From positions 378,734 to 442,733 of the forward strand of contig NZ_FOJW01000001.1 in assembly GCF_900112045.1 (NCBI RefSeq): a stretch of DNA of 64,000 bases. Direction: 5' to 3'. The position numbers and the translations under genes were made by a program. This stretch comes from Lentibacillus halodurans. GTDB taxonomy: Bacteria; Bacillota; Bacilli; Bacillales; Amphibacillaceae. The notes beneath the pieces were generated by a model, which saw nothing but the letters and a program-made list of their open reading frames with translations, did no database searches and was not told the origin of the DNA. This document shows positions 1 to 64,000 of this stretch, one piece after another (the first letter of the stretch is position 1; every line of letters begins with the position of its first letter).

Positions 1-125
1 TGGGGAGTTTGCCCCCGTTTGCGGGGGGATTACTCCCCGTTATATGCGGGATAAAGTGAAACTCCATTCAGTGGGGCGCTTTTTCCCCCACTGAAATAAC
101 GGGGATTTTACTGCCAATTATATCC
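1..125 (+). repeat. Dispersed intergenic hairpin repeat, copy 1
   Basis: The core starts with ATAAAGTGAAACTCCATTCAG at 51 and forms a perfect 10-bp stem (67-76 with 86-95, arm TTCAGTGGGG) around a T-rich loop. The 50 bases before it resemble the tail of other copies (the TTATATGCGG element also ends the copy at 54.9 kb), so the window seems to open inside one copy that abuts the head of the next. No protein-coding sequence is visible. Related copies lie near 3.5, 54.3, 54.9 and 62.7 kb. Confidence 0.75.
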
Positions 126-140
126 GATCAAGCCGATAAA

Positions 141-170
141 TTGAATCTTTATTTTACCTTTTAGTATACT
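141..170 (+). promoter_or_regulatory. Probable sigma-A promoter and long leader of folE2
   Basis: TTGAAT and TATACT are separated by 18 bases. Transcription from here would give a leader of about 200 bases before folE2. That leader has a possible stem (CTTCTG near 246 with CAGAAG near 280) and an ACAGGACGTG segment shared with the repeat copy at 54.9 kb. I see no match to the tetrahydrofolate or preQ1 riboswitch consensus and no clear Zur box, although Zur control of folE2 is known in B. subtilis. Confidence 0.45.
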
Positions 171-373
171 AATGGTATGTGTTCAAAATGGATGATGGAA
201 AGGATCAAGAAGTTAGGATAGCGGATTTCCAAAGGATGTGGTAACTTCTGCTATGCCCACAGGACGTGAGCGATTTTAACAGAAGATTCTCAAACGAGGT
301 ATCATTTCCATCGGACTTTTGAACAACCTCTATTGACGTAACAGTTACAAATTGGAAGGGGTCACAGATCGTT

Positions 374-1318
374 ATGGATAAAGTTAGGACAATCTCAAAG
401 AAACAGTTACCGGACAAAGCCCAACGTCATAAACTATTTGGTTCTGTCGAGCCCGGTCCCAGAACAAAACCACGTGAAAAAAGCAAAATGGCTGATTTAC
501 AAAATACAAGAGAAGACTTCTTGTTTGATCTCGATGCAGTAGGAATTGCCAATGTAAAGCATCCGATCACCGTCGCAAGCAATCTGGAACCAAAAACACA
601 AACGACCGTCGGAACATTTGAATTTTCATCCAGTATCGATAAATCCAGTAAAGGCACAAATATGAGCCGTTTTACAGAACAGCTTCAGGCATTTCATCAA
701 AAAGGTTTTGTCATTAACTTAAAAACACTAAAAAGGTTCGCAAAAGATCTGGCAGAACGCTTAGACCAAAAAGATGCCGAAATCAAGGTGAGTTATCCGT
801 GGTTTTATGAGCGCCGGGGACCTCAATCAGATCTGTCAGGCATGAATCATGCAGACATCACCATTCGTGTAAACTATGACACATCAGCAGGATGTTCCAT
901 CGAAGCCTCTATGTCATCATTGATTACGACTCTTTGCCCATGCTCTAAAGAAATCAGTGAATACAGTGCCCATAACCAACGGGGGGAAGTTACTATGACT
1001 GTATCATTGACAGAGGGTTTTGATGAGGAGACAATGGACTGGAAGGAATTATTGCTTGAAGCGGCGGAAAGCAATGCCAGCGCCAGATTGCATCCCGTAT
1101 TGAAACGGCCAGATGAAAAAATGGTCACCGAACAAGCATATGAAAATCCTCGCTTTGTTGAAGATCTGGCACGACTTGTTGCAGCTGATTTATATGAAAT
1201 GCCGTTTGTCACCAGATTTCAGGTTCAGTGCCGTAACGAAGAATCCATTCACATGCATGATGCCATAGCATCGATAACATATGATAAGTTGGAAGATGAT
1301 GAGTCTCAGGAAGGATAA
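374..1318 (+). CDS. folE2: GTP cyclohydrolase FolE2 (type IB)
   Basis: Converts GTP to 7,8-dihydroneopterin triphosphate at the head of folate and queuosine synthesis. It is the metal-flexible isozyme that can replace zinc-dependent FolE. The family signature CPCSKEISEYSAHNQRGE begins at residue 188, with the conserved Cys pair at 188 and 190, and the N-terminal RHKLFGSVEPGP is typical of Bacillus FolE2. Length 314 is normal (about 300). The SD-like GGAAGGGG is 13 bases upstream of the ATG, a little far, so an alternative start cannot be excluded. It runs directly into yidD. Confidence 0.93.
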   Translation: MDKVRTISKKQLPDKAQRHKLFGSVEPGPRTKPREKSKMADLQNTREDFLFDLDAVGIANVKHPITVASNLEPKTQTTVGTFEFSSSIDKSSKGTNMSRFTEQLQAFHQKGFVINLKTLKRFAKDLAERLDQKDAEIKVSYPWFYERRGPQSDLSGMNHADITIRVNYDTSAGCSIEASMSSLITTLCPCSKEISEYSAHNQRGEVTMTVSLTEGFDEETMDWKELLLEAAESNASARLHPVLKRPDEKMVTEQAYENPRFVEDLARLVAADLYEMPFVTRFQVQCRNEESIHMHDAIASITYDKLEDDESQEG

Positions 1319-1573
1319 ATGGCTATGAAATATCTGTTGATCGGGTTAATAAAATTTTACCGGAGAACGATCAGCCCATTTAAACCGCCGACTTGCAGAT
1401 TTTTTCCGACATGTTCGGAATATGGATTAGAGGCTATTCGAAGGTTCGGCTTCTTTAAAGGCGGATTTTTGACTTTAAGGCGAATCAGTAAATGCCATCC
1501 TTTTCACTCAGGTGGTGTCGATTTAGTACCGGAAAAACGGCAAAATAACCGTATCCATCCAAGGAGTGATTAA
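1319..1573 (+). CDS. yidD: Membrane protein insertion efficiency factor YidD
   Basis: Small membrane-associated protein thought to help YidC/SpoIIIJ-type insertases. It shows the family pattern: an N-terminal amphipathic segment, then [18 protein letters not shown] with Cys 26 and Cys 32, then [11 protein letters not shown]. The ATG follows the folE2 stop with no gap, so translation is probably coupled; an internal ATG two codons later fits the AAGGAT SD about as well. Length 84 is normal. Confidence 0.9.
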
Positions 1574-1574
1574 T

Positions 1575-1859
1575 TTGAATTTGCGCATAACGAATAAGGC
1601 TGCAAAATGGTATAAAGAAGAATTTGAGGCGGATGATCAGTCCTGTCTCCGGTTTTTTGTCAGGTATGGATTTGGAGGACAGATACCTGGTTTCACATTA
1701 GCAGTCGCTCAGGATACTCCGGTTGATATATATGCTTCAAACAGTGTGGAAGGCATTACGTTTTTCATTGAAAGTAAAGATGCATGGTATTTCGATGGGA
1801 AAGATTTAACGATCCAATTAAATGAACGGAAACAGGAACCAGTGTTTATTTACAGTTAA
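1575..1859 (+). CDS. yneR: HesB/IscA-like protein YneR
   Basis: Resembles B. subtilis YneR, a small HesB/IscA-fold protein lacking the usual A-type carrier cysteine triad, so a role in Fe-S carriage is doubtful. Recognisable are RFFVRYGFGG and the C-terminal DAWYFDGKDLTI. I place the start at TTG 1575: AAGGAG lies 8 bases upstream and overlaps the only earlier candidate, a GTG. The start is one base past the yidD stop, implying coupled translation, and a terminator follows directly. Confidence 0.82.
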   Translation: MNLRITNKAAKWYKEEFEADDQSCLRFFVRYGFGGQIPGFTLAVAQDTPVDIYASNSVEGITFFIESKDAWYFDGKDLTIQLNERKQEPVFIYS

Positions 1860-1861
1860 GA

Positions 1862-1887
1862 GGCGTTGATCAACGCCCCTTTTTTTC
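1862..1887 (+). terminator. Rho-independent terminator of folE2-yidD-yneR
   Basis: GGCGTT and AACGCC flank a GATC loop and are followed by a run of seven T. It sits between convergent yneR and yneQ. Confidence 0.85.
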
Positions 1888-1908
1888 ACTATTTCCTGCG
1901 AACGTTAT

Positions 1909-2208
1909 TTATAATTTGAATTTATTAATTTGGTCCCACTGCTTCTCCATCCTTAATATTCTTGCTTGCTTTTCGCCGAACAGGTCAAAGTGTGGATGAT
2001 GTTGATCCATATGAATCCATATCGGTTTTAAGTTATACTTCGCCCCCCAGGCGGTTAACTTTTTCAGGTTGCTGCATCCAACCTTCGTTACCGTATCACA
2101 TCCTGGAAACCGTTCATCGATCCAATAATGGGTTAAAAAACTTATGTGCCCATTTTCAACTTCTGTCTTCCATCTCTTTAACTCGTGCCGGTCTATTCCA
2201 AAAGCCAT
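1909..2208 (-). CDS. yneQ: Conserved hypothetical protein YneQ
   Basis: Matches B. subtilis YneQ in position (next to yneP) and in pattern (MAFGIDRHELKRWK, HYWIDERFPGC, DLFG). Function is unknown. The frame is open a further 14 codons upstream, but the ATG used here overlaps the yneP stop as TAATG with a GGAG just before it, the normal arrangement for translational coupling. Encodes 99 residues, soluble, with His/Trp/Cys-rich segments. Confidence 0.8.
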   Translation of the reverse strand: MAFGIDRHELKRWKTEVENGHISFLTHYWIDERFPGCDTVTKVGCSNLKKLTAWGAKYNLKPIWIHMDQHHPHFDLFGEKQARILRMEKQWDQINKFKL

Positions 2209-2633
2209 TAGGATTCTCCATTCACTTGCCGTAAATATGTCTGATGCCATTCAGGATATACTTTACGTAATGATAATGGGCGAAACGAGTCTTTGTGAAC
2301 AATCACATGTGTCGTTGTTCCGCTCACCGCTACCTCGGCGCCTTCCTTGAGGATGTGATAACCGTAAACCGTCCGTATACCATCATACTGTTCAATCCAC
2401 GTTTCAACTGCTGCTTTCTCACCATAGTGAACAGGTTTTTTAAAGTTTATTTGGGCATCAGTCACTGGAGAGACAATATTATTCTTTTCCATGTCGGTAT
2501 ATGTAAAACCAAGACTTTCAATATATTTTGTCCGGCCGATTTCAAACCAGACCAGATAATTGGCGTGGTAAACAACCCCCATTTGGTCTGTTTCCTGGTA
2601 TCTTACTTCAATTGGTGTTTTTGTCCTATGCAA
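2208..2633 (-). CDS. yneP: Acyl-CoA thioesterase YneP (4HBT hotdog family)
   Basis: Single hotdog-fold domain of the YbgC/FcbC type. The signature YQETDQMGVVYHANYLVWFE at residues 12-31 carries the catalytic-type Asp16 and the YHANY segment. Expected to hydrolyse acyl-CoA or a related thioester in the cytosol; substrate unknown. Length 141 is usual. It is followed by coupled yneQ and preceded by tlp, the B. subtilis order. Confidence 0.88.
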   Translation of the reverse strand: MHRTKTPIEVRYQETDQMGVVYHANYLVWFEIGRTKYIESLGFTYTDMEKNNIVSPVTDAQINFKKPVHYGEKAAVETWIEQYDGIRTVYGYHILKEGAEVAVSGTTTHVIVHKDSFRPLSLRKVYPEWHQTYLRQVNGES

Positions 2634-2720
2634 TCCTGCTTCCCCCTATATTAGTTTGTATATAACGTATTTTATCATATATCTTTATAAAATATGAAAA
2701 TTTGCACTGGACACACGCAA

Positions 2721-2752
2721 AACCTCAAACCATTGGGCAATGGTTTGAGGTT
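2721..2752 (-). terminator. Terminator of tlp
   Basis: Perfect 14-bp inverted repeat (AACCTCAAACCATT) with a 4-base loop immediately after tlp. The U tract is short (TTTT), so efficiency is uncertain. Confidence 0.75.
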
Positions 2753-2756
2753 AGTG

Positions 2757-2987
2757 CTATTGTTTTGCTTCATCTTTAATTTCCTGCCGCATGCCTTCGA
2801 TCGCTTCTTCACGGCGTTTATTTTTTTCCTTGATCTTTTCTTTTTCTTCGCCTGAACTATGCTTCATCGTGTCATGTGCTTTTTCGATATTTTGAATGGT
2901 ATCCTGTACCATACCCTGCAGTTTCTCAACATTGTCGCTGCGGTCATCCGGTTTAGGCTCGTAAGGATATTTGTCAGTCACTTTCAA
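2757..2987 (-). CDS. tlp: Small acid-soluble spore protein Tlp
   Basis: Forespore-expressed small protein of the SASP Tlp family. It has the family core KPDDRSDNVEKLQGMVQDT near the N-terminus and the charged helix EKEKIKEKNKRREEAIEGMR. Length 76, close to the 83 residues in B. subtilis. It lies between yneP and yneN as in B. subtilis, is monocistronic-looking with its own terminator, and marks the organism as a spore former. Confidence 0.92.
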   Translation of the reverse strand: MKVTDKYPYEPKPDDRSDNVEKLQGMVQDTIQNIEKAHDTMKHSSGEEKEKIKEKNKRREEAIEGMRQEIKDEAKQ

Positions 2988-3065
2988 TTCTCCTTTGTAA
3001 TTTTTTTCACCTTTGAAAGGTGTGTCTTCTTAAATTTTTTGCTGAAATACGGATAATATACAAAT

Positions 3066-3112
3066 GAAAAAAGCCCGTCCTAATTGGTCGATATTAACCA
3101 ACGGACAAGGCT
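3066..3112 (-). terminator. Terminator of the FbpB-like gene
   Basis: On the minus strand AGCC-TTGTCC-GTTGGT pairs with ACCAAT-TAGGAC-GGGCT, followed by six T. It begins within 10 bases of the stop codon. Confidence 0.8.
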
Positions 3113-3116
3113 GTTC

Positions 3117-3263
3117 TTATTCTGCACGCTTTTTATCTAAAGATTGGTGCATTTTAGTTTCCAAATTCTGTTCAATTCTTTCTAAAAGTGACTCATCTTG
3201 CAAAATTTGTTTCCGGTTTTCCTGTACAAGTTCATCAAACGAGAGCCTTTTCTTTAAAGAAAT
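3117..3263 (-). CDS. FbpB-family small basic protein, probable ATT start
   Basis: The core KKRLSFDELVQENRKQILQD followed by ERIEQNLETK matches the Fur-regulated basic protein FbpB family, small proteins that assist the iron-sparing sRNA response in B. subtilis. AAAAAGGAG sits 9 bases before an ATT codon and directly abuts an upstream TTG, which is too close. No ATG or GTG fits until far upstream, so I infer an AUU start giving 48 residues (B. subtilis FbpB has about 53). A convincing Fur box was not found. Own terminator downstream. Function by homology only. Confidence 0.7.
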   Translation of the reverse strand: MSLKKRLSFDELVQENRKQILQDESLLERIEQNLETKMHQSLDKKRAE

Positions 3264-3480
3264 CGTAATCAACTCCTTTTTACGGTTGTTCCGAAAGATT
3301 TTTGAATAAACAACCAATTTTAGGAATAGTATTACCATTTCTTTGAAAATTTATCCAGGCGCCTGCACGATGCAGGTCACAAAGGCGTTGCAACATGACA
3401 AGGAAAGCTTCCTCTGGACTACGCACGAAGAAAAAGTGCTTTTCTTTTTCGAGCACGTTGGGTTTTAGTCTTTGTTCCTC

Positions 3481-3526
3481 CATAAGCGGGGGAAAAGCAC
3501 CACACTGAATGAAGTTTCACTTTATC
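3481..3526 (-). repeat. Dispersed intergenic hairpin repeat, copy 2 (truncated)
   Basis: On the minus strand it reads ATAAAGTGAAACTTCATTCAG then GTGTGGTGCTTTTCCCCC. The head matches the other copies exactly but the stem is decayed and the tail is missing. It starts six bases after the yneN stop, where it could serve as a weak terminator. Confidence 0.7.
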
Positions 3527-3531
3527 AAGTT

Positions 3532-4104
3532 TTAGGTTAATTTGTTCAGCATGTCCACCATATAATCGTAATTCATTGGTCCGAATTTTGGCGGTTCCTG
3601 GATTTTACCGTCCGTTCCGATAAAATAAGTGGTGGGGATGTTATAAATGGAGTATTGATCCTGTATTTCGGAATTTTTATCCAACGGAACAGTGTACGTA
3701 TAGTCGTGTTTATCAATATATTCCCGCACGGCTTCAATGCTTGTATCATTTCCGGTCAAGTTAACAGCGACGACTTCCACCTGGTCTCCATATTCATTAT
3801 AAAATTGCTGCATTTCAGGCATCTCTTCTTTGCATGGCCCGCACCAGGATGCCCAAAAATTCAAAATGACTTTTTGCCCGCGTAAATCGGATAATCGAAA
3901 TGTATCACCTGAAAGTGTTTCCACTTCAAAATCCGGGGCATGCTTTCCTTCTTCAATTCCTGTTTCTCCTGGAGGGACAATTCCTGCACCTTCCGGGGTA
4001 TCTTCATCAGGATCCTTTGCATTTTCCTCTGTATCCATAAAACTGATAACTGCCACACTAACCATAAATACAAGCAGAGTTATTCCAAGCACTCGTTTAA
4101 CCAT
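3532..4104 (-). CDS. yneN: Membrane-anchored thiol-disulfide oxidoreductase YneN (ResA/TlpA-like)
   Basis: Extracytoplasmic thioredoxin-fold protein with an N-terminal signal anchor (about residues 5-22), an acidic linker, and the active site WASWCGPCKEE with Cys88 and Cys91; cis-Pro region YNIPTTYFI. Such proteins receive electrons from CcdA and reduce disulfides such as those of apocytochrome c. Its presence fits ccdA and ccdC a few kb away. Length 190. A TTGTTA/TAATAT promoter is plausible upstream. Confidence 0.88.
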   Translation of the reverse strand: MVKRVLGITLLVFMVSVAVISFMDTEENAKDPDEDTPEGAGIVPPGETGIEEGKHAPDFEVETLSGDTFRLSDLRGQKVILNFWASWCGPCKEEMPEMQQFYNEYGDQVEVVAVNLTGNDTSIEAVREYIDKHDYTYTVPLDKNSEIQDQYSIYNIPTTYFIGTDGKIQEPPKFGPMNYDYMVDMLNKLT

Positions 4105-4280
4105 GACAGATCCCCTTATTCTGTGATTATGATAATTTAATCGTAGTGATATTATATGTGTATGTAAAGCTTAACAAATTATTGTTAAAAAATATTCAAA
4201 TAAACGCGTCCTTTGGTATTACATCTCAGCAGTTTCGACTTATTTCAGGGAATTAATGCCGTTACATGCGGATGGCATAA

Positions 4281-4314
4281 AAAAGCCAATGCACCGAAAA
4301 AACGATGCATTGGC
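4281..4314 (-). terminator. Terminator of aconitase gene
   Basis: On the minus strand GCCAATGCATCG pairs with GGTGCATTGGC across a T-rich loop, followed by six T, shortly after the citB stop. Confidence 0.9.
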
Positions 4315-4326
4315 CTATTTTATAAC

Positions 4327-7044
4327 CTATTGCGGAATACGATTTGCGGAATTCAGTTTATTGCGCAATACCATTTGCAGAATCCCACCATGACGATAGT
4401 AATCAACTTCAACATCACTATCAAACCGTGCGATAACGTTAAACTCTATTTTATTGCCTTCTTCATCAACAGCTGTGACTTTAACACGGTCATGCGGTTT
4501 AACATTTTCATCAATTTCAACATGGTATGTTTCTTCACCTGTTAAACCTAGCTTATCGGCACTCTCACCTTGTTCAAACTGTAATGGCAGTACACCCATC
4601 ATAACAAGGTTGGAACGGTGAATCCGTTCGAAGCTTTCCGCAATGACTGTCTTGATGCCGAGCAAGTTTGTCCCTTTCGCTGCCCAGTCACGTGATGAGC
4701 CCATTCCGTAATCTTTACCACCAATAACGAGCAATCCGGTATCATTTTCCTGATATTTCATGGCTGCATCGTAAAACGGCATGAGTTCACCAGTTGGCCA
4801 ATATGTGGTATAACCGCCCTCTTTGCCCTGTGCCAGCAAGTTACGGATTCGGATATTGGCAAATGTACCACGCATCATTACTTCATGGTTACCCCGGCGA
4901 GATCCATATGAGTTAAAGTTTCGCGGTGATACACCTTTTTCCTGCAGATACTGGCCAGCTGGCATATCTTTGGCAATTGCGCCTGCAGGAGAAATATGGT
5001 CGGTTGTTACCGAGTCGCCAAATTTGCCGATGACACGCAGATTGTTCAATGGATCAACTGTTCCTGCATCTTTTGACAATCCTTCAAAAAATGGCGGATT
5101 TTGAATATAAGTCGATTCACTGTCCCATTCGAATAAAGGTTCGTCAGTTGTTTTGATTTCATTCCATTTTTCATTGGAATTGAATACACTTTCATACTCT
5201 TTACGGAAAATCTCCGGTTTTACTACGCTTTGGACAGAGTTTTTAATTTCGTCCATTGATGGCCATATGTCTTCCAGATAAATTGGCTCGCCATCTGCAT
5301 CGGTCCCAAGCATTTCTTTTGTCAAATCGATATCCACAGTTCCCGCTAAGGCATATGCCACAACCAATGGAGGTGATGCCAAATAATTCGCTTTAACCAG
5401 CGGGTGAATACGGCCTTCAAAGTTACGGTTACCTGACAATACTGAAGAAACGGTTAAATCACTTTCCTCAATCGCCTTTTCAATTTCAGGTCTTAATGGC
5501 CCGGAATTTCCGATACATGTCGTACAACCGTAGCCGACAAGGTTGAAGCCAAGCTGGTTCAGGTAGTCCTGGAGACCGGAATCGTCCAGATAACGTGTAA
5601 CGACTTTCGATCCCGGTGCAAGCGAAGTTTTAACATATTCTGGTACTTTCAACCCTTTTTCCACAGCTTTTTTCGCAAGCAGTCCAGCACCAAGCATTAC
5701 ATATGGATTGGACGTATTGGTACAGGATGTAATCGCAGCAATCGCAAGTGCACCTGTTTTCATGACAGAGGTTTCACCATTTGGATGTTCGACCGTCGCT
5801 TCCTTGTCAAACTCGGATTCATCCATTCCGAAACCCTGATTGCCGGATGGCGCTGTGATGGCCTTATTGAATTCATGTTTCATATCGGACAAGGCTATTA
5901 AATCCTGTGGACGTTTTGGTCCTGACAAGTTTGGCTCAAGTTCCGATAAATTGATCTCCACAAGCTCGGTATATTCAGGGTCTTCCTGATCGGCTGAATA
6001 CCAGAGATCATTTTCTTTACAATACTTTTCCACTAGTGCAATCTGTTCTTCATTGCGACCGGTCAGACGAAGATAATTTAACGCTTCTTCATCAACAGGG
6101 AAGAAACCGCACGTTGCACCATATTCAGGCGCCATGTTGGAAATAGTGGCACGGTCGGCAAGCGGCATATCTTTCAGTCCAGGTCCAAAATACTCCACAA
6201 ACTTTCCGACAACATTTTTCTCACGCAGAACCTGTGTCACTTTTAGTGCCAGATCTGTTGCGGTCGTTCCTTGCGGGAAGCTGCCGGTAAATTTAACACC
6301 AATCACTTCCGGTGCAGGGAAATAGGATGGCTGGCCAAGCATGCCTGCTTCAGCTTCAATGCCGCCAACACCCCAGCCAAGAACGCCTAATCCATTAATC
6401 ATCGTTGTATGTGAGTCTGTACCAACCAACGTATCCGGAAATGCGTCATATGTGCCGTCTTCATTTTCGATGCCATGAACAACATTCGCGATATATTCCA
6501 GGTTTACCTGGTGTACAATTCCTGTTGCAGGCGGTACGGCACGATAATTTTCAAATGCTTTCTGTGCCCAATGCAAAAATTCATAACGCTCCATATTCCG
6601 TTCAAATTCAAGCTCCATGTTTGCTTTTAGCGCATTTGCTGTGCCATACTGATCCACCTGTACTGAGTGGTCAATAACCAAGTCAACCGGTACTTCCGGA
6701 TTAATTTTATCCGGTTCTCCGCCCATATCGACCATCGCTTTTCTTAATGACGCAAGATCAACGACAGCTGGTACTCCAGTGAAATCCTGAAGAATGACCC
6801 GGGATGGCTTGAAAGGTACATCAACATGGTTTGCATCATTTTTTCCCCATTTGGACAGACCCTCCACATGTTCATCCTTTATGACGTGACCATCCTGCTG
6901 GCGTATGAGTGATTCCAGCAGAACACGAACAGAAAAAGGCAGCCGGGAAATTTTCCCTAAGTTGGCATTTTCAATTGCTTTTAATTGGTAAAAGTTATAC
7001 GTTTTGCCATTCAAATCAAACTTTTTTTTCGCATCAATTCCCAT
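4327..7044 (-). CDS. citB: Aconitate hydratase (aconitase A)
   Basis: Interconverts citrate and isocitrate in the TCA cycle; cytosolic [4Fe-4S] enzyme of the AcnA/IRP type and, in B. subtilis, also an iron-responsive RNA-binding protein. Cluster ligands are visible in TSCTNTSNP and [14 protein letters not shown]. The C-terminal swivel domain includes [16 protein letters not shown]. Length 905 matches the family. A strong SD (GGGAGGAG) precedes the ATG. Monocistronic with its own terminator; a CcpC-type dyad lies upstream. Confidence 0.97.
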
Positions 7045-7191
7045 AAAAGCTGTACTCCTCCCTTATCACCTTTTTGTCAAACAGCACATCAGTTTTGACA
7101 AAAATTGTCTACGAATATATCTTATATGAAATAATTCTATAAAACAATCGTTTCCTGGTGAATGCTATATATGGATAAATTATTAAAAGTG

Positions 7192-7206
7192 ATAAGAAAT
7201 TTTTAT
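7192..7206. promoter_or_regulatory. CcpC-like operator upstream of citB
   Basis: The dyad ATAA-N7-TTAT is the form described for citrate-responsive CcpC sites at B. subtilis citB. It lies about 150 bases upstream of the start. A possible promoter (TTGTTT, then TAAGAT after 17 bases on the minus strand) sits between the dyad and the gene. Such a dyad is short and AT-rich, so chance is a real alternative. Confidence 0.35.
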
Positions 7207-7237
7207 CAAATGATTCCATATATAATTGAACCTATCA

Positions 7238-8356
7238 TTACGGTTTAGGCAAAATAACTCTGAATGTACTTCCGGTATCTTCATTTTGCAGAATCTCAAG
7301 TCGCCCGCCATGGCGCTCCAGAATTTGCCTGGTAATCATCAGACCAGGACCTGTACCATTTTGTTTCGTTGTAAAAAAGGGCTCCCCGAGCTTATGTATC
7401 ACTTCTTCGGGTATTCCCGGTCCTTCATCAATGATATCGATTAAAATTTCGTTATGATGTATATAATCGTTCACTTTTATGTACCCGGGTTTCTCCATTG
7501 CCTCAATAGCATTTTTCAATATATTAATAAAGACCTGCTTAATTTGGGAGCGGTCACATTTCACATTCTGATTTGATTCCTGCTTCCACAAAATCTCGAT
7601 ATTTTTTAATCCGGCTTGTGGATTTAACAGTGTAACAACATCATCAATCAATTCTGGTAAATTTTCCAATTCCTTATGATCTGTCATCGGTTTTGAAACA
7701 AATAATAACTCCGAGGTAATGGTTTCCATTTTCTCAATCTCATCAACCATTATTTTATAGTATTCATCTTCCCTGTTCACACCCGCCTGCAGCAGCTGCA
7801 AAAAGCCCTTTATCGATGTAAGGGGATTCCGGATTTCATGTGCAATTCCCGCCGCAAGCTGACCTGCAACCGACATTTTTTCGGATCGGATCATCATTTC
7901 TTCAGCCTCTTTTTTATCTGTGATATCTTTTGTGGCTGAGATATAATAATGATTGCCGTTTGCATCCTGAATGGCAGTTATTTGATTCTCTGTCCATATA
8001 CTTTTACCATATACATCCTGAATGTTAATGTTCAAAACTTGTTTTCTATTTTGGGTGATATCCAAGTTCTTTTGGATATATGAGATATCTTCCGGGGAAA
8101 TCCATTCAAACCATTTTGTGCCGATAAATGCTGCTGCAGGATATCCAAGCAGCTGTTCTGCCGTGTTCGAAATATAAATGATGGCTCCATTTTGGTCCCA
8201 TAACGTAATGAATCCATTCATATTCCGATCTATCCATCGAAGAATCGGGGAAGGTAACGAAGCCAAATTATCAAACTCATAATCATTTGACGTTGCTGCA
8301 TTATGCTGTTCATTTTCATTCATTTCCGCTGATTCCTTTCTAGATTTGTCGATCAT
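7238..8356 (-). CDS. PAS-domain sensor histidine kinase (sporulation-kinase type)
   Basis: Soluble kinase: PAS sensor domain at about residues 40-150, then HisKA with AAGIAHEIRNPLTSIKG (His173), then HATPase_c with N box and G boxes (DEGPGIPEE, GTGPGLMI). The H-box is of the KinA/B/C/E type that feeds Spo0F/Spo0A, so a phosphorelay input is likely but not shown. No membrane segment and no adjacent regulator gene. The second G-box has Pro where Leu is usual (GTGLGL), while the glycines are kept. Start supported by AAGGAGGG. Confidence 0.85.
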   Translation of the reverse strand: MIDKSRKESAEMNENEQHNAATSNDYEFDNLASLPSPILRWIDRNMNGFITLWDQNGAIIYISNTAEQLLGYPAAAFIGTKWFEWISPEDISYIQKNLDITQNRKQVLNINIQDVYGKSIWTENQITAIQDANGNHYYISATKDITDKKEAEEMMIRSEKMSVAGQLAAGIAHEIRNPLTSIKGFLQLLQAGVNREDEYYKIMVDEIEKMETITSELLFVSKPMTDHKELENLPELIDDVVTLLNPQAGLKNIEILWKQESNQNVKCDRSQIKQVFINILKNAIEAMEKPGYIKVNDYIHHNEILIDIIDEGPGIPEEVIHKLGEPFFTTKQNGTGPGLMITRQILERHGGRLEILQNEDTGSTFRVILPKP

Positions 8357-8620
8357 CCTTAACCCTCCTTACCTGATTAATTTTCCCGTCAGTCATTCAT
8401 ATGACAAATTAAAAGGAAATATGCTACTATTATGTATGTCACAATCTCGTATAATTGTGGTAAATTATAGTACAGTTCCTAGTCAATGTAAAAAGAACGT
8501 GCACAGACTTATATTGATGATATATGTGTACTGGTATGGTACTATAATAGCCTATAAAAATAAAAAGTTAAAGGAAAATATTGTTATAATTTATACTATA
8601 TTAGCAAAATAGGTGATAAT

Positions 8621-9052
8621 ATGTCTGTTTTTGATGACATTCTGATTATTTTGTGGGGATTTTTGCTGATTACCCTTATGGGGATTGGCGGATTTTTCAT
8701 GTTCCGCAAGTTCCTGAAAAAATTACCGAAAGAAGACGGCAACTCCAAAATGGATTGGGAAGAATATTATATGGAAAAAACAAAGCATATGTGGCAAGAG
8801 GAAGAAAAAGAAATCCTTGAAGACCTTGTCTCTCCTGTTCCTGAACTGTTTCGGGATGTTGCCAAACAAAAAATAGCAAGTAAAATCGGCGAAGTTGCAC
8901 TGCAAAAAAAACAAAAGACCATTACGGAAGAAGTGCTTATTGAAGGTTATATATTGGCCACACCAAAACGGGATCATAAATTTTTGCGCAAAAAACTGAA
9001 TCAGCGAAAAATTGATATGACACCATATGAACATTTATTTGACCAATCATAA
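8621..9052 (+). CDS. yneK: DUF2621 membrane-anchored protein YneK
   Basis: N-terminal membrane helix (about residues 5-27), then a charged cytosolic domain; ends with TPYEHLFDQS. Sequence and location (beside ccdC, near citB) match B. subtilis YneK, of unknown function. The only leftward neighbour on the plus strand is yneR, so it is transcribed alone, from the AT-rich divergent region shared with the kinase. Length 143 normal. Confidence 0.8.
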   Translation: MSVFDDILIILWGFLLITLMGIGGFFMFRKFLKKLPKEDGNSKMDWEEYYMEKTKHMWQEEEKEILEDLVSPVPELFRDVAKQKIASKIGEVALQKKQKTITEEVLIEGYILATPKRDHKFLRKKLNQRKIDMTPYEHLFDQS

Positions 9053-9085
9053 CAATGCGCTCATACATATGTACAAGCGCATTGT
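9051..9085. terminator. Bidirectional terminator between yneK and ccdC
   Basis: AACAATGCGCT and AGCGCATTGTT flank a 12-base loop exactly between the two convergent stop codons. Both flanks are AT-rich, but neither has a long T run. Confidence 0.65.
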
Positions 9086-9561
9086 TATGGTTCAGGGTAT
9101 TCAAGTTTCTTTTCCAGCTTTTTAAATTTATAAAGCATTGCCAGCCGCCATGATACAATCATGCCAAATGCCAACAGAAAAAACATTCCACTCATTTCTC
9201 CAAAAGAAATCGTTGCCCCTATAGACAGCTTAATCATAATCCTAACCAATAATAATCCAAATAAAATAAAAATAAATGATTTTGATGGAATTAAATATAT
9301 ATATCTGTCTTTTATTTCAAACTTGGATGTTTTAATCAGAAATACAGAAAAAATGATGCCAACCAAAACAGCTTCGAATACTTGAAGTAAATTAACCCGA
9401 AATACAGGAAACAAAAACATAAGGGCACCTGTACTCATAAATAATGGGGGCAAGATAATTTTTTTTACAGATGCCGGTTTTTTAGATGCCTTTAACCTAA
9501 TGAATATCATCGTTACAGCCATAAGAGCTGCAACGGTGGTACTTGTCGCTAGCCAAAACAT
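9085..9561 (-). CDS. ccdC: Cytochrome c biogenesis-associated membrane protein CcdC
   Basis: Multi-pass membrane protein (about four to five helices) of the CcdC/YneJ family, recognised by KKIILPPLFMSTGALMFLFP. Function unclear; in B. subtilis it lies in the ccdA-ccdB-ccdC operon but is not strictly needed for cytochrome c synthesis. Here it follows a ccdB stub. Length 158 is usual. Confidence 0.85.
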   Translation of the reverse strand: MFWLATSTTVAALMAVTMIFIRLKASKKPASVKKIILPPLFMSTGALMFLFPVFRVNLLQVFEAVLVGIIFSVFLIKTSKFEIKDRYIYLIPSKSFIFILFGLLLVRIMIKLSIGATISFGEMSGMFFLLAFGMIVSWRLAMLYKFKKLEKKLEYPEP

Positions 9562-9586
9562 TATTCACCAACTCTTTCCCAACAAT

Positions 9587-9682
9587 CTAAAGCGGCGACA
9601 ACTCATGTTTTGTCTTTTTGAATATTGTACTAAGTGTCACCAGCATAAAATTTGTATCATCAACTGCAAGTATTCTCGCCAT
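9587..9682 (-). pseudogene. ccdB: Truncated CcdB/YneI (CheY-like receiver) remnant
   Basis: ATG with an AGGGGG SD opens a 31-codon frame beginning MARILAVDDTNFML, the first strand, acidic pair and first helix of a receiver domain, then stops at TAG after KHELSPL. The remaining two thirds of a receiver (phosphoacceptor Asp, Thr and Lys regions) are absent; ccdC begins 25 bases later. In B. subtilis ccdB occupies exactly this place. An internal deletion that joined the N-terminus to the region before ccdC is the simplest reading. Confidence 0.8.
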
Positions 9683-9702
9683 AGCGAATCCCCCTAAAAC
9701 CA

Positions 9703-10128
9703 TTATCGATCCTCTGCAATCGACAAAATAATGGTAATGGTAACCCCGAGAACTGTAAGGTAGACGCCAAGGTCAAATAACATCGCAGTAGCAAGCTCCA
9801 GCTCACCCAAAATCGGGAAATAAAAATAATCAAATGTATGCGATAAAAAAGGCTGTTGAAACAGGAAAGCTCCTACTCCAGTTCCTGCCGCAAGCAGCAA
9901 TCCAATTGGAATCATCGTACGATAATTGATCGGCAAAACCTTCTCCAGCACTGCTGCACCGTAAGCCATATACATGAGCACAATTGCTGCTGATGTCATT
10001 AACCCGCCAATAAATCCCCCGCCAGGTGAATTATGGCCCGCAAACAGTAAATAAATCGAAAAACCCAATAAGATGAAAGCGATTAACGATGTTGTCGTGC
10101 GCAAAATAAGATCATTCGGTTTATACAT
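9703..10128 (-). CDS. Orphan MnhB/MrpB-type Na+/H+ antiporter subunit
   Basis: Integral membrane protein with about four helices and the MnhB-domain core GHNSPGGGFIGGLMTSAAIV. MrpB normally acts inside a seven-subunit Mrp antiporter; no other mrp gene is nearby. It sits between ccdA and the ccdB stub, 20 bases before the stub. Length 141 equals a full MrpB, and the frame is intact. It could serve an Mrp complex encoded elsewhere or have a separate role. Family call is firm, function open. Confidence 0.85.
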   Translation of the reverse strand: MYKPNDLILRTTTSLIAFILLGFSIYLLFAGHNSPGGGFIGGLMTSAAIVLMYMAYGAAVLEKVLPINYRTMIPIGLLLAAGTGVGAFLFQQPFLSHTFDYFYFPILGELELATAMLFDLGVYLTVLGVTITIILSIAEDR

Positions 10129-10215
10129 TTCAGTTGATGCCCCTTTTCCATGTTTGTGCCATATTTAAATTGAGTCTATTATAAAACGATTAAAAAATCC
10201 AGTTGTTACAAAATT

Positions 10216-10923
10216 TTAAAATCCAGTGAATCCAAATAATCCTGCTAAAAATGCTGTCAGGTCAGTCATCCAATCAAAATATAAGGCAACTCCCATGAAT
10301 ATCATAATATAACCGCCTATTTTGACAATCCTGGCACTATTGCGTCTGATCCAGGACAGTTTTCCAATAAAAAATGATAAGGTGAGAAACGGAATGGAAA
10401 ATCCTAATATATAACTTAGCATCATGATCATACCAAGATCCGGATTCGTTGCTGCCAATGAAATGACAATCACCAAAATTGGCCCCATGCAAGGTGTCCA
10501 TCCTAATGAAAATGCCAAGCCAATGATAAAGGAACCAAAAAATCCAGCTGGGCGATTTTTAAAAGTGATCTTTCTGTCCTTCATGAGAAATTCAAAATTA
10601 AATATCCCCGTAATGACAAGTCCGAAAAAAACAATTAGAATAGCACCAATCTGTCTGATGATCTCCCGGTTGGTATTGAGAAATTCGGAAACAAAGGATG
10701 AACCGAATCCCAGCATAATAAATACCATGGAAAAACCAAGCAGGAAGAAAACCGTATGTAATAAGCTTTTCCTTGTCAGCATTTTATTTTCATTTTTTAA
10801 TTCATTGACACTCATTCCGGTAATATACGAAAGAAATGCTGGATACAGTGGCAATACACAGGGAGAGATAAACGACAGGAATCCCGCTCCTAGCGCAATA
10901 AAGACATTAACTTCTTCTGACAT
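10216..10923 (-). CDS. ccdA: Cytochrome c biogenesis protein CcdA
   Basis: Six-helix membrane thiol-electron carrier that passes reducing power from cytosolic thioredoxin to extracytoplasmic partners such as ResA. The redox pair lies in SPCVLPLYPAF (helix 1) and GWTPCMGPIL (helix 4). Length 235 is typical. SD TAGGAGG precedes the ATG. It heads a minus-strand run with the MnhB-like gene, the ccdB stub and ccdC; yneN probably supplies the partner. Confidence 0.95.
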   Translation of the reverse strand: MSEEVNVFIALGAGFLSFISPCVLPLYPAFLSYITGMSVNELKNENKMLTRKSLLHTVFFLLGFSMVFIMLGFGSSFVSEFLNTNREIIRQIGAILIVFFGLVITGIFNFEFLMKDRKITFKNRPAGFFGSFIIGLAFSLGWTPCMGPILVIVISLAATNPDLGMIMMLSYILGFSIPFLTLSFFIGKLSWIRRNSARIVKIGGYIMIFMGVALYFDWMTDLTAFLAGLFGFTGF

Positions 10924-11083
10924 TTTAATCCTCCTACTAAAATCCCTGTGTACATTTTACCAAAATAAACAAGGAAAACCGAAACTGTTTTTGACAATAA
11001 TCCAACAGTCAAAAGTCCTTATAATCCGATTTCAGACAACGAGAGTACCGATTGATATATGATATATATCAGCGTTCGTAAAA

Positions 11084-11115
11084 AACCCCCTGTTATTCTT
11101 CCATACCAGGGGTGC
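11084..11115 (-). terminator. Terminator of yneF
   Basis: On the minus strand ACCCCTG pairs with CAGGGGGT followed by six T, between yneF and ccdA. Confidence 0.85.
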
Positions 11116-11151
11116 TTTAACAAAATTCAGGTTTCAATAAATAAGTTCCGA

Positions 11152-11376
11152 TTACTTTCCTTGCTGCTGATTGTTCATCTGACGCATCATCTGGTTAATC
11201 TTCTTTTGTGACGGTTTCTGCCCCATTTGCATCATCAGCGTGCGCAGCATTTGTTCATTAATTGGCGGGTTTTTCTTTAAATAGTTCATCATATATTTTC
11301 TGGCAATAAAAAATCCGAGCGCAACCCCCGCAATTAATGCCAAAATTGCAATTAATACAACCCAAATTACGTCCAT
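11152..11376 (-). CDS. yneF: UPF0154 membrane protein YneF
   Basis: Small protein with one N-terminal membrane helix (residues 3-25) followed by a basic Gln/Met-rich tail; the family motif [20 protein letters not shown] is complete. Function unknown. Found between sirA and ccdA as in B. subtilis. SD AAGGAGG. Length 74 normal. Confidence 0.9.
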
Positions 11377-11420
11377 TAAAGCTTTCCTCCTTCATGTTGT
11401 CTCTCATACAGTATAGTAAA

Positions 11421-11882
11421 CTAAAGATAAGAATACAATACTTGTCCAGTCTCGTCCTTATTCTTTCCCAGGCTGACCGGAGAAATCCAGCCAAAATCAT
11501 ATCGGTGATCTCCTACAACGAAAAAATACGGCTGAAATGACCGTAAGGCAGGGAAAAGCAAATCTTCAGCATCGTGTATGATGTCACCCCGAAAGTTTAT
11601 ACGTTTTTCCTCTATATGTAAAGAAATATACCGCATGTCTTCGTAAATTTTCAAAGAATTAGCTTCCAATTCAGTGGTGACATGTGATGGATGGTACTTC
11701 ATGATGTGCGATATGAGCAGATTCTCGGGGATATCCATGGTAATATATTTAAATTGCATGGAAAGATCCTCCCTGTTTTGATGACTGTCGTAACTTTTTA
11801 TAAACCGGTATAATACGTCACTTCTATAATAGAAAAAGTGTGCAAATTCTTCCTTTATCCAGTAAATAGAGTAATGATTCAA
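11421..11882 (-). CDS. sirA: Sporulation inhibitor of replication SirA
   Basis: Binds DnaA domain I and blocks new rounds of replication once sporulation starts. Similar to B. subtilis SirA (YneE) in the N-terminus (HYSIYWIKEEFAHFFYYR) and the C-terminal YDFGWISPV. The frame extends 19 codons further upstream, but a GGAGGG lies six bases before TTG 11882, giving 153 residues against 148 in B. subtilis. Lies between tkt and yneF, the conserved order. Confidence 0.85.
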   Translation of the reverse strand: MNHYSIYWIKEEFAHFFYYRSDVLYRFIKSYDSHQNREDLSMQFKYITMDIPENLLISHIMKYHPSHVTTELEANSLKIYEDMRYISLHIEEKRINFRGDIIHDAEDLLFPALRSFQPYFFVVGDHRYDFGWISPVSLGKNKDETGQVLYSYL

Positions 11883-11979
11883 CAAAATCCCTCCTCTTTT
11901 ACTTACTATTATACCGATTCTAATATAAAAGTTTGTCACTCTGCGCAGTAAAGAAGTACTAATTTTGTCGAAGTGAAGA

Positions 11980-12012
11980 AAAGGTGACTTTCCTTTACCG
12001 GAAAGTCACCTA
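11980..12012 (-). terminator. Terminator of tkt
   Basis: On the minus strand AGGTGACTTTCC pairs with GGAAAGTCACCT, followed by TTTCTTC, just after the transketolase stop. Confidence 0.85.
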
Positions 12013-12026
12013 TGTGACAAATATAC

Positions 12027-14030
12027 TTATTTTAATAACGCTTCGACATGTTTGACGACATTTTCAACGTGAAAACCATATTCTTCAACTACTTTGTCCC
12101 CTTTGGCGGATGCACCGAATCGGTCTATTCCCAGGATATCACCTTCGTCACCTGTATATCTTTCCCAGCCGAAAGGAGAGGCCATTTCAATCGCTAATCT
12201 TTTCTTGACATCCGGAGGAAGCACCTGGTTTTTATATGTCCTGTCCTGTTCGTTAAAACGGTCCCATGACGGCATGCTGACAACGTTAACATCAATACCT
12301 TTATCAAGCAGTGCCTCTTGTGCTTTTACAGCCAGCTGAACTTCTGAACCGGATGCCAGTAAAAGCGCGTCCGGTGTTTCTTTGTCCGTTTTGCTGATCA
12401 CATAAGCACCTTTTTTAACGCCTTCATATGCATTTTCTTGTGTTCCTTCCAGTATAGGGAGCCCCTGTCTTGTCAATACCAGTGCTGTCGGTTTATTCTG
12501 GGATTCCAGCGCAAGTCTCCATGCAGCCTGTACTTCATTACCGTCTGCAGGCCTGATGAGTGAAAGCCCCGGTATGGCTCTAAGAGAAGGCAACTGCTCG
12601 ATTGGTTCATGTGTCGGACCATCTTCTCCAACTGCAATCGAATCATGGGTGAATACATATGTTACAGGGTTGTTCATGATAGCCGAAAGCCGCAATGCCG
12701 GGCGCAGATAATCACTGAACACAAAGAATGTGCCAACATAAGGTTTTATTCCGCCATGCAATGCCATACCATTTGCTGCGGCGGCCATGGCAAATTCACG
12801 GACCCCGAACCAGATATTTTTACCTGCATAATGATCACGGGAGAAGTCTTCCTCATTTTTAATCGTCGTTTTGTTCGAACCTGCCAAATCAGCGCTGCCG
12901 CCGAAAAGATATGGCACAGCTTTTGACACTTCATTCAGTACTTCACCGGATGAAGCACGCGTTGCTTTGGCATCATTTTGCGGATCATAAACAGGCAGAT
13001 CCTTGTCCCAGTTCACCGGTAGCTCACCTTTAATGGCATGTTCTAATTCAGTACCAAGTTCGGGATATTTTTCTTTATATTTTTCGAAAAGACTGTTCCA
13101 GTTATCCTCAGCTTTTGCACCATCGTTGGCGATTTTTTCCCTGAAATCAACATAAACTTCATCAGGTACATGGAAATCATCATGTGTCCAGGTATACTGT
13201 TCTTTTGTCAGTTTTACCTCTTCTTCACCGAGCGGGGCACCATGTGAAGCTGCTGATGCCGATTTATTCGGTGATCCATAGCCGATGACGGTTTTTACCT
13301 CGATTAATGTGGGCTGATCAGTATTTTCCTTCGCTTTTTTAACAGCATTCCGGATTTCATTCAAATCATTGCCGTCCTCAACTCGAATAACTTGCCATCC
13401 ATAAGCTTTAAAACGCTCCTCGGTATTATCCGAAAATGCACGGTTCAATTCCCCGTCAAGTGAAATATCGTTGGAATCGTACAGCGCGATAAGTTTACCT
13501 AGTTTTAAATGACCTGCGAGTGATGCTGCTTCGTGTGAGACCCCTTCCATAAGATCACCGTCGCTCACAAGTGCATACGTATAATGATCGATAATCGAAA
13601 TATCTGCTTGATTATATGCTGCTGCAAGATGAGCCTCAGCCATTGCCATTCCAACTGACATGGCAATTCCTTGTCCAAGCGGTCCTGTAGTTGCTTCGAC
13701 GCCATCAGTGTGATGCACTTCCGGATGACCTGGTGTTCTGGAATCCCATTGCCGGAAAGACTTCAAATCATCAATGGTGACATCATAGCCTGACAAATGC
13801 AAAAGACCATATAAAAGCATGGATCCATGACCGGCCGACAAAACAAAGCGATCCCGGTTAAACCATTTGGAGTTATTCGGATTATGCGTCATAAAATCTG
13901 TCCACAACGTGTATGCCATTGGTGCTGCACCCATTGGCAGTCCGGGATGACCGGAATTTGCATTTTCCACCGCATCGATGGCTAATGTCCTGATTGTGTT
14001 AATGGATAATTGTTCGATTGTTTCTGACAA
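12027..14030 (-). CDS. tkt: Transketolase
   Basis: Thiamine-diphosphate enzyme of the pentose phosphate pathway moving two-carbon units between sugar phosphates. Visible: N-terminal [20 protein letters not shown], the ThDP motif [16 protein letters not shown] region (read as [12 protein letters not shown]) and [19 protein letters not shown]. The open frame begins 25 codons upstream, but AAGGGG is placed 7 bases before TTG 14030, giving 667 residues, the same as B. subtilis Tkt. Own terminator. Confidence 0.96.
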
Positions 14031-14116
14031 AACGATACCCCTTTCCATTGTTAGCATTCTTATACTATCTAATTCTATAATGAAACCGCTATTGGAACAA
14101 GCCATAGCATATCTGT

Positions 14117-14350
14117 CTAATGTTTTTTATTTCTATTCTGTAAATCGCGCACTTTTTGGGGTGTGACGTCATTTCCCGCGGGATCCTTTACAGTCATTGA
14201 CTTAAATTGATTTTTAAAAGATTTGCGTACATTTTGCAAATATTCTTCTCTGAGTTTCTTTTGTTCGGTTTTCTCTTCCTCTGTCAATCCTTCATTTTTT
14301 GATTTTTTGGCCAGCTGATTTATCCGATCAAGTTTATCTTTTGATATCAT
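14117..14350 (-). CDS. ynzC: DUF896 protein YnzC
   Basis: Small, highly charged helical protein of the UPF0291 family ([19 protein letters not shown], then [10 protein letters not shown]). In B. subtilis it is the last gene of the SOS-controlled yneA-yneB-ynzC operon. Here a terminator-like hairpin separates it from yneB, so SOS read-through may be partial. Length 77 normal. Confidence 0.9.
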
Positions 14351-14372
14351 TCATAAAACCTCCTGAAAACCA

Positions 14373-14408
14373 TTAAAAGACACGAACACATGAATGTTCC
14401 TGTCTTTT
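14373..14408 (-). terminator. Hairpin between yneB and ynzC
   Basis: On the minus strand AAAAGACAGGAACA pairs with TGTTCGTGTCTTTT around a short loop, with one bulge. It could end or attenuate the yneA-yneB transcript before ynzC. Confidence 0.65.
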
Positions 14409-14434
14409 CATATTACACGCCCATAAGCTCATAT

Positions 14435-15085
<651 letters not shown>

Positions 15086-15090
15086 TTACA

Positions 15091-15189
15091 TTATGCACTT
15101 GTAATCATAGAAAAATATAAAAATATCAATGCTGCTGCAAAAGTTGCCAAATAGAATAGATCTGTTTTCGTCATTTTTTCAAACATCAT
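15091..15189 (-). CDS. 32-residue membrane peptide in place of YneA
   Basis: ATG with AAAGGA seven bases upstream, 32 codons and TAA. The product starts MMFEKMTKTDLFYLATF and is one hydrophobic helix (about residues 11-29) with a short positive N-terminus, so N-in is expected. It occupies the position of yneA, the SOS division inhibitor, which in B. subtilis has an N-terminal helix plus a LysM domain (about 105 residues). Here only the helix exists. It is behind a LexA-type promoter and ahead of yneB. Whether it still inhibits division is unknown. Confidence 0.75.
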   Translation of the reverse strand: MMFEKMTKTDLFYLATFAAALIFLYFSMITSA

Positions 15190-15215
15190 GAATCAGTCCT
15201 TTCTAACATTTAACA

Positions 15216-15317
15216 GGAACTTTTGTTCGCCTCTATGTATTATTATATACGAACAAATGATCCTGTCAACAGTTTTTCGAACGAATGTTTGTTTATTTTG
15301 ATCTTCCGTGATATACT
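15216..15317. promoter_or_regulatory. Divergent lexA / yneA-yneB promoters with LexA boxes
   Basis: Leftward promoter: TTGACA (15264-15269), 16 bases, TATAAT (15242-15247). Rightward lexA promoter: TTGTTT (15289-15294), 17 bases, TATACT (15312-15317). Three sites fit CGAAC-N4-GTTCG: CGAACGAATGTTTG at 15278-15291 overlapping the lexA -35, GGAACTTTTGTTCG at 15216-15229 downstream of the leftward start, and a half-good site at 15250-15263 between the leftward -35 and -10. B. subtilis also has several LexA sites in this interval. Confidence 0.85.
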
Positions 15318-15353
15318 AGCTTTAATAAATACTATGTGCGAGGTGTTTAATAG

Positions 15354-15977
15354 ATGACAAAACTCTCAAAACGACAGGATGCCATTCTTGACTATATTAA
15401 GGAACAGGTAAATGAAAAAGGATATCCGCCATCAGTCCGGGAAATTGCAGTAGCCGTCGGACTTGCATCCAGTTCAACCGTACATGGTCATCTGGCAAGA
15501 CTGGAAAGTAAAGGATTCATCAGACGAGATCCTACAAAGCCAAGGGCGATAGAGGTGCTGGAGCAAACAGAAGAAAACCATATACCACGGGAAGAGCCAC
15601 GATATGCACCGGTAATAGGAAAAGTAACAGCTGGTCTCCCCATTACCGCAGTGGAAAACATTGAAGAATTTGTTCCATTGCCGGGCTCTGTTACAGGAAC
15701 TGATGAAAATCTGTTTGTACTTGTCATTGAAGGTGAAAGTATGATTGAAGCAGGTATATTGGATGGCGATATGGTCATCGTTAAACAGCAAAACACGGCA
15801 CAAAATGGTGATATCGTTGTAGGCATGACCGATGAGGATGAAGCCACTGTTAAACGATTTTTTAAAGAAAAAGATCATATCCGGCTGCAGCCGGAAAATG
15901 CAACCATGGAACCGCTCATTTATCAGAACGTAACCATTTTAGGCAAAGTTATCGGCCTATACCGCAACATTGACTAA
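15354..15977 (+). CDS. lexA: SOS repressor LexA
   Basis: Represses SOS genes and self-cleaves on RecA filament contact. N-terminal winged HTH ([20 protein letters not shown]), cleavage site Ala93-Gly94 in VTAGLP, catalytic dyad Ser129 (GESM) and Lys167 (ATVKRF). Length 207, against 205 in B. subtilis. SD GAGGTG. Divergent from the yneA-like operon and autoregulated through the box over its -35. Confidence 0.97.
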
Positions 15978-16120
15978 AGGCTATGGCGGAAGTATGAAGA
16001 TCTTTTCACTGACACTTTAGATAACTTGGAACGAACAAGGCTCTGATTACATAACGTTAAAAAACTAGACTTTTACCCGGACGTATGATTGAAAACACCA
16101 GTCCTTTAGCCCAGCCATAA

Positions 16121-16619
16121 TTGATAGTTCGCGTCATTAAAAAACAGGGCATTCGATACCATTTGACGTATCGGCGGCCCTTTATTTTACTGTTGTATCA
16201 AAATCTTATTTACAATCTTGGGTGGGCGTATCGTGGGCATTACTGCAGAAGGAAGGAAGCTGCAATAACCGAAATGATAAATCAATTTCTCAATTTCGTC
16301 GGAGCGTCACAAAGATGATATGAGAGCCTATACATATCTTTCTTTAGTGATTGATAATTGATAGCGTAAGGTTCTTTTATATTTTCTCTGCTAGATTGTT
16401 CTTTAATTAGAAGAAATTTAAAACAGACAGAAACTTGCTTATTCAGTTCCCAAGACTCTCATGCAGTATTATTTATTAGTATCAAGTGCCGATACGAAAT
16501 GTGTCCAAGAACGCTCGGGGCATGGCAGTTACCAAATTACTGCCGATGTATATTCTCACGTATCCAAGAAAATGGAACAAAAAAATACCGCCCAATTTGA
16601 AGTATGGACGATATTTTAA
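16121..16619 (+). pseudogene. Heavily decayed tyrosine integrase
   Basis: Two islands of integrase-like sequence with broken frames. The 5' part includes IKKQGIRYHLTY, and later WAYRG...RRKEAAITEMINQF, like the arm-binding N-terminus of phage/ICE integrases. The 3' part, after a frameshift near 16475, reads VQERSGHGSYQITADVYSHV and ends at TAA 16619; it keeps the His and Tyr of the catalytic core. The central catalytic region is lost. It fills most of the gap between lexA and glnA; nothing else of an element is left. Confidence 0.65.
16147..16188 (+). terminator. Possible lexA terminator
   Basis: GGGC-CGATAC pairs with GTATCG-GCCC with a small internal loop, followed by TTTATTTT. It lies 170 bases after lexA inside the decayed integrase region. 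Confidence 0.5.
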
Positions 16620-16721
16620 AATGATATTTTTTTATTCATTTTTTGGGGTATTGGGGTGATGATCAATTGATAATCATTTATCCCTATTCACCCCCAAGAA
16701 TAAAATCCCTTTATATCAGTA

Positions 16722-18059
16722 TTAATAGCTTGTCAAATACTGTTCCCGCTCCCATGGGTGAACAGTTGTCCGGAACATATCCCATTCAATTTCTTTTGCC
16801 TCAACAAAGTGCTCATAAAGATGTTCGCCTAATGCATCAACAATTCTATTATCTTTCTGCATCTCTCCCAAAGCATCCATTAAAGTGGCTGGCAAATCTT
16901 TCACACCATTCTTCTCACGTTCTTCTTTATCCATCACATAAATATTCCGGTCAACAGCTTCAGGTGGTGTCAATTGATTTTCAACGCCATCCAGGCCGCT
17001 TGCAAGCAGTACAGCCATCGCCATATAAGGATTGGCAGACGGATCGACACTTCTGACTTCAATTCGAGTGCTCAATCCGCGGGAATACGGGATACGGACC
17101 AGTGGACTTCTGTTCGCACCGGACCATGCGACATAACACGGAGCCTCATATCCAGGGACAAGTCTTTTATACGAATTAACTGTCGGATTGGTAACAGCAG
17201 TGAAATTTGTTGCATGTTTAATAATCCCGGCAGTGAACTGATACGCCACATCACTTAGCTGCATATCCCCTTGTGTATCAAAAAATGCGTTTTCCCCGTT
17301 TCTAAACAAGGACATGTTGGTATGCATACCAGATCCGTTAACACCAAAAAGCGGTTTTGGCATAAATGTCGCATGCAAGTTATGTTTTCTAGCAATGGTC
17401 TTGACAACCAGTTTGAACGTCTGGATATCATCTGCATGTTTGACAGCATCTGAATACTTGAAATCAATCTCGTGCTGTCCGGGTGCTACTTCATGATGTG
17501 ATGCTTCAATTTCGAATCCCATCTCTTCCAATTCCAGAACAATATCACGCCGGCAGTTTTCGCCCAAATCTGTTGGTGCCAAGTCAAAATAACCGCCATG
17601 GTCATTTAACTCCAGTGAAGGTTCACCTTTTTCGTCGAGTTTAAACAAAAAGAATTCAGGTTCAGTACCGATATTAAATGCATCAAAACCCAACTCTTCC
17701 ATTTTCTTCAGGTTGCGTTTCAGATTATATCTCGGACACCCTGCAAAAGGCGTTCCATCCGGGTTATAAATATCACAAATAAACCGGGCAACTTTTCCTT
17801 TTTCCGATGTCCATGGAAATACGACAAAAGTATCCAAATCAGGATGCAAATACATGTCTGACTCTTCAATGCGAACAAAACCTTCAATTGAAGACCCGTC
17901 AAACATCATTTTATTATCCAATGCTTTGTCCAATTGACTGAGGGGAATTTCAACGTTTTTAATAGTTCCAAGCATGTCGGTAAACTGCAAGCGAATAAAT
18001 CGGACATTTTCCTCCTCAATTTGTTTCATAATTTGTTCTTTCGTTAACCCTTTGCCCAT
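16722..18059 (-). CDS. glnA: Glutamine synthetase (type I-alpha)
   Basis: Makes glutamine from glutamate, ammonia and ATP; in Bacillus it also controls GlnR and TnrA in its feedback-inhibited form. Signatures: FDGSSIEGF near residue 53, [17 protein letters not shown], and [17 protein letters not shown]. The adenylylation-site motif of the beta type is absent. Length 445. Start supported by TAGGAGG. It follows glnR in the same operon, 40 bases away. Confidence 0.97.
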
Positions 18060-18099
18060 TCCATTACCTCCTATTTATATTTTGCATGAGCAGCAGCTT

Positions 18100-18486
18100 T
18101 TAATGGAAAAAACGAGATAAATCACCTTGCCGCAAATTTGATTTACCCATTTTGCCTGCCTGATATAATTCATTTTTTAATATTTTGCGCAATTCTTTAT
18201 CAGACAGTCCGTTACGCTGTTCATCATTTTTCTGTTTTGCCTTCTGATCTTCCAGAATGATATGTTTAATGCCCGCTAAGTTAATCCCCCTATCCAGTAA
18301 ATTTTTAATTTCCAACAAACGATCAACATCATTAAATGAAAATAAACGTTGATTGCCGGTTGATCTGGCAGGATGTATCAAGCCTTGTTCCTCGTAATAT
18401 CTAATTTGTCTGGCTGTGAGTTCTGTCAATTTTTTGACAATGCTGATTGAAAATAAAGGCATCGAACGCCGATCCTGATCGTTCAT
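18100..18486 (-). CDS. glnR: Nitrogen repressor GlnR (MerR family)
   Basis: Represses glnRA and other nitrogen genes when glutamine is plentiful. MerR-type winged helix at the N-terminus ([19 protein letters not shown]), dimer helix, then the short C-terminal tail that receives the glutamine synthetase signal (ending GDLSRFFH). Length 128, close to B. subtilis (135). First gene of glnR-glnA. Confidence 0.95.
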
Positions 18487-18516
18487 CGAAAAATCCCCCT
18501 TGCTATGTTATTCAAT

Positions 18517-18567
18517 ATAATAGCAAATGTTAATTTAGATGTCAAATTTATGTTAACTTTTCTAACG
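18517..18567 (-). promoter_or_regulatory. glnRA promoter with two GlnR-like boxes
   Basis: Minus-strand TTGACA (18540-18545), 17 bases, TATTAT (18517-18522). Two sites fit TGTNA-N7-TNACA with one mismatch each: 18551-18567 just upstream of the -35 and 18528-18544 overlapping it, about one and a half to two helical turns apart. The double-operator layout is that of B. subtilis glnRA. Confidence 0.75.
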
Positions 18568-18628
18568 TAATAGGTATTCTATAGGTCAACCATTATTTAT
18601 ACTTTCCTGATATGATAAAGAGACCTTA

Positions 18629-18656
18629 TAAAAAAAAGAGCCTGTTATAGCTCTTT
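18629..18656 (-). terminator. Terminator of ynbB
   Basis: On the minus strand AAAGAGC pairs with GCTCTTT around an 8-base loop, followed by T-rich sequence, directly at the ynbB stop. Confidence 0.8.
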
Positions 18657-19894
18657 CATGTGATGTATTCTTTTTCCAGCAAATGATTGAGTGCTGATTC
18701 CAGGGCAATTTTAACATGTGCATACGTTAAACCGCCTTGCACAAATGCCGTATAGGGTTCCCTGATTGGACCATCTGCTGTCAGTTCAAGACTGGCGCCC
18801 TGTATAAATGTACCAGCTGCCATAATCACCTCATCCTGATAACCCGGCATGCCACTTGGATATGGGATTACAAATGCATTAACCGGTGAATTATGCTGGA
18901 TTGCCTGGCAAAAAGCAATCATACTATCTGCATTATGAAATGTAACTGTTTGTATCAGATCTGTCCGTTTGGCTGCGTAACCGGGACTTGTCCGAAATCC
19001 GGCTAAATCCAAAAATCGGGCTGTCAAAATAGCGCCTTTCAAAGCTTCGCCGACAACATGCGGTGCCAGGAACAGTCCTTGAAACATTTCCTGCAGCGTA
19101 TGAAAGGTTGCACCGGTTTCTTTTCCAAGCCCCGGGGCAGTCAGACGATTGGCACATTGTTCTACCAACTTCTCTTTTCCGGCAATATAACCGCCTGCAC
19201 GCACAATTCCACCACCCGGATTTTTAATCAGCGATCCCGCCATAACGTCCGCGCCTGCATGCAGTGGTTCACGTTCCTCAACGAACTCACCGTAACAATT
19301 ATCAACGAAAACAATCAAGTCCTCATCGATCGTTTTGATGAATCGGACCATTTCCCCAATGTCATTGATCGTAAACGACGGCCGATCGTCATAACCCTTT
19401 GAGCGCTGAACAGCTATCACTTTCGTCTTTGCTGAAATGTTTCGCTTGATTCCGGCATAATCAATTGACCCGTCATCCAATAAATCAACTTGGTTATATG
19501 TAATATGAAAATCTTGTAATGAGCCTTTATGTTGTCCATGGATGCCGATGACCGACTCCAGGGTGTCGTATGGCTTACCGGTGATATATAACAGCTCTTC
19601 ACCTGGTCGTAAAAGACCAAAAAGGGCAGTTGAAATGGCATGTGTCCCAGAAACCATTTGCGGCCTGACAAGTGCATCCTCCCCACCAAAAATGTCGGCA
19701 TATACAGCTTCCAATGTTTCCCGTCCTAAGTCGTCGTAACCGTAACCCGTGGTCGAATGGAAATGACTGTCACTTACACGGTTCTGTTTAAACGCATCAA
19801 GCACCCGCTTTTGATTTATTTCAACCATTTCAAAGACGTTTGCGTGCTGTGCAGTGCAATCTTTTTCTGCTTGTATCATTAAATTTTTCAGCAT
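18656..19894 (-). CDS. ynbB: Methionine gamma-lyase-like PLP protein YnbB
   Basis: Fold-type I PLP enzyme of the family often labelled aluminium resistance / methionine gamma-lyase-like. Key segments: GYGYDDLGRETLE, substrate-loop SGTHAISTALFGLLRPG, Asp in VFVDNCYGEF, and the probable PLP-binding Lys in AGSLIKNPGGG. True substrate is not established. Length 412. It begins seven bases after the hflX stop; the SD is poor, suggesting coupling to hflX. Confidence 0.85.
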   Translation of the reverse strand: MLKNLMIQAEKDCTAQHANVFEMVEINQKRVLDAFKQNRVSDSHFHSTTGYGYDDLGRETLEAVYADIFGGEDALVRPQMVSGTHAISTALFGLLRPGEELLYITGKPYDTLESVIGIHGQHKGSLQDFHITYNQVDLLDDGSIDYAGIKRNISAKTKVIAVQRSKGYDDRPSFTINDIGEMVRFIKTIDEDLIVFVDNCYGEFVEEREPLHAGADVMAGSLIKNPGGGIVRAGGYIAGKEKLVEQCANRLTAPGLGKETGATFHTLQEMFQGLFLAPHVVGEALKGAILTARFLDLAGFRTSPGYAAKRTDLIQTVTFHNADSMIAFCQAIQHNSPVNAFVIPYPSGMPGYQDEVIMAAGTFIQGASLELTADGPIREPYTAFVQGGLTYAHVKIALESALNHLLEKEYIT

Positions 19895-19901
19895 CAGTAT
19901 C

Positions 19902-21137
19902 TTAATACTCCTTCATCAAACTTTTCATCGGATGATTTTGCCGGATATACCCATCAATGATATATGCATTCTCATCCTCTTGAAAAAAACGTTTCGTTAC
20001 AATCGTTTCCTGTTCCAAGCGATGCAGTAATTTACCCTGGTCAGGTCTTAAATGTACTGTATACGAATCCCACTCATTCTTAAGTGTTTCCTCCAGTTTT
20101 GCTAATAGGTGGCGGATGTCAGTTGTATCAAGTGCACTGATTACAATATAAGGATGCTGCATCGGAATAAAATCTGTGTTTAGCTGATCGCTTTTATTAT
20201 AAACCATAAGCATTGGGATCGTGTCGGCCCCCAATTCATGCAGCAGATTGTTAACCGTTTGCTGTTGCTGTACTAAATCGGGGCTTGATGCATCAACTAC
20301 ATGCAGGATAAAATCTGCCTCGTTTACTTCCTCCAATGTAGACCTGAAGGCTGCCACCAATGATGTCGGCAAATCCTGAATGAACCCGACTGTATCTGTT
20401 ATTAGTGTTTGAAAACCCGATGGCAGTTGAATTTGGCGTGTGAGTGGATCAAGTGTGGCAAACAATTGATTTTCCACCATGGCATTACTCTGTGTCAGCC
20501 GATTGAATAATGTAGATTTACCGGCATTTGTATAGCCAACGATCGCAATCTGAAAGACATCATTTGTTTTTCTTCGTTTTCGGTATTGCTCCCGCTGGCG
20601 AACAACCAGTTTTAATTGCCGTTTAATATCATCTATTCGGCTCCTGATATGACGCTGATCTGTTTCGAGTTTTGTTTCACCTGGACCGCGTGTTCCAATG
20701 CCGGCACCCAGGCGTGACATTTCTTCCCCTTTGCCGCGCAATCGAGGAAGTGTATATTCGAGCTGAGCAAGTTCCACCTGTAATTTGCCTTCTTTTGTAC
20801 GCGCGCGCCGAGCAAAAATATCCAATATCAGCTGACTGCGGTCGATTACTTGGACACCGACCCGGTCGTTCAAATTTCCCAGCTGCCCGGCTGATAGTTC
20901 ATTATTCGAGATGACTAAATCAATATTCAGCTGCTCAGCCGCTTCCCTGATCTCATCTGTTTTACCTTCACCGATATAATAAGCAGGATGGATCTTCTGC
21001 CGATTTTGTGTGATGACTTTTTCGACAGATCCTCCTGCCGTTTTGCATAATGAAATCAGTTCATCGAGTGATGATTGGAAACGTTCATCAGATTGTTCTG
21101 GTTTTTTAACAGCTGCGATTAGAATCCGTTCTGACAT
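19902..21137 (-). CDS. hflX: Ribosome-associated GTPase HflX
   Basis: Splits stalled or hibernating 70S ribosomes. N-terminal HflX domain with the Gly-rich hinge (SRLGAGIGTRGPGETKLETD), then a TRAFAC GTPase domain with G1 GYTNAGKST at residue 201, G3 DTVGF and G4 NKSD. Length 411 normal. Upstream of ynbB and downstream of spoVK, the order of B. subtilis ynbA. Confidence 0.93.
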   Translation of the reverse strand: MSERILIAAVKKPEQSDERFQSSLDELISLCKTAGGSVEKVITQNRQKIHPAYYIGEGKTDEIREAAEQLNIDLVISNNELSAGQLGNLNDRVGVQVIDRSQLILDIFARRARTKEGKLQVELAQLEYTLPRLRGKGEEMSRLGAGIGTRGPGETKLETDQRHIRSRIDDIKRQLKLVVRQREQYRKRRKTNDVFQIAIVGYTNAGKSTLFNRLTQSNAMVENQLFATLDPLTRQIQLPSGFQTLITDTVGFIQDLPTSLVAAFRSTLEEVNEADFILHVVDASSPDLVQQQQTVNNLLHELGADTIPMLMVYNKSDQLNTDFIPMQHPYIVISALDTTDIRHLLAKLEETLKNEWDSYTVHLRPDQGKLLHRLEQETIVTKRFFQEDENAYIIDGYIRQNHPMKSLMKEY

Positions 21138-21218
21138 GAAATACCTCTTTCTGCATTACCGTTTGTGTTTCCAATCATTATCATAGCAAAGAAACGCTGA
21201 CACCACAATTTGGAATGA

Positions 21219-22136
21219 CTATTCATCAAGTGATAAATCATCACCGGTCAAATAAATGAGATCATCCACTGAAAATGTTTCTTTGTTCAACAACCGTACG
21301 GCATGAAGCCTGATGGATTGTTCAATGACATTACGGATATAACGGGCATTGGCGAAATTGTATTGAGTTTGTTGTTTCTGTTTATATAAATGTGTACGTA
21401 ATTTCCATTCTGCCTCTTTTGTCAATTCATATTCCCGACTCTGCAGCATTTGTTTGGCAATCTTCGTGAGCTGATCAATATCATAATCCTGAAAGTCCAA
21501 TATAAACGGAAACCTGGATTTCAATCCGGGATTAAGTGTTAAAAACCGCTCCATCTCATATGGATACCCTGCTAATATTAAGACAAAATCATTATGATGG
21601 TCTTCCATATGTTTCACCAATGTATCAATAGCCTCTTTCCCAAAGTCTTTTTCTCCACCGCGTGCCAGAGAGTAAGCTTCATCGATAAATAAAATGCCGC
21701 CCATTGCTTTTTGGATGATAGCCCGAGTCTTTTGAGCGGTTTGACCAATATACTCACCAACCAAATCAGCACGTTCTGCTTCAATAAAATGACCTTTCGA
21801 CAGCAAATTCATTTCAAAATACATTCTGGCAAGTTTTCTGGCTACCGTTGTTTTCCCTGTACCAGGATTCCCTTTAAATAGCATATGGAGTACTTGCTTT
21901 GAACCGGTTAATCCCATTTCATTCCGTTTTTCATTAATGATGATTGTTGCATATATTTCTTTTATGGTTCGTTTTAATTGCCGCATGCCAATGAATGAGG
22001 AAAATTCAGCATCAATATGCGAAAAGGGACTTCCTCCAGTAAAATGCTGCTTTTCTCTTTCTGGAGATGCTTGTTGTTTATCTTGCAATATAATATTGAT
22101 TTGCCCATTTTTATTTCGAAGTTTTTGCGTATCCAC
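21219..22136 (-). CDS. spoVK: Stage V sporulation protein K (AAA+ ATPase)
   Basis: CbbX-type AAA+ ATPase needed for late spore maturation. Walker A GNPGTGKTT at residues 89-97, Walker B GILFIDEAYSLARGG, sensor and arginine-finger segments in the later domain. Starts at GTG 22136, seven bases after AAGGAG; an ATG two bases upstream is in another frame. Length 305 versus 322 in B. subtilis. Confidence 0.92.
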   Translation of the reverse strand: MDTQKLRNKNGQINIILQDKQQASPEREKQHFTGGSPFSHIDAEFSSFIGMRQLKRTIKEIYATIIINEKRNEMGLTGSKQVLHMLFKGNPGTGKTTVARKLARMYFEMNLLSKGHFIEAERADLVGEYIGQTAQKTRAIIQKAMGGILFIDEAYSLARGGEKDFGKEAIDTLVKHMEDHHNDFVLILAGYPYEMERFLTLNPGLKSRFPFILDFQDYDIDQLTKIAKQMLQSREYELTKEAEWKLRTHLYKQKQQTQYNFANARYIRNVIEQSIRLHAVRLLNKETFSVDDLIYLTGDDLSLDE

Positions 22137-22286
22137 ATGATCACTCCTTCGTCACGATAGTATACGTGTGAAAGAGCGGGTTGTGACAAACGCCCATATA
22201 TGAAAACTCGAGAACTCGTCCTTGTTTTGCCAGGGGCTGGAGGTTAAAGTCAGATTGACGGAAATCAAACAATTTGGTATAAAAGA

Positions 22287-22315
22287 TTAAAAACGGACGC
22301 ATGAGAGCGCCCGTA
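22287..22315 (-). terminator. Terminator of hfq
   Basis: On the minus strand ACGGGCGC pairs with GCGTCCGT over a short loop (one mismatch), followed by TTTTT, right after hfq. Confidence 0.8.
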
Positions 22316-22319
22316 TTCA

Positions 22320-22544
22320 TTATTCTTTCTCTAATTGTATATTTTTTACCGGGGCAAATGTTGAAATGGCGTGTTTGAAAATTAGTTGCTGTTTTCCGTC
22401 TGTTTCCAGTAATACTGTGAAATTGTCAAATGCCTTCACGACCCCTCGCAGTTGAAAACCATTGGTCAGAAACACTGTAAGGGAGACATGATCCTTTCTT
22501 AGTTTATTTAAGTACTGATCCTGAATGTTCACCGACTGAGCCAT
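22320..22544 (-). CDS. hfq: RNA chaperone Hfq
   Basis: Sm-fold hexameric RNA-binding protein; Sm1 region [20 protein letters not shown] and Sm2 KHAISTF. Length 74 matches short Gram-positive Hfq. SD GAGGAGG. Follows miaA by 38 bases, the conserved miaA-hfq operon. Confidence 0.96.
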
Positions 22545-22582
22545 TGTATTTCCTCCTCTTTTCTATCTGTACCTAATAAGTT

Positions 22583-23518
22583 CTATTTTCCTTGTAATAT
22601 TCCTGCTAATTCCTTCAAAATATTTCTGAATTGTTCATTAACAGATACTGGTGTAATAGTATACCATTTCACATTCATTTTATTTTTAAACCAGGTGTAT
22701 TGACGTTTTGCATAGCGTCTGGAATTTCGTTTCAGTAAATGGACGGTTTCATCAAAAGTCTGCTGTCCTTTTAGATAGGGAATGAATTCTTTGTAGCCGA
22801 TACCGCGCATCGCTTGATGATTTTCATAGCCTTGTTCATACAGTGTTTTAACCTCCTGCAGCAACCCTTGCTCCAGCATTCTGTCAACCCGGTTATTGAT
22901 GCGTTTATACAGCAGATCCCGATCCATATCCAACCCTATAAATATAGGATTGTATGGTGAATGATCCGATTGTTCTTTATGATACTCAGACATTGTCATA
23001 CCAGTTGTTTCATAGATTTCCAGCGCGCGAATGAGACGCCTGTGGTTGTTCGGATGAATTTTTGCCGCATGACCCGGGTCTATTGCCTTTAGACGATCAT
23101 ACAATCTCTCTGCTCCCCGATGATGGATTTCATTTTCCAATTGTCTGGTTAATTGTTCATCTCTTCTCTGATTGGAGAAATGGTAATTATATAAAGCAGC
23201 CTGAATATAAAGACCGCTTCCGCCAGCAATAACGGGCAGTTTTCCGTGTGAATCTATTTCTTCAACATATTGCTGGACCAACTTTTGGTAATCAGCGACT
23301 GAAAAAGGTTCATCAGGGTTTTTAATATCAACCATATGATGAGGAATTCCCTGTTTTTCCGTTTCCATAATTTTCGCAGTTCCAATATCCAATCCTTTAT
23401 AGACTTGCATGGAATCTCCGCTGATGACTTCCCCGTCAAAACGGCTGGCAATTTCGATGCTGAGCTTAGTTTTCCCTACAGCCGTCGGTCCAACAATGGC
23501 TATCACTGTTTTTTTCAT
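22583..23518 (-). CDS. miaA: tRNA dimethylallyltransferase MiaA
   Basis: Adds an isopentenyl group to A37 of UNN-decoding tRNAs, later methylthiolated by MiaB, which is also in this window. P-loop GPTAVGKTKLS at residue 10, DSMQVYKGLDIGTAK, GGSGLYIQA, and the C-terminal RNA-binding RRYAKRQYTWFKN. Length 311 normal. Confidence 0.96.
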   Translation of the reverse strand: MKKTVIAIVGPTAVGKTKLSIEIASRFDGEVISGDSMQVYKGLDIGTAKIMETEKQGIPHHMVDIKNPDEPFSVADYQKLVQQYVEEIDSHGKLPVIAGGSGLYIQAALYNYHFSNQRRDEQLTRQLENEIHHRGAERLYDRLKAIDPGHAAKIHPNNHRRLIRALEIYETTGMTMSEYHKEQSDHSPYNPIFIGLDMDRDLLYKRINNRVDRMLEQGLLQEVKTLYEQGYENHQAMRGIGYKEFIPYLKGQQTFDETVHLLKRNSRRYAKRQYTWFKNKMNVKWYTITPVSVNEQFRNILKELAGILQGK

Positions 23519-23538
23519 CAGTATTCCCCTATTTATCT

Positions 23539-23988
23539 TTATTCATACGCTCGATATGCATGCAGCATCCAGACATATTTTTCTAATTTGCCTTGAAGGG
23601 AAACGAGCAAATCCACTGTCGGTTCATCCTGGTGATCTGAGGCGTATGGGATCCCATCTTCCTTTATTTCCTTTATAATCTGTTGATAATCTTCAATCAG
23701 CTTAGCCGTTATTTCATCTTCTTTATCATCAGCTGTTGCTTCTTCAAGCGTCGCCTCTTTGATGTATTTGATCATGGTTGCCAGTGGTTTTCCATCAATC
23801 ATTAACACTCTTTCGGCAATTTCATCAAGGTCTTTGGCAAAAGTGATATACATTTCTTCAAATACTTCGTGCAGCTGAAAGAAATGTTTCCCCTGAATAA
23901 ACCAATGATAACGGTGTAATTTTACATACATGACAAAATAATTGGACAATAACTGGTTCAAAAAATTGATAAGCTTTTGATTATCCAT
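23539..23988 (-). CDS. Dps-family ferritin-like protein
   Basis: Twelve-subunit iron-storage/DNA-protection protein of the Dps/MrgA type. Ferroxidase-site residues are visible in LHRYHWFIQGKHFFQLHEVFEEMY-type segments (His and Asp/Glu, residues about 25-50). Chosen start is the ATG eight bases after CGAGGTG; a GTG three codons earlier overlaps that SD. It sits 20 bases upstream of miaA but has its own promoter with a leader of about 115 bases that is duplicated 1.1 kb away. No clear PerR box seen. Confidence 0.87.
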   Translation of the reverse strand: MDNQKLINFLNQLLSNYFVMYVKLHRYHWFIQGKHFFQLHEVFEEMYITFAKDLDEIAERVLMIDGKPLATMIKYIKEATLEEATADDKEDEITAKLIEDYQQIIKEIKEDGIPYASDHQDEPTVDLLVSLQGKLEKYVWMLHAYRAYE

Positions 23989-24045
23989 GAACGACACCTC
24001 GCTTCTTCTTCTATAGTTTTTACGAGGTGTGTTCTATTTATACAC

Positions 24046-24185
24046 TTACATGACGCGTTTAATTATATCTAATTTTGCCAGTTTTTCACCATTTGTCTAT
24101 GTCGAAATTATATCTCAAATTATACTATAACTCAAACGCCATTTACAAACAGTTGTTCCCAATCGTTCAAAGTGTGGTCACTTTA
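24046..24185 (-). repeat. Promoter/leader repeat, copy A (dps promoter)
   Basis: About 140 bases matching copy B at 25.2-25.3 kb in the same orientation, including a 22-base stretch with one mismatch beginning TTACATGACGCGTTTAATTA. It contains the dps promoter on the minus strand: TTGAGT (24130-24135), 17 bases, TATAAT (24107-24112). The shared part covers the -35 upstream sequence, the promoter and about 60 bases of leader. Confidence 0.8.
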
Positions 24186-24337
24186 TTTTAGAATATGATT
24201 AGAATAACGATCCAAATAAAGGACAATCCATCACACCTTCTGAGACGTCATCAGGACCGATCGGTAATTATCAGCATCATCACTCACAAAACTTGAGATA
24301 GGTTATCAACTATTCGTAACTTTTCTTTGATTTTCTG

Positions 24338-24484
24338 TTAGTCATACAGAATGTGACTATAATATTCAATCTCGATGATGAGATCGTTGCTTAATGCCAA
24401 CTGCAACTGAGTATTTATTTCAAACTGCTTTTGTTCGTCCAGGATCGGTTTCTCTTTATATTTCTGTTCCCTCTTGAGCCCGAT
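24338..24484 (-). pseudogene. YolD-like protein fragment
   Basis: A frame with no usable start, preceded in frame by TGA, encodes about 48 residues including KEKPILDEQKQFEINTQL and then IIEIEYYSHI, and stops at TAA. This resembles the YolD-like family (EKPILDE motif followed by an EITYY strand), small proteins commonly paired with Y-family polymerases of the UvrX type. No polymerase gene remains nearby. Confidence 0.55.
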
Positions 24485-24566
24485 TCAATTATTTTACTTA
24501 ACATGAATAACTCATTTATTTGTTAAGATACTATTATTGTAAATGTTTAAAGGATGGTGAGCCGTG

Positions 24567-24911
24567 ATGGGAGTACTTTCCAGTTCCCCAACGCATATGG
24601 ACCAATGTATCGATGAATGTTTAAAATGTGCTCGTGCTTGTGAAGAGTGTACTACAGCATGTTTGCAGGAACCAGATGTTCAAGCTCGTACTATATGTAT
24701 CCAACATTTAAATGATTGTTCAGACATGTGTTTTCAAGCTGCTGCATACATGGCTAGGAATAGTCTGAGTGCAGCAGAATTTTGCAAACTCTGTGCTACT
24801 CATTGTGAAGCGTGTGCAACAGAATGCGAAAAATTCGAGGATGCCCACTGTCAGGAATGTGCAGTTATTTGTCGTTCTTGTGCGAATGCATGCAGACAGA
24901 TGACTTCTTAA
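24567..24911 (+). CDS. Four-helix-bundle Cys-rich copper-storage-like protein (DUF326)
   Basis: Contains 19 cysteines in about 114 residues in CxxxC/CxxC register (for example CIDECLKCARACEECTTAC and CQECAVICRSCANAC), the pattern of YhjQ/Csp-type cytosolic proteins that line a four-helix bundle with thiols and bind many Cu(I). No signal peptide, so cytosolic. ATG 24567 is used; a GTG one codon earlier is possible. SD AGGATGGTGA. It stands alone on the plus strand between the two promoter/leader repeats, with its own terminator. Confidence 0.88.
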   Translation: MGVLSSSPTHMDQCIDECLKCARACEECTTACLQEPDVQARTICIQHLNDCSDMCFQAAAYMARNSLSAAEFCKLCATHCEACATECEKFEDAHCQECAVICRSCANACRQMTS

Positions 24912-24922
24912 GACTCATGATG

Positions 24923-24949
24923 AAGTTCTGGCCAGTAGTCAGAACTTTT
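24923..24949 (+). terminator. Terminator of the copper-storage-like gene
   Basis: AAGTTCTG and CAGAACTT flank a 9-base loop and are followed by TT-rich sequence 12 bases after the stop. Confidence 0.8.
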
Positions 24950-25137
24950 ACATTATAAAATAAAGTCATACATGAGTAACATAGGATCAAAGTTAAATAA
25001 TAGAACTCCGCTTAACTTCTTCCCATGATTCCTACAATGTAGGCTGGTTCAGGAAAGCGCTTCGTTTGTGAAACATCAGAATAAAGAATACTGTCTAATA
25101 CTTGTTAAACTAAAGCCCCCGAAAGTTCAGCAACATT

Positions 25138-25245
25138 TTTAAAAAAATGCGCCTCCCCCTTAATATACCAGGTTAACGGCGCATTAGTTATTACATGACG
25201 CATTTAATTATAACTGATTATGTCAATTTTTTAGCATTTGTTTAT
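25138..25245 (-). ncRNA. Candidate small RNA from promoter copy B
   Basis: Inferred transcript of about 105 bases. It begins just downstream of a consensus promoter (TTGAGT 25275-25280, 17 bases, TATAAT 25252-25257) and ends at a strong terminator: AATGCGCC pairing with GGCGCATT, then seven T. No open frame with an SD is present. The first 60 bases are shared with the dps leader. It could be a small RNA or the relic of a second dps-like gene whose coding part was deleted. Confidence 0.45.
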
Positions 25246-25330
25246 TCTCAAATTATATCCTATATAATAATGTAACTCAATCATTATTTGCGAACATTTG
25301 TTTTGAATTGGCTAAATTGTGGTCATTTCT
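25191..25330 (-). repeat. Promoter/leader repeat, copy B
   Basis: Second copy of the dps promoter/leader segment, in the same orientation as copy A, with drift outside the promoter and the TTACATGACGC block. The promoter hexamers are both identical to those of copy A while the 17-base spacer differs, which suggests the promoter is still maintained. Confidence 0.78.
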
Positions 25331-25357
25331 GTGATCAGCCATAATTAAGTGGTCACT

Positions 25358-25714
25358 TTATATGTAAACTTTTAAATATATTTCGTACATATGCTTACTT
25401 TTGAAATTGACCGGGACTTTTTCTGCATCATTTACAATTTTATTTCGAGTTGGAACGGTCTTTAGCAATTGGGAGTATACATCACTCGGAATATCATCAA
25501 AGCAGGGATACGCTTTTAACATGGAGATAAGTTCGTAATATTCAAATACGTCGAAATGCTTTCTATATGGCTTGTATTTCATCGTTAATGGGACTGAAGT
25601 AAACCAACCGACACCATAGGTAGTTATCATTGTTAATTCAATATATTGTCTTAACCCGGTTTCAATCTCATTAAGAGCTCCATAGGTCTCTTTCATAAAT
25701 TCAGTTGTATTCAT
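25358..25714 (-). CDS. HEPN-like (Swt1-type) protein, possible inactive RNase
   Basis: 118 residues, mainly helical, not confidently assigned. LNEIETGLRQYIELTM, a YGVGWF segment, FEYYELISMLKAYP and then TRNKIVNDAEK resemble the layout of Swt1-like HEPN domains, in which an Arg-Asn-x-x-x-His motif is catalytic. Here Arg90-Asn91 is followed by Val94-Asn95 with no His, so RNase activity would be lost if the family call is right. Preceded by an imperfect palindrome. It stands alone with no recognisable antitoxin. Could equally be an unrelated accessory protein. Confidence 0.5.
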   Translation of the reverse strand: MNTTEFMKETYGALNEIETGLRQYIELTMITTYGVGWFTSVPLTMKYKPYRKHFDVFEYYELISMLKAYPCFDDIPSDVYSQLLKTVPTRNKIVNDAEKVPVNFKSKHMYEIYLKVYI

Positions 25715-25764
25715 AAGCTTGTTCTCCTTTTAACTTAGGAACAGCATTGTTTAACGTAATTATA

Positions 25765-25787
25765 AATTCGACACTTTGTGCCGAATT
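25765..25787. promoter_or_regulatory. Near-perfect palindrome upstream of the HEPN-like gene
   Basis: AATTCGACAC and GTGCCGAATT surround a TTT centre, one mismatch in 10-bp arms, about 50 bases upstream of the start. It could be an operator or an RNA hairpin. The rest of the 319-base interval to the DUF4127 gene is AT-rich and holds only the downstream terminator of that gene. Confidence 0.45.
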
Positions 25788-26000
25788 CCTGCTTTATAAA
25801 AATGATTAAATTGAATTAACCCGCCCATTTTATGATGATTGTTGTTTTTGGGTTTAATTTTTAACGGGCTTCAAGTTTTCAGACAACTATTTCAGTATAT
25901 CAGCATTTTCCAAACAAAAATAGAATAAGAGTCCTAAATAAACTCTGAAAATTTTTATTGTTAAGCTTTATCATTATTCAAAGATGATAACATATCAAAG

Positions 26001-26023
26001 CCCCGGCCCATTCAAAGCCGGGG
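26001..26023 (-). terminator. Hairpin ending the ROK-DUF4127 operon
   Basis: On the minus strand CCCCGGC pairs with GCCGGGG around a 9-base loop just past the stop of the last gene. The following T tract is poor (CTTTGATAT). Confidence 0.6.
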
Positions 26024-26033
26024 TTGATCTCCA

Positions 26034-27683
26034 TTAGAATTCCAAATCCGGTTCTAGCTCTGTTTCAAAAGTTCTTGGCCAGGGCAGTTCAACTTGAAGC
26101 CTTTCAAGATTACCAATCGTGGTGTGAAAGTCTTTTTTTCCACGACTGCCGAGATATACTTCTTTCCCTTTAAAGTACTGTTTATACCACATTTCTGTTT
26201 GATTCTTGAGACTATCACGGACAAATTGATTCACTGTGTCATAGTCATCGTCGAGCTGCCAAGGGTTCGCTCCGATTTCAGTAATAAATTCATCAGCTTC
26301 AGGCTTCACAACATTTTTGTACCCTTGATCCATGGCGTATCGATGCAGCAAAAATTCATAGTGTGCCTCAGCCGTTTCTTTATAATACGGGACCCCGAAT
26401 CCGGATTTTTGTGAAAGGAATGCTTCTCTGGCTGCAGCATGGCCAACCGTAATCCCTAAAGCATTTCCAGCTGTGTTCCACCCGCTATAAGCTCGGATTT
26501 TTGTAAGGTCGACTTGATTAGCAAGCCCCTTCACAAAAGGTTCATCAGCACGATTAACAGACAATACATCACCGATGGCCACCTGATTATCCTCAGCAAC
26601 CCATTCATTGACTCGATCAATCATCCCGTTAATATCGGCTTCCCGACGACTTGTCTCTTCAGAAGGCGTATTCAACAGCAAATGAATATCCGCTCCATCT
26701 TCATCTTCAGTCATGACACCCCCAGCCGATTCAATATGTTTTGCGACGTTTTCATCAAATGGCGTATCTTCTAATGGTGCCACCCAATCTGCTCCATCAA
26801 TACCTCCGTACTCCACATAAAAGCTGGACGACTTCCGATAGAATTGGGAAGCAAACCTCGATACCAACACTACATCAACCTCATCTGCCCCAGGGAATAT
26901 TGCGACCTTATTTTCTAAGCCATCTGACTTAACCTTATCTGACAAAATCTCACGCTCCGCGCGGTGCAGTCCATATGGGTTGGCATCATCTTGAGCAAGA
27001 ACTAGATAGTCGATATACCCTTTTTCAGCCCAATCAATCAGTTGTTTGTTAACTTCATGATTACGTTCCCGGGCTTCCAAATAATCGTTAAGTACGCTTT
27101 CCGGAATAATATGTTCTAACTCTTCCAGTCTTTCACGGTCTTCTTCCATACCAAGGTTATGGACTTTGTCATATAGGATCGCCCATTCCCTTATTAAGTC
27201 ATAGTATTCTCTTGATTCTTCACTTATAGCTGTTACCGCAAGCCGCTGAATCGTATCATATACATATACTGGTTTATCTGGGTGCTTTTCTTTAAGTTCT
27301 TTTATATTTTGTATGTTTTCCATTGCCTCTTCTAATGATTTTACACCAGTCCTAGATGCAATCAGTCCGCCATATGCCAGCATACTGGTTGAAATCACAA
27401 AACCATCAGCTTGATCACTGTTTTCTACTACCCATTGACCGACTTCTTCACTATTGCCTGGTGTATTATAATAGCCGATCATCTCTTCTGGCGGGTTTAT
27501 GACGTTAACCCCTGCAGACTTACCCACTTTTTCAGGAAAGTAAAGGTTTGCCGGCCGATCATCCAAAGGAATCATCATAAGATTGGCCAAGCCAGGTTTA
27601 CTACCGTTTGCTGAAACGCTATTGACACTAAAAAAAACAAAAACTGCCAGAATTAATACTAGACCCATTCTAAAAAATTTCAT
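26034..27683 (-). CDS. Secreted DUF4127 protein
   Basis: Has a clear signal peptide (positive start, hydrophobic core to about residue 21, SVSANG). The mature part opens with MMIPLDDRPANLYFP, the DUF4127 signature, and has YVYDTIQRL, LAQDDANPYGLHRAER and SGWNTAGNALGI. Function of the family is unknown; conserved Asp/Asn/His-rich loops suggest a hydrolase or metal-binding fold. Length 549. Last gene of the ROK-headed run, 12 bases after the FAD oxidoreductase, so probably in the same pathway but outside the membrane. Confidence 0.8.
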   Translation of the reverse strand: MKFFRMGLVLILAVFVFFSVNSVSANGSKPGLANLMMIPLDDRPANLYFPEKVGKSAGVNVINPPEEMIGYYNTPGNSEEVGQWVVENSDQADGFVISTSMLAYGGLIASRTGVKSLEEAMENIQNIKELKEKHPDKPVYVYDTIQRLAVTAISEESREYYDLIREWAILYDKVHNLGMEEDRERLEELEHIIPESVLNDYLEARERNHEVNKQLIDWAEKGYIDYLVLAQDDANPYGLHRAEREILSDKVKSDGLENKVAIFPGADEVDVVLVSRFASQFYRKSSSFYVEYGGIDGADWVAPLEDTPFDENVAKHIESAGGVMTEDEDGADIHLLLNTPSEETSRREADINGMIDRVNEWVAEDNQVAIGDVLSVNRADEPFVKGLANQVDLTKIRAYSGWNTAGNALGITVGHAAAREAFLSQKSGFGVPYYKETAEAHYEFLLHRYAMDQGYKNVVKPEADEFITEIGANPWQLDDDYDTVNQFVRDSLKNQTEMWYKQYFKGKEVYLGSRGKKDFHTTIGNLERLQVELPWPRTFETELEPDLEF

Positions 27684-27695
27684 TCGCCGCCTCCT

Positions 27696-29294
27696 TTACT
27701 GATTTTCTCCAAATGTCGCCTCCATTCTTGCCACAGGATCATCTTCTATAGAATCGTCCCATTCAAGCACCTGTCCTGCACTTTCTAATTCTCTCTTCAA
27801 AGTCTGATACTCAATATCTTGAACCGTAGTATTGTCCTTATGGGCTAAAGAAGCCGCTGCTCCTGCAGATTGACCAAGGATCATAAAAACCGGCTCCATC
27901 CGAATGGAACCATAAGCTATATGGGAACTTGATAAACAAACCGGAACTAATAAATTGGTACATTCTTCGGACATTGGCCGAATTGAACGATACGATATCG
28001 GATATGGAGAAATGGGGATTTCCACGTCCCCTTCATTATAGGTTCGTCCATTTATAACCACGCGTCTGCAGTGATGCGAATCCATCTGATAAGAAGCTAA
28101 CCCGATAGAATCGTTGATTGTGGTATTACCTAAACAATTATTGTCGGTCATAACGTAATCAGAAATCATTCGCTTCCCTTCCCGAATATACAATTGATGC
28201 GGCCAATGACCTGTCTCCGTAAATTCGTCTTTTGCCAATCCCCATTGGGATACTTCTTCACGAACATTAGTTGGCACGCGTGTATCGTTTGCCAAGAAGT
28301 AAAGCATGCCTAGATCATAGGTGAAATGATCCTGGAAGATACGTTCTCTTGTTTCGTAATCTCCCTCTAACCAATCATAATTCATACCAATATTGTCAGT
28401 TGAGAAAGCTCCATGGTTGTTCAAATCTGTTTTGCCATTTGGCAGCATTGTATGAAGTTTCATAGCATCCCAAACACCTGATTTGATATAACGTAACAGT
28501 AATAGATACCGGTTTGAATCATAGTTTGGCGGTTTAGGAAAAGGCACTCGATTTTCAGGATCTTTGGTCAAACAGATTCTAAAATTATAAGCTTGAATCC
28601 GTTTATCTCCCTGTCCCTGGAACCCAAGTGTTTCATGATTATTTTCAGTGATGCCTGGCAAAAGACCACTTTCCGGCTTCCCTTCCACAACATAAGGGTC
28701 AACCCACTGTTCAAATTGATGGTGAGGGTGGCCAAATTGAACACCATTATATTTTTCTTTGTAAGTAGCATTAGATTCCCGTCCGACAAAATATGAAATA
28801 CCTGCCTTTGCCAGTAAATCGCCTTCATAACTTGCATCTATAAAGAACTCACCTTTATAGACATTTCCTTTTTCCATGACAATTGCTTTTATTTCGCCAT
28901 CTTCACATGTGACTGTATCTAAGTGTTGTTCGAAAAATATCTCAATATCATGTTCTTGCAGCCATTTGTCAAACACATACTTTGCAGCTTTGGGTTCGAA
29001 AATCCATTGTTCATTCGTTTGATAATATTTCCCGAGTTCCGTATAAAACTCTCTGGATAGTCCGCCAATGGCTTCCTTTGCACCCAAATCTGTCGCACCC
29101 AAACCACTCGCAGAGATGCCGCCAACATTCCTCCCAAATTCCGCTATGGCAACGCTTAATCCCATTCTCTCAGCCTGAACAGCTGCTGTTATACCTGCGG
29201 GTGTGCTACCATAAATGATTAAATCTCGTTCAATCGCTTGCGGATTATCCGACTTTTTAACTGGGACATAATAATGCAACTTGCTAAAATTCAT
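27696..29294 (-). CDS. FAD-dependent oxidoreductase (FAD_oxidored family)
   Basis: Rossmann FAD-binding motif YGSTPAGITAAVQAERMG near residue 30, with GRNVGGISASGLGATD after it; C-terminal FAD segment EPVFMILGQSAGAAASLA. Family members oxidise unknown, often sugar-like substrates. Length 532, cytosolic. Its ATG overlaps the end of the HExxH gene by about 11 bases, with GGAGG upstream, indicating coupled translation. Confidence 0.85.
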   Translation of the reverse strand: MNFSKLHYYVPVKKSDNPQAIERDLIIYGSTPAGITAAVQAERMGLSVAIAEFGRNVGGISASGLGATDLGAKEAIGGLSREFYTELGKYYQTNEQWIFEPKAAKYVFDKWLQEHDIEIFFEQHLDTVTCEDGEIKAIVMEKGNVYKGEFFIDASYEGDLLAKAGISYFVGRESNATYKEKYNGVQFGHPHHQFEQWVDPYVVEGKPESGLLPGITENNHETLGFQGQGDKRIQAYNFRICLTKDPENRVPFPKPPNYDSNRYLLLLRYIKSGVWDAMKLHTMLPNGKTDLNNHGAFSTDNIGMNYDWLEGDYETRERIFQDHFTYDLGMLYFLANDTRVPTNVREEVSQWGLAKDEFTETGHWPHQLYIREGKRMISDYVMTDNNCLGNTTINDSIGLASYQMDSHHCRRVVINGRTYNEGDVEIPISPYPISYRSIRPMSEECTNLLVPVCLSSSHIAYGSIRMEPVFMILGQSAGAAASLAHKDNTTVQDIEYQTLKRELESAGQVLEWDDSIEDDPVARMEATFGENQ

Positions 29295-29883
29295 ATTCGC
29301 AGACCTCCTTGGTCGTTATGTTCAGATATCTCTCTATATCGCCAATACATGCTTTTGTAAAGGTGTGTGCCCCTATTTCGCTTAACGCTTTAATACCCGA
29401 CGAAATACTGAAAAACCCGAGGTTGATTACCTTCACTTGATATTGTTTTGAGGCTTTCTTAAATTTCGATTCTTCCAGATGATGAAAAAGCTCATGAAAC
29501 AGAATCACATTCATGACGTTTTCTGACAGTTCATCATATGAAATCTCATTCGTAATCTTTATCAAATCCTCCACTAAATCCTCGATAATATTCACATGTA
29601 AAGTGATTGTCTTTGTCTTAATGCGGTAAATACTGTAAGGACTCAGCCGGGCATTCGGGACATGCTCCTGTTTGACATTGATGTCAAGGGCTAGCAGAAC
29701 TTCCGAAATACAGCCCTCCTTAAAATGCTGACGCAACCATGCTGCATAGCTTTCACCTGTTTGGACAGCTGCTGCAACCGCTTCCTCCTGCTGTTTTTTA
29801 TCCAATCTGTCATATAACGGATCAGCTTTTAACAATTTTTCATTCCGGATATCATCAGGCAAAAGAATATCTGTAAAACCCAT
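29284..29883 (-). CDS. HExxH-containing protein, putative zinc metallopeptidase
   Basis: I do not recognise a named family. The segment VILFHELFHHLEE places His130-Glu131-His134 as a zincin-type HExxH motif, and Glu169 or His173 in LSEIGAH could be a third ligand downstream. Residues 20-60 are helical and acidic; no signal peptide, so cytosolic. Starts two bases after the hydantoinase-like stop and overlaps the FAD oxidoreductase, so it is an integral member of the operon. Activity is inferred from the motif only. Confidence 0.65.
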   Translation of the reverse strand: MGFTDILLPDDIRNEKLLKADPLYDRLDKKQQEEAVAAAVQTGESYAAWLRQHFKEGCISEVLLALDINVKQEHVPNARLSPYSIYRIKTKTITLHVNIIEDLVEDLIKITNEISYDELSENVMNVILFHELFHHLEESKFKKASKQYQVKVINLGFFSISSGIKALSEIGAHTFTKACIGDIERYLNITTKEVCEYEF

Positions 29884-29886
29884 TGG

Positions 29887-32031
29887 TTATGCACTTCGTT
29901 TCCCAATTATCACGACAAGTTTTGTTTCTGGATCAATACCCTGCAGTTCCACATTGACCAGAGCCATGATCTGATTTAAGTCGATCACACCTGAACAATC
30001 GATGATTCGCTTTCCTTGCAGGATGAAGACATCCGGTACTTGAACGCCGCCATCACCATAACCGACAACATCTTCAAGAATTGACATAAAACTGTTTTTG
30101 ATTTTTTCAACACTCATGGACTTGATAGACGCGCCATTTTTCTTTAATTTGATAACGCCTTCATTATCAACAACATGAACGATGTCTTTCCGTTTTTTCA
30201 TCAAGCCCCATAATTTCTTCTCTTCTTTTGATGTTTTAATGACATGCAAGTTATCGGTTTTGTCTTCCTCAACAACCTCGTCGGGTTTTGTTTGATAAGT
30301 TTCGATGACTTTTTCTTTAATCTCGTCTAATGTGAGCGTTTTTCCAAGGTCTTTTGTCCTTAAGTCTGTTGCCCCTGTACCGATAGCCCTTACAATATTT
30401 TGAGTGGCATCAACTTCGACTTGAACTTCCACCGTCGACAGCTCTGCACCTGCTCTAACAACAGCCTCTTCGGCTTCTTTCCTTATTTTCAGTATATCGT
30501 CTTCGCTTGGGTTCGACATGGAACGCTCCACAACTTCACGTACCATTGCTAGAGCCACCCCAATTGGTGAAATAACTTCGGCATTTTTATTTATTGCTGA
30601 CTTGACACCTTTTTTCTCTGCCAGGTACGGAACAACCGCTGCCGCACCGCCACCACCGCCAAGCATCTGAAGTCCATCAAGATCCAAGTCATAATCCTTA
30701 ATCATTTTGTCGATAACAGTCAGGTTCTTCTCAGCAGCTTTATCCGATATTTCAAGAGCCAATTGTTTCGGATCTTTACCAGTTTCTTTGGCTAAAGCTT
30801 CAACAGCAAGGGTTGCGGAGGCCTTGTTGCCGTAGGCGTAATGACCTTCGTCAACATAGCCAAGATAATTTGCCACACAGGCAAGTGTTAAAGCAAATCT
30901 TTCTCCCTGTTCGTTTTCAAGCACGACATAACTTTTCGAATCCCCAGGCTTTGGTTCAACATAAACAACTTTCGCATTTTTCAATTGATCAGGGTCAGTA
31001 TAAACAGCATAAGCTAGGTCAGCTATATGCGCACTTCTTGGCCCAACTTCCGATACCTGTTGATCATCCATTTTAATCATGCTTCCGCCAGCAATGCCGA
31101 CAGTTCTGACATCCAGCGAATTGATGTAAGTCTTATGACCACCGATCTGTGCATATTCAATCATAACTTTGCCGTTTTTAATTACGGAAATATCGGTACT
31201 CGTACCGCCTACCTCTAAAAAGATACCATTTGAGACCTTTTCATACATCAATGCGCCTGCAACACCTGCAGCAGGACCGGACAGCATTGTCAGAATTGGA
31301 CGCGATCGCACCTCATCTACATTCATGACACCGCCGTCACAACGCATTATCATCAACTGCGATTTAATTCCGGCTTTTTTAACACTGTCTTCCGTCATAT
31401 TGACAGTCTGAATCATCTTCGGCAGAATACTCGCATTGAGCACAGCCGTTTTGGTACGTGTTTTCAGTCCGTATAATTTTGATACCTCATGAGTAGCCGT
31501 TGCTGGCATATCAAACTGTTTTGCGGCATCCATAATTTTCTTTTCTCTTGTCGGATTATCAACACTATACGATTCACTGCCTACAATCACTTCTGAGCCA
31601 TCGTTCAATAGATTTTGGATGGTTTCATTGGCCGTTTCTTCATTAAATTTGGATGTATCTAAAAATTGATGGCTGGACTGCAAGTAGCGTCCTTTTGCCA
31701 ATTCAATATCATCAATTTTACTGTCTGCTTTGGCTTTTTTTCCTTCCAGACCTGTTCCGAGCGCAAATATGCCAACTTTGGAAACGTCGCCTTCGAGAAA
31801 AGCGTTCGTTGCCTGGGTTGTTCCATGAGCCAGAAAAACAACGTCCGATTCATTTATATTGCTTTCACTCAGTAATTTTTCAAGTGATTGGACAATCCCT
31901 AAAGCTACCCCTTCATGAGCAGAATGCGTGGTGGGCACTTTCACTTTTCCCACTAATTCATAGGAGTCATTATCAATTGCTACTGCATCTGTAAAGGTTC
32001 CTCCTACATCAATCCCTACTCTGACCTTCAT
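29887..32031 (-). CDS. Hydantoinase/oxoprolinase-like ATPase
   Basis: N-terminal ASKHA phosphate-binding motif VGIDVGGTFTDA at residues 4-15, HGTTQATNAFLEG, then LSGPAAGVAGA and FLEVGGTSTDI typical of HyuA/oxoprolinase subunit A. The C-terminal half (after LGGGGGAAAVVPYLA) diverges, and includes AIGTGATDLR, a string also seen in dehydratase-reactivase relatives. No HyuB-like partner gene is adjacent. Length 714. Probably ATP-dependent ring opening or reactivation of an unknown substrate or enzyme. SD GGGAGG. Confidence 0.8.
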   Translation of the reverse strand: MKVRVGIDVGGTFTDAVAIDNDSYELVGKVKVPTTHSAHEGVALGIVQSLEKLLSESNINESDVVFLAHGTTQATNAFLEGDVSKVGIFALGTGLEGKKAKADSKIDDIELAKGRYLQSSHQFLDTSKFNEETANETIQNLLNDGSEVIVGSESYSVDNPTREKKIMDAAKQFDMPATATHEVSKLYGLKTRTKTAVLNASILPKMIQTVNMTEDSVKKAGIKSQLMIMRCDGGVMNVDEVRSRPILTMLSGPAAGVAGALMYEKVSNGIFLEVGGTSTDISVIKNGKVMIEYAQIGGHKTYINSLDVRTVGIAGGSMIKMDDQQVSEVGPRSAHIADLAYAVYTDPDQLKNAKVVYVEPKPGDSKSYVVLENEQGERFALTLACVANYLGYVDEGHYAYGNKASATLAVEALAKETGKDPKQLALEISDKAAEKNLTVIDKMIKDYDLDLDGLQMLGGGGGAAAVVPYLAEKKGVKSAINKNAEVISPIGVALAMVREVVERSMSNPSEDDILKIRKEAEEAVVRAGAELSTVEVQVEVDATQNIVRAIGTGATDLRTKDLGKTLTLDEIKEKVIETYQTKPDEVVEEDKTDNLHVIKTSKEEKKLWGLMKKRKDIVHVVDNEGVIKLKKNGASIKSMSVEKIKNSFMSILEDVVGYGDGGVQVPDVFILQGKRIIDCSGVIDLNQIMALVNVELQGIDPETKLVVIIGKRSA

Positions 32032-32085
32032 GCGTTAGTTCCTCCCAGGTTGTGATAGATAGTCAATTTAAAAGATTATTTTAAT

Positions 32086-33384
32086 TTAAAAGAACGTGAA
32101 TGCTGCAATGCTGACCCCAATAGCACTCAATATCCATACATAAATAATGATTTTTCTGAGTACCTGGTTAACGTCAACTCCGGCATAGTTAGCCAGCCAT
32201 ACATTGTGTGTGTTCGTTGGGTCAACAATCACCTGCATACGTTCAGTGGAAAGCAGCGCTCCCATAACCGCAGTAGGCGATAAAAGATTTAAACTGATAA
32301 TAATACTGGCAATGCCGCTTCCGAGTCCCCACATATTCAATGGTCCCCGATATAATGCCAATGGAGCCAGCAAAGCAAAAAATGCAATATAACCAACCAT
32401 GCCTGTCGGTATAACTGCCTCAAGTAATGGACTCATAATCTCACCCACTTTAGGATGACTTACTGATTTTAGAAGCATACCGATTCCAATCATCAGCATA
32501 ATGACGGGAGCAACATCGGCGATTCCGTCATACCCTGTTTTGGTCAGGGTATTGACAAACTTGCGAATCGATTTTTGAGTTATAATTAAACTGAATAAGA
32601 TTGCAACAATAAATGACGGTATGATTGGCCAGTCAAACCCGATAACCATTGCAATCGGGATCAATGGTGTAATTAGTGCAAACATGGAGACTTTCTGGTC
32701 GTCCTCCTCATCGCCCATGTCACCGTTGGACTGCGGCCATGCAGTTCCAAAACCATGCCGCTTGTATTCAATTGCCAGAAAGACCGACGTGACAACTGCA
32801 GTAAGCGCAACCAATATTAATGCAAAGCTTTGAATCGTGTCCTTGCTCACTGATAGTACACTCATGTAAAAGTTCCAATTCGCAACGTTTAACGTCAAGC
32901 CCATACCCATTGCAAACAAGAACAAAGAAACAGCCGTTATGCCAGGTACCCCTATACTGAACAAAATAGGCAACACAATGCTACCTACCATGATAGTCGC
33001 GCCAAGCCCGCCGACGGTTGTGAAAAGGATGGCTACAGCCATAGTCAGTAAAACTGTCACAATCAACGGCCGGTCCCCGCCGAGTTCAGCAGCCATTTTA
33101 ATTGTCCGCTTAGTGATTCCAGTGTCAATCATGATACGACCCAGCCATGAGCCAAATACAACCGCAATATAGGCACTGGCCAATCTGATTGTACCGCCTT
33201 CAATAATGCCTGACAGAATACCTGTATCTGTCCCATCTTCGCTCGGTTCAAAAAATGGCACACCTGCTATTAAAGCAATGACAATCGCCAAAATGGGCAT
33301 AGCCAGCATGGTTGGCAATTTTCTTGCTACCATCAAACCGGCAATTATCAGAAATACAACAATGATGATAATACCTTGTAACAT
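32086..33384 (-). CDS. Ion-transporter-superfamily organic acid permease
   Basis: About 11-12 hydrophobic helices with two similar halves separated by a charged cytosolic loop near residue 225 (GDMGDEEDD). GGLGATIMVGSIVLPI and NLLSPTAVMG resemble GntP/CitM/DctM-type secondary carriers. The likely cargo is the substrate of the following catabolic genes. Length 432. Exact family not certain. Confidence 0.65.
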   Translation of the reverse strand: MLQGIIIIVVFLIIAGLMVARKLPTMLAMPILAIVIALIAGVPFFEPSEDGTDTGILSGIIEGGTIRLASAYIAVVFGSWLGRIMIDTGITKRTIKMAAELGGDRPLIVTVLLTMAVAILFTTVGGLGATIMVGSIVLPILFSIGVPGITAVSLFLFAMGMGLTLNVANWNFYMSVLSVSKDTIQSFALILVALTAVVTSVFLAIEYKRHGFGTAWPQSNGDMGDEEDDQKVSMFALITPLIPIAMVIGFDWPIIPSFIVAILFSLIITQKSIRKFVNTLTKTGYDGIADVAPVIMLMIGIGMLLKSVSHPKVGEIMSPLLEAVIPTGMVGYIAFFALLAPLALYRGPLNMWGLGSGIASIIISLNLLSPTAVMGALLSTERMQVIVDPTNTHNVWLANYAGVDVNQVLRKIIIYVWILSAIGVSIAAFTFF

Positions 33385-33458
33385 CTGAAGTCTTCCCCCT
33401 TTTGTTGTTAGACCCCTCCACCCAATTTTTTGTAAAGGGTTACATAAAATTTAAAATA

Positions 33459-34142
33459 CTAAATCGATTTTTTTAACGTCTTTGTCGCTTCTTCAATGGA
33501 TTTCACATCGTCACCTGTCACCACAGCACCGATCATCAATGCTTTGACGCCAGTACTTTTCAAATGCGGTATATCTGAAGATGTGATTTTCCGTTGACTT
33601 GGTACAATAACTGGAATATCCAGAGCATCCACAATCAATCGATAGTTTAATAGATCCTCAAAATTCAGTGCAGTTCCATATTTTTCGCCCGGAACAATGG
33701 AAGCTTCGAATGCGTCCATGGCAGAACAATTCATTGCTTTTAATGTGTCAATCGAATAACTCGAATCCCCGGCAACCGTCTTTTCCAGTTCAAGATCTAG
33801 CATGAAAGACGGCATATGTTTCATATATACTGAATAATAATCAAACCCCAGCTTCTCTAACGATTTCAGTTCATCTTTGTTTATGTTCTCAAGGTTCCCG
33901 CCGGGAACAATGCCGAGCGGTCCGTTAAATTCCTTCACCAATTGCTCAAAAAATGCTAGATTATCCTTTAGCGAACCAAATGTATTGCCGCTTGCCCGGT
34001 GCTCCACATTCAAATGTATCTTTAACGCATCTGCCCCGCCAGCAATTGCCGCTTTGGCCGTTTCAATATCATTTGACGGTAAACTTACAATTAATGAGAA
34101 ATCCTTTTCGTTCAACAGTTCCTTTAAACTCAAAATGTTCAC
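33459..34142 (-). CDS. TIM-barrel protein of unknown function
   Basis: 227 residues with beta-alpha barrel rhythm: FSLIVSLPSNDIETAKAAI, GGADALKIHLNVE, GPLGIVPGGN, IPVIVPSQRKI, and a C-terminal phosphate-loop-like GVKALMIGAVVTGDD as in NanE/HisA-like barrels. No catalytic assignment. Start unclear: GTG 34142 sits one base from AGGGG; ATT 34136 or TTG 34133 would have better spacing. It lies 15 bases after the ROK gene. Confidence 0.65.
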   Translation of the reverse strand: MNILSLKELLNEKDFSLIVSLPSNDIETAKAAIAGGADALKIHLNVEHRASGNTFGSLKDNLAFFEQLVKEFNGPLGIVPGGNLENINKDELKSLEKLGFDYYSVYMKHMPSFMLDLELEKTVAGDSSYSIDTLKAMNCSAMDAFEASIVPGEKYGTALNFEDLLNYRLIVDALDIPVIVPSQRKITSSDIPHLKSTGVKALMIGAVVTGDDVKSIEEATKTLKKSI

Positions 34143-34157
34143 GCCCCTTTTCGATCG

Positions 34158-35270
34158 TTACAATTTAAATACGTTTAACAAAAACATCTTCGCACCACCG
34201 ACAAAAAATGCATTCTTACCTGTACGGGAAAGTCTGACTTCTAAATCATTCAAGTCATAATAACCAAAATTCCTGACGCTCTGCTCCACTTTTTCTTCAA
34301 ATATTTTGTCGAGTTTTGAAATATCACCTCCTAAAATAAATAAAGACGGTCTAAGCAGGGTGGAGATGTTTACAATCCCCTTCCCCAGATAGTGGGACAC
34401 TTTATGAATAGCTTCGGAAACATTCGAACTACCATCCGGATAGGCTTCAGAAATTAAGTGCCATGTAAGATTCGGCTCTTTCAATTCTGACTTAAGATTT
34501 TCAATAATCTTTTCTGATGATACAAACGTATTTAAGCACCCTACTTTGCCACAAGAGCAAATCTTCCCTTCATCACCTACTTTCATATGGGCCACATGTT
34601 CAACAGGCAACGATGGAACGCCGCCCAACTGTATCTCCCCATCAAGATCCAAAAAGTAAATGTTTTTCTTTTGGATACTGTTATGAGCCTCACCCAGTGC
34701 AGCAAAATTTACGCCTCGCTCGATTATTACAGGGACTCCGAGCATGAATCGTAGTGCTTCATCAACGGTAATAAAATCGGCGGATACAGATGTACTGATC
34801 GATACGCGGGTATTTTTAAAGAATTCCGGGGATTTGACACCTATGGAAGCTGAGTAAATATCGCTATTTTTTTTGAATTGATTAAACACTTCCACAATGA
34901 CATTTAAGATATCTTCTGTTGGTAGATGTTTTATGTTTCGGATAACGACGTTCTCTACTTCCAGTGAAGCGGTTACACTACCGGCAAAAATATAATAATC
35001 ATTGATTAAAAAGCTGATAATGCGCCCCATTGCCCTGTCAACACCAAGCAACTTCTGTGAACGCCCCCCGGTCGAAGCACTCGTGCCTATCTCCTTTATG
35101 TATTTTTCGTTAATCAGCTCGTCAACGATTAACGTCACAGAAGCAGAGCTCAAAGACGTTTGTTTTGCTATATTGGTTCTTGAAATTTTCCCTGCCTCCA
35201 AGATCGCGTTGAAAACCTTTTGTTTGTTTTCTTTTTTATAATTATCCAAATGAACTCTTTTTTTTCCCAT
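34158..35270 (-). CDS. ROK-family transcriptional regulator
   Basis: N-terminal winged helix (ISRTNIAKQTSLSSASVTLIV), then a ROK domain with the zinc motif H...CSCGKVGCLNTF. The kinase catalytic Asp of ROK sugar kinases is replaced (ERGVNFAALGE rather than NDxN), so this is a regulator only. It heads a seven-gene minus-strand run and has a perfect palindrome over its own -10, indicating autoregulation. Effector unknown, probably a sugar-like compound. Confidence 0.87.
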   Translation of the reverse strand: MGKKRVHLDNYKKENKQKVFNAILEAGKISRTNIAKQTSLSSASVTLIVDELINEKYIKEIGTSASTGGRSQKLLGVDRAMGRIISFLINDYYIFAGSVTASLEVENVVIRNIKHLPTEDILNVIVEVFNQFKKNSDIYSASIGVKSPEFFKNTRVSISTSVSADFITVDEALRFMLGVPVIIERGVNFAALGEAHNSIQKKNIYFLDLDGEIQLGGVPSLPVEHVAHMKVGDEGKICSCGKVGCLNTFVSSEKIIENLKSELKEPNLTWHLISEAYPDGSSNVSEAIHKVSHYLGKGIVNISTLLRPSLFILGGDISKLDKIFEEKVEQSVRNFGYYDLNDLEVRLSRTGKNAFFVGGAKMFLLNVFKL

Positions 35271-35290
35271 TTGAATGTCTCCTTTAATAA

Positions 35291-35329
35291 CTTATTTTAA
35301 AGTTTAAAATAAGTAGTTTTGAAAATCAA
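35291..35329 (-). promoter_or_regulatory. Promoter and palindromic operator of the ROK operon
   Basis: A perfect inverted repeat with 11-bp arms (CTTATTTTAAA, one-base centre) occupies 35291-35313. The minus-strand promoter TTGATT (35324-35329), 17 bases, TAAACT (35301-35306) has its -10 inside the palindrome, 21 bases before the start codon. This is the expected layout for repression by the ROK protein. Confidence 0.8.
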
Positions 35330-35639
35330 GATATTTTTTAACTTTATAAAGAATTGTTGACTTTTTGTGCTACGACAAATAGATCTCAAGGTAGGCGTAC
35401 AAAGTGAGAATCAGGGGAAATAATAGAAATACCAGCAGGAGATGTTAAGCCACCGGTGACAAGGAAATGAACCAGTTATGACGAGGGACTTGATAAAACC
35501 AAAAACACATTAATATCTTGCAAATATTAATTGTACCAACAATAAGCAATGTTGACCTATCTATGTTATTTACAAACTCTATTAACATGCACTTTTAGGT
35601 AACAAAAACTTAAATAGCATATATACAAACATGTATAAT

Positions 35640-35723
35640 ACGTTGAATTTTCGTGGACAATGTTGACAAATCGTGGACAAAGATTAAAACCTCTACCCAG
35701 CGTATTAACCGGGTAGAGATTTT
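35640..35723 (+). other. IS-end-like direct repeats and plus-strand terminator
   Basis: TCGTGGACAA occurs at 35651 and again at 35671 with TGTTGACAAA between, the kind of short repeat found at some IS ends. A hairpin CTCTACCC/GGGTAGAG (35691-35718) followed by TTTTATTTTT comes next. No gene feeding this terminator remains. The 35330-35640 stretch before it shows nothing I can assign. Confidence 0.5.
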
Positions 35724-35904
35724 ATTTTTACTCGCCTAATGGCTTCTTTTATTCCATTATAGCGCCCGTTCGTATTATTGAACAAGCAACTCTTTAAAGA
35801 AACTATCTGTTTAGCTTTTTAACCAATTCGGAAATTCTACAACGTCTCTGTCTTTAGTTTAATAAATTTTTATACTTTTAAGTCCTTCCATAATTCCAGC
35901 AGTT

Positions 35905-36650
35905 TGGTGTGTCAACACTAAACTGAACAAATTTTTTAAAGGTGCACTAACTTGTATTCATTCGGTGTTAGATAGTCTAGTGATCCATGTATTTGAATAT
36001 TGTTGAACCAATTCACATAATCGAAAAGTTCAAAATCAAGTTCTTGTTGGCAAGAAAAAACTTTGCCATGAACGAATTCTGTTTTAATTGTTTTAAACGT
36101 TGCTTCAGCTACGGCATTGTCATACGGTGTTCCTTTTTCGCTCAATGATCTCTCGATATCAAACGTCTCTAATGCTTGGTCTATAAGCTTGGTCTTAAAC
36201 TCACTACCCCGATCTGTATGGAATTATTCAAGGTGATTTAAGTTGTATTTAACCGTTGCGAAGGCACGTTGAACCAACTTTGCACTCTTATGAGGGCCAA
36301 CACTGTAGCCAACGATTTCTCGATTATATAAATCTACTAACACACAGATATAATGCCATTTCTGTTGCACTCGTACGTAGGTTAAATCACTCACAATCAC
36401 CTTGAGTTCCTGGTCTTGATCAAAGGCTCGATTTAATGTATTCCCTACGGCCGATTCGTTACACGTGGTTTTCGTCGGCTTGAATTGAGCAACAGTGTAT
36501 TTCGAGACAAGACCTTGATTTGTTCCTTAAACTCTTTTGAGAATGTTCTTCTCTCTCGTTTGGCCATTTGTTGATTCTCCTCCGTTTTATTTGAATCAAG
36601 TTTATATGACCTTAGTGTATCTGTCCAATTAAGTGTAACTTATCCAGGAC
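35905..36650 (-). mobile_element. Decayed IS3-family insertion sequence
   Basis: On the minus strand an OrfA start (MAKRERRTFSKEFKEQIK, with GGAG upstream) runs, after an internal deletion, into OrfB: KYTVAQFKPTKTT, DLTYVRVQQKWHYICVLVD (first catalytic Asp), an in-frame TAA before FHTDRGSEFKTKL (second Asp), and KGTPYDNAVAEATFKTIK (Glu), ending at 35936. Imperfect terminal inverted repeats are visible (TGTTCAGTTTAGTGT near 35915 and TGTCCAATTAAGTGT near 36625). It cannot make an active transposase. It separates the two catabolic runs. Confidence 0.85.
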
Positions 36651-36722
36651 ACCTCTTAAGATTATTGTGTGGTTACTTTAATTTTATCAAAAGGTGTCCT
36701 TATTTTCTTCTCTTTAACAATA

Positions 36723-36768
36723 AAAAAGTGGAATGTCACCATTTACTTGGTGAGTGCCACTTTTTATT
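36723..36768. terminator. Bidirectional terminator after the thiolase operon
   Basis: AAAAAGTGG...TCACCA pairs with TGGTGA...CCACTTTTT, with A/T runs on both sides, about 80 bases past the OB-fold gene stop. Confidence 0.85.
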
Positions 36769-36849
36769 TTCATTTACTGGGGCTTTGTCTCAGCCTCTTT
36801 CTTTTGCTCTCTATTCTATTTGGTTTTTCACAACACACTTTCGGTTTAT

Positions 36850-37167
36850 TCATTCCTCTAAAGCTTTGAATATATAGGCATTTTTGTCTACGTTGTCGAC
36901 CTTAACTTTTTGGTTTATTTCAACACTCTCGCCTATATATCTTCCTGTAATCCTCAATCCCTCATCTAAATCAATCAAAACAATATAATACGGAGCAATA
37001 TCGGCATAGTCTTTAGGAGCAGCATGAATTTTAGTATATGAATAAACTTCCCCAAGTCCCTTTAGTTCTTTCGTTTCCAAATCATCCGAAAAACAGGAAG
37101 CACAATGGTTTTTATCAGCATGTAAAATGTAGTTGCAATTATTACAGTATTTTGCTGTAATTGTCAT
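36850..37167 (-). CDS. Zn-ribbon / OB-fold thiolase partner (DUF35)
   Basis: N-terminal rubredoxin-like zinc ribbon with Cys8, Cys11, Cys22 and Cys25, then an OB fold (GEVYSYTKIHAAP, PYYIVLIDLDEG). DUF35 proteins form complexes with SCP2-type thiolases or acyl-CoA hydratases. It follows the thiolase gene by two bases, so a complex with it is very likely. Length 105, short for the family (about 130). Confidence 0.87.
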   Translation of the reverse strand: MTITAKYCNNCNYILHADKNHCASCFSDDLETKELKGLGEVYSYTKIHAAPKDYADIAPYYIVLIDLDEGLRITGRYIGESVEINQKVKVDNVDKNAYIFKALEE

Positions 37168-37169
37168 AA

Positions 37170-38306
37170 TTAAGCTCCTTTCTTTCGGAGTAGATGAACC
37201 GTCGAATATGCTCCGGTTCCTCCAAGATTTTGCGCCAATCCTATTTCAGCGTTATCGACTTGGTTTACTGCACAACCGTTAAGTTGATCGACCACTTGTA
37301 TAATTTGAGCTATTCCTGTTGCTCCAATAGGGTGGCCTTTGGACAAAAGACCTCCACTCGTATTCACCGGAACAAGCCCGCCATGTTTTGTCACTCCTTT
37401 TTCCAGCGCTTTCCAGCCTTTTCCTTTCTCAAAAAACCCTAATTCTTCGATGGCAATAATCTCAGTCATTGAAAAGCAATCATGAAGCTCAACGACATCG
37501 ATATCTTCCGGTCCAAGCCCTGCACGCTCATAAGCATGTTTTCCCGAATAGTAGGTAGCAGGCATGTGTAGCAGATTATCAACTTCTTGCATTAATGGTG
37601 TTCCGGATGCTTGCCCCGAAGATAATATCTCAACACCATTTGCCCCTCTTTGAATCACCACAGCTGCAGCTCCATCCGAAATTGGCGAACAATCGAATAA
37701 GCCAAGCGGATCCGTTATCGGTTTTGCATGAATGATATCTTCCATTTCAACAGGCTTTGTAAATTGGGCAATTGGGTTGTTTATTGCATATTCCCGATTT
37801 TTCATAGCGACCATTGCCAAATGTTCTCTTTCCGCACCGTATTCGTGAATATATCTATTTGCTAGCACGCCAAAAAATCCTGGAAACGTCAGTCCGGAAG
37901 CACTTTCACTGGACGCATTATCCATCGCATGATTAATCGCTTTGGTCACCGTTTCGGTATCGAAAGCAGTCATTTTTTCCGCCCCGGCAACGAGTACTGT
38001 ATCATACTCCCCTGCTTTAACGAGCTGATAAGCTTGTCGAAAAGCAAGGCCGCCTGAGGCACATGCTCCTTCCATTTTTATTGAGGGAATATTACCTAAA
38101 CCAAGTTCGTTCGTTACAATAGAACCCAGTATTTCCTGATTTGCAAGAGACCCTGAAGCAAAGTTGCCGATGAATACCGCATCCATTCGGGGACGATTTG
38201 CTTCAATAATGGCATCTCTGCATGCTTCAATTAACATTTCTTTAATGGAGTCTTCTCTTTTACCAAATTTCGTTATTCCTCTTCCGATCACTGAGACACG
38301 AGACAT
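37170..38306 (-). CDS. Thiolase-family acyltransferase (SCP2-like)
   Basis: Condensing-enzyme fold with Cys82 in EGACASGGLAFR, His in ELHDCFSMTE and GHPIGATGIAQ near the C-terminus. This group needs a DUF35 partner, here directly downstream. Likely cleaves a beta-ketoacyl-CoA arising from the ligase and SDR steps. Length 378. SD GGGGTGA. Confidence 0.9.
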   Translation of the reverse strand: MSRVSVIGRGITKFGKREDSIKEMLIEACRDAIIEANRPRMDAVFIGNFASGSLANQEILGSIVTNELGLGNIPSIKMEGACASGGLAFRQAYQLVKAGEYDTVLVAGAEKMTAFDTETVTKAINHAMDNASSESASGLTFPGFFGVLANRYIHEYGAEREHLAMVAMKNREYAINNPIAQFTKPVEMEDIIHAKPITDPLGLFDCSPISDGAAAVVIQRGANGVEILSSGQASGTPLMQEVDNLLHMPATYYSGKHAYERAGLGPEDIDVVELHDCFSMTEIIAIEELGFFEKGKGWKALEKGVTKHGGLVPVNTSGGLLSKGHPIGATGIAQIIQVVDQLNGCAVNQVDNAEIGLAQNLGGTGAYSTVHLLRKKGA

Positions 38307-38310
38307 TTCT

Positions 38311-39792
38311 TCACCCCTGAACTTTGTAATTTTCTCTTAATTTTTTGCGAAGAATCTTACCATAACTGCTTTTCGGAAGCTCTTCGACTATTTCAATCAT
38401 TTTAGGTTTTTTATAGCTCGCCATATTTTCCTTACATAAGTCAATAAGCTGCTCTTTACTGACACTTTGAGAAGAATCGCTTAAAACGACATGTGCGCAG
38501 ATCAATTCGCCCCACTTGTCATGTGGTACGCCAAACACACACGTTTCTTTAACAAATGGATGCTGATTCAGGACTTCTTCCACTTCGCGCGGGTACACGT
38601 TTAAGCCGCCTGTAATAATCGTATCTTTGGCCCGGTCCACGAGACGCAAGTACCCTTGGTCATCTTTCCAGCCTAAATCGCCCGTGTGAAACCAGCCATT
38701 TTTAAACGATTTATTCGTTTCCGCCTCATTATTCCAATAACCTTTCATCACTAGCGATCCTTTGCAGATAACTTCACCTACTTCGCCATTAGGTACTTCT
38801 TCACCATTTTCATCGACTATCTTCATTTCAACAAATGGACCAGCAGCCCCACACGAATCAGGTCTGTTTCTCAATTCATTTTTAGGCATCATTGTAATTG
38901 TCATCGGCGCTTCCACTAACCCATATGTTTCGGCAAACTTAGGACCGGCCAAATCAAGTGCCTTATTGAGTTTCTCTACAGCGATTGGTGAACCGGCCAT
39001 GTTAATCGATTTAATATGTTTTAACTTTTCCGGATCGAAATTATCAGAATGTATCATAAGGTTAACCAAGGTAGGAACAAGGAAAATAACGGATATTTGT
39101 TCCTTTTCGACATCCTCTAAAAATTCTTCCGGGCTGAACTTATTAAAAATCACTTGCTTCAACCCATAAAACAATGAGCATTGGGATAAAAAGTTACTGC
39201 CATGCGTTAACGGTGCCACATGCCCAATCGTATCGCCGTATGTAATATCACAGGCCATATTGAGAGAGATGGCGCTTGATATCATATTTCGATGTGTCAG
39301 CATGGCACCCTTTGGATTGCCGGTGGTCCCTGATGTGTACATAAGCGCGTATAAGTCATCCCCATTAACCTCGACATTTGGAAATTCATCACTTTTACCT
39401 TTTATATAATATGAATAGTCCAAGTCCATGTCGATTTTTTTAATCGGCATTTGCACTGAATCTTTCAATTCGTTTTCAATAAATAAAATAGAAGCCTGCG
39501 AATTGCTGATAATATATTCCAATTCTTTTGGATGCAGCCGATAATTGATTGGGACTTTTATCAGCCCTGTTAAAGCAATCGCAATATCAAATTCAACATG
39601 CTCACGTCGATTGGACATGATAATAGCGACGCGATCCCCTTTTTGCAGGCCTTCATCCATCAGTGCATTGGCCAGTTGGCAGGCGTTTCTTCTTAACTGA
39701 TTATACGTCAGTGTACCTTTTGAATCTTTTACAGCAGGCTGATCTTTATATTGAACAAGTGTCTTTTTTGCCAGTTTCCCAAGTGTTTCCAT
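38311..39792 (-). CDS. Acyl-CoA synthetase (AMP-forming)
   Basis: Class I adenylate-forming enzyme: P-loop YTSGTTGNPKGAMLTH, ETYGLVEAP, TGDLGWKD, and the C-terminal Lys in KSSYGKILRKKLRE. Activates a carboxylic acid to its CoA thioester. Substrate unknown. Length 493. Four bases upstream of the thiolase; SD GAGGAGG. Confidence 0.93.
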   Translation of the reverse strand: METLGKLAKKTLVQYKDQPAVKDSKGTLTYNQLRRNACQLANALMDEGLQKGDRVAIIMSNRREHVEFDIAIALTGLIKVPINYRLHPKELEYIISNSQASILFIENELKDSVQMPIKKIDMDLDYSYYIKGKSDEFPNVEVNGDDLYALMYTSGTTGNPKGAMLTHRNMISSAISLNMACDITYGDTIGHVAPLTHGSNFLSQCSLFYGLKQVIFNKFSPEEFLEDVEKEQISVIFLVPTLVNLMIHSDNFDPEKLKHIKSINMAGSPIAVEKLNKALDLAGPKFAETYGLVEAPMTITMMPKNELRNRPDSCGAAGPFVEMKIVDENGEEVPNGEVGEVICKGSLVMKGYWNNEAETNKSFKNGWFHTGDLGWKDDQGYLRLVDRAKDTIITGGLNVYPREVEEVLNQHPFVKETCVFGVPHDKWGELICAHVVLSDSSQSVSKEQLIDLCKENMASYKKPKMIEIVEELPKSSYGKILRKKLRENYKVQG

Positions 39793-39809
39793 TCTGATCC
39801 TCCTCGTTT

Positions 39810-40271
39810 TTATTTAGAGAAATTGATGACACGAAACCCTAAGTTTTCATCAAATGTACGACTTGCTTGAACGCCTTTGCCACAAACAATGGCGAATTCT
39901 ACGGTAATAAGTGTCGGATTCTTCCCTTTTAAAAAATGACCGGCGCTTATGCTTCCATCTTCTTCAACAACCGTGCCATGAAGATGCAAATCCAGTTCTT
40001 CATTTTCGTCTTCACAAATAAAACCCGTACAATTTACAAGCTCAACTGGATTACTGACGGTCAATTCATTCCCGTAACCGTTTGGATGACCGTTTTCTGC
40101 TTTAAACAGCACATACCCGGCTTGTCGAAGCGAGCCGATACTTGACACCATTCCAGACGTTATATGATGTTTCCGGCATTCTTTCAGGATTCCTTCCATA
40201 AGGTCTTGACCTTGTGACAGTGAACCATATATCGTATAACTTTCCGTTTTGAAAGAATGATTCTGACGCAT
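39810..40271 (-). CDS. PPC/DUF296-domain protein
   Basis: Trimeric PPC-fold protein, with GMVSSIGSLRQAGYVLF, ELDLHLHGTVVEEDG (metal-type His pair) and GHFLKGKNPTLITVEFAI. The frame opens upstream inside the SDR gene, but AAGGAGG eight bases before ATG 40271 sets a 153-residue product. Related DUF296 proteins recur in acid-CoA catabolic operons; the role is not known. Despite the old DNA-binding label, no AT-hook is present. Confidence 0.8.
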   Translation of the reverse strand: MRQNHSFKTESYTIYGSLSQGQDLMEGILKECRKHHITSGMVSSIGSLRQAGYVLFKAENGHPNGYGNELTVSNPVELVNCTGFICEDENEELDLHLHGTVVEEDGSISAGHFLKGKNPTLITVEFAIVCGKGVQASRTFDENLGFRVINFSK

Positions 40272-40293
40272 CCTTGTTGCCTCCTTCGATGAA

Positions 40294-41061
40294 TTACCCA
40301 ATTGCTGACCCTCCACATACTTTTAATACTTCACCCGTAACATAGTCCGCACCCGGAGAAGCTAAATAAACCGCTGCCTCAGCAATATCCTCAGGCGTGC
40401 CCATTCTTTGAATTGCCTGGTTTAATTTATAGTTCATCCCTTTTGTGATTTCTGTCTCGACAGGTCCAGGGGCGATACTATTACAGTTAATTCCCAGTTC
40501 CCCAACTTCTTTCGCGACCCATTTTGTTAGAGCGATTATGCCGCCTTTAGAAGCCGCATAAGCAGGTCCTGAACGTCCAGTTTCACCAGATGGGGATTTT
40601 TCTCCAGAGATTGGACCGCCCATTATTCCTGAAATAGAGCTTACATTAATGATCTTGCCTGAGCCTTGATTCTTCATATGAGGATAAATGGCGGACTGTG
40701 TAAATAAAAACGTCCCTTTTAAATTTGTATCGATATCTCTAAACCACATGTCATCCGTCATATGTTCCAAGCTTAATCTGGAACACGTACCTGCATTATT
40801 TACCACAACATCCAAGCGTCCAAAGCGATCGACTGTTTCATTGATGACATTTTCAACTTGCTCTCTCTTCTTAATATCACACTGTTGTGCCACAACTTCG
40901 ACGTTAGGATTATTTTGTTTAATGCGTTCAGCCGTTTCGTTACAATCTAATAAGTCAACAAGAACAATATGTGATCCTTCCTTTGCAAGCGATTTTGCAG
41001 TCGCCGCACCTATTCCCCGGGAAGCACCCGTTACGATTGATACGTTATTTTCTAATTTCAT
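40294..41061 (-). CDS. Short-chain dehydrogenase/reductase
   Basis: Classical SDR: cofactor motif TGASRGIGAAT at residue 11, NNAGT, catalytic Ser in INVSSISG and Tyr-x3-Lys in YAASKGG. An acidic residue after the second strand (VDLLD) suggests NAD rather than NADP. Length 255. Probably oxidises or reduces the carbon chain before thiolysis. SD AGGAGG. Confidence 0.92.
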   Translation of the reverse strand: MKLENNVSIVTGASRGIGAATAKSLAKEGSHIVLVDLLDCNETAERIKQNNPNVEVVAQQCDIKKREQVENVINETVDRFGRLDVVVNNAGTCSRLSLEHMTDDMWFRDIDTNLKGTFLFTQSAIYPHMKNQGSGKIINVSSISGIMGGPISGEKSPSGETGRSGPAYAASKGGIIALTKWVAKEVGELGINCNSIAPGPVETEITKGMNYKLNQAIQRMGTPEDIAEAAVYLASPGADYVTGEVLKVCGGSAIG

Positions 41062-41095
41062 TCTGTATCCTCCTATAAAATAATTGCTTTGTTGA

Positions 41096-42439
41096 TTACA
41101 TATTTAATAAATTTGGAAGCCAATTCGATAGTGCTGGAACAAATGCTATAAATAATAGAACAATAATTGAAGCAATTAAAAATGGTAAAACACCAATTGA
41201 AACGTCTTTTAACGATTGATTCGATATGCCTGATGCAACGAATAAGTTAAGGCCTACAGGTGGTGTCATCAATCCGATGGCTAAGCTGACCGTGATTAAC
41301 ACCCCAAACGTCGTTGGATCCACTCCAACTTCCAGCACGACAGGCAATAATATCGGAACAAGTAAATACAATGCTGAAATAGCATCAATGAAACAGCCGA
41401 TAATCAATAGAATCAAGGTAACAATTAATAGAATAACGATTTTATCATCGGAAATAGATAGCATAGCGTTTGCAATATTCTGCGCCATATTTTCCGTTGT
41501 AACTACGTATGCAAGAATCGATGCGGCCCCTACAATAATCATAATGACGGCTGTTTGCACGCTTGCATCAATAAATATTTTGGGAAGATCTTTCACACTC
41601 ATATCCCGGTATATAACTAATCCCACAAATAATGCGTAAAATACCGCGACAACTGCTGCTTCTGTAGGCGTGAAAATACCACCGTATATACCACCAATGA
41701 TGATGACAGGTATTAAAATCCCCCATATTGCCTGATAAAAGGCTTTTATCACTTCTTTAAAAGAGGGTTTGTTTGCTCCATTATGTCCTGAAGTTCCTTC
41801 GTCAATTGCTGAAGCAACGTATTTCTCACTCTTCATCTTTTTATTAATGACAAAGTATGATGCAATTACTAAAGCTATAGCAAAAAGCAACCCAGGAATT
41901 ATTCCAGCTATAAACATTCTGCTGATTGTAACGGGGATTGTGTCACTAGCCACAACTGCGTAGACGATAAAAGCAATACTCGGCGGAATAATAATACCAA
42001 TCGAACCCGAACTGGCCACTAAGCCTGCAGCTTGGGGTTTAGGGTATCCGTTCTTCACAAGAGCTGGTATTAGAATTCCCCCAATAGCTGCTACTGTGGC
42101 AGGCCCTGAGCCGGAAATTGCCGCAAAAAACAATGCAGTCATTACCGTTACAATCGCTATACCGTTTTTACGATGCGAAACACAAACATTAGCAAAGTCG
42201 ATAAGTCTCTTGGATATTCCAGCATATTCCATGATTACGCCTGCTAATATAAAGAATGGGATGGCTAATAGTGTAAAGGATGAAATACTGGCATATACAA
42301 TACTGGGTATTAATTCTATTGCTCCCATTCCTCTTCCTAAAAAAAGAAGAATTAACCCGGTCAACCCTATTGAAAATGCAATCGGTACATTAATTAACAC
42401 TAAGCCAAAGAACAATACAAACATTAATATTTCAGTCAT
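41096..42439 (-). CDS. dctM: TRAP transporter large permease DctM
   Basis: About 12-14 helices, DctM family: GLTGLILLFLGRG, FAAISGSGPATVAAIGGILIPAL, SGSIGIIIPPSIAFIVYA. Couples inward sodium or proton movement to uptake of a carboxylate delivered by the binding protein. Start overlaps the DctQ stop by four bases (ATGA). Length 447. Confidence 0.95.
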   Translation of the reverse strand: MTEILMFVLFFGLVLINVPIAFSIGLTGLILLFLGRGMGAIELIPSIVYASISSFTLLAIPFFILAGVIMEYAGISKRLIDFANVCVSHRKNGIAIVTVMTALFFAAISGSGPATVAAIGGILIPALVKNGYPKPQAAGLVASSGSIGIIIPPSIAFIVYAVVASDTIPVTISRMFIAGIIPGLLFAIALVIASYFVINKKMKSEKYVASAIDEGTSGHNGANKPSFKEVIKAFYQAIWGILIPVIIIGGIYGGIFTPTEAAVVAVFYALFVGLVIYRDMSVKDLPKIFIDASVQTAVIMIIVGAASILAYVVTTENMAQNIANAMLSISDDKIVILLIVTLILLIIGCFIDAISALYLLVPILLPVVLEVGVDPTTFGVLITVSLAIGLMTPPVGLNLFVASGISNQSLKDVSIGVLPFLIASIIVLLFIAFVPALSNWLPNLLNM

Positions 42440-42930
42440 GAGCTATTCACACTCGCATTATCATTCTTAATATCTTTTACATTATTAATTGTTACTTCTA
42501 TCGTGCGAATAACACAAAAAGCACATCCAATTGGCAGACTCAATGTAAACACCCATTGTGGCCAACCTAGAGCTGGAGTCGTTTGACCTCTTCCCATTTG
42601 AGATTGAACGATTTCGAAACCATAATAACCGGTTGCGACAAAGAAAAGGGTGACGATACTCCCAATAAACAACGTTAATATTAACTTATTAACCCCTTTG
42701 AATTTCTCGTAGATTAAGCTAAATCCCAAATGGGCTCTTTGATAAATTCCAAGAGAAGCGCCCACAAAGGTCAACAGCACAAATAAATTAATCGTAACTT
42801 CTTCTGTAAACGAAATTGAAAAATTAAAAATGAATCTTGATATGACATTTGCAAATGTAATCACCGACATGATAGCTAAGCTTAAAGCCAAAATCGTATA
42901 TTCTGCATACAAAAGAACTCTACTCATCAT
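42436..42930 (-). CDS. dctQ: TRAP transporter small permease DctQ
   Basis: Four-helix subunit with FNFSISFTEEVTINLFVLLTFVGASLG split across helices 2 and 3, the DctQ signature region. The frame opens 16 codons upstream, but AGGAGG lies three bases before the first of two adjacent ATG codons, either of which could be used. Overlaps dctM. Confidence 0.9.
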   Translation of the reverse strand: MMSRVLLYAEYTILALSLAIMSVITFANVISRFIFNFSISFTEEVTINLFVLLTFVGASLGIYQRAHLGFSLIYEKFKGVNKLILTLFIGSIVTLFFVATGYYGFEIVQSQMGRGQTTPALGWPQWVFTLSLPIGCAFCVIRTIEVTINNVKDIKNDNASVNSS

Positions 42931-42985
42931 ACTCCTCCTAAAAAAATTATGATGGATGGCCAGCAGCAAGCTGACCATCTAATTT

Positions 42986-43993
42986 TTATTCTTGAAAAGC
43001 ATTGAGCAGTTCTTCTCCCCACACACTTTCATATTGATCGTAAATAGGCTGCATTGTTTCTTTAAACGTTTCTTTTTCTTCTTGACTAAGCTCATAAACT
43101 TCCATACCACTTTCTTTCAATTCTTCAATTTGTTTTTCCTCTCTTTTTCGCGTTTCTTCAATTTGATATTCATTTGCTGCAGCAGCTGCCTCTTTCATGA
43201 TTTGCTGATCCTCTTCACTCATTGAGTCAAACAACTCCTTATTAATCCCTAACACTAGGGGGTCAAATGAGTAGTCCCATATTGTCATGGAATTTTGCAC
43301 CTCATTTAGTTGAGAAGAATGAATAACCTCTACTGGATTTTCTTGACCATCAATAGTCCCTTGTTGTAAAGAGGAGAAGACTTCTGAGAATGTCATAGTA
43401 GCAGGGTTAGATCCAAACTCTCTCCATAAATCCGTATACATTTCGATTCCAGGCACTCTTATCTTCAATCCTTCTAAATCTGCAGGAGTTTTGATTGGCT
43501 CACCACTTGTTGTAACTTGACGAAAACCATTTAACCCAAAACCAAGCGGCTCTACACCATTTTCCCTCAAAATATTATTGATCATTTCTCCGCCTTCTCC
43601 TTCAAGTAATGAAAATGCAGTATCTAAGTCTGGAAACAGAAATGGAGCACTCAACACACCAAAACGTTCATCCATAACTGAATAAATTATTGTGGAATTA
43701 TAGGACATATCCTGGGTTCCATTTGCAACTTGAGACACGGCAGTTGCCGAATCCCCTCCCGATAATTGTTCATTAGGGTATACGTTTATACTAATTCTTC
43801 CATTAGATTTTTCATTGACGTCTTCAGCAAGTTTTTCGGCTGCCTTAAACCAAGTTGATGACTCTCCTACTGTTACAGACATATCTAACTCATATGTTTC
43901 TCCTTCAGCGTTTGTCTCATTACTCGACCCGCCACAGGCCGCCAAAAATAATGTGATCATCGCGAACATAGAAATAATCGTTAATCTTTTCAT
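42986..43993 (-). CDS. dctP: TRAP transporter substrate-binding lipoprotein DctP
   Basis: Signal with lipobox LAAC (Cys20), so lipid-anchored outside the membrane. DctP-fold features: GLNGFRQVTTSGEPIKTPADLEGLKIRVPG, where Arg in the KIRVPG strand region usually binds the carboxylate, and QGTIDGQENP. Length 335. First transport gene after the IclR regulator; the substrate is probably the acid activated by the ligase downstream. Confidence 0.95.
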   Translation of the reverse strand: MKRLTIISMFAMITLFLAACGGSSNETNAEGETYELDMSVTVGESSTWFKAAEKLAEDVNEKSNGRISINVYPNEQLSGGDSATAVSQVANGTQDMSYNSTIIYSVMDERFGVLSAPFLFPDLDTAFSLLEGEGGEMINNILRENGVEPLGFGLNGFRQVTTSGEPIKTPADLEGLKIRVPGIEMYTDLWREFGSNPATMTFSEVFSSLQQGTIDGQENPVEVIHSSQLNEVQNSMTIWDYSFDPLVLGINKELFDSMSEEDQQIMKEAAAAANEYQIEETRKREEKQIEELKESGMEVYELSQEEKETFKETMQPIYDQYESVWGEELLNAFQE

Positions 43994-44008
43994 CGTTTTC
44001 CTCCCTTT

Positions 44009-44782
44009 TTAATTAACTTCACTGTGAAATATTTGACAACCCATTTGTATAGAAATTTTCCTGGAGTAATCAATCAAACTCTCAATAATTTCGTTGACTT
44101 TTTGAATGCTGGTTATCCGTGAAGTGATGCCTGCAATACATAATGCAGCTATCACCTTCCCGCTGTGGTCTCTAACAGGGGCGGCAAACCCTTTAAGCCC
44201 AAGTTCATATTCCTCATTGTCTAATGAAATACTATTTTTCTTAATCTGCTGTAATTCTTGTTTTAAACACTCAACATCAGTTATCGTATTTTTTGTATGC
44301 CCTTTCAAATTTTGTTGTTGTAAATAGTCATCTAATTCCATTTCACTTAAATTCGCCAAGAATAATTTTCCTGAAGCAACCGCATAAGCTGGTGATCGCC
44401 TTCCAGGGTCAAAAACAGTTCTTACTGCAAGTGAGCTTTCCACGCTATCTATGTATTGGACAGTCATTCCGTCAAAGGTGGCTAAATACGCACTTTCCTT
44501 AAATCTTTTTGCCAATACTTCCATATATGGTTGAGCAATCACGTGGATCTGGTATTGCTCTTGTGCGCGGGTTCCAAGATTAATGAACGATTGCGACAAA
44601 CGAACCAAGTTATCATTGGAGATATCAATATAGCCAAGATCTTTAAGCGTCATTATGAACCGGTGAATTGTACTTTTATTAATATTTAATTCTTTGGCTA
44701 ATTCTGCTGGATACATTGATTCAATTGATAACGTTTCCAAAATTTGAAAAGTTTTTACGACACTTTTTATTTGATAGTCTAT
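44009..44782 (-). CDS. IclR-family regulator, possible non-canonical start
   Basis: C-terminal IclR effector domain (GRRSPAYAVASGKLFLA, GFAAPVRDHSGKVIAALCIAG) and HTH YPAELAKELNINKSTIHRF. The first ATG/GTG/TTG in frame is TTG 44740, but 14 further in-frame codons (IDYQIKSVVKTFQI) are clearly IclR-like and must be coding or recently so. They begin with ATA seven bases after GGGGGGTG; an in-frame stop lies just upstream. Either AUA is the start or a small frameshift separates a GTG from the gene. Controls the adjacent TRAP/CoA operon by position. Confidence 0.82.
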   Translation of the reverse strand: MDYQIKSVVKTFQILETLSIESMYPAELAKELNINKSTIHRFIMTLKDLGYIDISNDNLVRLSQSFINLGTRAQEQYQIHVIAQPYMEVLAKRFKESAYLATFDGMTVQYIDSVESSLAVRTVFDPGRRSPAYAVASGKLFLANLSEMELDDYLQQQNLKGHTKNTITDVECLKQELQQIKKNSISLDNEEYELGLKGFAAPVRDHSGKVIAALCIAGITSRITSIQKVNEIIESLIDYSRKISIQMGCQIFHSEVN

Positions 44783-45212
44783 CGTTTTTCACCCCCCTTA
44801 AGTTTTTCTTTGTGAAACTCAAGTTTCATTAAGTTGTTTTGAGTATATATTGAATTAAAAGAAAAATCAATACTTTAATAATATTTTTTATATTAATTGC
44901 TTGACTCTTGCAAAAATATGTCGGCACATTATTTTGAGTCTCCTAATCACAGAACTCAGGACAAAGTTGATTTTAATTGTTAAACAAAAATCAAAAATCA
45001 GTCCAAACAAGGGATTGATCATTTTGGGGGGAACAGATTAGTTTTTGTAGTTTATCTATATTGGTTTTTAGCTATTTAATCCTGAAAACTTGATATTCCG
45101 CATGCTTAATATAATAATGAAAAATTACAACTACAAAAAACTATTCAAGATGTCCCAAATCCTGAATCAAAGAGAAAACCTAGTGAAAGTTCCCTTAGTA
45201 TTACTGTTCGCT
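44783..45212. other. Intergenic region without recognisable genes
   Basis: AT-rich interval between the IclR gene and a membrane ORF. A stop-terminated frame of about 35 codons (ending SSLSITVRFNY, 45110-45225) is present without a start or family match. No repeat copy, RNA gene or clear promoter was seen. Confidence 0.4.
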
Positions 45213-45479
45213 TCAATTACTAAATGTTAATGTCACATTCCACATTTGACGCCTGTAACATAATAATTTCGCACAAGTCATGAGGAAAATGATGATAAAT
45301 GGAATACCCAACACCCATAACCAAAACTTGGAAGAATAAACCATGTTCAAATAAATCTCGGTATGCATAAACCACTGAAAGACAGCCAGGAATACCATTC
45401 CACAGAAAGTTGAAAAAGCAATAAACCCCATAAAGAATAACATGATAAGCAATAATTTTTTGACTGTATGAACGAACAA
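45213..45479 (-). CDS. Small hypothetical membrane protein, possibly frameshifted
   Basis: 88-codon frame with two long hydrophobic segments (LLLIMLFFMGFIAF and WLWVLGIPFIIIFLM), then a basic tail. It starts at TTG without an SD. A good SD (AAAGAGGA) instead precedes a double ATG in a neighbouring frame that reads into a much less membrane-like product. This suggests a frameshift near the 5' end. No family recognised. It borders the integrase pseudogene, so it may be part of the same lost element. Confidence 0.35.
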   Translation of the reverse strand: MFVHTVKKLLLIMLFFMGFIAFSTFCGMVFLAVFQWFMHTEIYLNMVYSSKFWLWVLGIPFIIIFLMTCAKLLCYRRQMWNVTLTFSN

Positions 45480-45560
45480 CTGACATCATCAGGAAAATCC
45501 TCTTTCAGCGAAGACACCGTATAGATGTCGTCCGAGTATTTCCAATCCAACAATGATTGA

Positions 45561-46610
45561 TTTTCCCAGTTTCGGAGAATACCCTCAAAGGAAGCTGAAC
45601 TAGCTGCCACTAAAATTATTCAGGAGTTAGACACTGATGAATATATTGAAGAAAATAAAATAATGTTAAAGGATTATCTTACTGAATGGCTTGAGGTATT
45701 TGCAAAACAAAATGTTAGGAAATCCACATACAAAGGTTACACCAGCAAAATATATTCAAGGTTAATTCCAAAGTTTGAATTTATTCGAATCAAAGAAATA
45801 AAACCGCCCATGCTTCTCGAATATTATAATGAACTATCAGACGAAGGCATCACAACTGAATATATAAGTTATCTACACACCATACCGAAACACTCATTAG
45901 ATACAGCAGTAACGTGGGGGTATATTAAAAATAATCCAGTATTAAAAGTTTCTCCTCCACCTCGGAAACGAAAACAAATGGACACATGGAGTATTGATGA
46001 ATGTAGAGCCTTTCTGAAATACACTAAAGGAAATGCCAAGCGTCATAAATACATGCTCTATTTTTTAGCCATTTTTACCGGTATGAGACGCGGGGAATTA
46101 CTTGGGTTAAAATGGTCAGATGTTAATTTTGAAAATAGCACCATAAGCATTTCAAGATCTTTATATTATGTTCCAGGTGAGGGCATCGTTACTCAAGAAC
46201 CCAAAACCTTGGATTCGATTCGGTCTATATCCATTTCAGATGAAGTTTTAAATAAGCTCCAAGAATACCAAACATATCAAAAAGGAAAAATGTTATTGAC
46301 CGGAAATCATTTGAGTGAGTCTCACTTTATCATTAGCCCTTCTGCAGGATCACCTTTAAATCCAAACACTGTACTTAAGCTATTTCTATATGATATCAAA
46401 AGGCAGGATTAAAACGGATCCGATTTCATGACTTAAGACATACACACGCAACAATTATGATGAAGCTTGGTGAACCATCCAAAAATAGTGTCAGAGCGTC
46501 TTGGCCATACGAATATCCAAACGACAATGAATAAATATAGTCACGTTACGCCAAACATGCAAAAAGGCTCAGCAACTAGATTTGAAGATGCCTTTAAAAA
46601 TGACATTTAG
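45561..46610 (+). pseudogene. Tyrosine recombinase (integrase) with two frameshifts
   Basis: N-terminal arm-binding part (PSKEAELAATKIIQEL) has no start; the SAM-like core domain begins MLKDYLTEWLEVFAKQNVRK; the catalytic Arg is in TGMRRGELLGLKW. A first frameshift near 46405 is needed to read FHDLRHTHATIMMKLG, a second near 46485 to read VSERLGHTNIQTTMNKYSHV, which supplies the last Arg, His and Tyr. All catalytic residues survive but the frame does not, so inactivation is recent. It ends 86 bases from the 3' end of mutL. Confidence 0.88.
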
Positions 46611-46652
46611 CAAGGAATGTGATCATTTTGTGGTTATATTTATTTAAAAATT

Positions 46653-46686
46653 CGCCTGAACCCCTTATATATAAGGGATTCAGGCG
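46653..46686. terminator. Terminator of mutSL
   Basis: GCCTGAA-CCCTTAT pairs with ATAAGGG-TTCAGGC with one bulge, followed on the minus strand by a T-rich stretch. It lies ten bases past the mutL stop and could act for both strands. Confidence 0.88.
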
Positions 46687-46695
46687 CTTAATCAA

Positions 46696-48543
46696 TTACA
46701 TGACGCGTTTAAACATTTTTTCCAGCTCACAGGAGGAGAAATGGATAATGACCGGTCTGCCATGGGGACATGTAAATGGATCCGCTGATTTCCGCAAATC
46801 TTCCAGGAGCCTGAACATATCGTCCTGGTTCAAATGATGATTTGCCTTTATCGATCGCTTGCACGACATTAAGGCAGCGGCATCCTCCCTGATTTCTTCC
46901 ACATCCACTTTTTCATTTTGCATAATCTGTTCGATCATTTCCCTGATAACTTCTTCTTCAAATCCTTTTGGAAACCAGTTCGGATGCGAACGAATGATGT
47001 AGGTCTGGCTGCCAAAAGGTTCAAAAAACAAGCCGACTTTTGCAAGTTCTTCCTTATGATGTTCGATAAAAATCGATTCCTGCTTTGAAAAATCAAATGT
47101 TACAGGTATTAATAGCTCCTGCAGTTCATTCGTTGTTCGACCCAATTTTCTTCTGAATCGTTCAAATTTGATCCGTTCCTGAGCAGCATGCTGATCAATC
47201 ATATAAAAGCCACTTTCGTTCTGAGCCAGAATATATGTCCCATGAAGCTGGCCAATCGGGTACATAACAGGCACCCGTTCTTCGTAGCTTACTTCCGGTG
47301 ATGTAACAGAATCCGCCATTGGTGTCTCAATTGGTTCAGAATCCAGTTTATCATCATTTGGTTTTTCCGGATGCCTGTCGTCTGTAAGTGGCTGCTTGTC
47401 CTGATCAGGAGTTTCACGTCCGCTGATTTCGGGCCGACGTTCATTAATCTGCTGCTGATCTGGCCATGATACTTTCTGTTCCGATTCCTCAAATGTCATA
47501 CTGTCCTGAACAGTTTGTCTTTTTGGTTCCGGCTGTTTCTGTTTCATGTCAGGTATCAAAGAAGTACTTTTAAAGGCGGCACGAATCGTTTCTTCAACCG
47601 CGGCAAATAACTCCCTGTCTTTACTGAAACGGACTTCCAGTTTGGTTGGGTGCACGTTCACATCAACTAAAATCGGATCCATTTCAATTGCTAAAACAAC
47701 AATCGGGGAGCGCCCAACCGGGAGCAGTGTATGATAGCCATTGATAATAGCCTTGGTAAGCGGCATGCTTTTGATATATCGCCCGTTGATGATCGTCGAC
47801 ATATAGTTTCGGGATGCCCTGGTAACCTCAGGTTTAGCAATATATCCTTCAATACTGAAATCCAGCGTTTCGTGTTTGACCGGAACCATCTTTCTGGCAA
47901 CGCTCATGCCGTAAACCTGGCTAATGACCTGCAGGAGGTCACCGGTACCTGCTGTGCTGAACAGCGCCTTTCCATTATGCGTCACTTCAAAACGAATATC
48001 CGGATGTGACAATGCCAGCCGGTTTAGCAAATCGGTGATATGGCCCAGTTCCGTGTGAATGGTCTTCATATATTTCAACCGTGCCGGTGTATTGAAAAAT
48101 AAATCTTCCACAATGATCTCGGATCCTTTTCGGGCATCACTTTTGGACCTGTCTTTAATCACACCGCCTTCAATCGACAGGAAAGTACCGGCACTTTCGC
48201 CCTGTGATGTTTTCACGGTTAATTTGCTGACCGCTGCAATACTGGCCAGTGCTTCACCCCGAAAACCCAATGTATTGACCCGGAATAAATCTGTTTCATG
48301 TTTGATTTTACTCGTTGCATGACGTAAAAAAGCTTTTTCGGCATCAACTCCAGGCATCCCGTCACCATTATCGGTTACCTTTATTCTTTGCAATCCTGCT
48401 TCTTCCACTTCCACCCTTACCCATGAACTATTGGCATCAATACTATTTTCAATCAATTCTTTGACAACAGAAGCAGGACGCTCTACTACTTCCCCTGCAG
48501 CTATTTTATTGGCCAGTGCATCCGGCATTTGAAAGATTCCCAT
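46696..48543 (-). CDS. mutL: DNA mismatch repair protein MutL
   Basis: GHKL ATPase ([27 protein letters not shown]) with a C-terminal endonuclease domain: [12 protein letters not shown] is the metal-binding nicking motif of MutL in species lacking MutH. The open frame starts 19 codons upstream, but AGAAAGGG eight bases before ATG 48543 gives 615 residues. The linker (about 345-430) is long, acidic and poorly conserved. 19 bases after mutS. Confidence 0.96.
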
Positions 48544-48562
48544 GAAAACAGCCCTTTCTTCT

Positions 48563-51130
48563 TTACTCTTTGGCCTGCTTTTGCAGACGGTATAATTCAT
48601 TCATGGCATCCATTGGCGTCATCTCAAATAGATTCATATGTTTTAAATAATTGATCAGATTGCTTGCTGACTGGTTGACTGGTTTTTTCTTCTCGTTCAC
48701 CTGTTCTTCCTGTCCAAAGAATGATAATTGCCCTGTTCCATTCAGCTGTGGCTGATCATTTTTTTCCAACTGTTCCAAAATCGAGTTGGCTCGTTCAATC
48801 AGCTCTGCAGGGAGATCAGCTAATTTCGCAACATGAATGCCGTAACTCTGATCGGCAGCACCTTCTTTTATTTGATGAAGAAAAACAACCTTCCCCTCAT
48901 ACTCTTCAGCCCGGACATGAATGTTTTTTAAATGATCCAATGTATCCTCAAGCACTGTCAATTCATGATAATGTGTTGAAAATACGGTTTTGGCTTGAAT
49001 GTGATCATGAATATGTTCAACGATTGCCTGTGCCAATGCCATACCATCATAGGTACTCGTCCCGCGGCCAATTTCATCAAGTAAAATTAAACTTTTGTCC
49101 GTTGCATTGGAAATGGCATGATTGGCTTCCAGCATTTCAACCATAAAGGTACTCTGTCCGGATACGAGATCATCAGCCGCTCCTATACGCGTGAAAATCT
49201 GGTCAAATAAAAGCAATTCAGCTTCTTCGCAGGGGACAAAACATCCGATTTGGCCCATAATAACGGTCAAGGCTAGCTGTCGCATATAGGTGCTCTTTCC
49301 GGACATATTCGGACCGGTAATCAGAAGAATCGAGGTTTCCTGATCAAGTGAGATATCATTCGGGACAAATGCATCATCTTTCATCACTTGTTCAACGACC
49401 GGATGGCGTCCATTCCTGATCCATAAACGTTCCTGTGAAAAGGATGGCCGATTATATCGGTTTGCTTCACTTACCGTTGCAAATCCTTGAAGCACATCAA
49501 TCTCACCGACAACTTCTGCTAAATATTGAATTTCCGGAATACATGCTTTTATCTGGTCACGGATTTCAAGAAACAGATGATATTCCAAATCAACACTTTT
49601 TTCTTCTGCTTCCAGGATCAGTTGTTCTTTCTCCTTCAATTCAGGCGTTATATAACGTTCAGCATTTGTCAGTGTCTGTTTCCGCTCATATCTGTCTTCC
49701 GGCAGCAGATGTAAATTAGCTTTCGTTACTTCAATATAATAGCCAAAAACTCGATTATATCCTACTTTCAACGATTTAATATTCGTTTCCTGCTTCTCTT
49801 TCTGTTCTAATTCTGCAATCCATTGTTTACCGTTCCTCGAAGCCTCACGATATGTATCGAGTTTTTCGTGATAACCATCCTTAATGATCGATCCTTCCGT
49901 AATGGACACCGGCGGATCTTCCTTCAAACTGGAATCAAGCAACGAAACAAGATGGTCCGGGTAAGTCAGTCTGCTGCATAATGCTGTTATTTTCTTTTGA
50001 TCAAATTGGTTTAAAATGGTCTTAAGTTCAGGAATTTTTTCAAATGATTGCTTCAGCTGAGTCAGATCACGTGCATTGACATTTCCATAAGCAACCCTGC
50101 CGGCAAGCCGTTCCAAATCATATACCGATTTTAATGCTTCACGCAATGCATCACGTTCCATGAACCCGTGCAAGAAGCCTTCTACAACATCAAACCGGTT
50201 TTCAATTTCCTGCTGCCTTAGCAACGGCCGGTCAAGCCATTTTTTAAGCATTCTTGACCCCATTGCCGTTACTGTCTGATCAAGCACCCACAATAGGCTT
50301 CCATGCTTACCCTTCTTCATGATTGTTTCAGTTAATTCCAAATTTCGCTTCGAGTACATATCCAATGATAAATAATCATCCAATTCAATCACTTTAGCTG
50401 GCTGTAAATGATCGAGTGAACGTTTTTGTGTAACTTGTATGTAATTAAGCAGTCTGCTGAATGCCTGTACAAGACGCTCATCATTTAAATCACCGCACAA
50501 ACTGCGATATTCTGCATTAAATGTCAAATCATCCTGATAGGATAATGTAATATGTAACTTTTCGTATAATTCCTCCTGCCATTTTTCCGACATCTCAGAG
50601 GAAATAACCATTTCTTTAATCGGCTGATTATACAATTCATGCAGCACAGCATCCCATCCCTCTATAATGAGTGCAATGCTGCTCTCACCGGTTGATAAAT
50701 CACTGTAGACAATAACGTATGAATCATCATGAAAACACGAAAGACTTGCGATATAGTTATGATCACGCTCCTCGAGCATGTTCGTTTCCATAACGGTTCC
50801 CGGCGTGATTAACTGGACAACCTCCCGTTTCACAACACCTTTAGCGGCTTTTGGATCCTCAACCTGTTCACAAATGGCTACTTTATAACCTTTATCGATT
50901 AAATTTTTAATATAATTGCTTGCAGAGTGATATGGCACACCACACATTGGGATTGGTTCTTCTTTTCCGGCATCCCGTTTTGTCAGGGTAATTTCCAGTT
51001 CCCTTGCTGCACGAATAGCATCTTCAAAAAACATTTCATAAAAATCACCAAGCCGGAAAAACAAAAAAGCATCTTTGTGCTCTGCTTTAACTTTTAAATA
51101 TTGCTCCATCATTGGTGTGTAACCAGGCAT
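48563..51130 (-). CDS. mutS: DNA mismatch repair protein MutS
   Basis: Recognises mismatches. Mismatch-binding [14 protein letters not shown] near the N-terminus (Phe-x-Glu), Walker [15 protein letters not shown], Walker [12 protein letters not shown]. The C-terminal beta-clamp-type QLSFFG is present. ATG 51130 is seven bases after TTGGAGG; the 33 upstream codons are not used. 855 residues. Confidence 0.97.
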
Positions 51131-51291
51131 CACAAATCCTCCAAAATATACTAGATATGATAATATTATAGCATATTTTGCCGAATCAGGACGACTGCTG
51201 AAGACTGTTTGTTTTAAAAAACTCCTCACTACGTTTAAAGCGAATGATATAGTTGTATTGATCCTTCAATGTTTATAATCTTTGATTGAAC

Positions 51292-51325
51292 AAAAAAACT
51301 TACGAGAGTGTTACCCCTCGTAAGT
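51292..51325 (-). terminator. Terminator of cotE
   Basis: On the minus strand ACTTACGAG pairs with CTCGTAAGT, followed by seven T, starting a few bases after the stop. Confidence 0.9.
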
Positions 51326-51328
51326 CTT

Positions 51329-51895
51329 TTAATCCTTATCCTTGCTATCGACAAAGTCCGGTTTCACATCCCCCAGCTCATCATCAGTAATATCAAAGCC
51401 CCAATCATCGTCATCATCGAATGTGTAGCCCTTTGGATCAACCCTTACAGCAACTTTTGTCTCACCGATAATTTGCACAACAAACTCACGCTCAACTTCT
51501 ACAACGATTTTGTTACCCTGGCTGGCAATCTCACATTCAAGACAATTTGGCTGCTGAACGACCTTGGCAATAACATCATAATCATCATTCAAGCAATTGT
51601 CATCCTTTACGGAAAGCGGGACATAATCCGTGTATGTCACACGTTCGGTAACCACTTCTGTTTTGGTATTATCATTGTACGAATACCAGATATTAATGTC
51701 ATAGCTGCCGTTGACTTCTACCGTATCCTCTGATTTTTTCTTAGCGTTGTACAAATGATTAATTACCCAGCAGCCCAAAATACTGGAAGGTCTATGTGAT
51801 GGCGAGACATGATGTGTTGCCTGCGTAAATTTTCTGCCTTTGCCACAAACAGCTTTCGTAATAATTTCCCTATATTCGTGATCAAGAAATGACAT
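51329..51895 (-). CDS. cotE: Outer spore coat morphogenetic protein CotE
   Basis: Organises the outer coat around the forespore. Highly similar in type to B. subtilis Cot[30 protein letters not shown], and a C-terminal acidic tail ([11 protein letters not shown]) that binds coat partners. Length 188, against 181. Own terminator; in the same place as in B. subtilis, between mutS and ymcA. A sigma-E or sigma-K promoter could not be fixed. Confidence 0.95.
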
Positions 51896-52156
51896 ATCTT
51901 CGCTACCTCCTTTTTCTCATAGTCATTTTATGCAAGACAAATACCTAAAGTGCATAGTGAATTTATGAAAGGAAGCAAAGACAGTTTGAACATTTCTGAA
52001 GAGATATAGAGAAGCCAGGAAGGGGTCTGCCCGCCTGACTTTAATGTAAAACATGTTTTGTGCGGCGTTATTAAGGCGAGTACGGATCGATGAACGATTT
52101 TTCAGAATCAGAACTTGGCATCTGGCTTCCGGTCCATAAAACGAGAACGTATTTCC

Positions 52157-52585
52157 TCACGAATGGTTCGCGGATTCGTCCTTTAAATTGGTACCGGTTT
52201 TGCCTGACAGAAGATCACCGCCTGTTGAAGTGATCACATTGTTGGTCACTTCCCGGGAGATGGTTCCGGATACCAACTGCAATACATCATTCACAACCCC
52301 CTGTGTTTCTTTGAATTCTTGGACAATCGGGATTTCATCCACTTCAGCATGTAATCGGTCAATTTCTTGCTCAACTTTCTTCAGTGCTTCCGTTTTTCCA
52401 TATGCCTGAAAATTAACAGCCTGTTTCTGCAATGTTTTGATCTTCGTAATTAACTGCTGGACTTTCTGATTATCATTAATCTTGGACTCGACTTGTTTGA
52501 AGCGGTCTATCTCTTCTGTGTTGGCAAGCATGTTCGCCAATCTTTTGGCTTCATCCAGTATTTGTTTACGTGTGTATTCTGCCAT
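52157..52585 (-). CDS. ricA: RicA (YmcA), subunit of the RicAFT complex
   Basis: Helical YlbF/YmcA-family protein. With RicF and RicT it stimulates RNase Y mRNA processing and the phosphorelay. Recognisable are KTLQKQAVNFQAYGK and EIPIVQEF, ending near VITSTGGDLLSGKTG. The C-terminal tail has no cysteine at all, although B. subtilis RicA has one near its end that is reported as an Fe-S ligand. Length 142. It follows miaB by one base. RNase Y is also encoded in this window. Confidence 0.92.
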   Translation of the reverse strand: MAEYTRKQILDEAKRLANMLANTEEIDRFKQVESKINDNQKVQQLITKIKTLQKQAVNFQAYGKTEALKKVEQEIDRLHAEVDEIPIVQEFKETQGVVNDVLQLVSGTISREVTNNVITSTGGDLLSGKTGTNLKDESANHS

Positions 52586-52586
52586 C

Positions 52587-54167
52587 TTATTTCACCTCTG
52601 CTGTTGTTTCTGCCATGACACCGTTTAACGACCATGTTTTGGCTTCCGTAATTTTAACATCAACAATTTTGCCGATTGATAATTTAGGGCCTTTAAAATT
52701 AACTAATTTGTTTCGTTCCGTGTAACCGGCCAGCACGTCAGGATCTTTTTTGCTTTCACCTTCAACAAGAACCTTTACAACTTTATCCTTATATTGTTTC
52801 ATTGATTCTGCGGATTGTTTGTTCACAAGTTCATTCAGACGGTATAGACGCTGTTTTTTTACCTCTTCTGGAATATCATCTTTTTTCCGGGCTGCTGGTG
52901 TTCCTTCACGAGGTGAATAAATGAATGTAAAGGCAGATTCAAAGCCGACCTCTTCAACAAGTGTCATTGTTTCCTCAAACTGTTCCTCCGTTTCGTTCGG
53001 GAACCCGACAATAATATCGGTTGTCAGTGTCGCATTTGGCATTGCTTCACGGATTTTTCTGACCAGTTCCAGATACTCTTCGCGGGTATATTTGCGATTC
53101 ATTTTCTTAAGAACCTCACTGCTTCCCGATTGTACCGGCAGATGGATATGATCAAGCAAATTACCTCCTTTTGCCAGCACTTCGATCAGGCGGTCATCAA
53201 AATCCCTCGGGTGTGACGTTGTGAATCGGATTCTTGGAATGTCAATTTTATGGAGGTCATCCATTAAGTCACCAAGACCATAGTCCGAGTCCTCAAAATC
53301 CTTTCCATATGCGTTGACATTCTGGCCAAGTAACGTAATTTCCTTATAACCCTGTGCCGTCAACTGGCGTACTTCCTGAATAATATCTTCCGGACGGCGG
53401 CTCCGTTCTTTTCCGCGTGTCATCGGTACAATACAATAGGTACAGAATTTGTCGCATCCATACATAATATTGACCCATGCTTTGATTTTTCCTTTACGTG
53501 CTTTCGGGAGGTTTTCAATGATATCGCCCTCTTTGGACCATACCTCGACGACTTTTTCCTTGCCGAACATCGCTTCTTTAACGAGATATGGCAGGCGGTG
53601 AATATTATGGGTCCCGAAAATCAAGTCAACTTGTGGATGCTTTTTCATAATTCGGTTGACAACCTTTTCCTCCTGGGACATGCAGCCACACACACCAAGT
53701 ATCAGATCCGGTTTTTCCCGTTTCAAAGCTTTTAAGTGACCGATTTCACCGAACACTTTATTTTCCGCATTTTCCCGGATTGCACATGTATTCAGCAGGA
53801 TGATATCAGCCTCGTCAGTATCATTGGTGGATTCATAGCCCATTTCGGATAATATTCCTGCCATAACTTCTGTATCATGTTCATTCATTTGACATCCGTA
53901 TGTACGAATCATGTATTTTTTGCCTTCACCAATATTTTCCATATCTTCAGGAATACCAAAATCATAATGAACGGCCACATCATCACGACCGCGTTTTCTG
54001 GCTTTATTCAAATTTGGCGGTTCATATGTTGTCTCAAAATACTTGGCAATTAAATCATCGCTGGATGTATTTTTAAGTCTCTCCATATTATCCGTATCGG
54101 ATTTTATGTCCGCCGGATTTTCGGATTGTTTAATTTGCGATTGCTGTTTTCGCTGCTGCTCGTTCAT
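52587..54167 (-). CDS. miaB: tRNA-2-methylthio-N6-isopentenyladenosine37 synthase MiaB
   Basis: Radical-SAM methylthiotransferase acting on the MiaA product. UPF0004 domain ([21 protein letters not shown]), radical-SAM Cys triad in [14 protein letters not shown]-terminal TRAM domain. ATG 54167 is used, seven bases after AAAGGAG; a TTG two codons earlier is too close. 526 residues with a charged N-terminal extension as in Bacillus. Operon with ricA. Confidence 0.96.
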
Positions 54168-54290
54168 ATCCAAACTCCTTTCTTTATATCAAAAATACTT
54201 ATTTGTATAGTCATACGTTCTTTCATTATAAAGGCTCCAGCCAAATTAAACAATACATGACCTGCGTGGGAAATCAAAACTTGTTTGATC

Positions 54291-54445
54291 ATAAAGTGAA
54301 ACTTCATTCAGTGGGGTTTCTTCCCACTGAATATTAGTTGAACAGCATCGGACATTTACGGGGGTTAACACCCACTTTTCTTTCTCGGTTTCCTTGTTTT
54401 ACTGAAGCAGGGGGGCTTACTGTCCGTTAAGGCGGAATAAAAACA
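54291..54445 (+). repeat. Dispersed intergenic hairpin repeat, copy 3
   Basis: ATAAAGTGAAACTTCATTCAG, stem CAGTGGG/CCCACTG, then TTAGTTGAACAGCATCGG and ACATTTACG, a variable middle, and a tail GGCTTACTGTCCGTTAAGG. It fills most of the gap upstream of miaB and downstream of spoVS. The shared head and post-stem block are identical to copy 4 over nearly 70 bases except in the stem loop. Confidence 0.85.
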
Positions 54446-54493
54446 GTGTTGCGCAAATGCACAACACTGAAAAATTAAATAATGCTTGAACAA

Positions 54494-54754
54494 TTATCTC
54501 GGTTCTACAATTAACTTAATCGCTGTCCGTTCTTCTTCTTCGATCATAATATCGGTAAATGCCGGTATACAAATTAAATCAACTCCGCTCGGTGCGACGA
54601 ACCCCCTTGCGATGGCGACTGCCTTAACAGCCTGGTTTAATGCACCGGCACCGATTGCCTGTATCTCCGCTGACCCTCTTTCTCGTAGGACGTTTGCAAG
54701 TGCACCTGCTACTGAATTTGGATTTGATTTAGCTGACACTTTTAATACTTCCAC
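54494..54754 (-). CDS. spoVS: Stage V sporulation protein S
   Basis: Alba-fold regulatory protein needed for spore coat assembly and exit from stage V. Nearly invariant family sequence (KVSAKSNPNSVAGALANVLR, IGAGALNQAVKAVAIARG). The start is GTG 54754, eight bases after AAGGAGG; an upstream ATG overlaps that SD. 86 residues as in B. subtilis. Flanked on both sides by hairpin repeat copies. Confidence 0.95.
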   Translation of the reverse strand: MEVLKVSAKSNPNSVAGALANVLRERGSAEIQAIGAGALNQAVKAVAIARGFVAPSGVDLICIPAFTDIMIEEEERTAIKLIVEPR

Positions 54755-54856
54755 TACTAGTACCTCCTTCATTTGCTAATGTAGTTCTAATGCTACTATA
54801 TTCTTGGAGATGTTAGCTTATTACCTTATTATGCACCAATAATTCTAAACATTCAA

Positions 54857-55025
54857 ATAAAGTGAAACTTCATTCAGTAGTATGGTTTTTTCCTACTGAA
54901 TGTTAGTTGAACAGCATCGGACATTTACGACGCACAGGACGTGCTAGTGCAGACGTTGTCACAGGACAAAACGAACTTAGCCTGAAGGACAATTATCTTC
55001 CGTTTTTGGGGTTATATGCGGATAA
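54857..55025 (+). repeat. Dispersed intergenic hairpin repeat, copy 4 (longest)
   Basis: Head ATAAAGTGAAACTTCATTCAG, stem CAGTAG/CTACTG with compensatory change relative to copies 1 and 3, then the TTAGTTGAACAGCATCGG block, a middle with ACGCACAGGACGTGCTAGTG and TCACAGGAC, and the tail ATTATCTTCCGTTTTTGGGG TTATATGCGG. It ends at the ymdB stop codon. Confidence 0.85.
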
Positions 55026-55823
55026 TCAGATAATGAATGGGTGGTCGTCATTAACTAAAATACGTTCAATGTTTAAAGCGCTTCCGGTTTTTTCATCTAC
55101 AGTAATTAATAAACCATTCAGTTGTGCTCTTCCCTTTGTATCTATCTCGAAACGCACCGGCAAACCGGTCAAAAATTTTTTTATCACTGTTTCTCTTTCC
55201 GTACCTAATATTGCATCATAAGGCCCCGTCATGCCAACATCAGTAATATATGCTGTCCCATTGGGCAATATGCGTTCATCGGCCGTCTGGATATGTGTAT
55301 GCGTACCCGCAACCGCACTGACTTTTCCGTCCAAATACCAGCCCAATGCCTGTTTCTCACTAGTTGCTTCAGCATGAAAGTCGACAAAAATAATGTTTGT
55401 CCTTTTTTTGGCTGCTTCAATTAATTCATCCATTTTACGAAAAGGATCATCAATAGCCGGTAAAAAAGTACGTCCTTGCACATTGATAACGGCAGCCTCC
55501 GTCCCATTTATATTAATAAACGTGATGCCTTTCCCCGGTGTGTCTTCCGGAAAGTTCGCAGGCCTGATTAAATTATTGGCATCATCAATAAACTCAAATA
55601 TTTCTTTTTTGTCCCATGTATGATTTCCCATCGTAATCACATGGGCACCCCATTCAAGTAATTGTTTATAAACCTTTTGCGTAATGCCTTTACCTGCTGC
55701 TGCGTTCTCCCCGTTGATAATGGTCATATTCGGACGATACTTTTCTTTCAATTTAGGTAAATACGTCTTCACCATTTCTCTTCCCGGAGACCCTGTTACA
55801 TCCCCGATAAATAATATTTTCAT
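55026..55823 (-). CDS. ymdB: Metallophosphoesterase YmdB
   Basis: Dinuclear-metal phosphodiesterase (2',3'-cyclic nucleotide activity in B. subtilis) affecting biofilm and motility choice. Metal-site motifs: FIGDVTGSPGREMV, NGENAAAGKGIT, GNHTWDKKE, HAEATSEK, GTHTHIQT. ATG 55823 fits the AGGATG SD and the B. subtilis N-terminus; an ATG three codons earlier overlaps the SD. 265 residues. Confidence 0.95.
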   Translation of the reverse strand: MKILFIGDVTGSPGREMVKTYLPKLKEKYRPNMTIINGENAAAGKGITQKVYKQLLEWGAHVITMGNHTWDKKEIFEFIDDANNLIRPANFPEDTPGKGITFININGTEAAVINVQGRTFLPAIDDPFRKMDELIEAAKKRTNIIFVDFHAEATSEKQALGWYLDGKVSAVAGTHTHIQTADERILPNGTAYITDVGMTGPYDAILGTERETVIKKFLTGLPVRFEIDTKGRAQLNGLLITVDEKTGSALNIERILVNDDHPFII

Positions 55824-55882
55824 TCTGTTCATCCTATCTATTGAAGTATTTTAAGTGTTTCATAATCGTATGCCCCTGTAAA

Positions 55883-55909
55883 GCAAAAAAGCGACTTTAC
55901 AGCCGCTTT
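55883..55909 (-). terminator. Terminator of rny
   Basis: On the minus strand AAAGCGGCTG...GTCGCTTTTTT forms a short stem followed by T, right after the rny stop. Confidence 0.75.
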
Positions 55910-55913
55910 TTGT

Positions 55914-57479
55914 CTATTTTGCATATTCTACTGCTCGTGTTTCTCTGATGACAGTAACTTTTATATGCCCTGGATAATCAAGTTCGCCTTCAATCTGCTT
56001 ACGAATATCACGTGCAATTCGAACAGAATCAATATCATTAATTTCATCAGGTTTAACCATAATCCGAATTTCTCTTCCAGCTTGGATGGCAAAAGATTTT
56101 TCTACTCCTGCAAACGACTCTGAAATTTCTTCCAATTTCTCAAGACGTTTAATGTAGTTCTCCAGTGTTTCACTTCTGGCTCCAGGTCTGGCAGCTGACA
56201 GTGCATCGGCTGCTGCAACTAAAACTGAAATGATGGAAGTCGCCTCTTCATCACCATGATGAGAAGCAATCGAATTGATGACAACCTCGTGTTCTTTGTA
56301 CTTGACTCCAAGTTCTTTACCAATTTCAACATGGCTTCCCTCTACTTCATGATCAATCGCTTTACCAATGTCATGAAGCAAGCCGGCTCTTCTTGCCAGT
56401 GTTTCATCTTCGCCTAATTCCGCAGCTAGCAGTCCGGAGAGGTAGGCAACCTCAGTGGAATGCTTCAGCACATTTTGACCATAGCTTGTACGATATTTTA
56501 AGCGGCCAAGTATTTTGACCAGATCCGGATGCAACCCGTGTATCCCGACTTCAAACGTTGTTTCTTCCCCAACCTCTCGAATATAATCGTCAACGTCACG
56601 TCTGGCCTTATCAACCATTTCTTCGATTCTTGCAGGGTGGATTCTCCCGTCTTGTACAAGTCTTTCCAATGCCATACGAGCAATTTCCCGTCGGATCGGA
56701 TCGAACCCTGATAAAACGACTGCTTCTGGTGTATCATCGATGATTAGATCAATTCCGGTCAATGTTTCCAATGTTCGAATATTGCGTCCTTCACGCCCGA
56801 TAATCCGACCCTTCATTTCATCATTTGGAAGGTTTACAACGGATACAGTCGTTTCCGCAACGTGGTCAGCTGCACAGCGCTGCAAGGCCAGTGAAAGAAT
56901 GCTTTTAGCCTTCTTATCTGCTTCCTCTTTGGCACGATTTTCAGCTTCTTTTATCATTAACGCTGTTTCGTGATTAACCTCTTGTTCAACCCGTTCCAAA
57001 ATGACCTGTTTTGCCTGGTCGGTTGTATAACCGGATATCCGTTCAAGCTCTGTTTGCTGCTCATTAAGCATCGCTTCCACTTTGCTTTCCATTTCTTCAA
57101 TTTGTTGTTGTTTTTCTGTTAGTGATTCTTCCCTTCCCTCCAGCATAGTTTCTCGCTTATCAAGCGTTTCACTTTTTCTGTCCAGATTTTCTTCTTTTTG
57201 CATCAGGCGATTTTCCTGTTTCTGTACTTCCAATCGCCGTTCACGTAAGTCTTCTTCTGTCTGCTGGCGAAGATTATGGTTTTCATCTTTCGCCTCAAGA
57301 AGCGCCTCTTTCTTGGCAGCCTCCGCATTTCGATGTGCCTCATCTACTATCTGTTTGGCTAAATTTTCTGCACTGGAAATTTTAGCCTCTGCAATAGATT
57401 TACGAATCAGATAACCAACAACAATACCGACGATCAGGATTACGGCAAGCAAAATGGAGATGATTAAGGGATTGTCCAT
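55914..57479 (-). CDS. rny: Ribonuclease Y
   Basis: Main membrane-tethered endoribonuclease of mRNA turnover. N-terminal membrane helix ([20 protein letters not shown]), long coiled coil to about residue 200, KH domain ([15 protein letters not shown]), HD domain ([17 protein letters not shown]). Starts at ATG 57479 after AGGAGGTGAAATC, giving 521 residues; the 42 upstream codons belong to the leader. ricA, its accessory factor, is encoded a few genes away. Confidence 0.96.
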
Positions 57480-57650
57480 GATTTCACCTCCTATTGCTAT
57501 AAAGTTGTACAATTGATTCATTATTGTCGGCATGTACTTCAATAATAAATAATTTATTGTATAACATAATAGAAAATTATACAATTTTAATTTTACTGTT
57601 CCCACTAGCGAATGTCAAGAAATCGTAACAGTTATTGACATGAAATGAGT

Positions 57651-57682
57651 AAACCCTTTACCGCACTGCTGGCAAAGGGTTT
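57651..57682 (-). terminator. Hairpin after recA
   Basis: AAACCCTTT and AAAGGGTTT form a 9-bp stem with a 14-base loop after the recA stop. The T tract is weak. Confidence 0.6.
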
Positions 57683-57706
57683 ATCCCACATGTAACATGA
57701 TATCAG

Positions 57707-58750
57707 CTAAACATCCAGGCTTTCCTGATTGGCTTCTTCTGCTTCCGATTCATCCTCTGGAGCATCATCCAAACTATAATGGCTGCGGACGGTCTGATGT
57801 ATTTCCAGTTTAACATCCTCATTTTCTTTCAGGAACTGCTTGGCATTTTCACGTCCCTGGCCAAGCCGTTCTTCATTATAGGAATACCAGGCACCACTTT
57901 TTTTAATAATATCGAGATCCGAAGCAATATCCAGTATTTCACCTTCTTTGGAAATTCCCTCACCATACATAATATCTACCTCTGCTTGTTTGAATGGTGG
58001 AGCCACTTTATTTTTAACAACTTTTAATCTTGTTTTATTCCCGACCATGTCATTTCCTTGTTTGAGCGTTTCGGCACGACGCACTTCAAGTCTGACAGAT
58101 GAATAGAATTTAAGTGCTCGTCCACCAGGAGTGGTTTCTGGATTGCCGAACATAACCCCAACTTTTTCTCTGATTTGGTTGATGAAAATAGCGGTTGTTT
58201 TAGATTTGTTAATAGCACCAGAGAGTTTTCTTAATGCTTGAGACATTAAACGTGCCTGCAGTCCGACGTGTGAATCTCCCATTTCACCCTCAATTTCCGC
58301 TTTCGGTACCAGCGCCGCCACCGAGTCTACTACAATGATGTCAACTGCACCGCTGCGTACCAGTGCTTCGGCAATTTCCAATGCCTGTTCTCCGGTATCC
58401 GGCTGTGATAAAAGCAATTCCTCAATATCTACACCAAGTGCCCGTGCATATGTCGGATCAAGCGCATGCTCAGCGTCAATAAATGCCGCTTGTCCCCCCT
58501 GCTGCTGAGCTTCAGCAATCGCATGGAGTGCGACTGTCGTTTTACCGGAAGATTCCGGACCATAAATTTCGACAACACGCCCTCTTGGGTACCCGCCAAT
58601 TCCCAAAGCCACATCTAAAGCAAGTGACCCGCTTGGAATCGTGGCAACTTTTTGGCCTTCCTGCTCACCAAGTTTCATGATTGAACCTTTTCCAAACTGT
58701 TTTTCAATTTGTTTTAACGCCATATCTAAAGCTTGTTTTTTTTCTCCCAA
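57707..58750 (-). CDS. recA: Recombinase RecA
   Basis: Strand-exchange ATPase and SOS co-protease. Walker [30 protein letters not shown], and the acidic C-terminal tail. Begins at TTG 58750, eight bases after GGGAGG, giving 347 residues (348 in B. subtilis); the upstream 18 codons are leader. A LexA-type box and promoter precede it. Confidence 0.97.
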
Positions 58751-58783
58751 CGAGCTTACCTCCCTTAATAATGAACTAGTTAC

Positions 58784-58833
58784 ATCATACTCTTTTTTTA
58801 TCAATTTGCCAAGAAAAAACGAATAAATGTTCC
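58784..58833 (-). promoter_or_regulatory. recA promoter with LexA box
   Basis: Minus-strand TTGGCA (58807-58812), 17 bases, TATGAT (58784-58789). CGAATAAATGTTCC at 58820-58833 fits the SOS box CGAAC-N4-GTTCG with two changes and abuts the -35. The B. subtilis recA box has the same CGAAT left half. Confidence 0.8.
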
Positions 58834-58928
58834 CGTCTTTTTAGGAGTTTATATGATACAAAAAGGAATTTTTAAATGGTCACGCAACACAAAAATTAAT
58901 TTTCACATATTATTTCCGTTCAGAATAT

Positions 58929-60173
58929 TCATTTTAACAAATTATATAAAAGTTCATAACCTTTTAAAACCGTTCGTTTTCGTATCGTCTGACGATCACC
59001 CTGAAACGTATATTTTTGCGACAGTTGTTTTCCGGATCGCTCATGGACTGCAATAAATACTGTTCCTGCCGGATGCCCCTCTACATTGTCCGGTCCTGCA
59101 ACGCCGGTAAAACTGATTCCGACATGTGTATCAAGAAGTGTACAGACGTTTTCAGCCATTGCCAAAGCACATTCTTCACTCACAGTTCCATACTGCTGAA
59201 TAAGCTCCGGAGAAACACGCAATACATTTTCTTTCACTTCCGTATCATAGCAGACAATTCCGCCACGGCATACATGGGAAGCTCCCGGAATCGAGATTAA
59301 TTTGTCCGTAAATTTGCCGCCTGTTAAACTTTCGGCTGCACCGACTGACTTATTCGCCTGCTGAAGTAATGTCAAAACCTTTTTCTCAATTGTTTCCTCG
59401 TCAGCCCCATAGTAATGATGGCCAACCTTGTTAAGGATTTCCTGTTTAGTCTGATTAATCAAGGCTGCGGCCTCATCGTCAGTATTCGCTTTTGCCGTCA
59501 GCCGAATAGCTACACCTTCATTTTGGGCCAAAGGAGCGATTGTCGGATTTGATTGATAGTGAATTAAATCTCTCAGTTTATGTTCAAGATGTGATTCACC
59601 AATTCCAATGAAACGGAGCATGGTTGATTTGATCACCCTGCTTTCTCCCGTCAGTTGCCGCAGATACGGTATCACGTCATCCGTCATCATCCGTTTCATT
59701 TCTCGTGGAACTCCGGGTAAAAAAATCCATGATTTGCCTTCATGTGAAACAATCATCCCCGGAGCCATGCCTGTTTGATTTTCAATAACATCAGCACCTG
59801 CAAAAATCCGTGCCTGCTTTCGGTTGTTGGGTGTCATGCCCGCTTTTTGTTTTTGAAAATAGGTTTTAATTTTCGCCATGGAAGTTTCATGTTCAACAAT
59901 ATCCATACCGGTTATTTGCTGAAAAGCTTCTCGGGTCAGATCATCCTCTGTCGGTCCCAACCCGCCGGTAACAATTACGACATCAGCTCTGCTTGCGGAT
60001 GTCCGAAACTGGTTTTCAACGCGCGTGAGATTATCACCAACTACGGCATGATGATGTACATTAATTCCAATTGAAGCTAATTGTTCAGATATCCATTGCG
60101 CATTGGTGTTGGAAATTTGACCCAGCAATAACTCCGTACCAACTGCAACAATTTCAGCACTTATGTTTTTCAT
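58929..60173 (-). CDS. cinA: Competence/damage-inducible protein CinA
   Basis: N-terminal MoCF-like domain (AVGTELLLGQISNTNAQW, TGGLGPTEDD) that hydrolyses ADP-ribose-type compounds, and C-terminal NMN deamidase-like domain (GAAESLTGGKF, YDTEVKENVL, FTGVAGPD). The ATG overlaps the pgsA stop as TAATG; the frame's nine upstream codons are within pgsA. 414 residues. Upstream of recA, the usual pair. Confidence 0.93.
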   Translation of the reverse strand: MKNISAEIVAVGTELLLGQISNTNAQWISEQLASIGINVHHHAVVGDNLTRVENQFRTSASRADVVIVTGGLGPTEDDLTREAFQQITGMDIVEHETSMAKIKTYFQKQKAGMTPNNRKQARIFAGADVIENQTGMAPGMIVSHEGKSWIFLPGVPREMKRMMTDDVIPYLRQLTGESRVIKSTMLRFIGIGESHLEHKLRDLIHYQSNPTIAPLAQNEGVAIRLTAKANTDDEAAALINQTKQEILNKVGHHYYGADEETIEKKVLTLLQQANKSVGAAESLTGGKFTDKLISIPGASHVCRGGIVCYDTEVKENVLRVSPELIQQYGTVSEECALAMAENVCTLLDTHVGISFTGVAGPDNVEGHPAGTVFIAVHERSGKQLSQKYTFQGDRQTIRKRTVLKGYELLYNLLK

Positions 60174-60751
60174 TACTTGGAATCCCCCATGACGTGCCAA
60201 TTTTTCACAAAATAGTCATAGCCTGATAAAACCGTGAAGAACAGTGCTGCATACAGCATAATCGTGCCGAACGGAATTCCGATATAGGAAAAGGGAAAAT
60301 GATGTAACAGTAATGCAGCAATTGCAATCATTTGCGTTGCAGTTTTTAATTTTCCCATACTTCCTGCTGCCAGCACAATTCCTTCACCCGCCGCAACTAG
60401 GCGCAGACCGGTTACTGCAAACTCTCTGCTGATAATAATAATCGCAACCCACCCCGGGGTGAGTCCCAGTTCCACCAGTAAAATCAATGCCGCAGCTACG
60501 AGCAGTTTATCTGCCAGGGGATCTAAAAATTTCCCCAAGTTCGTAACCAGGTTATATTTTCTCGCATAATACCCATCAATCCAATCAGTGCCTGCAGCAA
60601 TTATGAACAATAATGCCGCAGCAAAGTGAGAAACAGGCAATACCGTTCCGCCAATGTTCCATTCACCCCAATTAAATGGAACAGTTAGCAAAATAATAAA
60701 AATCGGGATTAAAAGGATTCGTGAAAGTGTCATCTTATTTGGTATATTCAC
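60173..60751 (-). CDS. pgsA: Phosphatidylglycerophosphate synthase
   Basis: Membrane enzyme making phosphatidylglycerol phosphate from CDP-diacylglycerol. The CDP-alcohol phosphotransferase motif DWIDGYYAR with GKFLDPLADK is complete. About five helices. Length 192. Coupled to cinA; a terminator-like hairpin separates it from rodZ upstream. Confidence 0.95.
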   Translation of the reverse strand: MNIPNKMTLSRILLIPIFIILLTVPFNWGEWNIGGTVLPVSHFAAALLFIIAAGTDWIDGYYARKYNLVTNLGKFLDPLADKLLVAAALILLVELGLTPGWVAIIIISREFAVTGLRLVAAGEGIVLAAGSMGKLKTATQMIAIAALLLHHFPFSYIGIPFGTIMLYAALFFTVLSGYDYFVKNWHVMGDSK

Positions 60752-60774
60752 AGCTTTACCTCCTGCATGTAAAA

Positions 60775-60801
60775 CCCTTCCCTGTTCACACTAAGGAAGG
60801 G
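60775..60801 (-). terminator. Hairpin between rodZ and pgsA
   Basis: On the minus strand CCCTTCC pairs with GGAAGGG, followed by TTTT, in the 71-base gap. It could reduce read-through into pgsA. Confidence 0.7.
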
Positions 60802-60822
60802 CTTTCGTCAATAACTTCCATT

Positions 60823-61755
60823 TTAACTTGACTGTTCACTTGCTTTGTTCAGGTTAATCCAAATTTTTTGAAATACTTCTTCCTCAGGGTTAACCGGATA
60901 TTCTAATGGGACTCCATCAATTGTAATATCAAGGGCTGGTGCACTGCCAACATTGAACCATACGCGGTCGAAACTGGATAAGTCCAGTTCAATCGGTGAA
61001 TCCTCAGGAGTGACCGGATTTGAAAAGAGCACTTCCCCATCACCATTCTCCACATCAAGCCAGGAATCTCCATTCGCCTCAATCGTAACCTGGACATCGT
61101 CAACTGCATTTTCCAGTGTCAATGTGGATTCAGGGGGGCTTCCTGTTCCTTCTTCCTCCACGGTTAATACAGGCTGCGGATCATCCGATTGTTCTGCTTG
61201 TGAATCCGCATTTTCATCCTCTGACCCGGACTCATCTCCCGCTTCATTGTCCTGACCAGAACCGTCATCTTCTGTTTGCTCATTCTCCTGACTGCCATCA
61301 TCAGTATCTCGGATCACTTCATTATCATCCTTTTCTGCAGGTTTTGTACTTTCTTCAGAAAATGACCCCTGTAAAAAAAGCCATACTACAAAAAAGATCC
61401 CAATCACGAGCAACACAACAATGACAGTTGGTATAAATGAAAATACAGTTGTATTTTTAGCTGGTTGATTGTCTTTGCGTGATCGGTGAATATGTGAATA
61501 TTGTGCCGTACTCTCCTCTTCTGTCTGGGGGAGTTCTGCTTTATATTCCTCAAGCAGCGTATTAGGGTCGAGTCCTACTGCTGTCGCATATTCTTTAATA
61601 AAAGCACGCGCATAAAAAGTTCCCGGCAAAATTTTGAAATTTCCTTGTTCAATTGCCTCGAGATATCGTTTCTGTATTTTCGTTGTCTCCTGTAAGCTTT
61701 CAAGCGACAAATTTTGTTCTTCTCTCGCTTCTCTCAGCTTTTGACCGATCTCCAT
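60823..61755 (-). CDS. rodZ: RodZ-like cell-shape protein (YmfM)
   Basis: Cytosolic HTH_25 domain (LSLESLQETTKIQKRYLEAI), a single membrane helix (IPTVIVVLLVIGIFFVVWLF), a 60-residue Asp/Glu/Ser-rich external linker, then a C-terminal DUF4115 beta domain. Links MreB to the envelope in rods. The very acidic linker fits a salt-loving host. ATG 61755 follows GGATGGTG; four upstream codons are possible but lack an SD. 310 residues. Confidence 0.88.
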   Translation of the reverse strand: MEIGQKLREAREEQNLSLESLQETTKIQKRYLEAIEQGNFKILPGTFYARAFIKEYATAVGLDPNTLLEEYKAELPQTEEESTAQYSHIHRSRKDNQPAKNTTVFSFIPTVIVVLLVIGIFFVVWLFLQGSFSEESTKPAEKDDNEVIRDTDDGSQENEQTEDDGSGQDNEAGDESGSEDENADSQAEQSDDPQPVLTVEEEGTGSPPESTLTLENAVDDVQVTIEANGDSWLDVENGDGEVLFSNPVTPEDSPIELDLSSFDRVWFNVGSAPALDITIDGVPLEYPVNPEEEVFQKIWINLNKASEQSS

Positions 61756-61772
61756 GCATAACACCATCCATT

Positions 61773-62564
61773 TTAAAAATCAAACATCGAAAAACCATCT
61801 TCCTGACTAAATTGATTACGTTGAACTGGTTCGTATGTAATTTCCTCGTTTTCATCGCTGCGAAGTTCAATGATATAATCAAAGTCATCCATTTTATATT
61901 CGGTAGATTGTACAAACATATCAGGGTGTTCAACAACTTTGATGGCCGGGAGCTGCATAATCTCCCGGATAAGCTGCCAATGTCTTTCGTTAGCCTGTCG
62001 CGTTGAAACAATGCCATCAATAATGTATAAATTATCACTATTGTATTCACCTTGAATAAGCTGACTTCGGATGGTTTGCTTCAATAAGGTGCTTGATACG
62101 AACAACCACCGTTTATTGGCACAGACACTGGCGGCTACAATTGATTCAGTCTTTCCGACCCGCGGCATCCCACGTATTCCAATTAGTTTATGACCCTCTT
62201 TTTTATACAGCTCTGCCATAAAATCAACTAAAATTCCCAGTTCATCCCGGACAAACCGGAATGTTTTTCTGTCATCCCGATCACTTTGGATATAACGACC
62301 ATGCCTTACTGCCAGTTTATCACGCAGTTTCGGTTTACGCATTTTTGTTATCCTTATAGTATCCATCGTTTGCATGATGGACTTTAATCTTATGATTTGT
62401 TCCTCTTCCCTGGTAAGCAATAACATACCCCTTCTCGAAGCCGCTACACCGTTAATCGAAATGATATTAATGGAGAGCATTCCCAATAATGAGGAAATAT
62501 CACCTAATAAACCAGGGCGATTATGTTGTATTTCATATTCAAGGTACCATTCTGTTTTCTCCAT
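61773..62564 (-). CDS. ymfK: DUF3388 protein YmfK
   Basis: N-terminal ACT-like domain (NRPGLLGDISSLLGMLSINI), then a P-loop-like GIRGMPRVGKTES at residues 129-141. Function unknown. Conserved between ymfJ and ymfM in Bacillus. Length 263. 17 bases upstream of rodZ. Confidence 0.85.
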   Translation of the reverse strand: MEKTEWYLEYEIQHNRPGLLGDISSLLGMLSINIISINGVAASRRGMLLLTREEEQIIRLKSIMQTMDTIRITKMRKPKLRDKLAVRHGRYIQSDRDDRKTFRFVRDELGILVDFMAELYKKEGHKLIGIRGMPRVGKTESIVAASVCANKRWLFVSSTLLKQTIRSQLIQGEYNSDNLYIIDGIVSTRQANERHWQLIREIMQLPAIKVVEHPDMFVQSTEYKMDDFDYIIELRSDENEEITYEPVQRNQFSQEDGFSMFDF

Positions 62565-62660
62565 CGTAAACCCCTTTTACATGCATGCTAAATTCAAACT
62601 GTTTATCCCGGCTCAACAGGCAGTAAGTTCCCTCGATTCAAATGCAGAAATCATAAAAAT

Positions 62661-62748
62661 ATAAGGGAACAACTTCCTGTACAGGGCCCGATAAGTTCTA
62701 CTAACATTCAGCGGGGAAAACACCCACTGAATGAAGTTTCACTTTATA
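62661..62748 (-). repeat. Dispersed intergenic hairpin repeat, copy 5
   Basis: On the minus strand: ATAAAGTGAAACTTCATTCAG, stem CAGTGGG/CCCGCTG, then TTAGTAGAAC, and a divergent tail with its own small palindrome (CCCTGTACAGG). It lies between ymfJ and ymfK. Confidence 0.8.
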
Positions 62749-62803
62749 TTACTATAATAAAGTATTTTAGGTATGAAGAAAAGTAGATATTGCAATAACC
62801 AGT

Positions 62804-62844
62804 AAAAAATAAGGAAGCTGCATTGGAATACAGCTTCCTTATTA
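62804..62844 (-). terminator. Terminator of ymfJ
   Basis: TAAGGAAGCTG and CAGCTTCCTTA form an 11-bp perfect stem, followed on the minus strand by six T, right after ymfJ. Confidence 0.92.
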
Positions 62845-62853
62845 ATCGTCCAT

Positions 62854-63111
62854 TTATGCATTTCCCTGATTTTGTACGAGTTTAACCATTGCACTGGCCA
62901 ATGCATGTCTTTCATCCTCGGATGCAGCACTCCAAATCTCTTGCAAAACTGCCTCTTCGCTGTTTTTAGCACTTGAATTGTTTGCCAGATAGTCTCCAAC
63001 CTCATAGGCCATACTTGATATGGTTTCCTGCCCCATTCCCTGAGACTGAGCCTGTTCAAGTCTGTCGGCCAAAAATGCCTTCCATGTGTCAAAGTTATCA
63101 AGAACGGACAT
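62854..63111 (-). CDS. ymfJ: DUF3243 protein YmfJ
   Basis: Small helical protein (LDNFDTWKAFLADRLEQAQ, GDYLANNSSAKNSEE) of the YmfJ family, unknown function. Length 85 as in B. subtilis. SD GGGAGG. Follows ymfI by about 77 bases. Confidence 0.9.
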   Translation of the reverse strand: MSVLDNFDTWKAFLADRLEQAQSQGMGQETISSMAYEVGDYLANNSSAKNSEEAVLQEIWSAASEDERHALASAMVKLVQNQGNA

Positions 63112-63188
63112 ATAAATCTGCCTCCCTCAATTTTTTTACATGGTTAGTATTTGATTTATGAGCCCGTTTATGCATAGGATTTTTCTTT

Positions 63189-63911
63189 TCAGGATCTCCA
63201 GCCGCCGCTGACATGAATGATTTCTCCATGAATATAATCAGACTGCTTACTCATCAAGAAACTGACAGTGTGGGCAACATCCTTTGATGTTCCGGCTCGG
63301 TTTGCCGGAATATCATGAATAATCTGTGCTTTTTCTTCAGACAGTAAATGCTGATTCATTTTTGTATCAATAAAACCGGGGCTGACTGCATTCACTGCTA
63401 TACCAGAAGGGGCAGCTTCCTTGGCCAGTGCTTTGACGAAACTGTTTTGTGCTCCTTTAACGGATGAATAAACCACTTCATGTCCGGCACCAACTTCTCC
63501 CCACACGGACGTAATCAAAATAATTCTCCCTTGTTTACGCCTAATCATTGAAGGGAGCAGGTGTTTTGTAATCGTCCAAGGTGCCTTTACATGAAGTGTG
63601 AGCATCAAGTCCATAGCACCTTCGTCCGTATCCTGAAACAATCCGTAATGTGCTTTGCCACCAGCGAAAATAACAGCATCAACTGGAAAAACAAGCTGCC
63701 TTATAAGGTGGTTTATGCCTTCAGTTTCACTTAAATCAGCTTGGATTTCCATTAGGATGGATTCCTTATCCAAACCGGCTCTGTGGGCTGTTATGGCCTG
63801 TTTATTTTGATAATAATGCAAAATCAGCCTATAGCCTTCTCCAGCGAGCTGTTTAGCAATCGCTGTACCGATATCACCGCTTGCACCAATAATCAATACA
63901 TTTCTCCCCAT
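63189..63911 (-). CDS. ymfI: SDR YmfI, elongation factor P modification reductase
   Basis: Short-chain reductase with GASGDIG at residue 9, NAG-equivalent AGGK, Ser in ITSVWGE and Tyr-x3-Lys in YSSVKGA. B. subtilis YmfI reduces the 5-aminopentanone group on EF-P Lys32 to 5-aminopentanol. Assignment rests on locus and sequence. Length 240. Coupled closely to the upstream ymfH-like gene. Confidence 0.88.
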   Translation of the reverse strand: MGRNVLIIGASGDIGTAIAKQLAGEGYRLILHYYQNKQAITAHRAGLDKESILMEIQADLSETEGINHLIRQLVFPVDAVIFAGGKAHYGLFQDTDEGAMDLMLTLHVKAPWTITKHLLPSMIRRKQGRIILITSVWGEVGAGHEVVYSSVKGAQNSFVKALAKEAAPSGIAVNAVSPGFIDTKMNQHLLSEEKAQIIHDIPANRAGTSKDVAHTVSFLMSKQSDYIHGEIIHVSGGWRS

Positions 63912-63920
63912 TAAAATCCC

Positions 63921-64000
63921 CTATTCATTCATGATTTTGCAAACTGCTATACGCTTATCGTCAATCCAGTTTTGTACAAATGTGTTAAAGTCCTCAACCG
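63921..64000 (-). CDS. ymfH: C-terminal end of a YmfH-like M16 peptidase (partial)
   Basis: The last 26 codons reach the stop at 63921: VEDFNTFVQNWIDDKRIAVC and a short tail. The gene runs off the window. The identity is inferred mainly from position (ymfH precedes ymfI in Bacillus); the fragment alone is too short to prove it. Confidence 0.6.
   Translation of the reverse strand, partial: VEDFNTFVQNWIDDKRIAVCKIMNE

Follow-up and report, generated by a model that had tools for sequence, protein, structure and literature searches.

Can an SOS division brake do without the domain that is said to do the braking? According to PMC13396833, the membrane helix of Bacillus subtilis YneA brings the protein to transmembrane helix 7 (TM7) of the septal synthase FtsW, and its LysM domain then blocks septal synthesis. 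In Lentibacillus halodurans, the position beside lexA that YneA occupies in B. subtilis holds a gene for little more than a single membrane helix. We analysed this locus within a stretch of 64,000 nucleotides (the window; contig NZ_FOJW01000001.1, positions 378,734 to 442,733) and compared it with the corresponding loci of its family, order and class. The peptide is probably an SOS division brake reduced to its membrane anchor, because relatives keep a division-stopping protein three times larger in the same slot.

A short membrane gene between lexA and yneB

The interval between lexA and yneB contains a short open reading frame behind a full-consensus promoter and three LexA-box-like sites (Table 1). 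The first-pass annotation had reported a 32-residue membrane peptide here, and this description stood; a 31-residue form is as likely, because the second methionine is the start in most homologues. Locally, lexA diverges from peptide–yneB–ynzC–tkt (tkt named by eye from the sequence), a layout that matches the B. subtilis order, with lexA diverging from yneA–yneB–ynzC–tkt. By its position and the predicted LexA boxes, the peptide is placed under putative LexA control.

Table 1. Features of the lexA–yneB locus in window coordinates, with helix relatives from prophage-like regions in the last row.
Feature	Position	Strand	Details
Helix-only SOS peptide gene	15091..15189	(-)	ATG start, TAA stop, 32 aa, MMFEKMTKTDLFYLATFAAALIFLYFSMITSA; or 31 aa from 15186
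Ribosome-binding site	15197..15202	(-)	AAAGGA; 7 or 10 nt upstream of start
Sigma-A promoter of peptide operon	15242..15269	(-)	TTGACA-16-TATAAT; 12/12 consensus matches
LexA box 1	15216..15229		GGAACTTTTGTTCG; directly downstream of promoter; 1 mismatch to CGAACN4GTTCG
LexA box 2	15250..15263		CGAACAAATGATCC; within promoter spacer; 2 mismatches to CGAACN4GTTCG
LexA box 3	15278..15291		CGAACGAATGTTTG; lexA side; 1 mismatch to CGAACN4GTTCG
lexA	15354..15977	(+)	Divergent SOS repressor; TIGR00498, E 1.5e-73
yneB	14435..15073	(-)	Resolvase-like, next gene on the peptide's strand; NF049883, E 1.4e-106
ynzC-like gene (DUF896)	14117..14350	(-)	Third in presumed operon; PF05979, E 3.1e-30
Prophage helix relatives	L147 3225-3314; L149, L150, L151, L152, L155, L156 near 5000		Match orientation for the positions near 5000

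AlphaFold2 predicted one helix over residues 7–30 (31-residue numbering; mean pLDDT 90.4), and the charged N-terminus ahead of the membrane stretch suggests an N-in, C-out topology. By hydrophobicity, the chain ends 2 residues past its most hydrophobic 17-residue stretch. No LysM match was found in the peptide with the Pfam and NCBIfam models, and across both collections, the YneA model NF010723 included, no family was matched at E ≤ 10.

Searches of the whole genome with LysM models and NF010723 recognised no LysM-type YneA elsewhere. All 14 LysM hits fall within frames of at least 269 residues, and the best NF010723 match (E 7.1e-7) is at the level of a generic LysM stretch. The cut-off of this model is 60 bits: listed matches with E near 1e-8, none of them from this genome, score below 38 bits, and the LysM-type proteins of genomes G226 and G617 reach 87.2 and 82.9 bits. 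Across the family, 9 of 159 genomes exceeded the cut-off; among the matches listed, one row did so, a 653-residue frame containing multiple LysM units. Every listed NF010723 hit falls within a frame of at least 167 residues. LexA-box candidates in the L. halodurans genome numbered 34, against 104 for a reversed control pattern, and the list is therefore noisy.

Conservation and selection

The peptide stands at the same spot, with 30 or 31 residues, in all 30 family lexA loci that we read, comprising our genome and its 29 closest lexA matches; as the best lexA matches, these are therefore the closest relatives of the genome. Every locus has a box at each of the three LexA-box places, and the intervals from lexA to the peptide together contain 90 core boxes (GAACN4GTTC with no more than 1 mismatch), whereas base shuffles give 1.1. 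An alignment of 28 of the 30 family peptides shows no variation at nine residues: M1, F2, D9, F11, Y12, F16, L20, L23 and Y24. Among the 22 of 30 sequences that have 31 codons, pN/pS is 0.27 in frame, and the two alternative frames give 1.19 and 1.23; on this measure, the peptide gene is under purifying selection. A chance open reading frame is ruled out by the conservation in 30 of 30 loci, the excess of boxes over shuffles and the pN/pS of 0.27, and we take the window peptide, judged on these comparisons, to be a real gene.

We then searched 159 family genomes with a profile of the peptide and compared the matches with lexA coordinates, which were listed for 150 of them (9 further genomes were not placed). 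In 133 of these 150, a match lies on the strand opposite to lexA and 148–223 nt away from it, a count that includes a frameshifted remnant in G070; two additional intact copies, in G026 and G029, were recovered by open reading frame, and an intact peptide adjoins lexA in 134 of the 150 genomes. The remainder consists of two genomes with copies elsewhere (G019, 1384 nt off; G156, on another contig), the frameshifted one and 13 in which the peptide was not found, among them G061, where the contig end is too close to tell. The two checks on the gene named in the first-pass annotation, conservation in relatives and a search for a separate yneA, thus both came out in its favour.

The peptide gene nevertheless seems dispensable, since a helix frame beside lexA was not recognised in 12 family genomes. 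At loci L130, L133, L137, L196, L197 and L232, yneB adjoins lexA across a gap of 136–199 nt in which no membrane gene was recognised; there, the inhibitor has apparently been lost and the operon retained.

One public record, titled Roseburia sp. 1XD42-34 (L263), contains the peptide gene of Bacillales; a mistaken title or contamination of the assembly is the probable cause.

What occupies the slot in related families

The order sample contains 116 non-family genomes, of which we read 106 upstream of lexA. By automatic labelling, which picked the wrong frame for G083, a genome whose right peptide is among those of the 30 family loci, the slot holds a LysM-type YneA in 72 genomes, a LysM-less frame with a tail in 12, a short helix protein in 12 and none of these in 10. 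Short helix proteins occur in families f60, f64, f82 and f85, with more divergent ones in f88 and f9. LysM-less tailed helix proteins, in frames of 58–115 residues, occur in f9, f11, f63, f73 and f84. Over the 159 classified loci, 53 of them from the family, the median gap between lexA and yneB, where a yneB was present, is 494 nt with LysM, 378 nt with a tail, 282 nt with the helix and 192 nt with none. Both forms meet within family f63, where G617 retains LysM and G553, G584 and G641 carry a similar helix without it.

The tailed LysM-less proteins in YneA's slot have a SosA-like layout. They were seen at L164, L188, L202 and L227 (f11), L160, L167 and L192 (f63), L203 and L215 (f73), L226 (f84), and L214 and L224 (f9).

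We placed these states on a LexA+YneB tree of 128 rows (the 106 non-family genomes and 22 of the 53 family loci, with no outgroups of other orders). A branch supported at an SH-aLRT of 96 has 29 of the 31 helix rows on the same side; G578 and G376 stand elsewhere. No fewer than 7 changes are required to explain where LysM is present or absent in the tree. In other orders, 19 of 40 loci have a LysM YneA-like frame beside lexA, as judged by eye and with L300, where LysM is doubtful, left out. Given the tree and these out-of-order loci, the LysM form is by parsimony most simply ancestral, pointing to loss rather than gain of the domain. More than one loss is suggested, because tailed LysM-less proteins are scattered over the tree.

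The helix itself has a narrow distribution. A profile built from 18 helices matched in 38 of 299 genomes of the order, and all of these belong to f1, f60, f64, f82 and f85 except G579, whose match is weak and has an internal stop. When the family profile was searched against 398 genomes of the class, every match below E 1e-6 was in f1.

Relationship of the helix to YneA

To compare the helix with YneA directly, we aligned the two profiles with hhalign, using 72 LysM rows and 47 of the 51 helix rows, after excluding f9 and f88 and after motif and duplicate filters had removed a further two. They aligned over 26 columns without a gap, with a probability of 76.7 and a score of 20.4. None of 150 full column permutations scored as high (at most 16.1); under a strict permutation of the membrane columns only, 10 of 300 did (at most 27.1). 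Profile similarity by itself is only suggestive of homology, and the remainder of the case for descent comes from position and the graded losses.

Five residues of B. subtilis YneA, K5, E6, F10, V11 and F14, are described as critical for localisation and toxicity in PMC13396833. By spacing, they fall on helix columns 7, 8, 12, 13 and 16, a correspondence made through the B. subtilis-like relatives L184 and L216 in place of the B. subtilis YneA sequence itself. On this correspondence through relatives, four of the five targeting residues are matched in kind: column 7 is Lys in 40 of 47 rows, column 12 is Tyr or Phe in all 47, column 13 is mostly hydrophobic and column 16 is Phe in all 47. E6 is unmatched, column 8 being mostly Thr. 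Columns 9, 20, 22 and 24 are nearly invariant (46–47 of 47) in helix-only proteins but not in LysM-type YneA. The signal for a conserved helix face is weak (p 0.04 for columns 9–28 and 0.06 for columns 10–25).

These comparisons also bear on whether YneA's promoter and operon slot were instead taken over by a small membrane peptide of unrelated origin, acting independently on division or on some other membrane process. Such a replacement would agree with the lack of a YneA or Pfam match, with a profile match that is only suggestive (10 of 300 strict permutations) and with the invariant or nearly invariant D9, L20, F22 and Y24, which have no counterpart in LysM-type YneA. It sits poorly with an ungapped alignment of 26 columns that shares the same aromatic anchors, with graded LysM-less forms in related families and with a LysM-bearing sister in f63, and we consider it unlikely. 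Descent of the window peptide from YneA is the likely origin.

Related helices on mobile elements

Helix matches away from lexA were read at ten places in nine genomes (G125 4178003 and G057 C12 were left out). Seven lie in early regions that look prophage-like by eye (L147, L149, L150, L151, L152, L155 and L156), and PHROGs confirmed nearby integrase, primase, RecE-like, SbcC-like or replication genes for L147, L149, L150, L155 and L156. The prophage helix genes adjoin repressor-like genes and stand ahead of replication or anti-repressor genes. A similar helix is encoded on the viral contig L281 (831-917), between a small helix-turn-helix gene (Cro-like, by eye) and an anti-repressor.

Within 300 nt upstream, no core LexA box (at most 1 mismatch) was found for any of the 10 genome-locus copies or for the L281 copy; the nearest core site to a mobile copy is 395 nt away. 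The prophage copies thus seem not to be under LexA. We infer that phages took the helix gene from their hosts.

Three further relatives lie outside clear prophages, at L148 4908-5087, L154 4968-5084 and L153 4935-5078 (match orientation), in surroundings judged by eye to be plasmid- or element-like, with resolvase- and IS-like genes, or close to a flagellar-hook-like gene. A tblastn search of deposited phages with the L147 prophage copy gave no match, and neither did one of plasmids with a consensus-like helix. No PHROG family was assigned to the helices, the best match among the eight tried having an E of 0.012.

Proposed function

The precedents on how much of such a protein is needed point in different directions. 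Deprived of LysM, B. subtilis YneA (YneA-TM) still localises and binds FtsW but does not inhibit (PMC13396833). SosA of Staphylococcus aureus with a major C-terminal truncation is inactive, its extracellular part being needed (PMC6851548). SidA has 29 residues, is SOS-induced and acts on FtsW (PMC4211646). This lineage must differ from B. subtilis, since B. subtilis YneA is inactive without LysM. The helix-only YneA of the first-pass annotation accordingly holds in part: position, regulation and the clade-wise swap with LysM-type YneA speak for it, whereas the ungapped profile match is only suggestive and the helix without LysM does not inhibit in B. subtilis (PMC13396833).

On balance, we favour, with reasonable though not strong confidence, the view that the peptide is a YneA remnant which lost LysM in the ancestor of the family's clade, docks on FtsW and slows septal wall synthesis. 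The LysM domain would have been lost from YneA in the ancestor from which a clade of related families descends, leaving a helix of 27–31 residues still expressed from the LexA-controlled promoter between lexA and yneB. After DNA damage had removed LexA, the peptide would be inserted N-in/C-out and would dock on the septal synthase FtsW (at TM7 in B. subtilis) via the residues that YneA's helix uses for the divisome. The helix alone would then slow septal wall synthesis, the part most likely responsible being its outer half, where L20, F22 and Y24 have newly become invariant. This conserved outer half may take over the work of LysM, and the peptide would be SidA-like while keeping the docking surface of YneA. 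For the window peptide, both division arrest and FtsW as the target are inferred.

A bolder version, which we hold tentatively and with somewhat more doubt than belief, is that in this clade a bare helix of 27–31 residues may be a complete SOS division inhibitor, an outer-half contact with FtsW replacing LysM, and that prophages of the same hosts may have captured it as an early division brake of their own.

The behaviour of YneA-TM, which localises and binds FtsW without inhibiting (PMC13396833), would equally suit a helix that docks on the divisome and is not inhibitory alone, either needing a separate LysM or wall-binding partner or tuning FtsW. Other LysM proteins are present in the genome, but a second YneA-like LysM protein was not recognised among them; an SOS-induced partner may still exist among the noisy LexA-box candidates, yet we regard a docking-only role as improbable.

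Peptides of comparable size and SOS control are known that act on the membrane itself: TisB and DinQ of Escherichia coli are small, SOS-induced single-helix peptides, toxins under antisense RNA control. A peptide of this type would lower the proton-motive force and bring about dormancy with no specific division block. The antisense RNA of TisB and DinQ has no detected equivalent at the window peptide, and no antitoxin RNA is known here, because no described RNA family in Rfam came near its gathering score in 14800-15450, around the gene; an RNA of a kind not yet described may be present. The window peptide, moreover, sits in YneA's operon slot and has nearly invariant polar and aromatic positions, unlike a generic hydrophobic helix; we give a membrane-perturbing toxin little credence.

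That the frame is spurious, or a decaying and functionless YneA fragment, has a negligible chance of being right: the gene is very short and one family copy (G070) is frameshifted, but conservation contradicts it, with a pN/pS of 0.27, 30 homologues all of 30 or 31 codons, retained promoter boxes and intact copies in 134 of 150 genomes.

We also asked whether FtsW co-varies with the form of its presumed partner. In B. subtilis numbering, inferred from G172 (Val 204, Pro 206), position 204 is Ala in 12 of 16 helix-type versus 1 of 13 LysM-type genomes, and Pro206 is present in 10 of 16 versus 12 of 13. Most LysM-type genomes have a longer loop after TM7 than the helix-type genomes do. FtsW matches without the extra length also occur in the LysM-type genomes G557, G570, G580 and G617, and the extra length is found in two tail genomes of f73. 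Co-variation as support for an FtsW target was rejected, the differences following phylogeny rather than LysM loss; because phylogeny explains the distribution, they are not counted as evidence.

At the FtsW loci L376, L379 and L386-L397, the residue is mostly Ala where B. subtilis has V204, and the loop after TM7 is short.

Discussion

The window peptide resembles B. subtilis YneA (NF010723) in its slot between lexA and yneB, its predicted LexA control and its single N-terminal helix, which aligns ungapped and, by spacing through relatives, may include counterparts in kind of most divisome-targeting residues. It differs in having no LysM, almost no extracellular tail and no match to the YneA model, whereas B. 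subtilis YneA requires LysM to inhibit.

In size (SidA has 29 residues), SOS control (here read from LexA boxes), single helix (here predicted) and FtsW as the proposed target, the peptide is also like SidA of Caulobacter crescentus. SidA belongs to another phylum and no descent is claimed; its predicted binding site, moreover, is on the opposite face of FtsW TM7 (PMC13396833). SosA of S. aureus (77 residues) is likewise encoded by a LexA-controlled gene adjoining lexA, with one helix and no LysM. Its extracellular C-terminal part is required for activity and turnover (PMC6851548), and the window peptide has no such part. We found no report of a helix-only YneA in the literature on YneA and SOS division inhibition, as covered by titles and abstract openings and including few subscription papers.

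A clade that keeps the helix and its SOS control but not LysM amounts to a natural deletion experiment on YneA. Either the helix suffices to stop FtsW, or the YneA model is incomplete. If the peptide does inhibit FtsW, its 31 residues would offer a simple means of studying how septal synthase activity is turned off, and the existence of prophage copies suggests that this point is exploited by phages as well.
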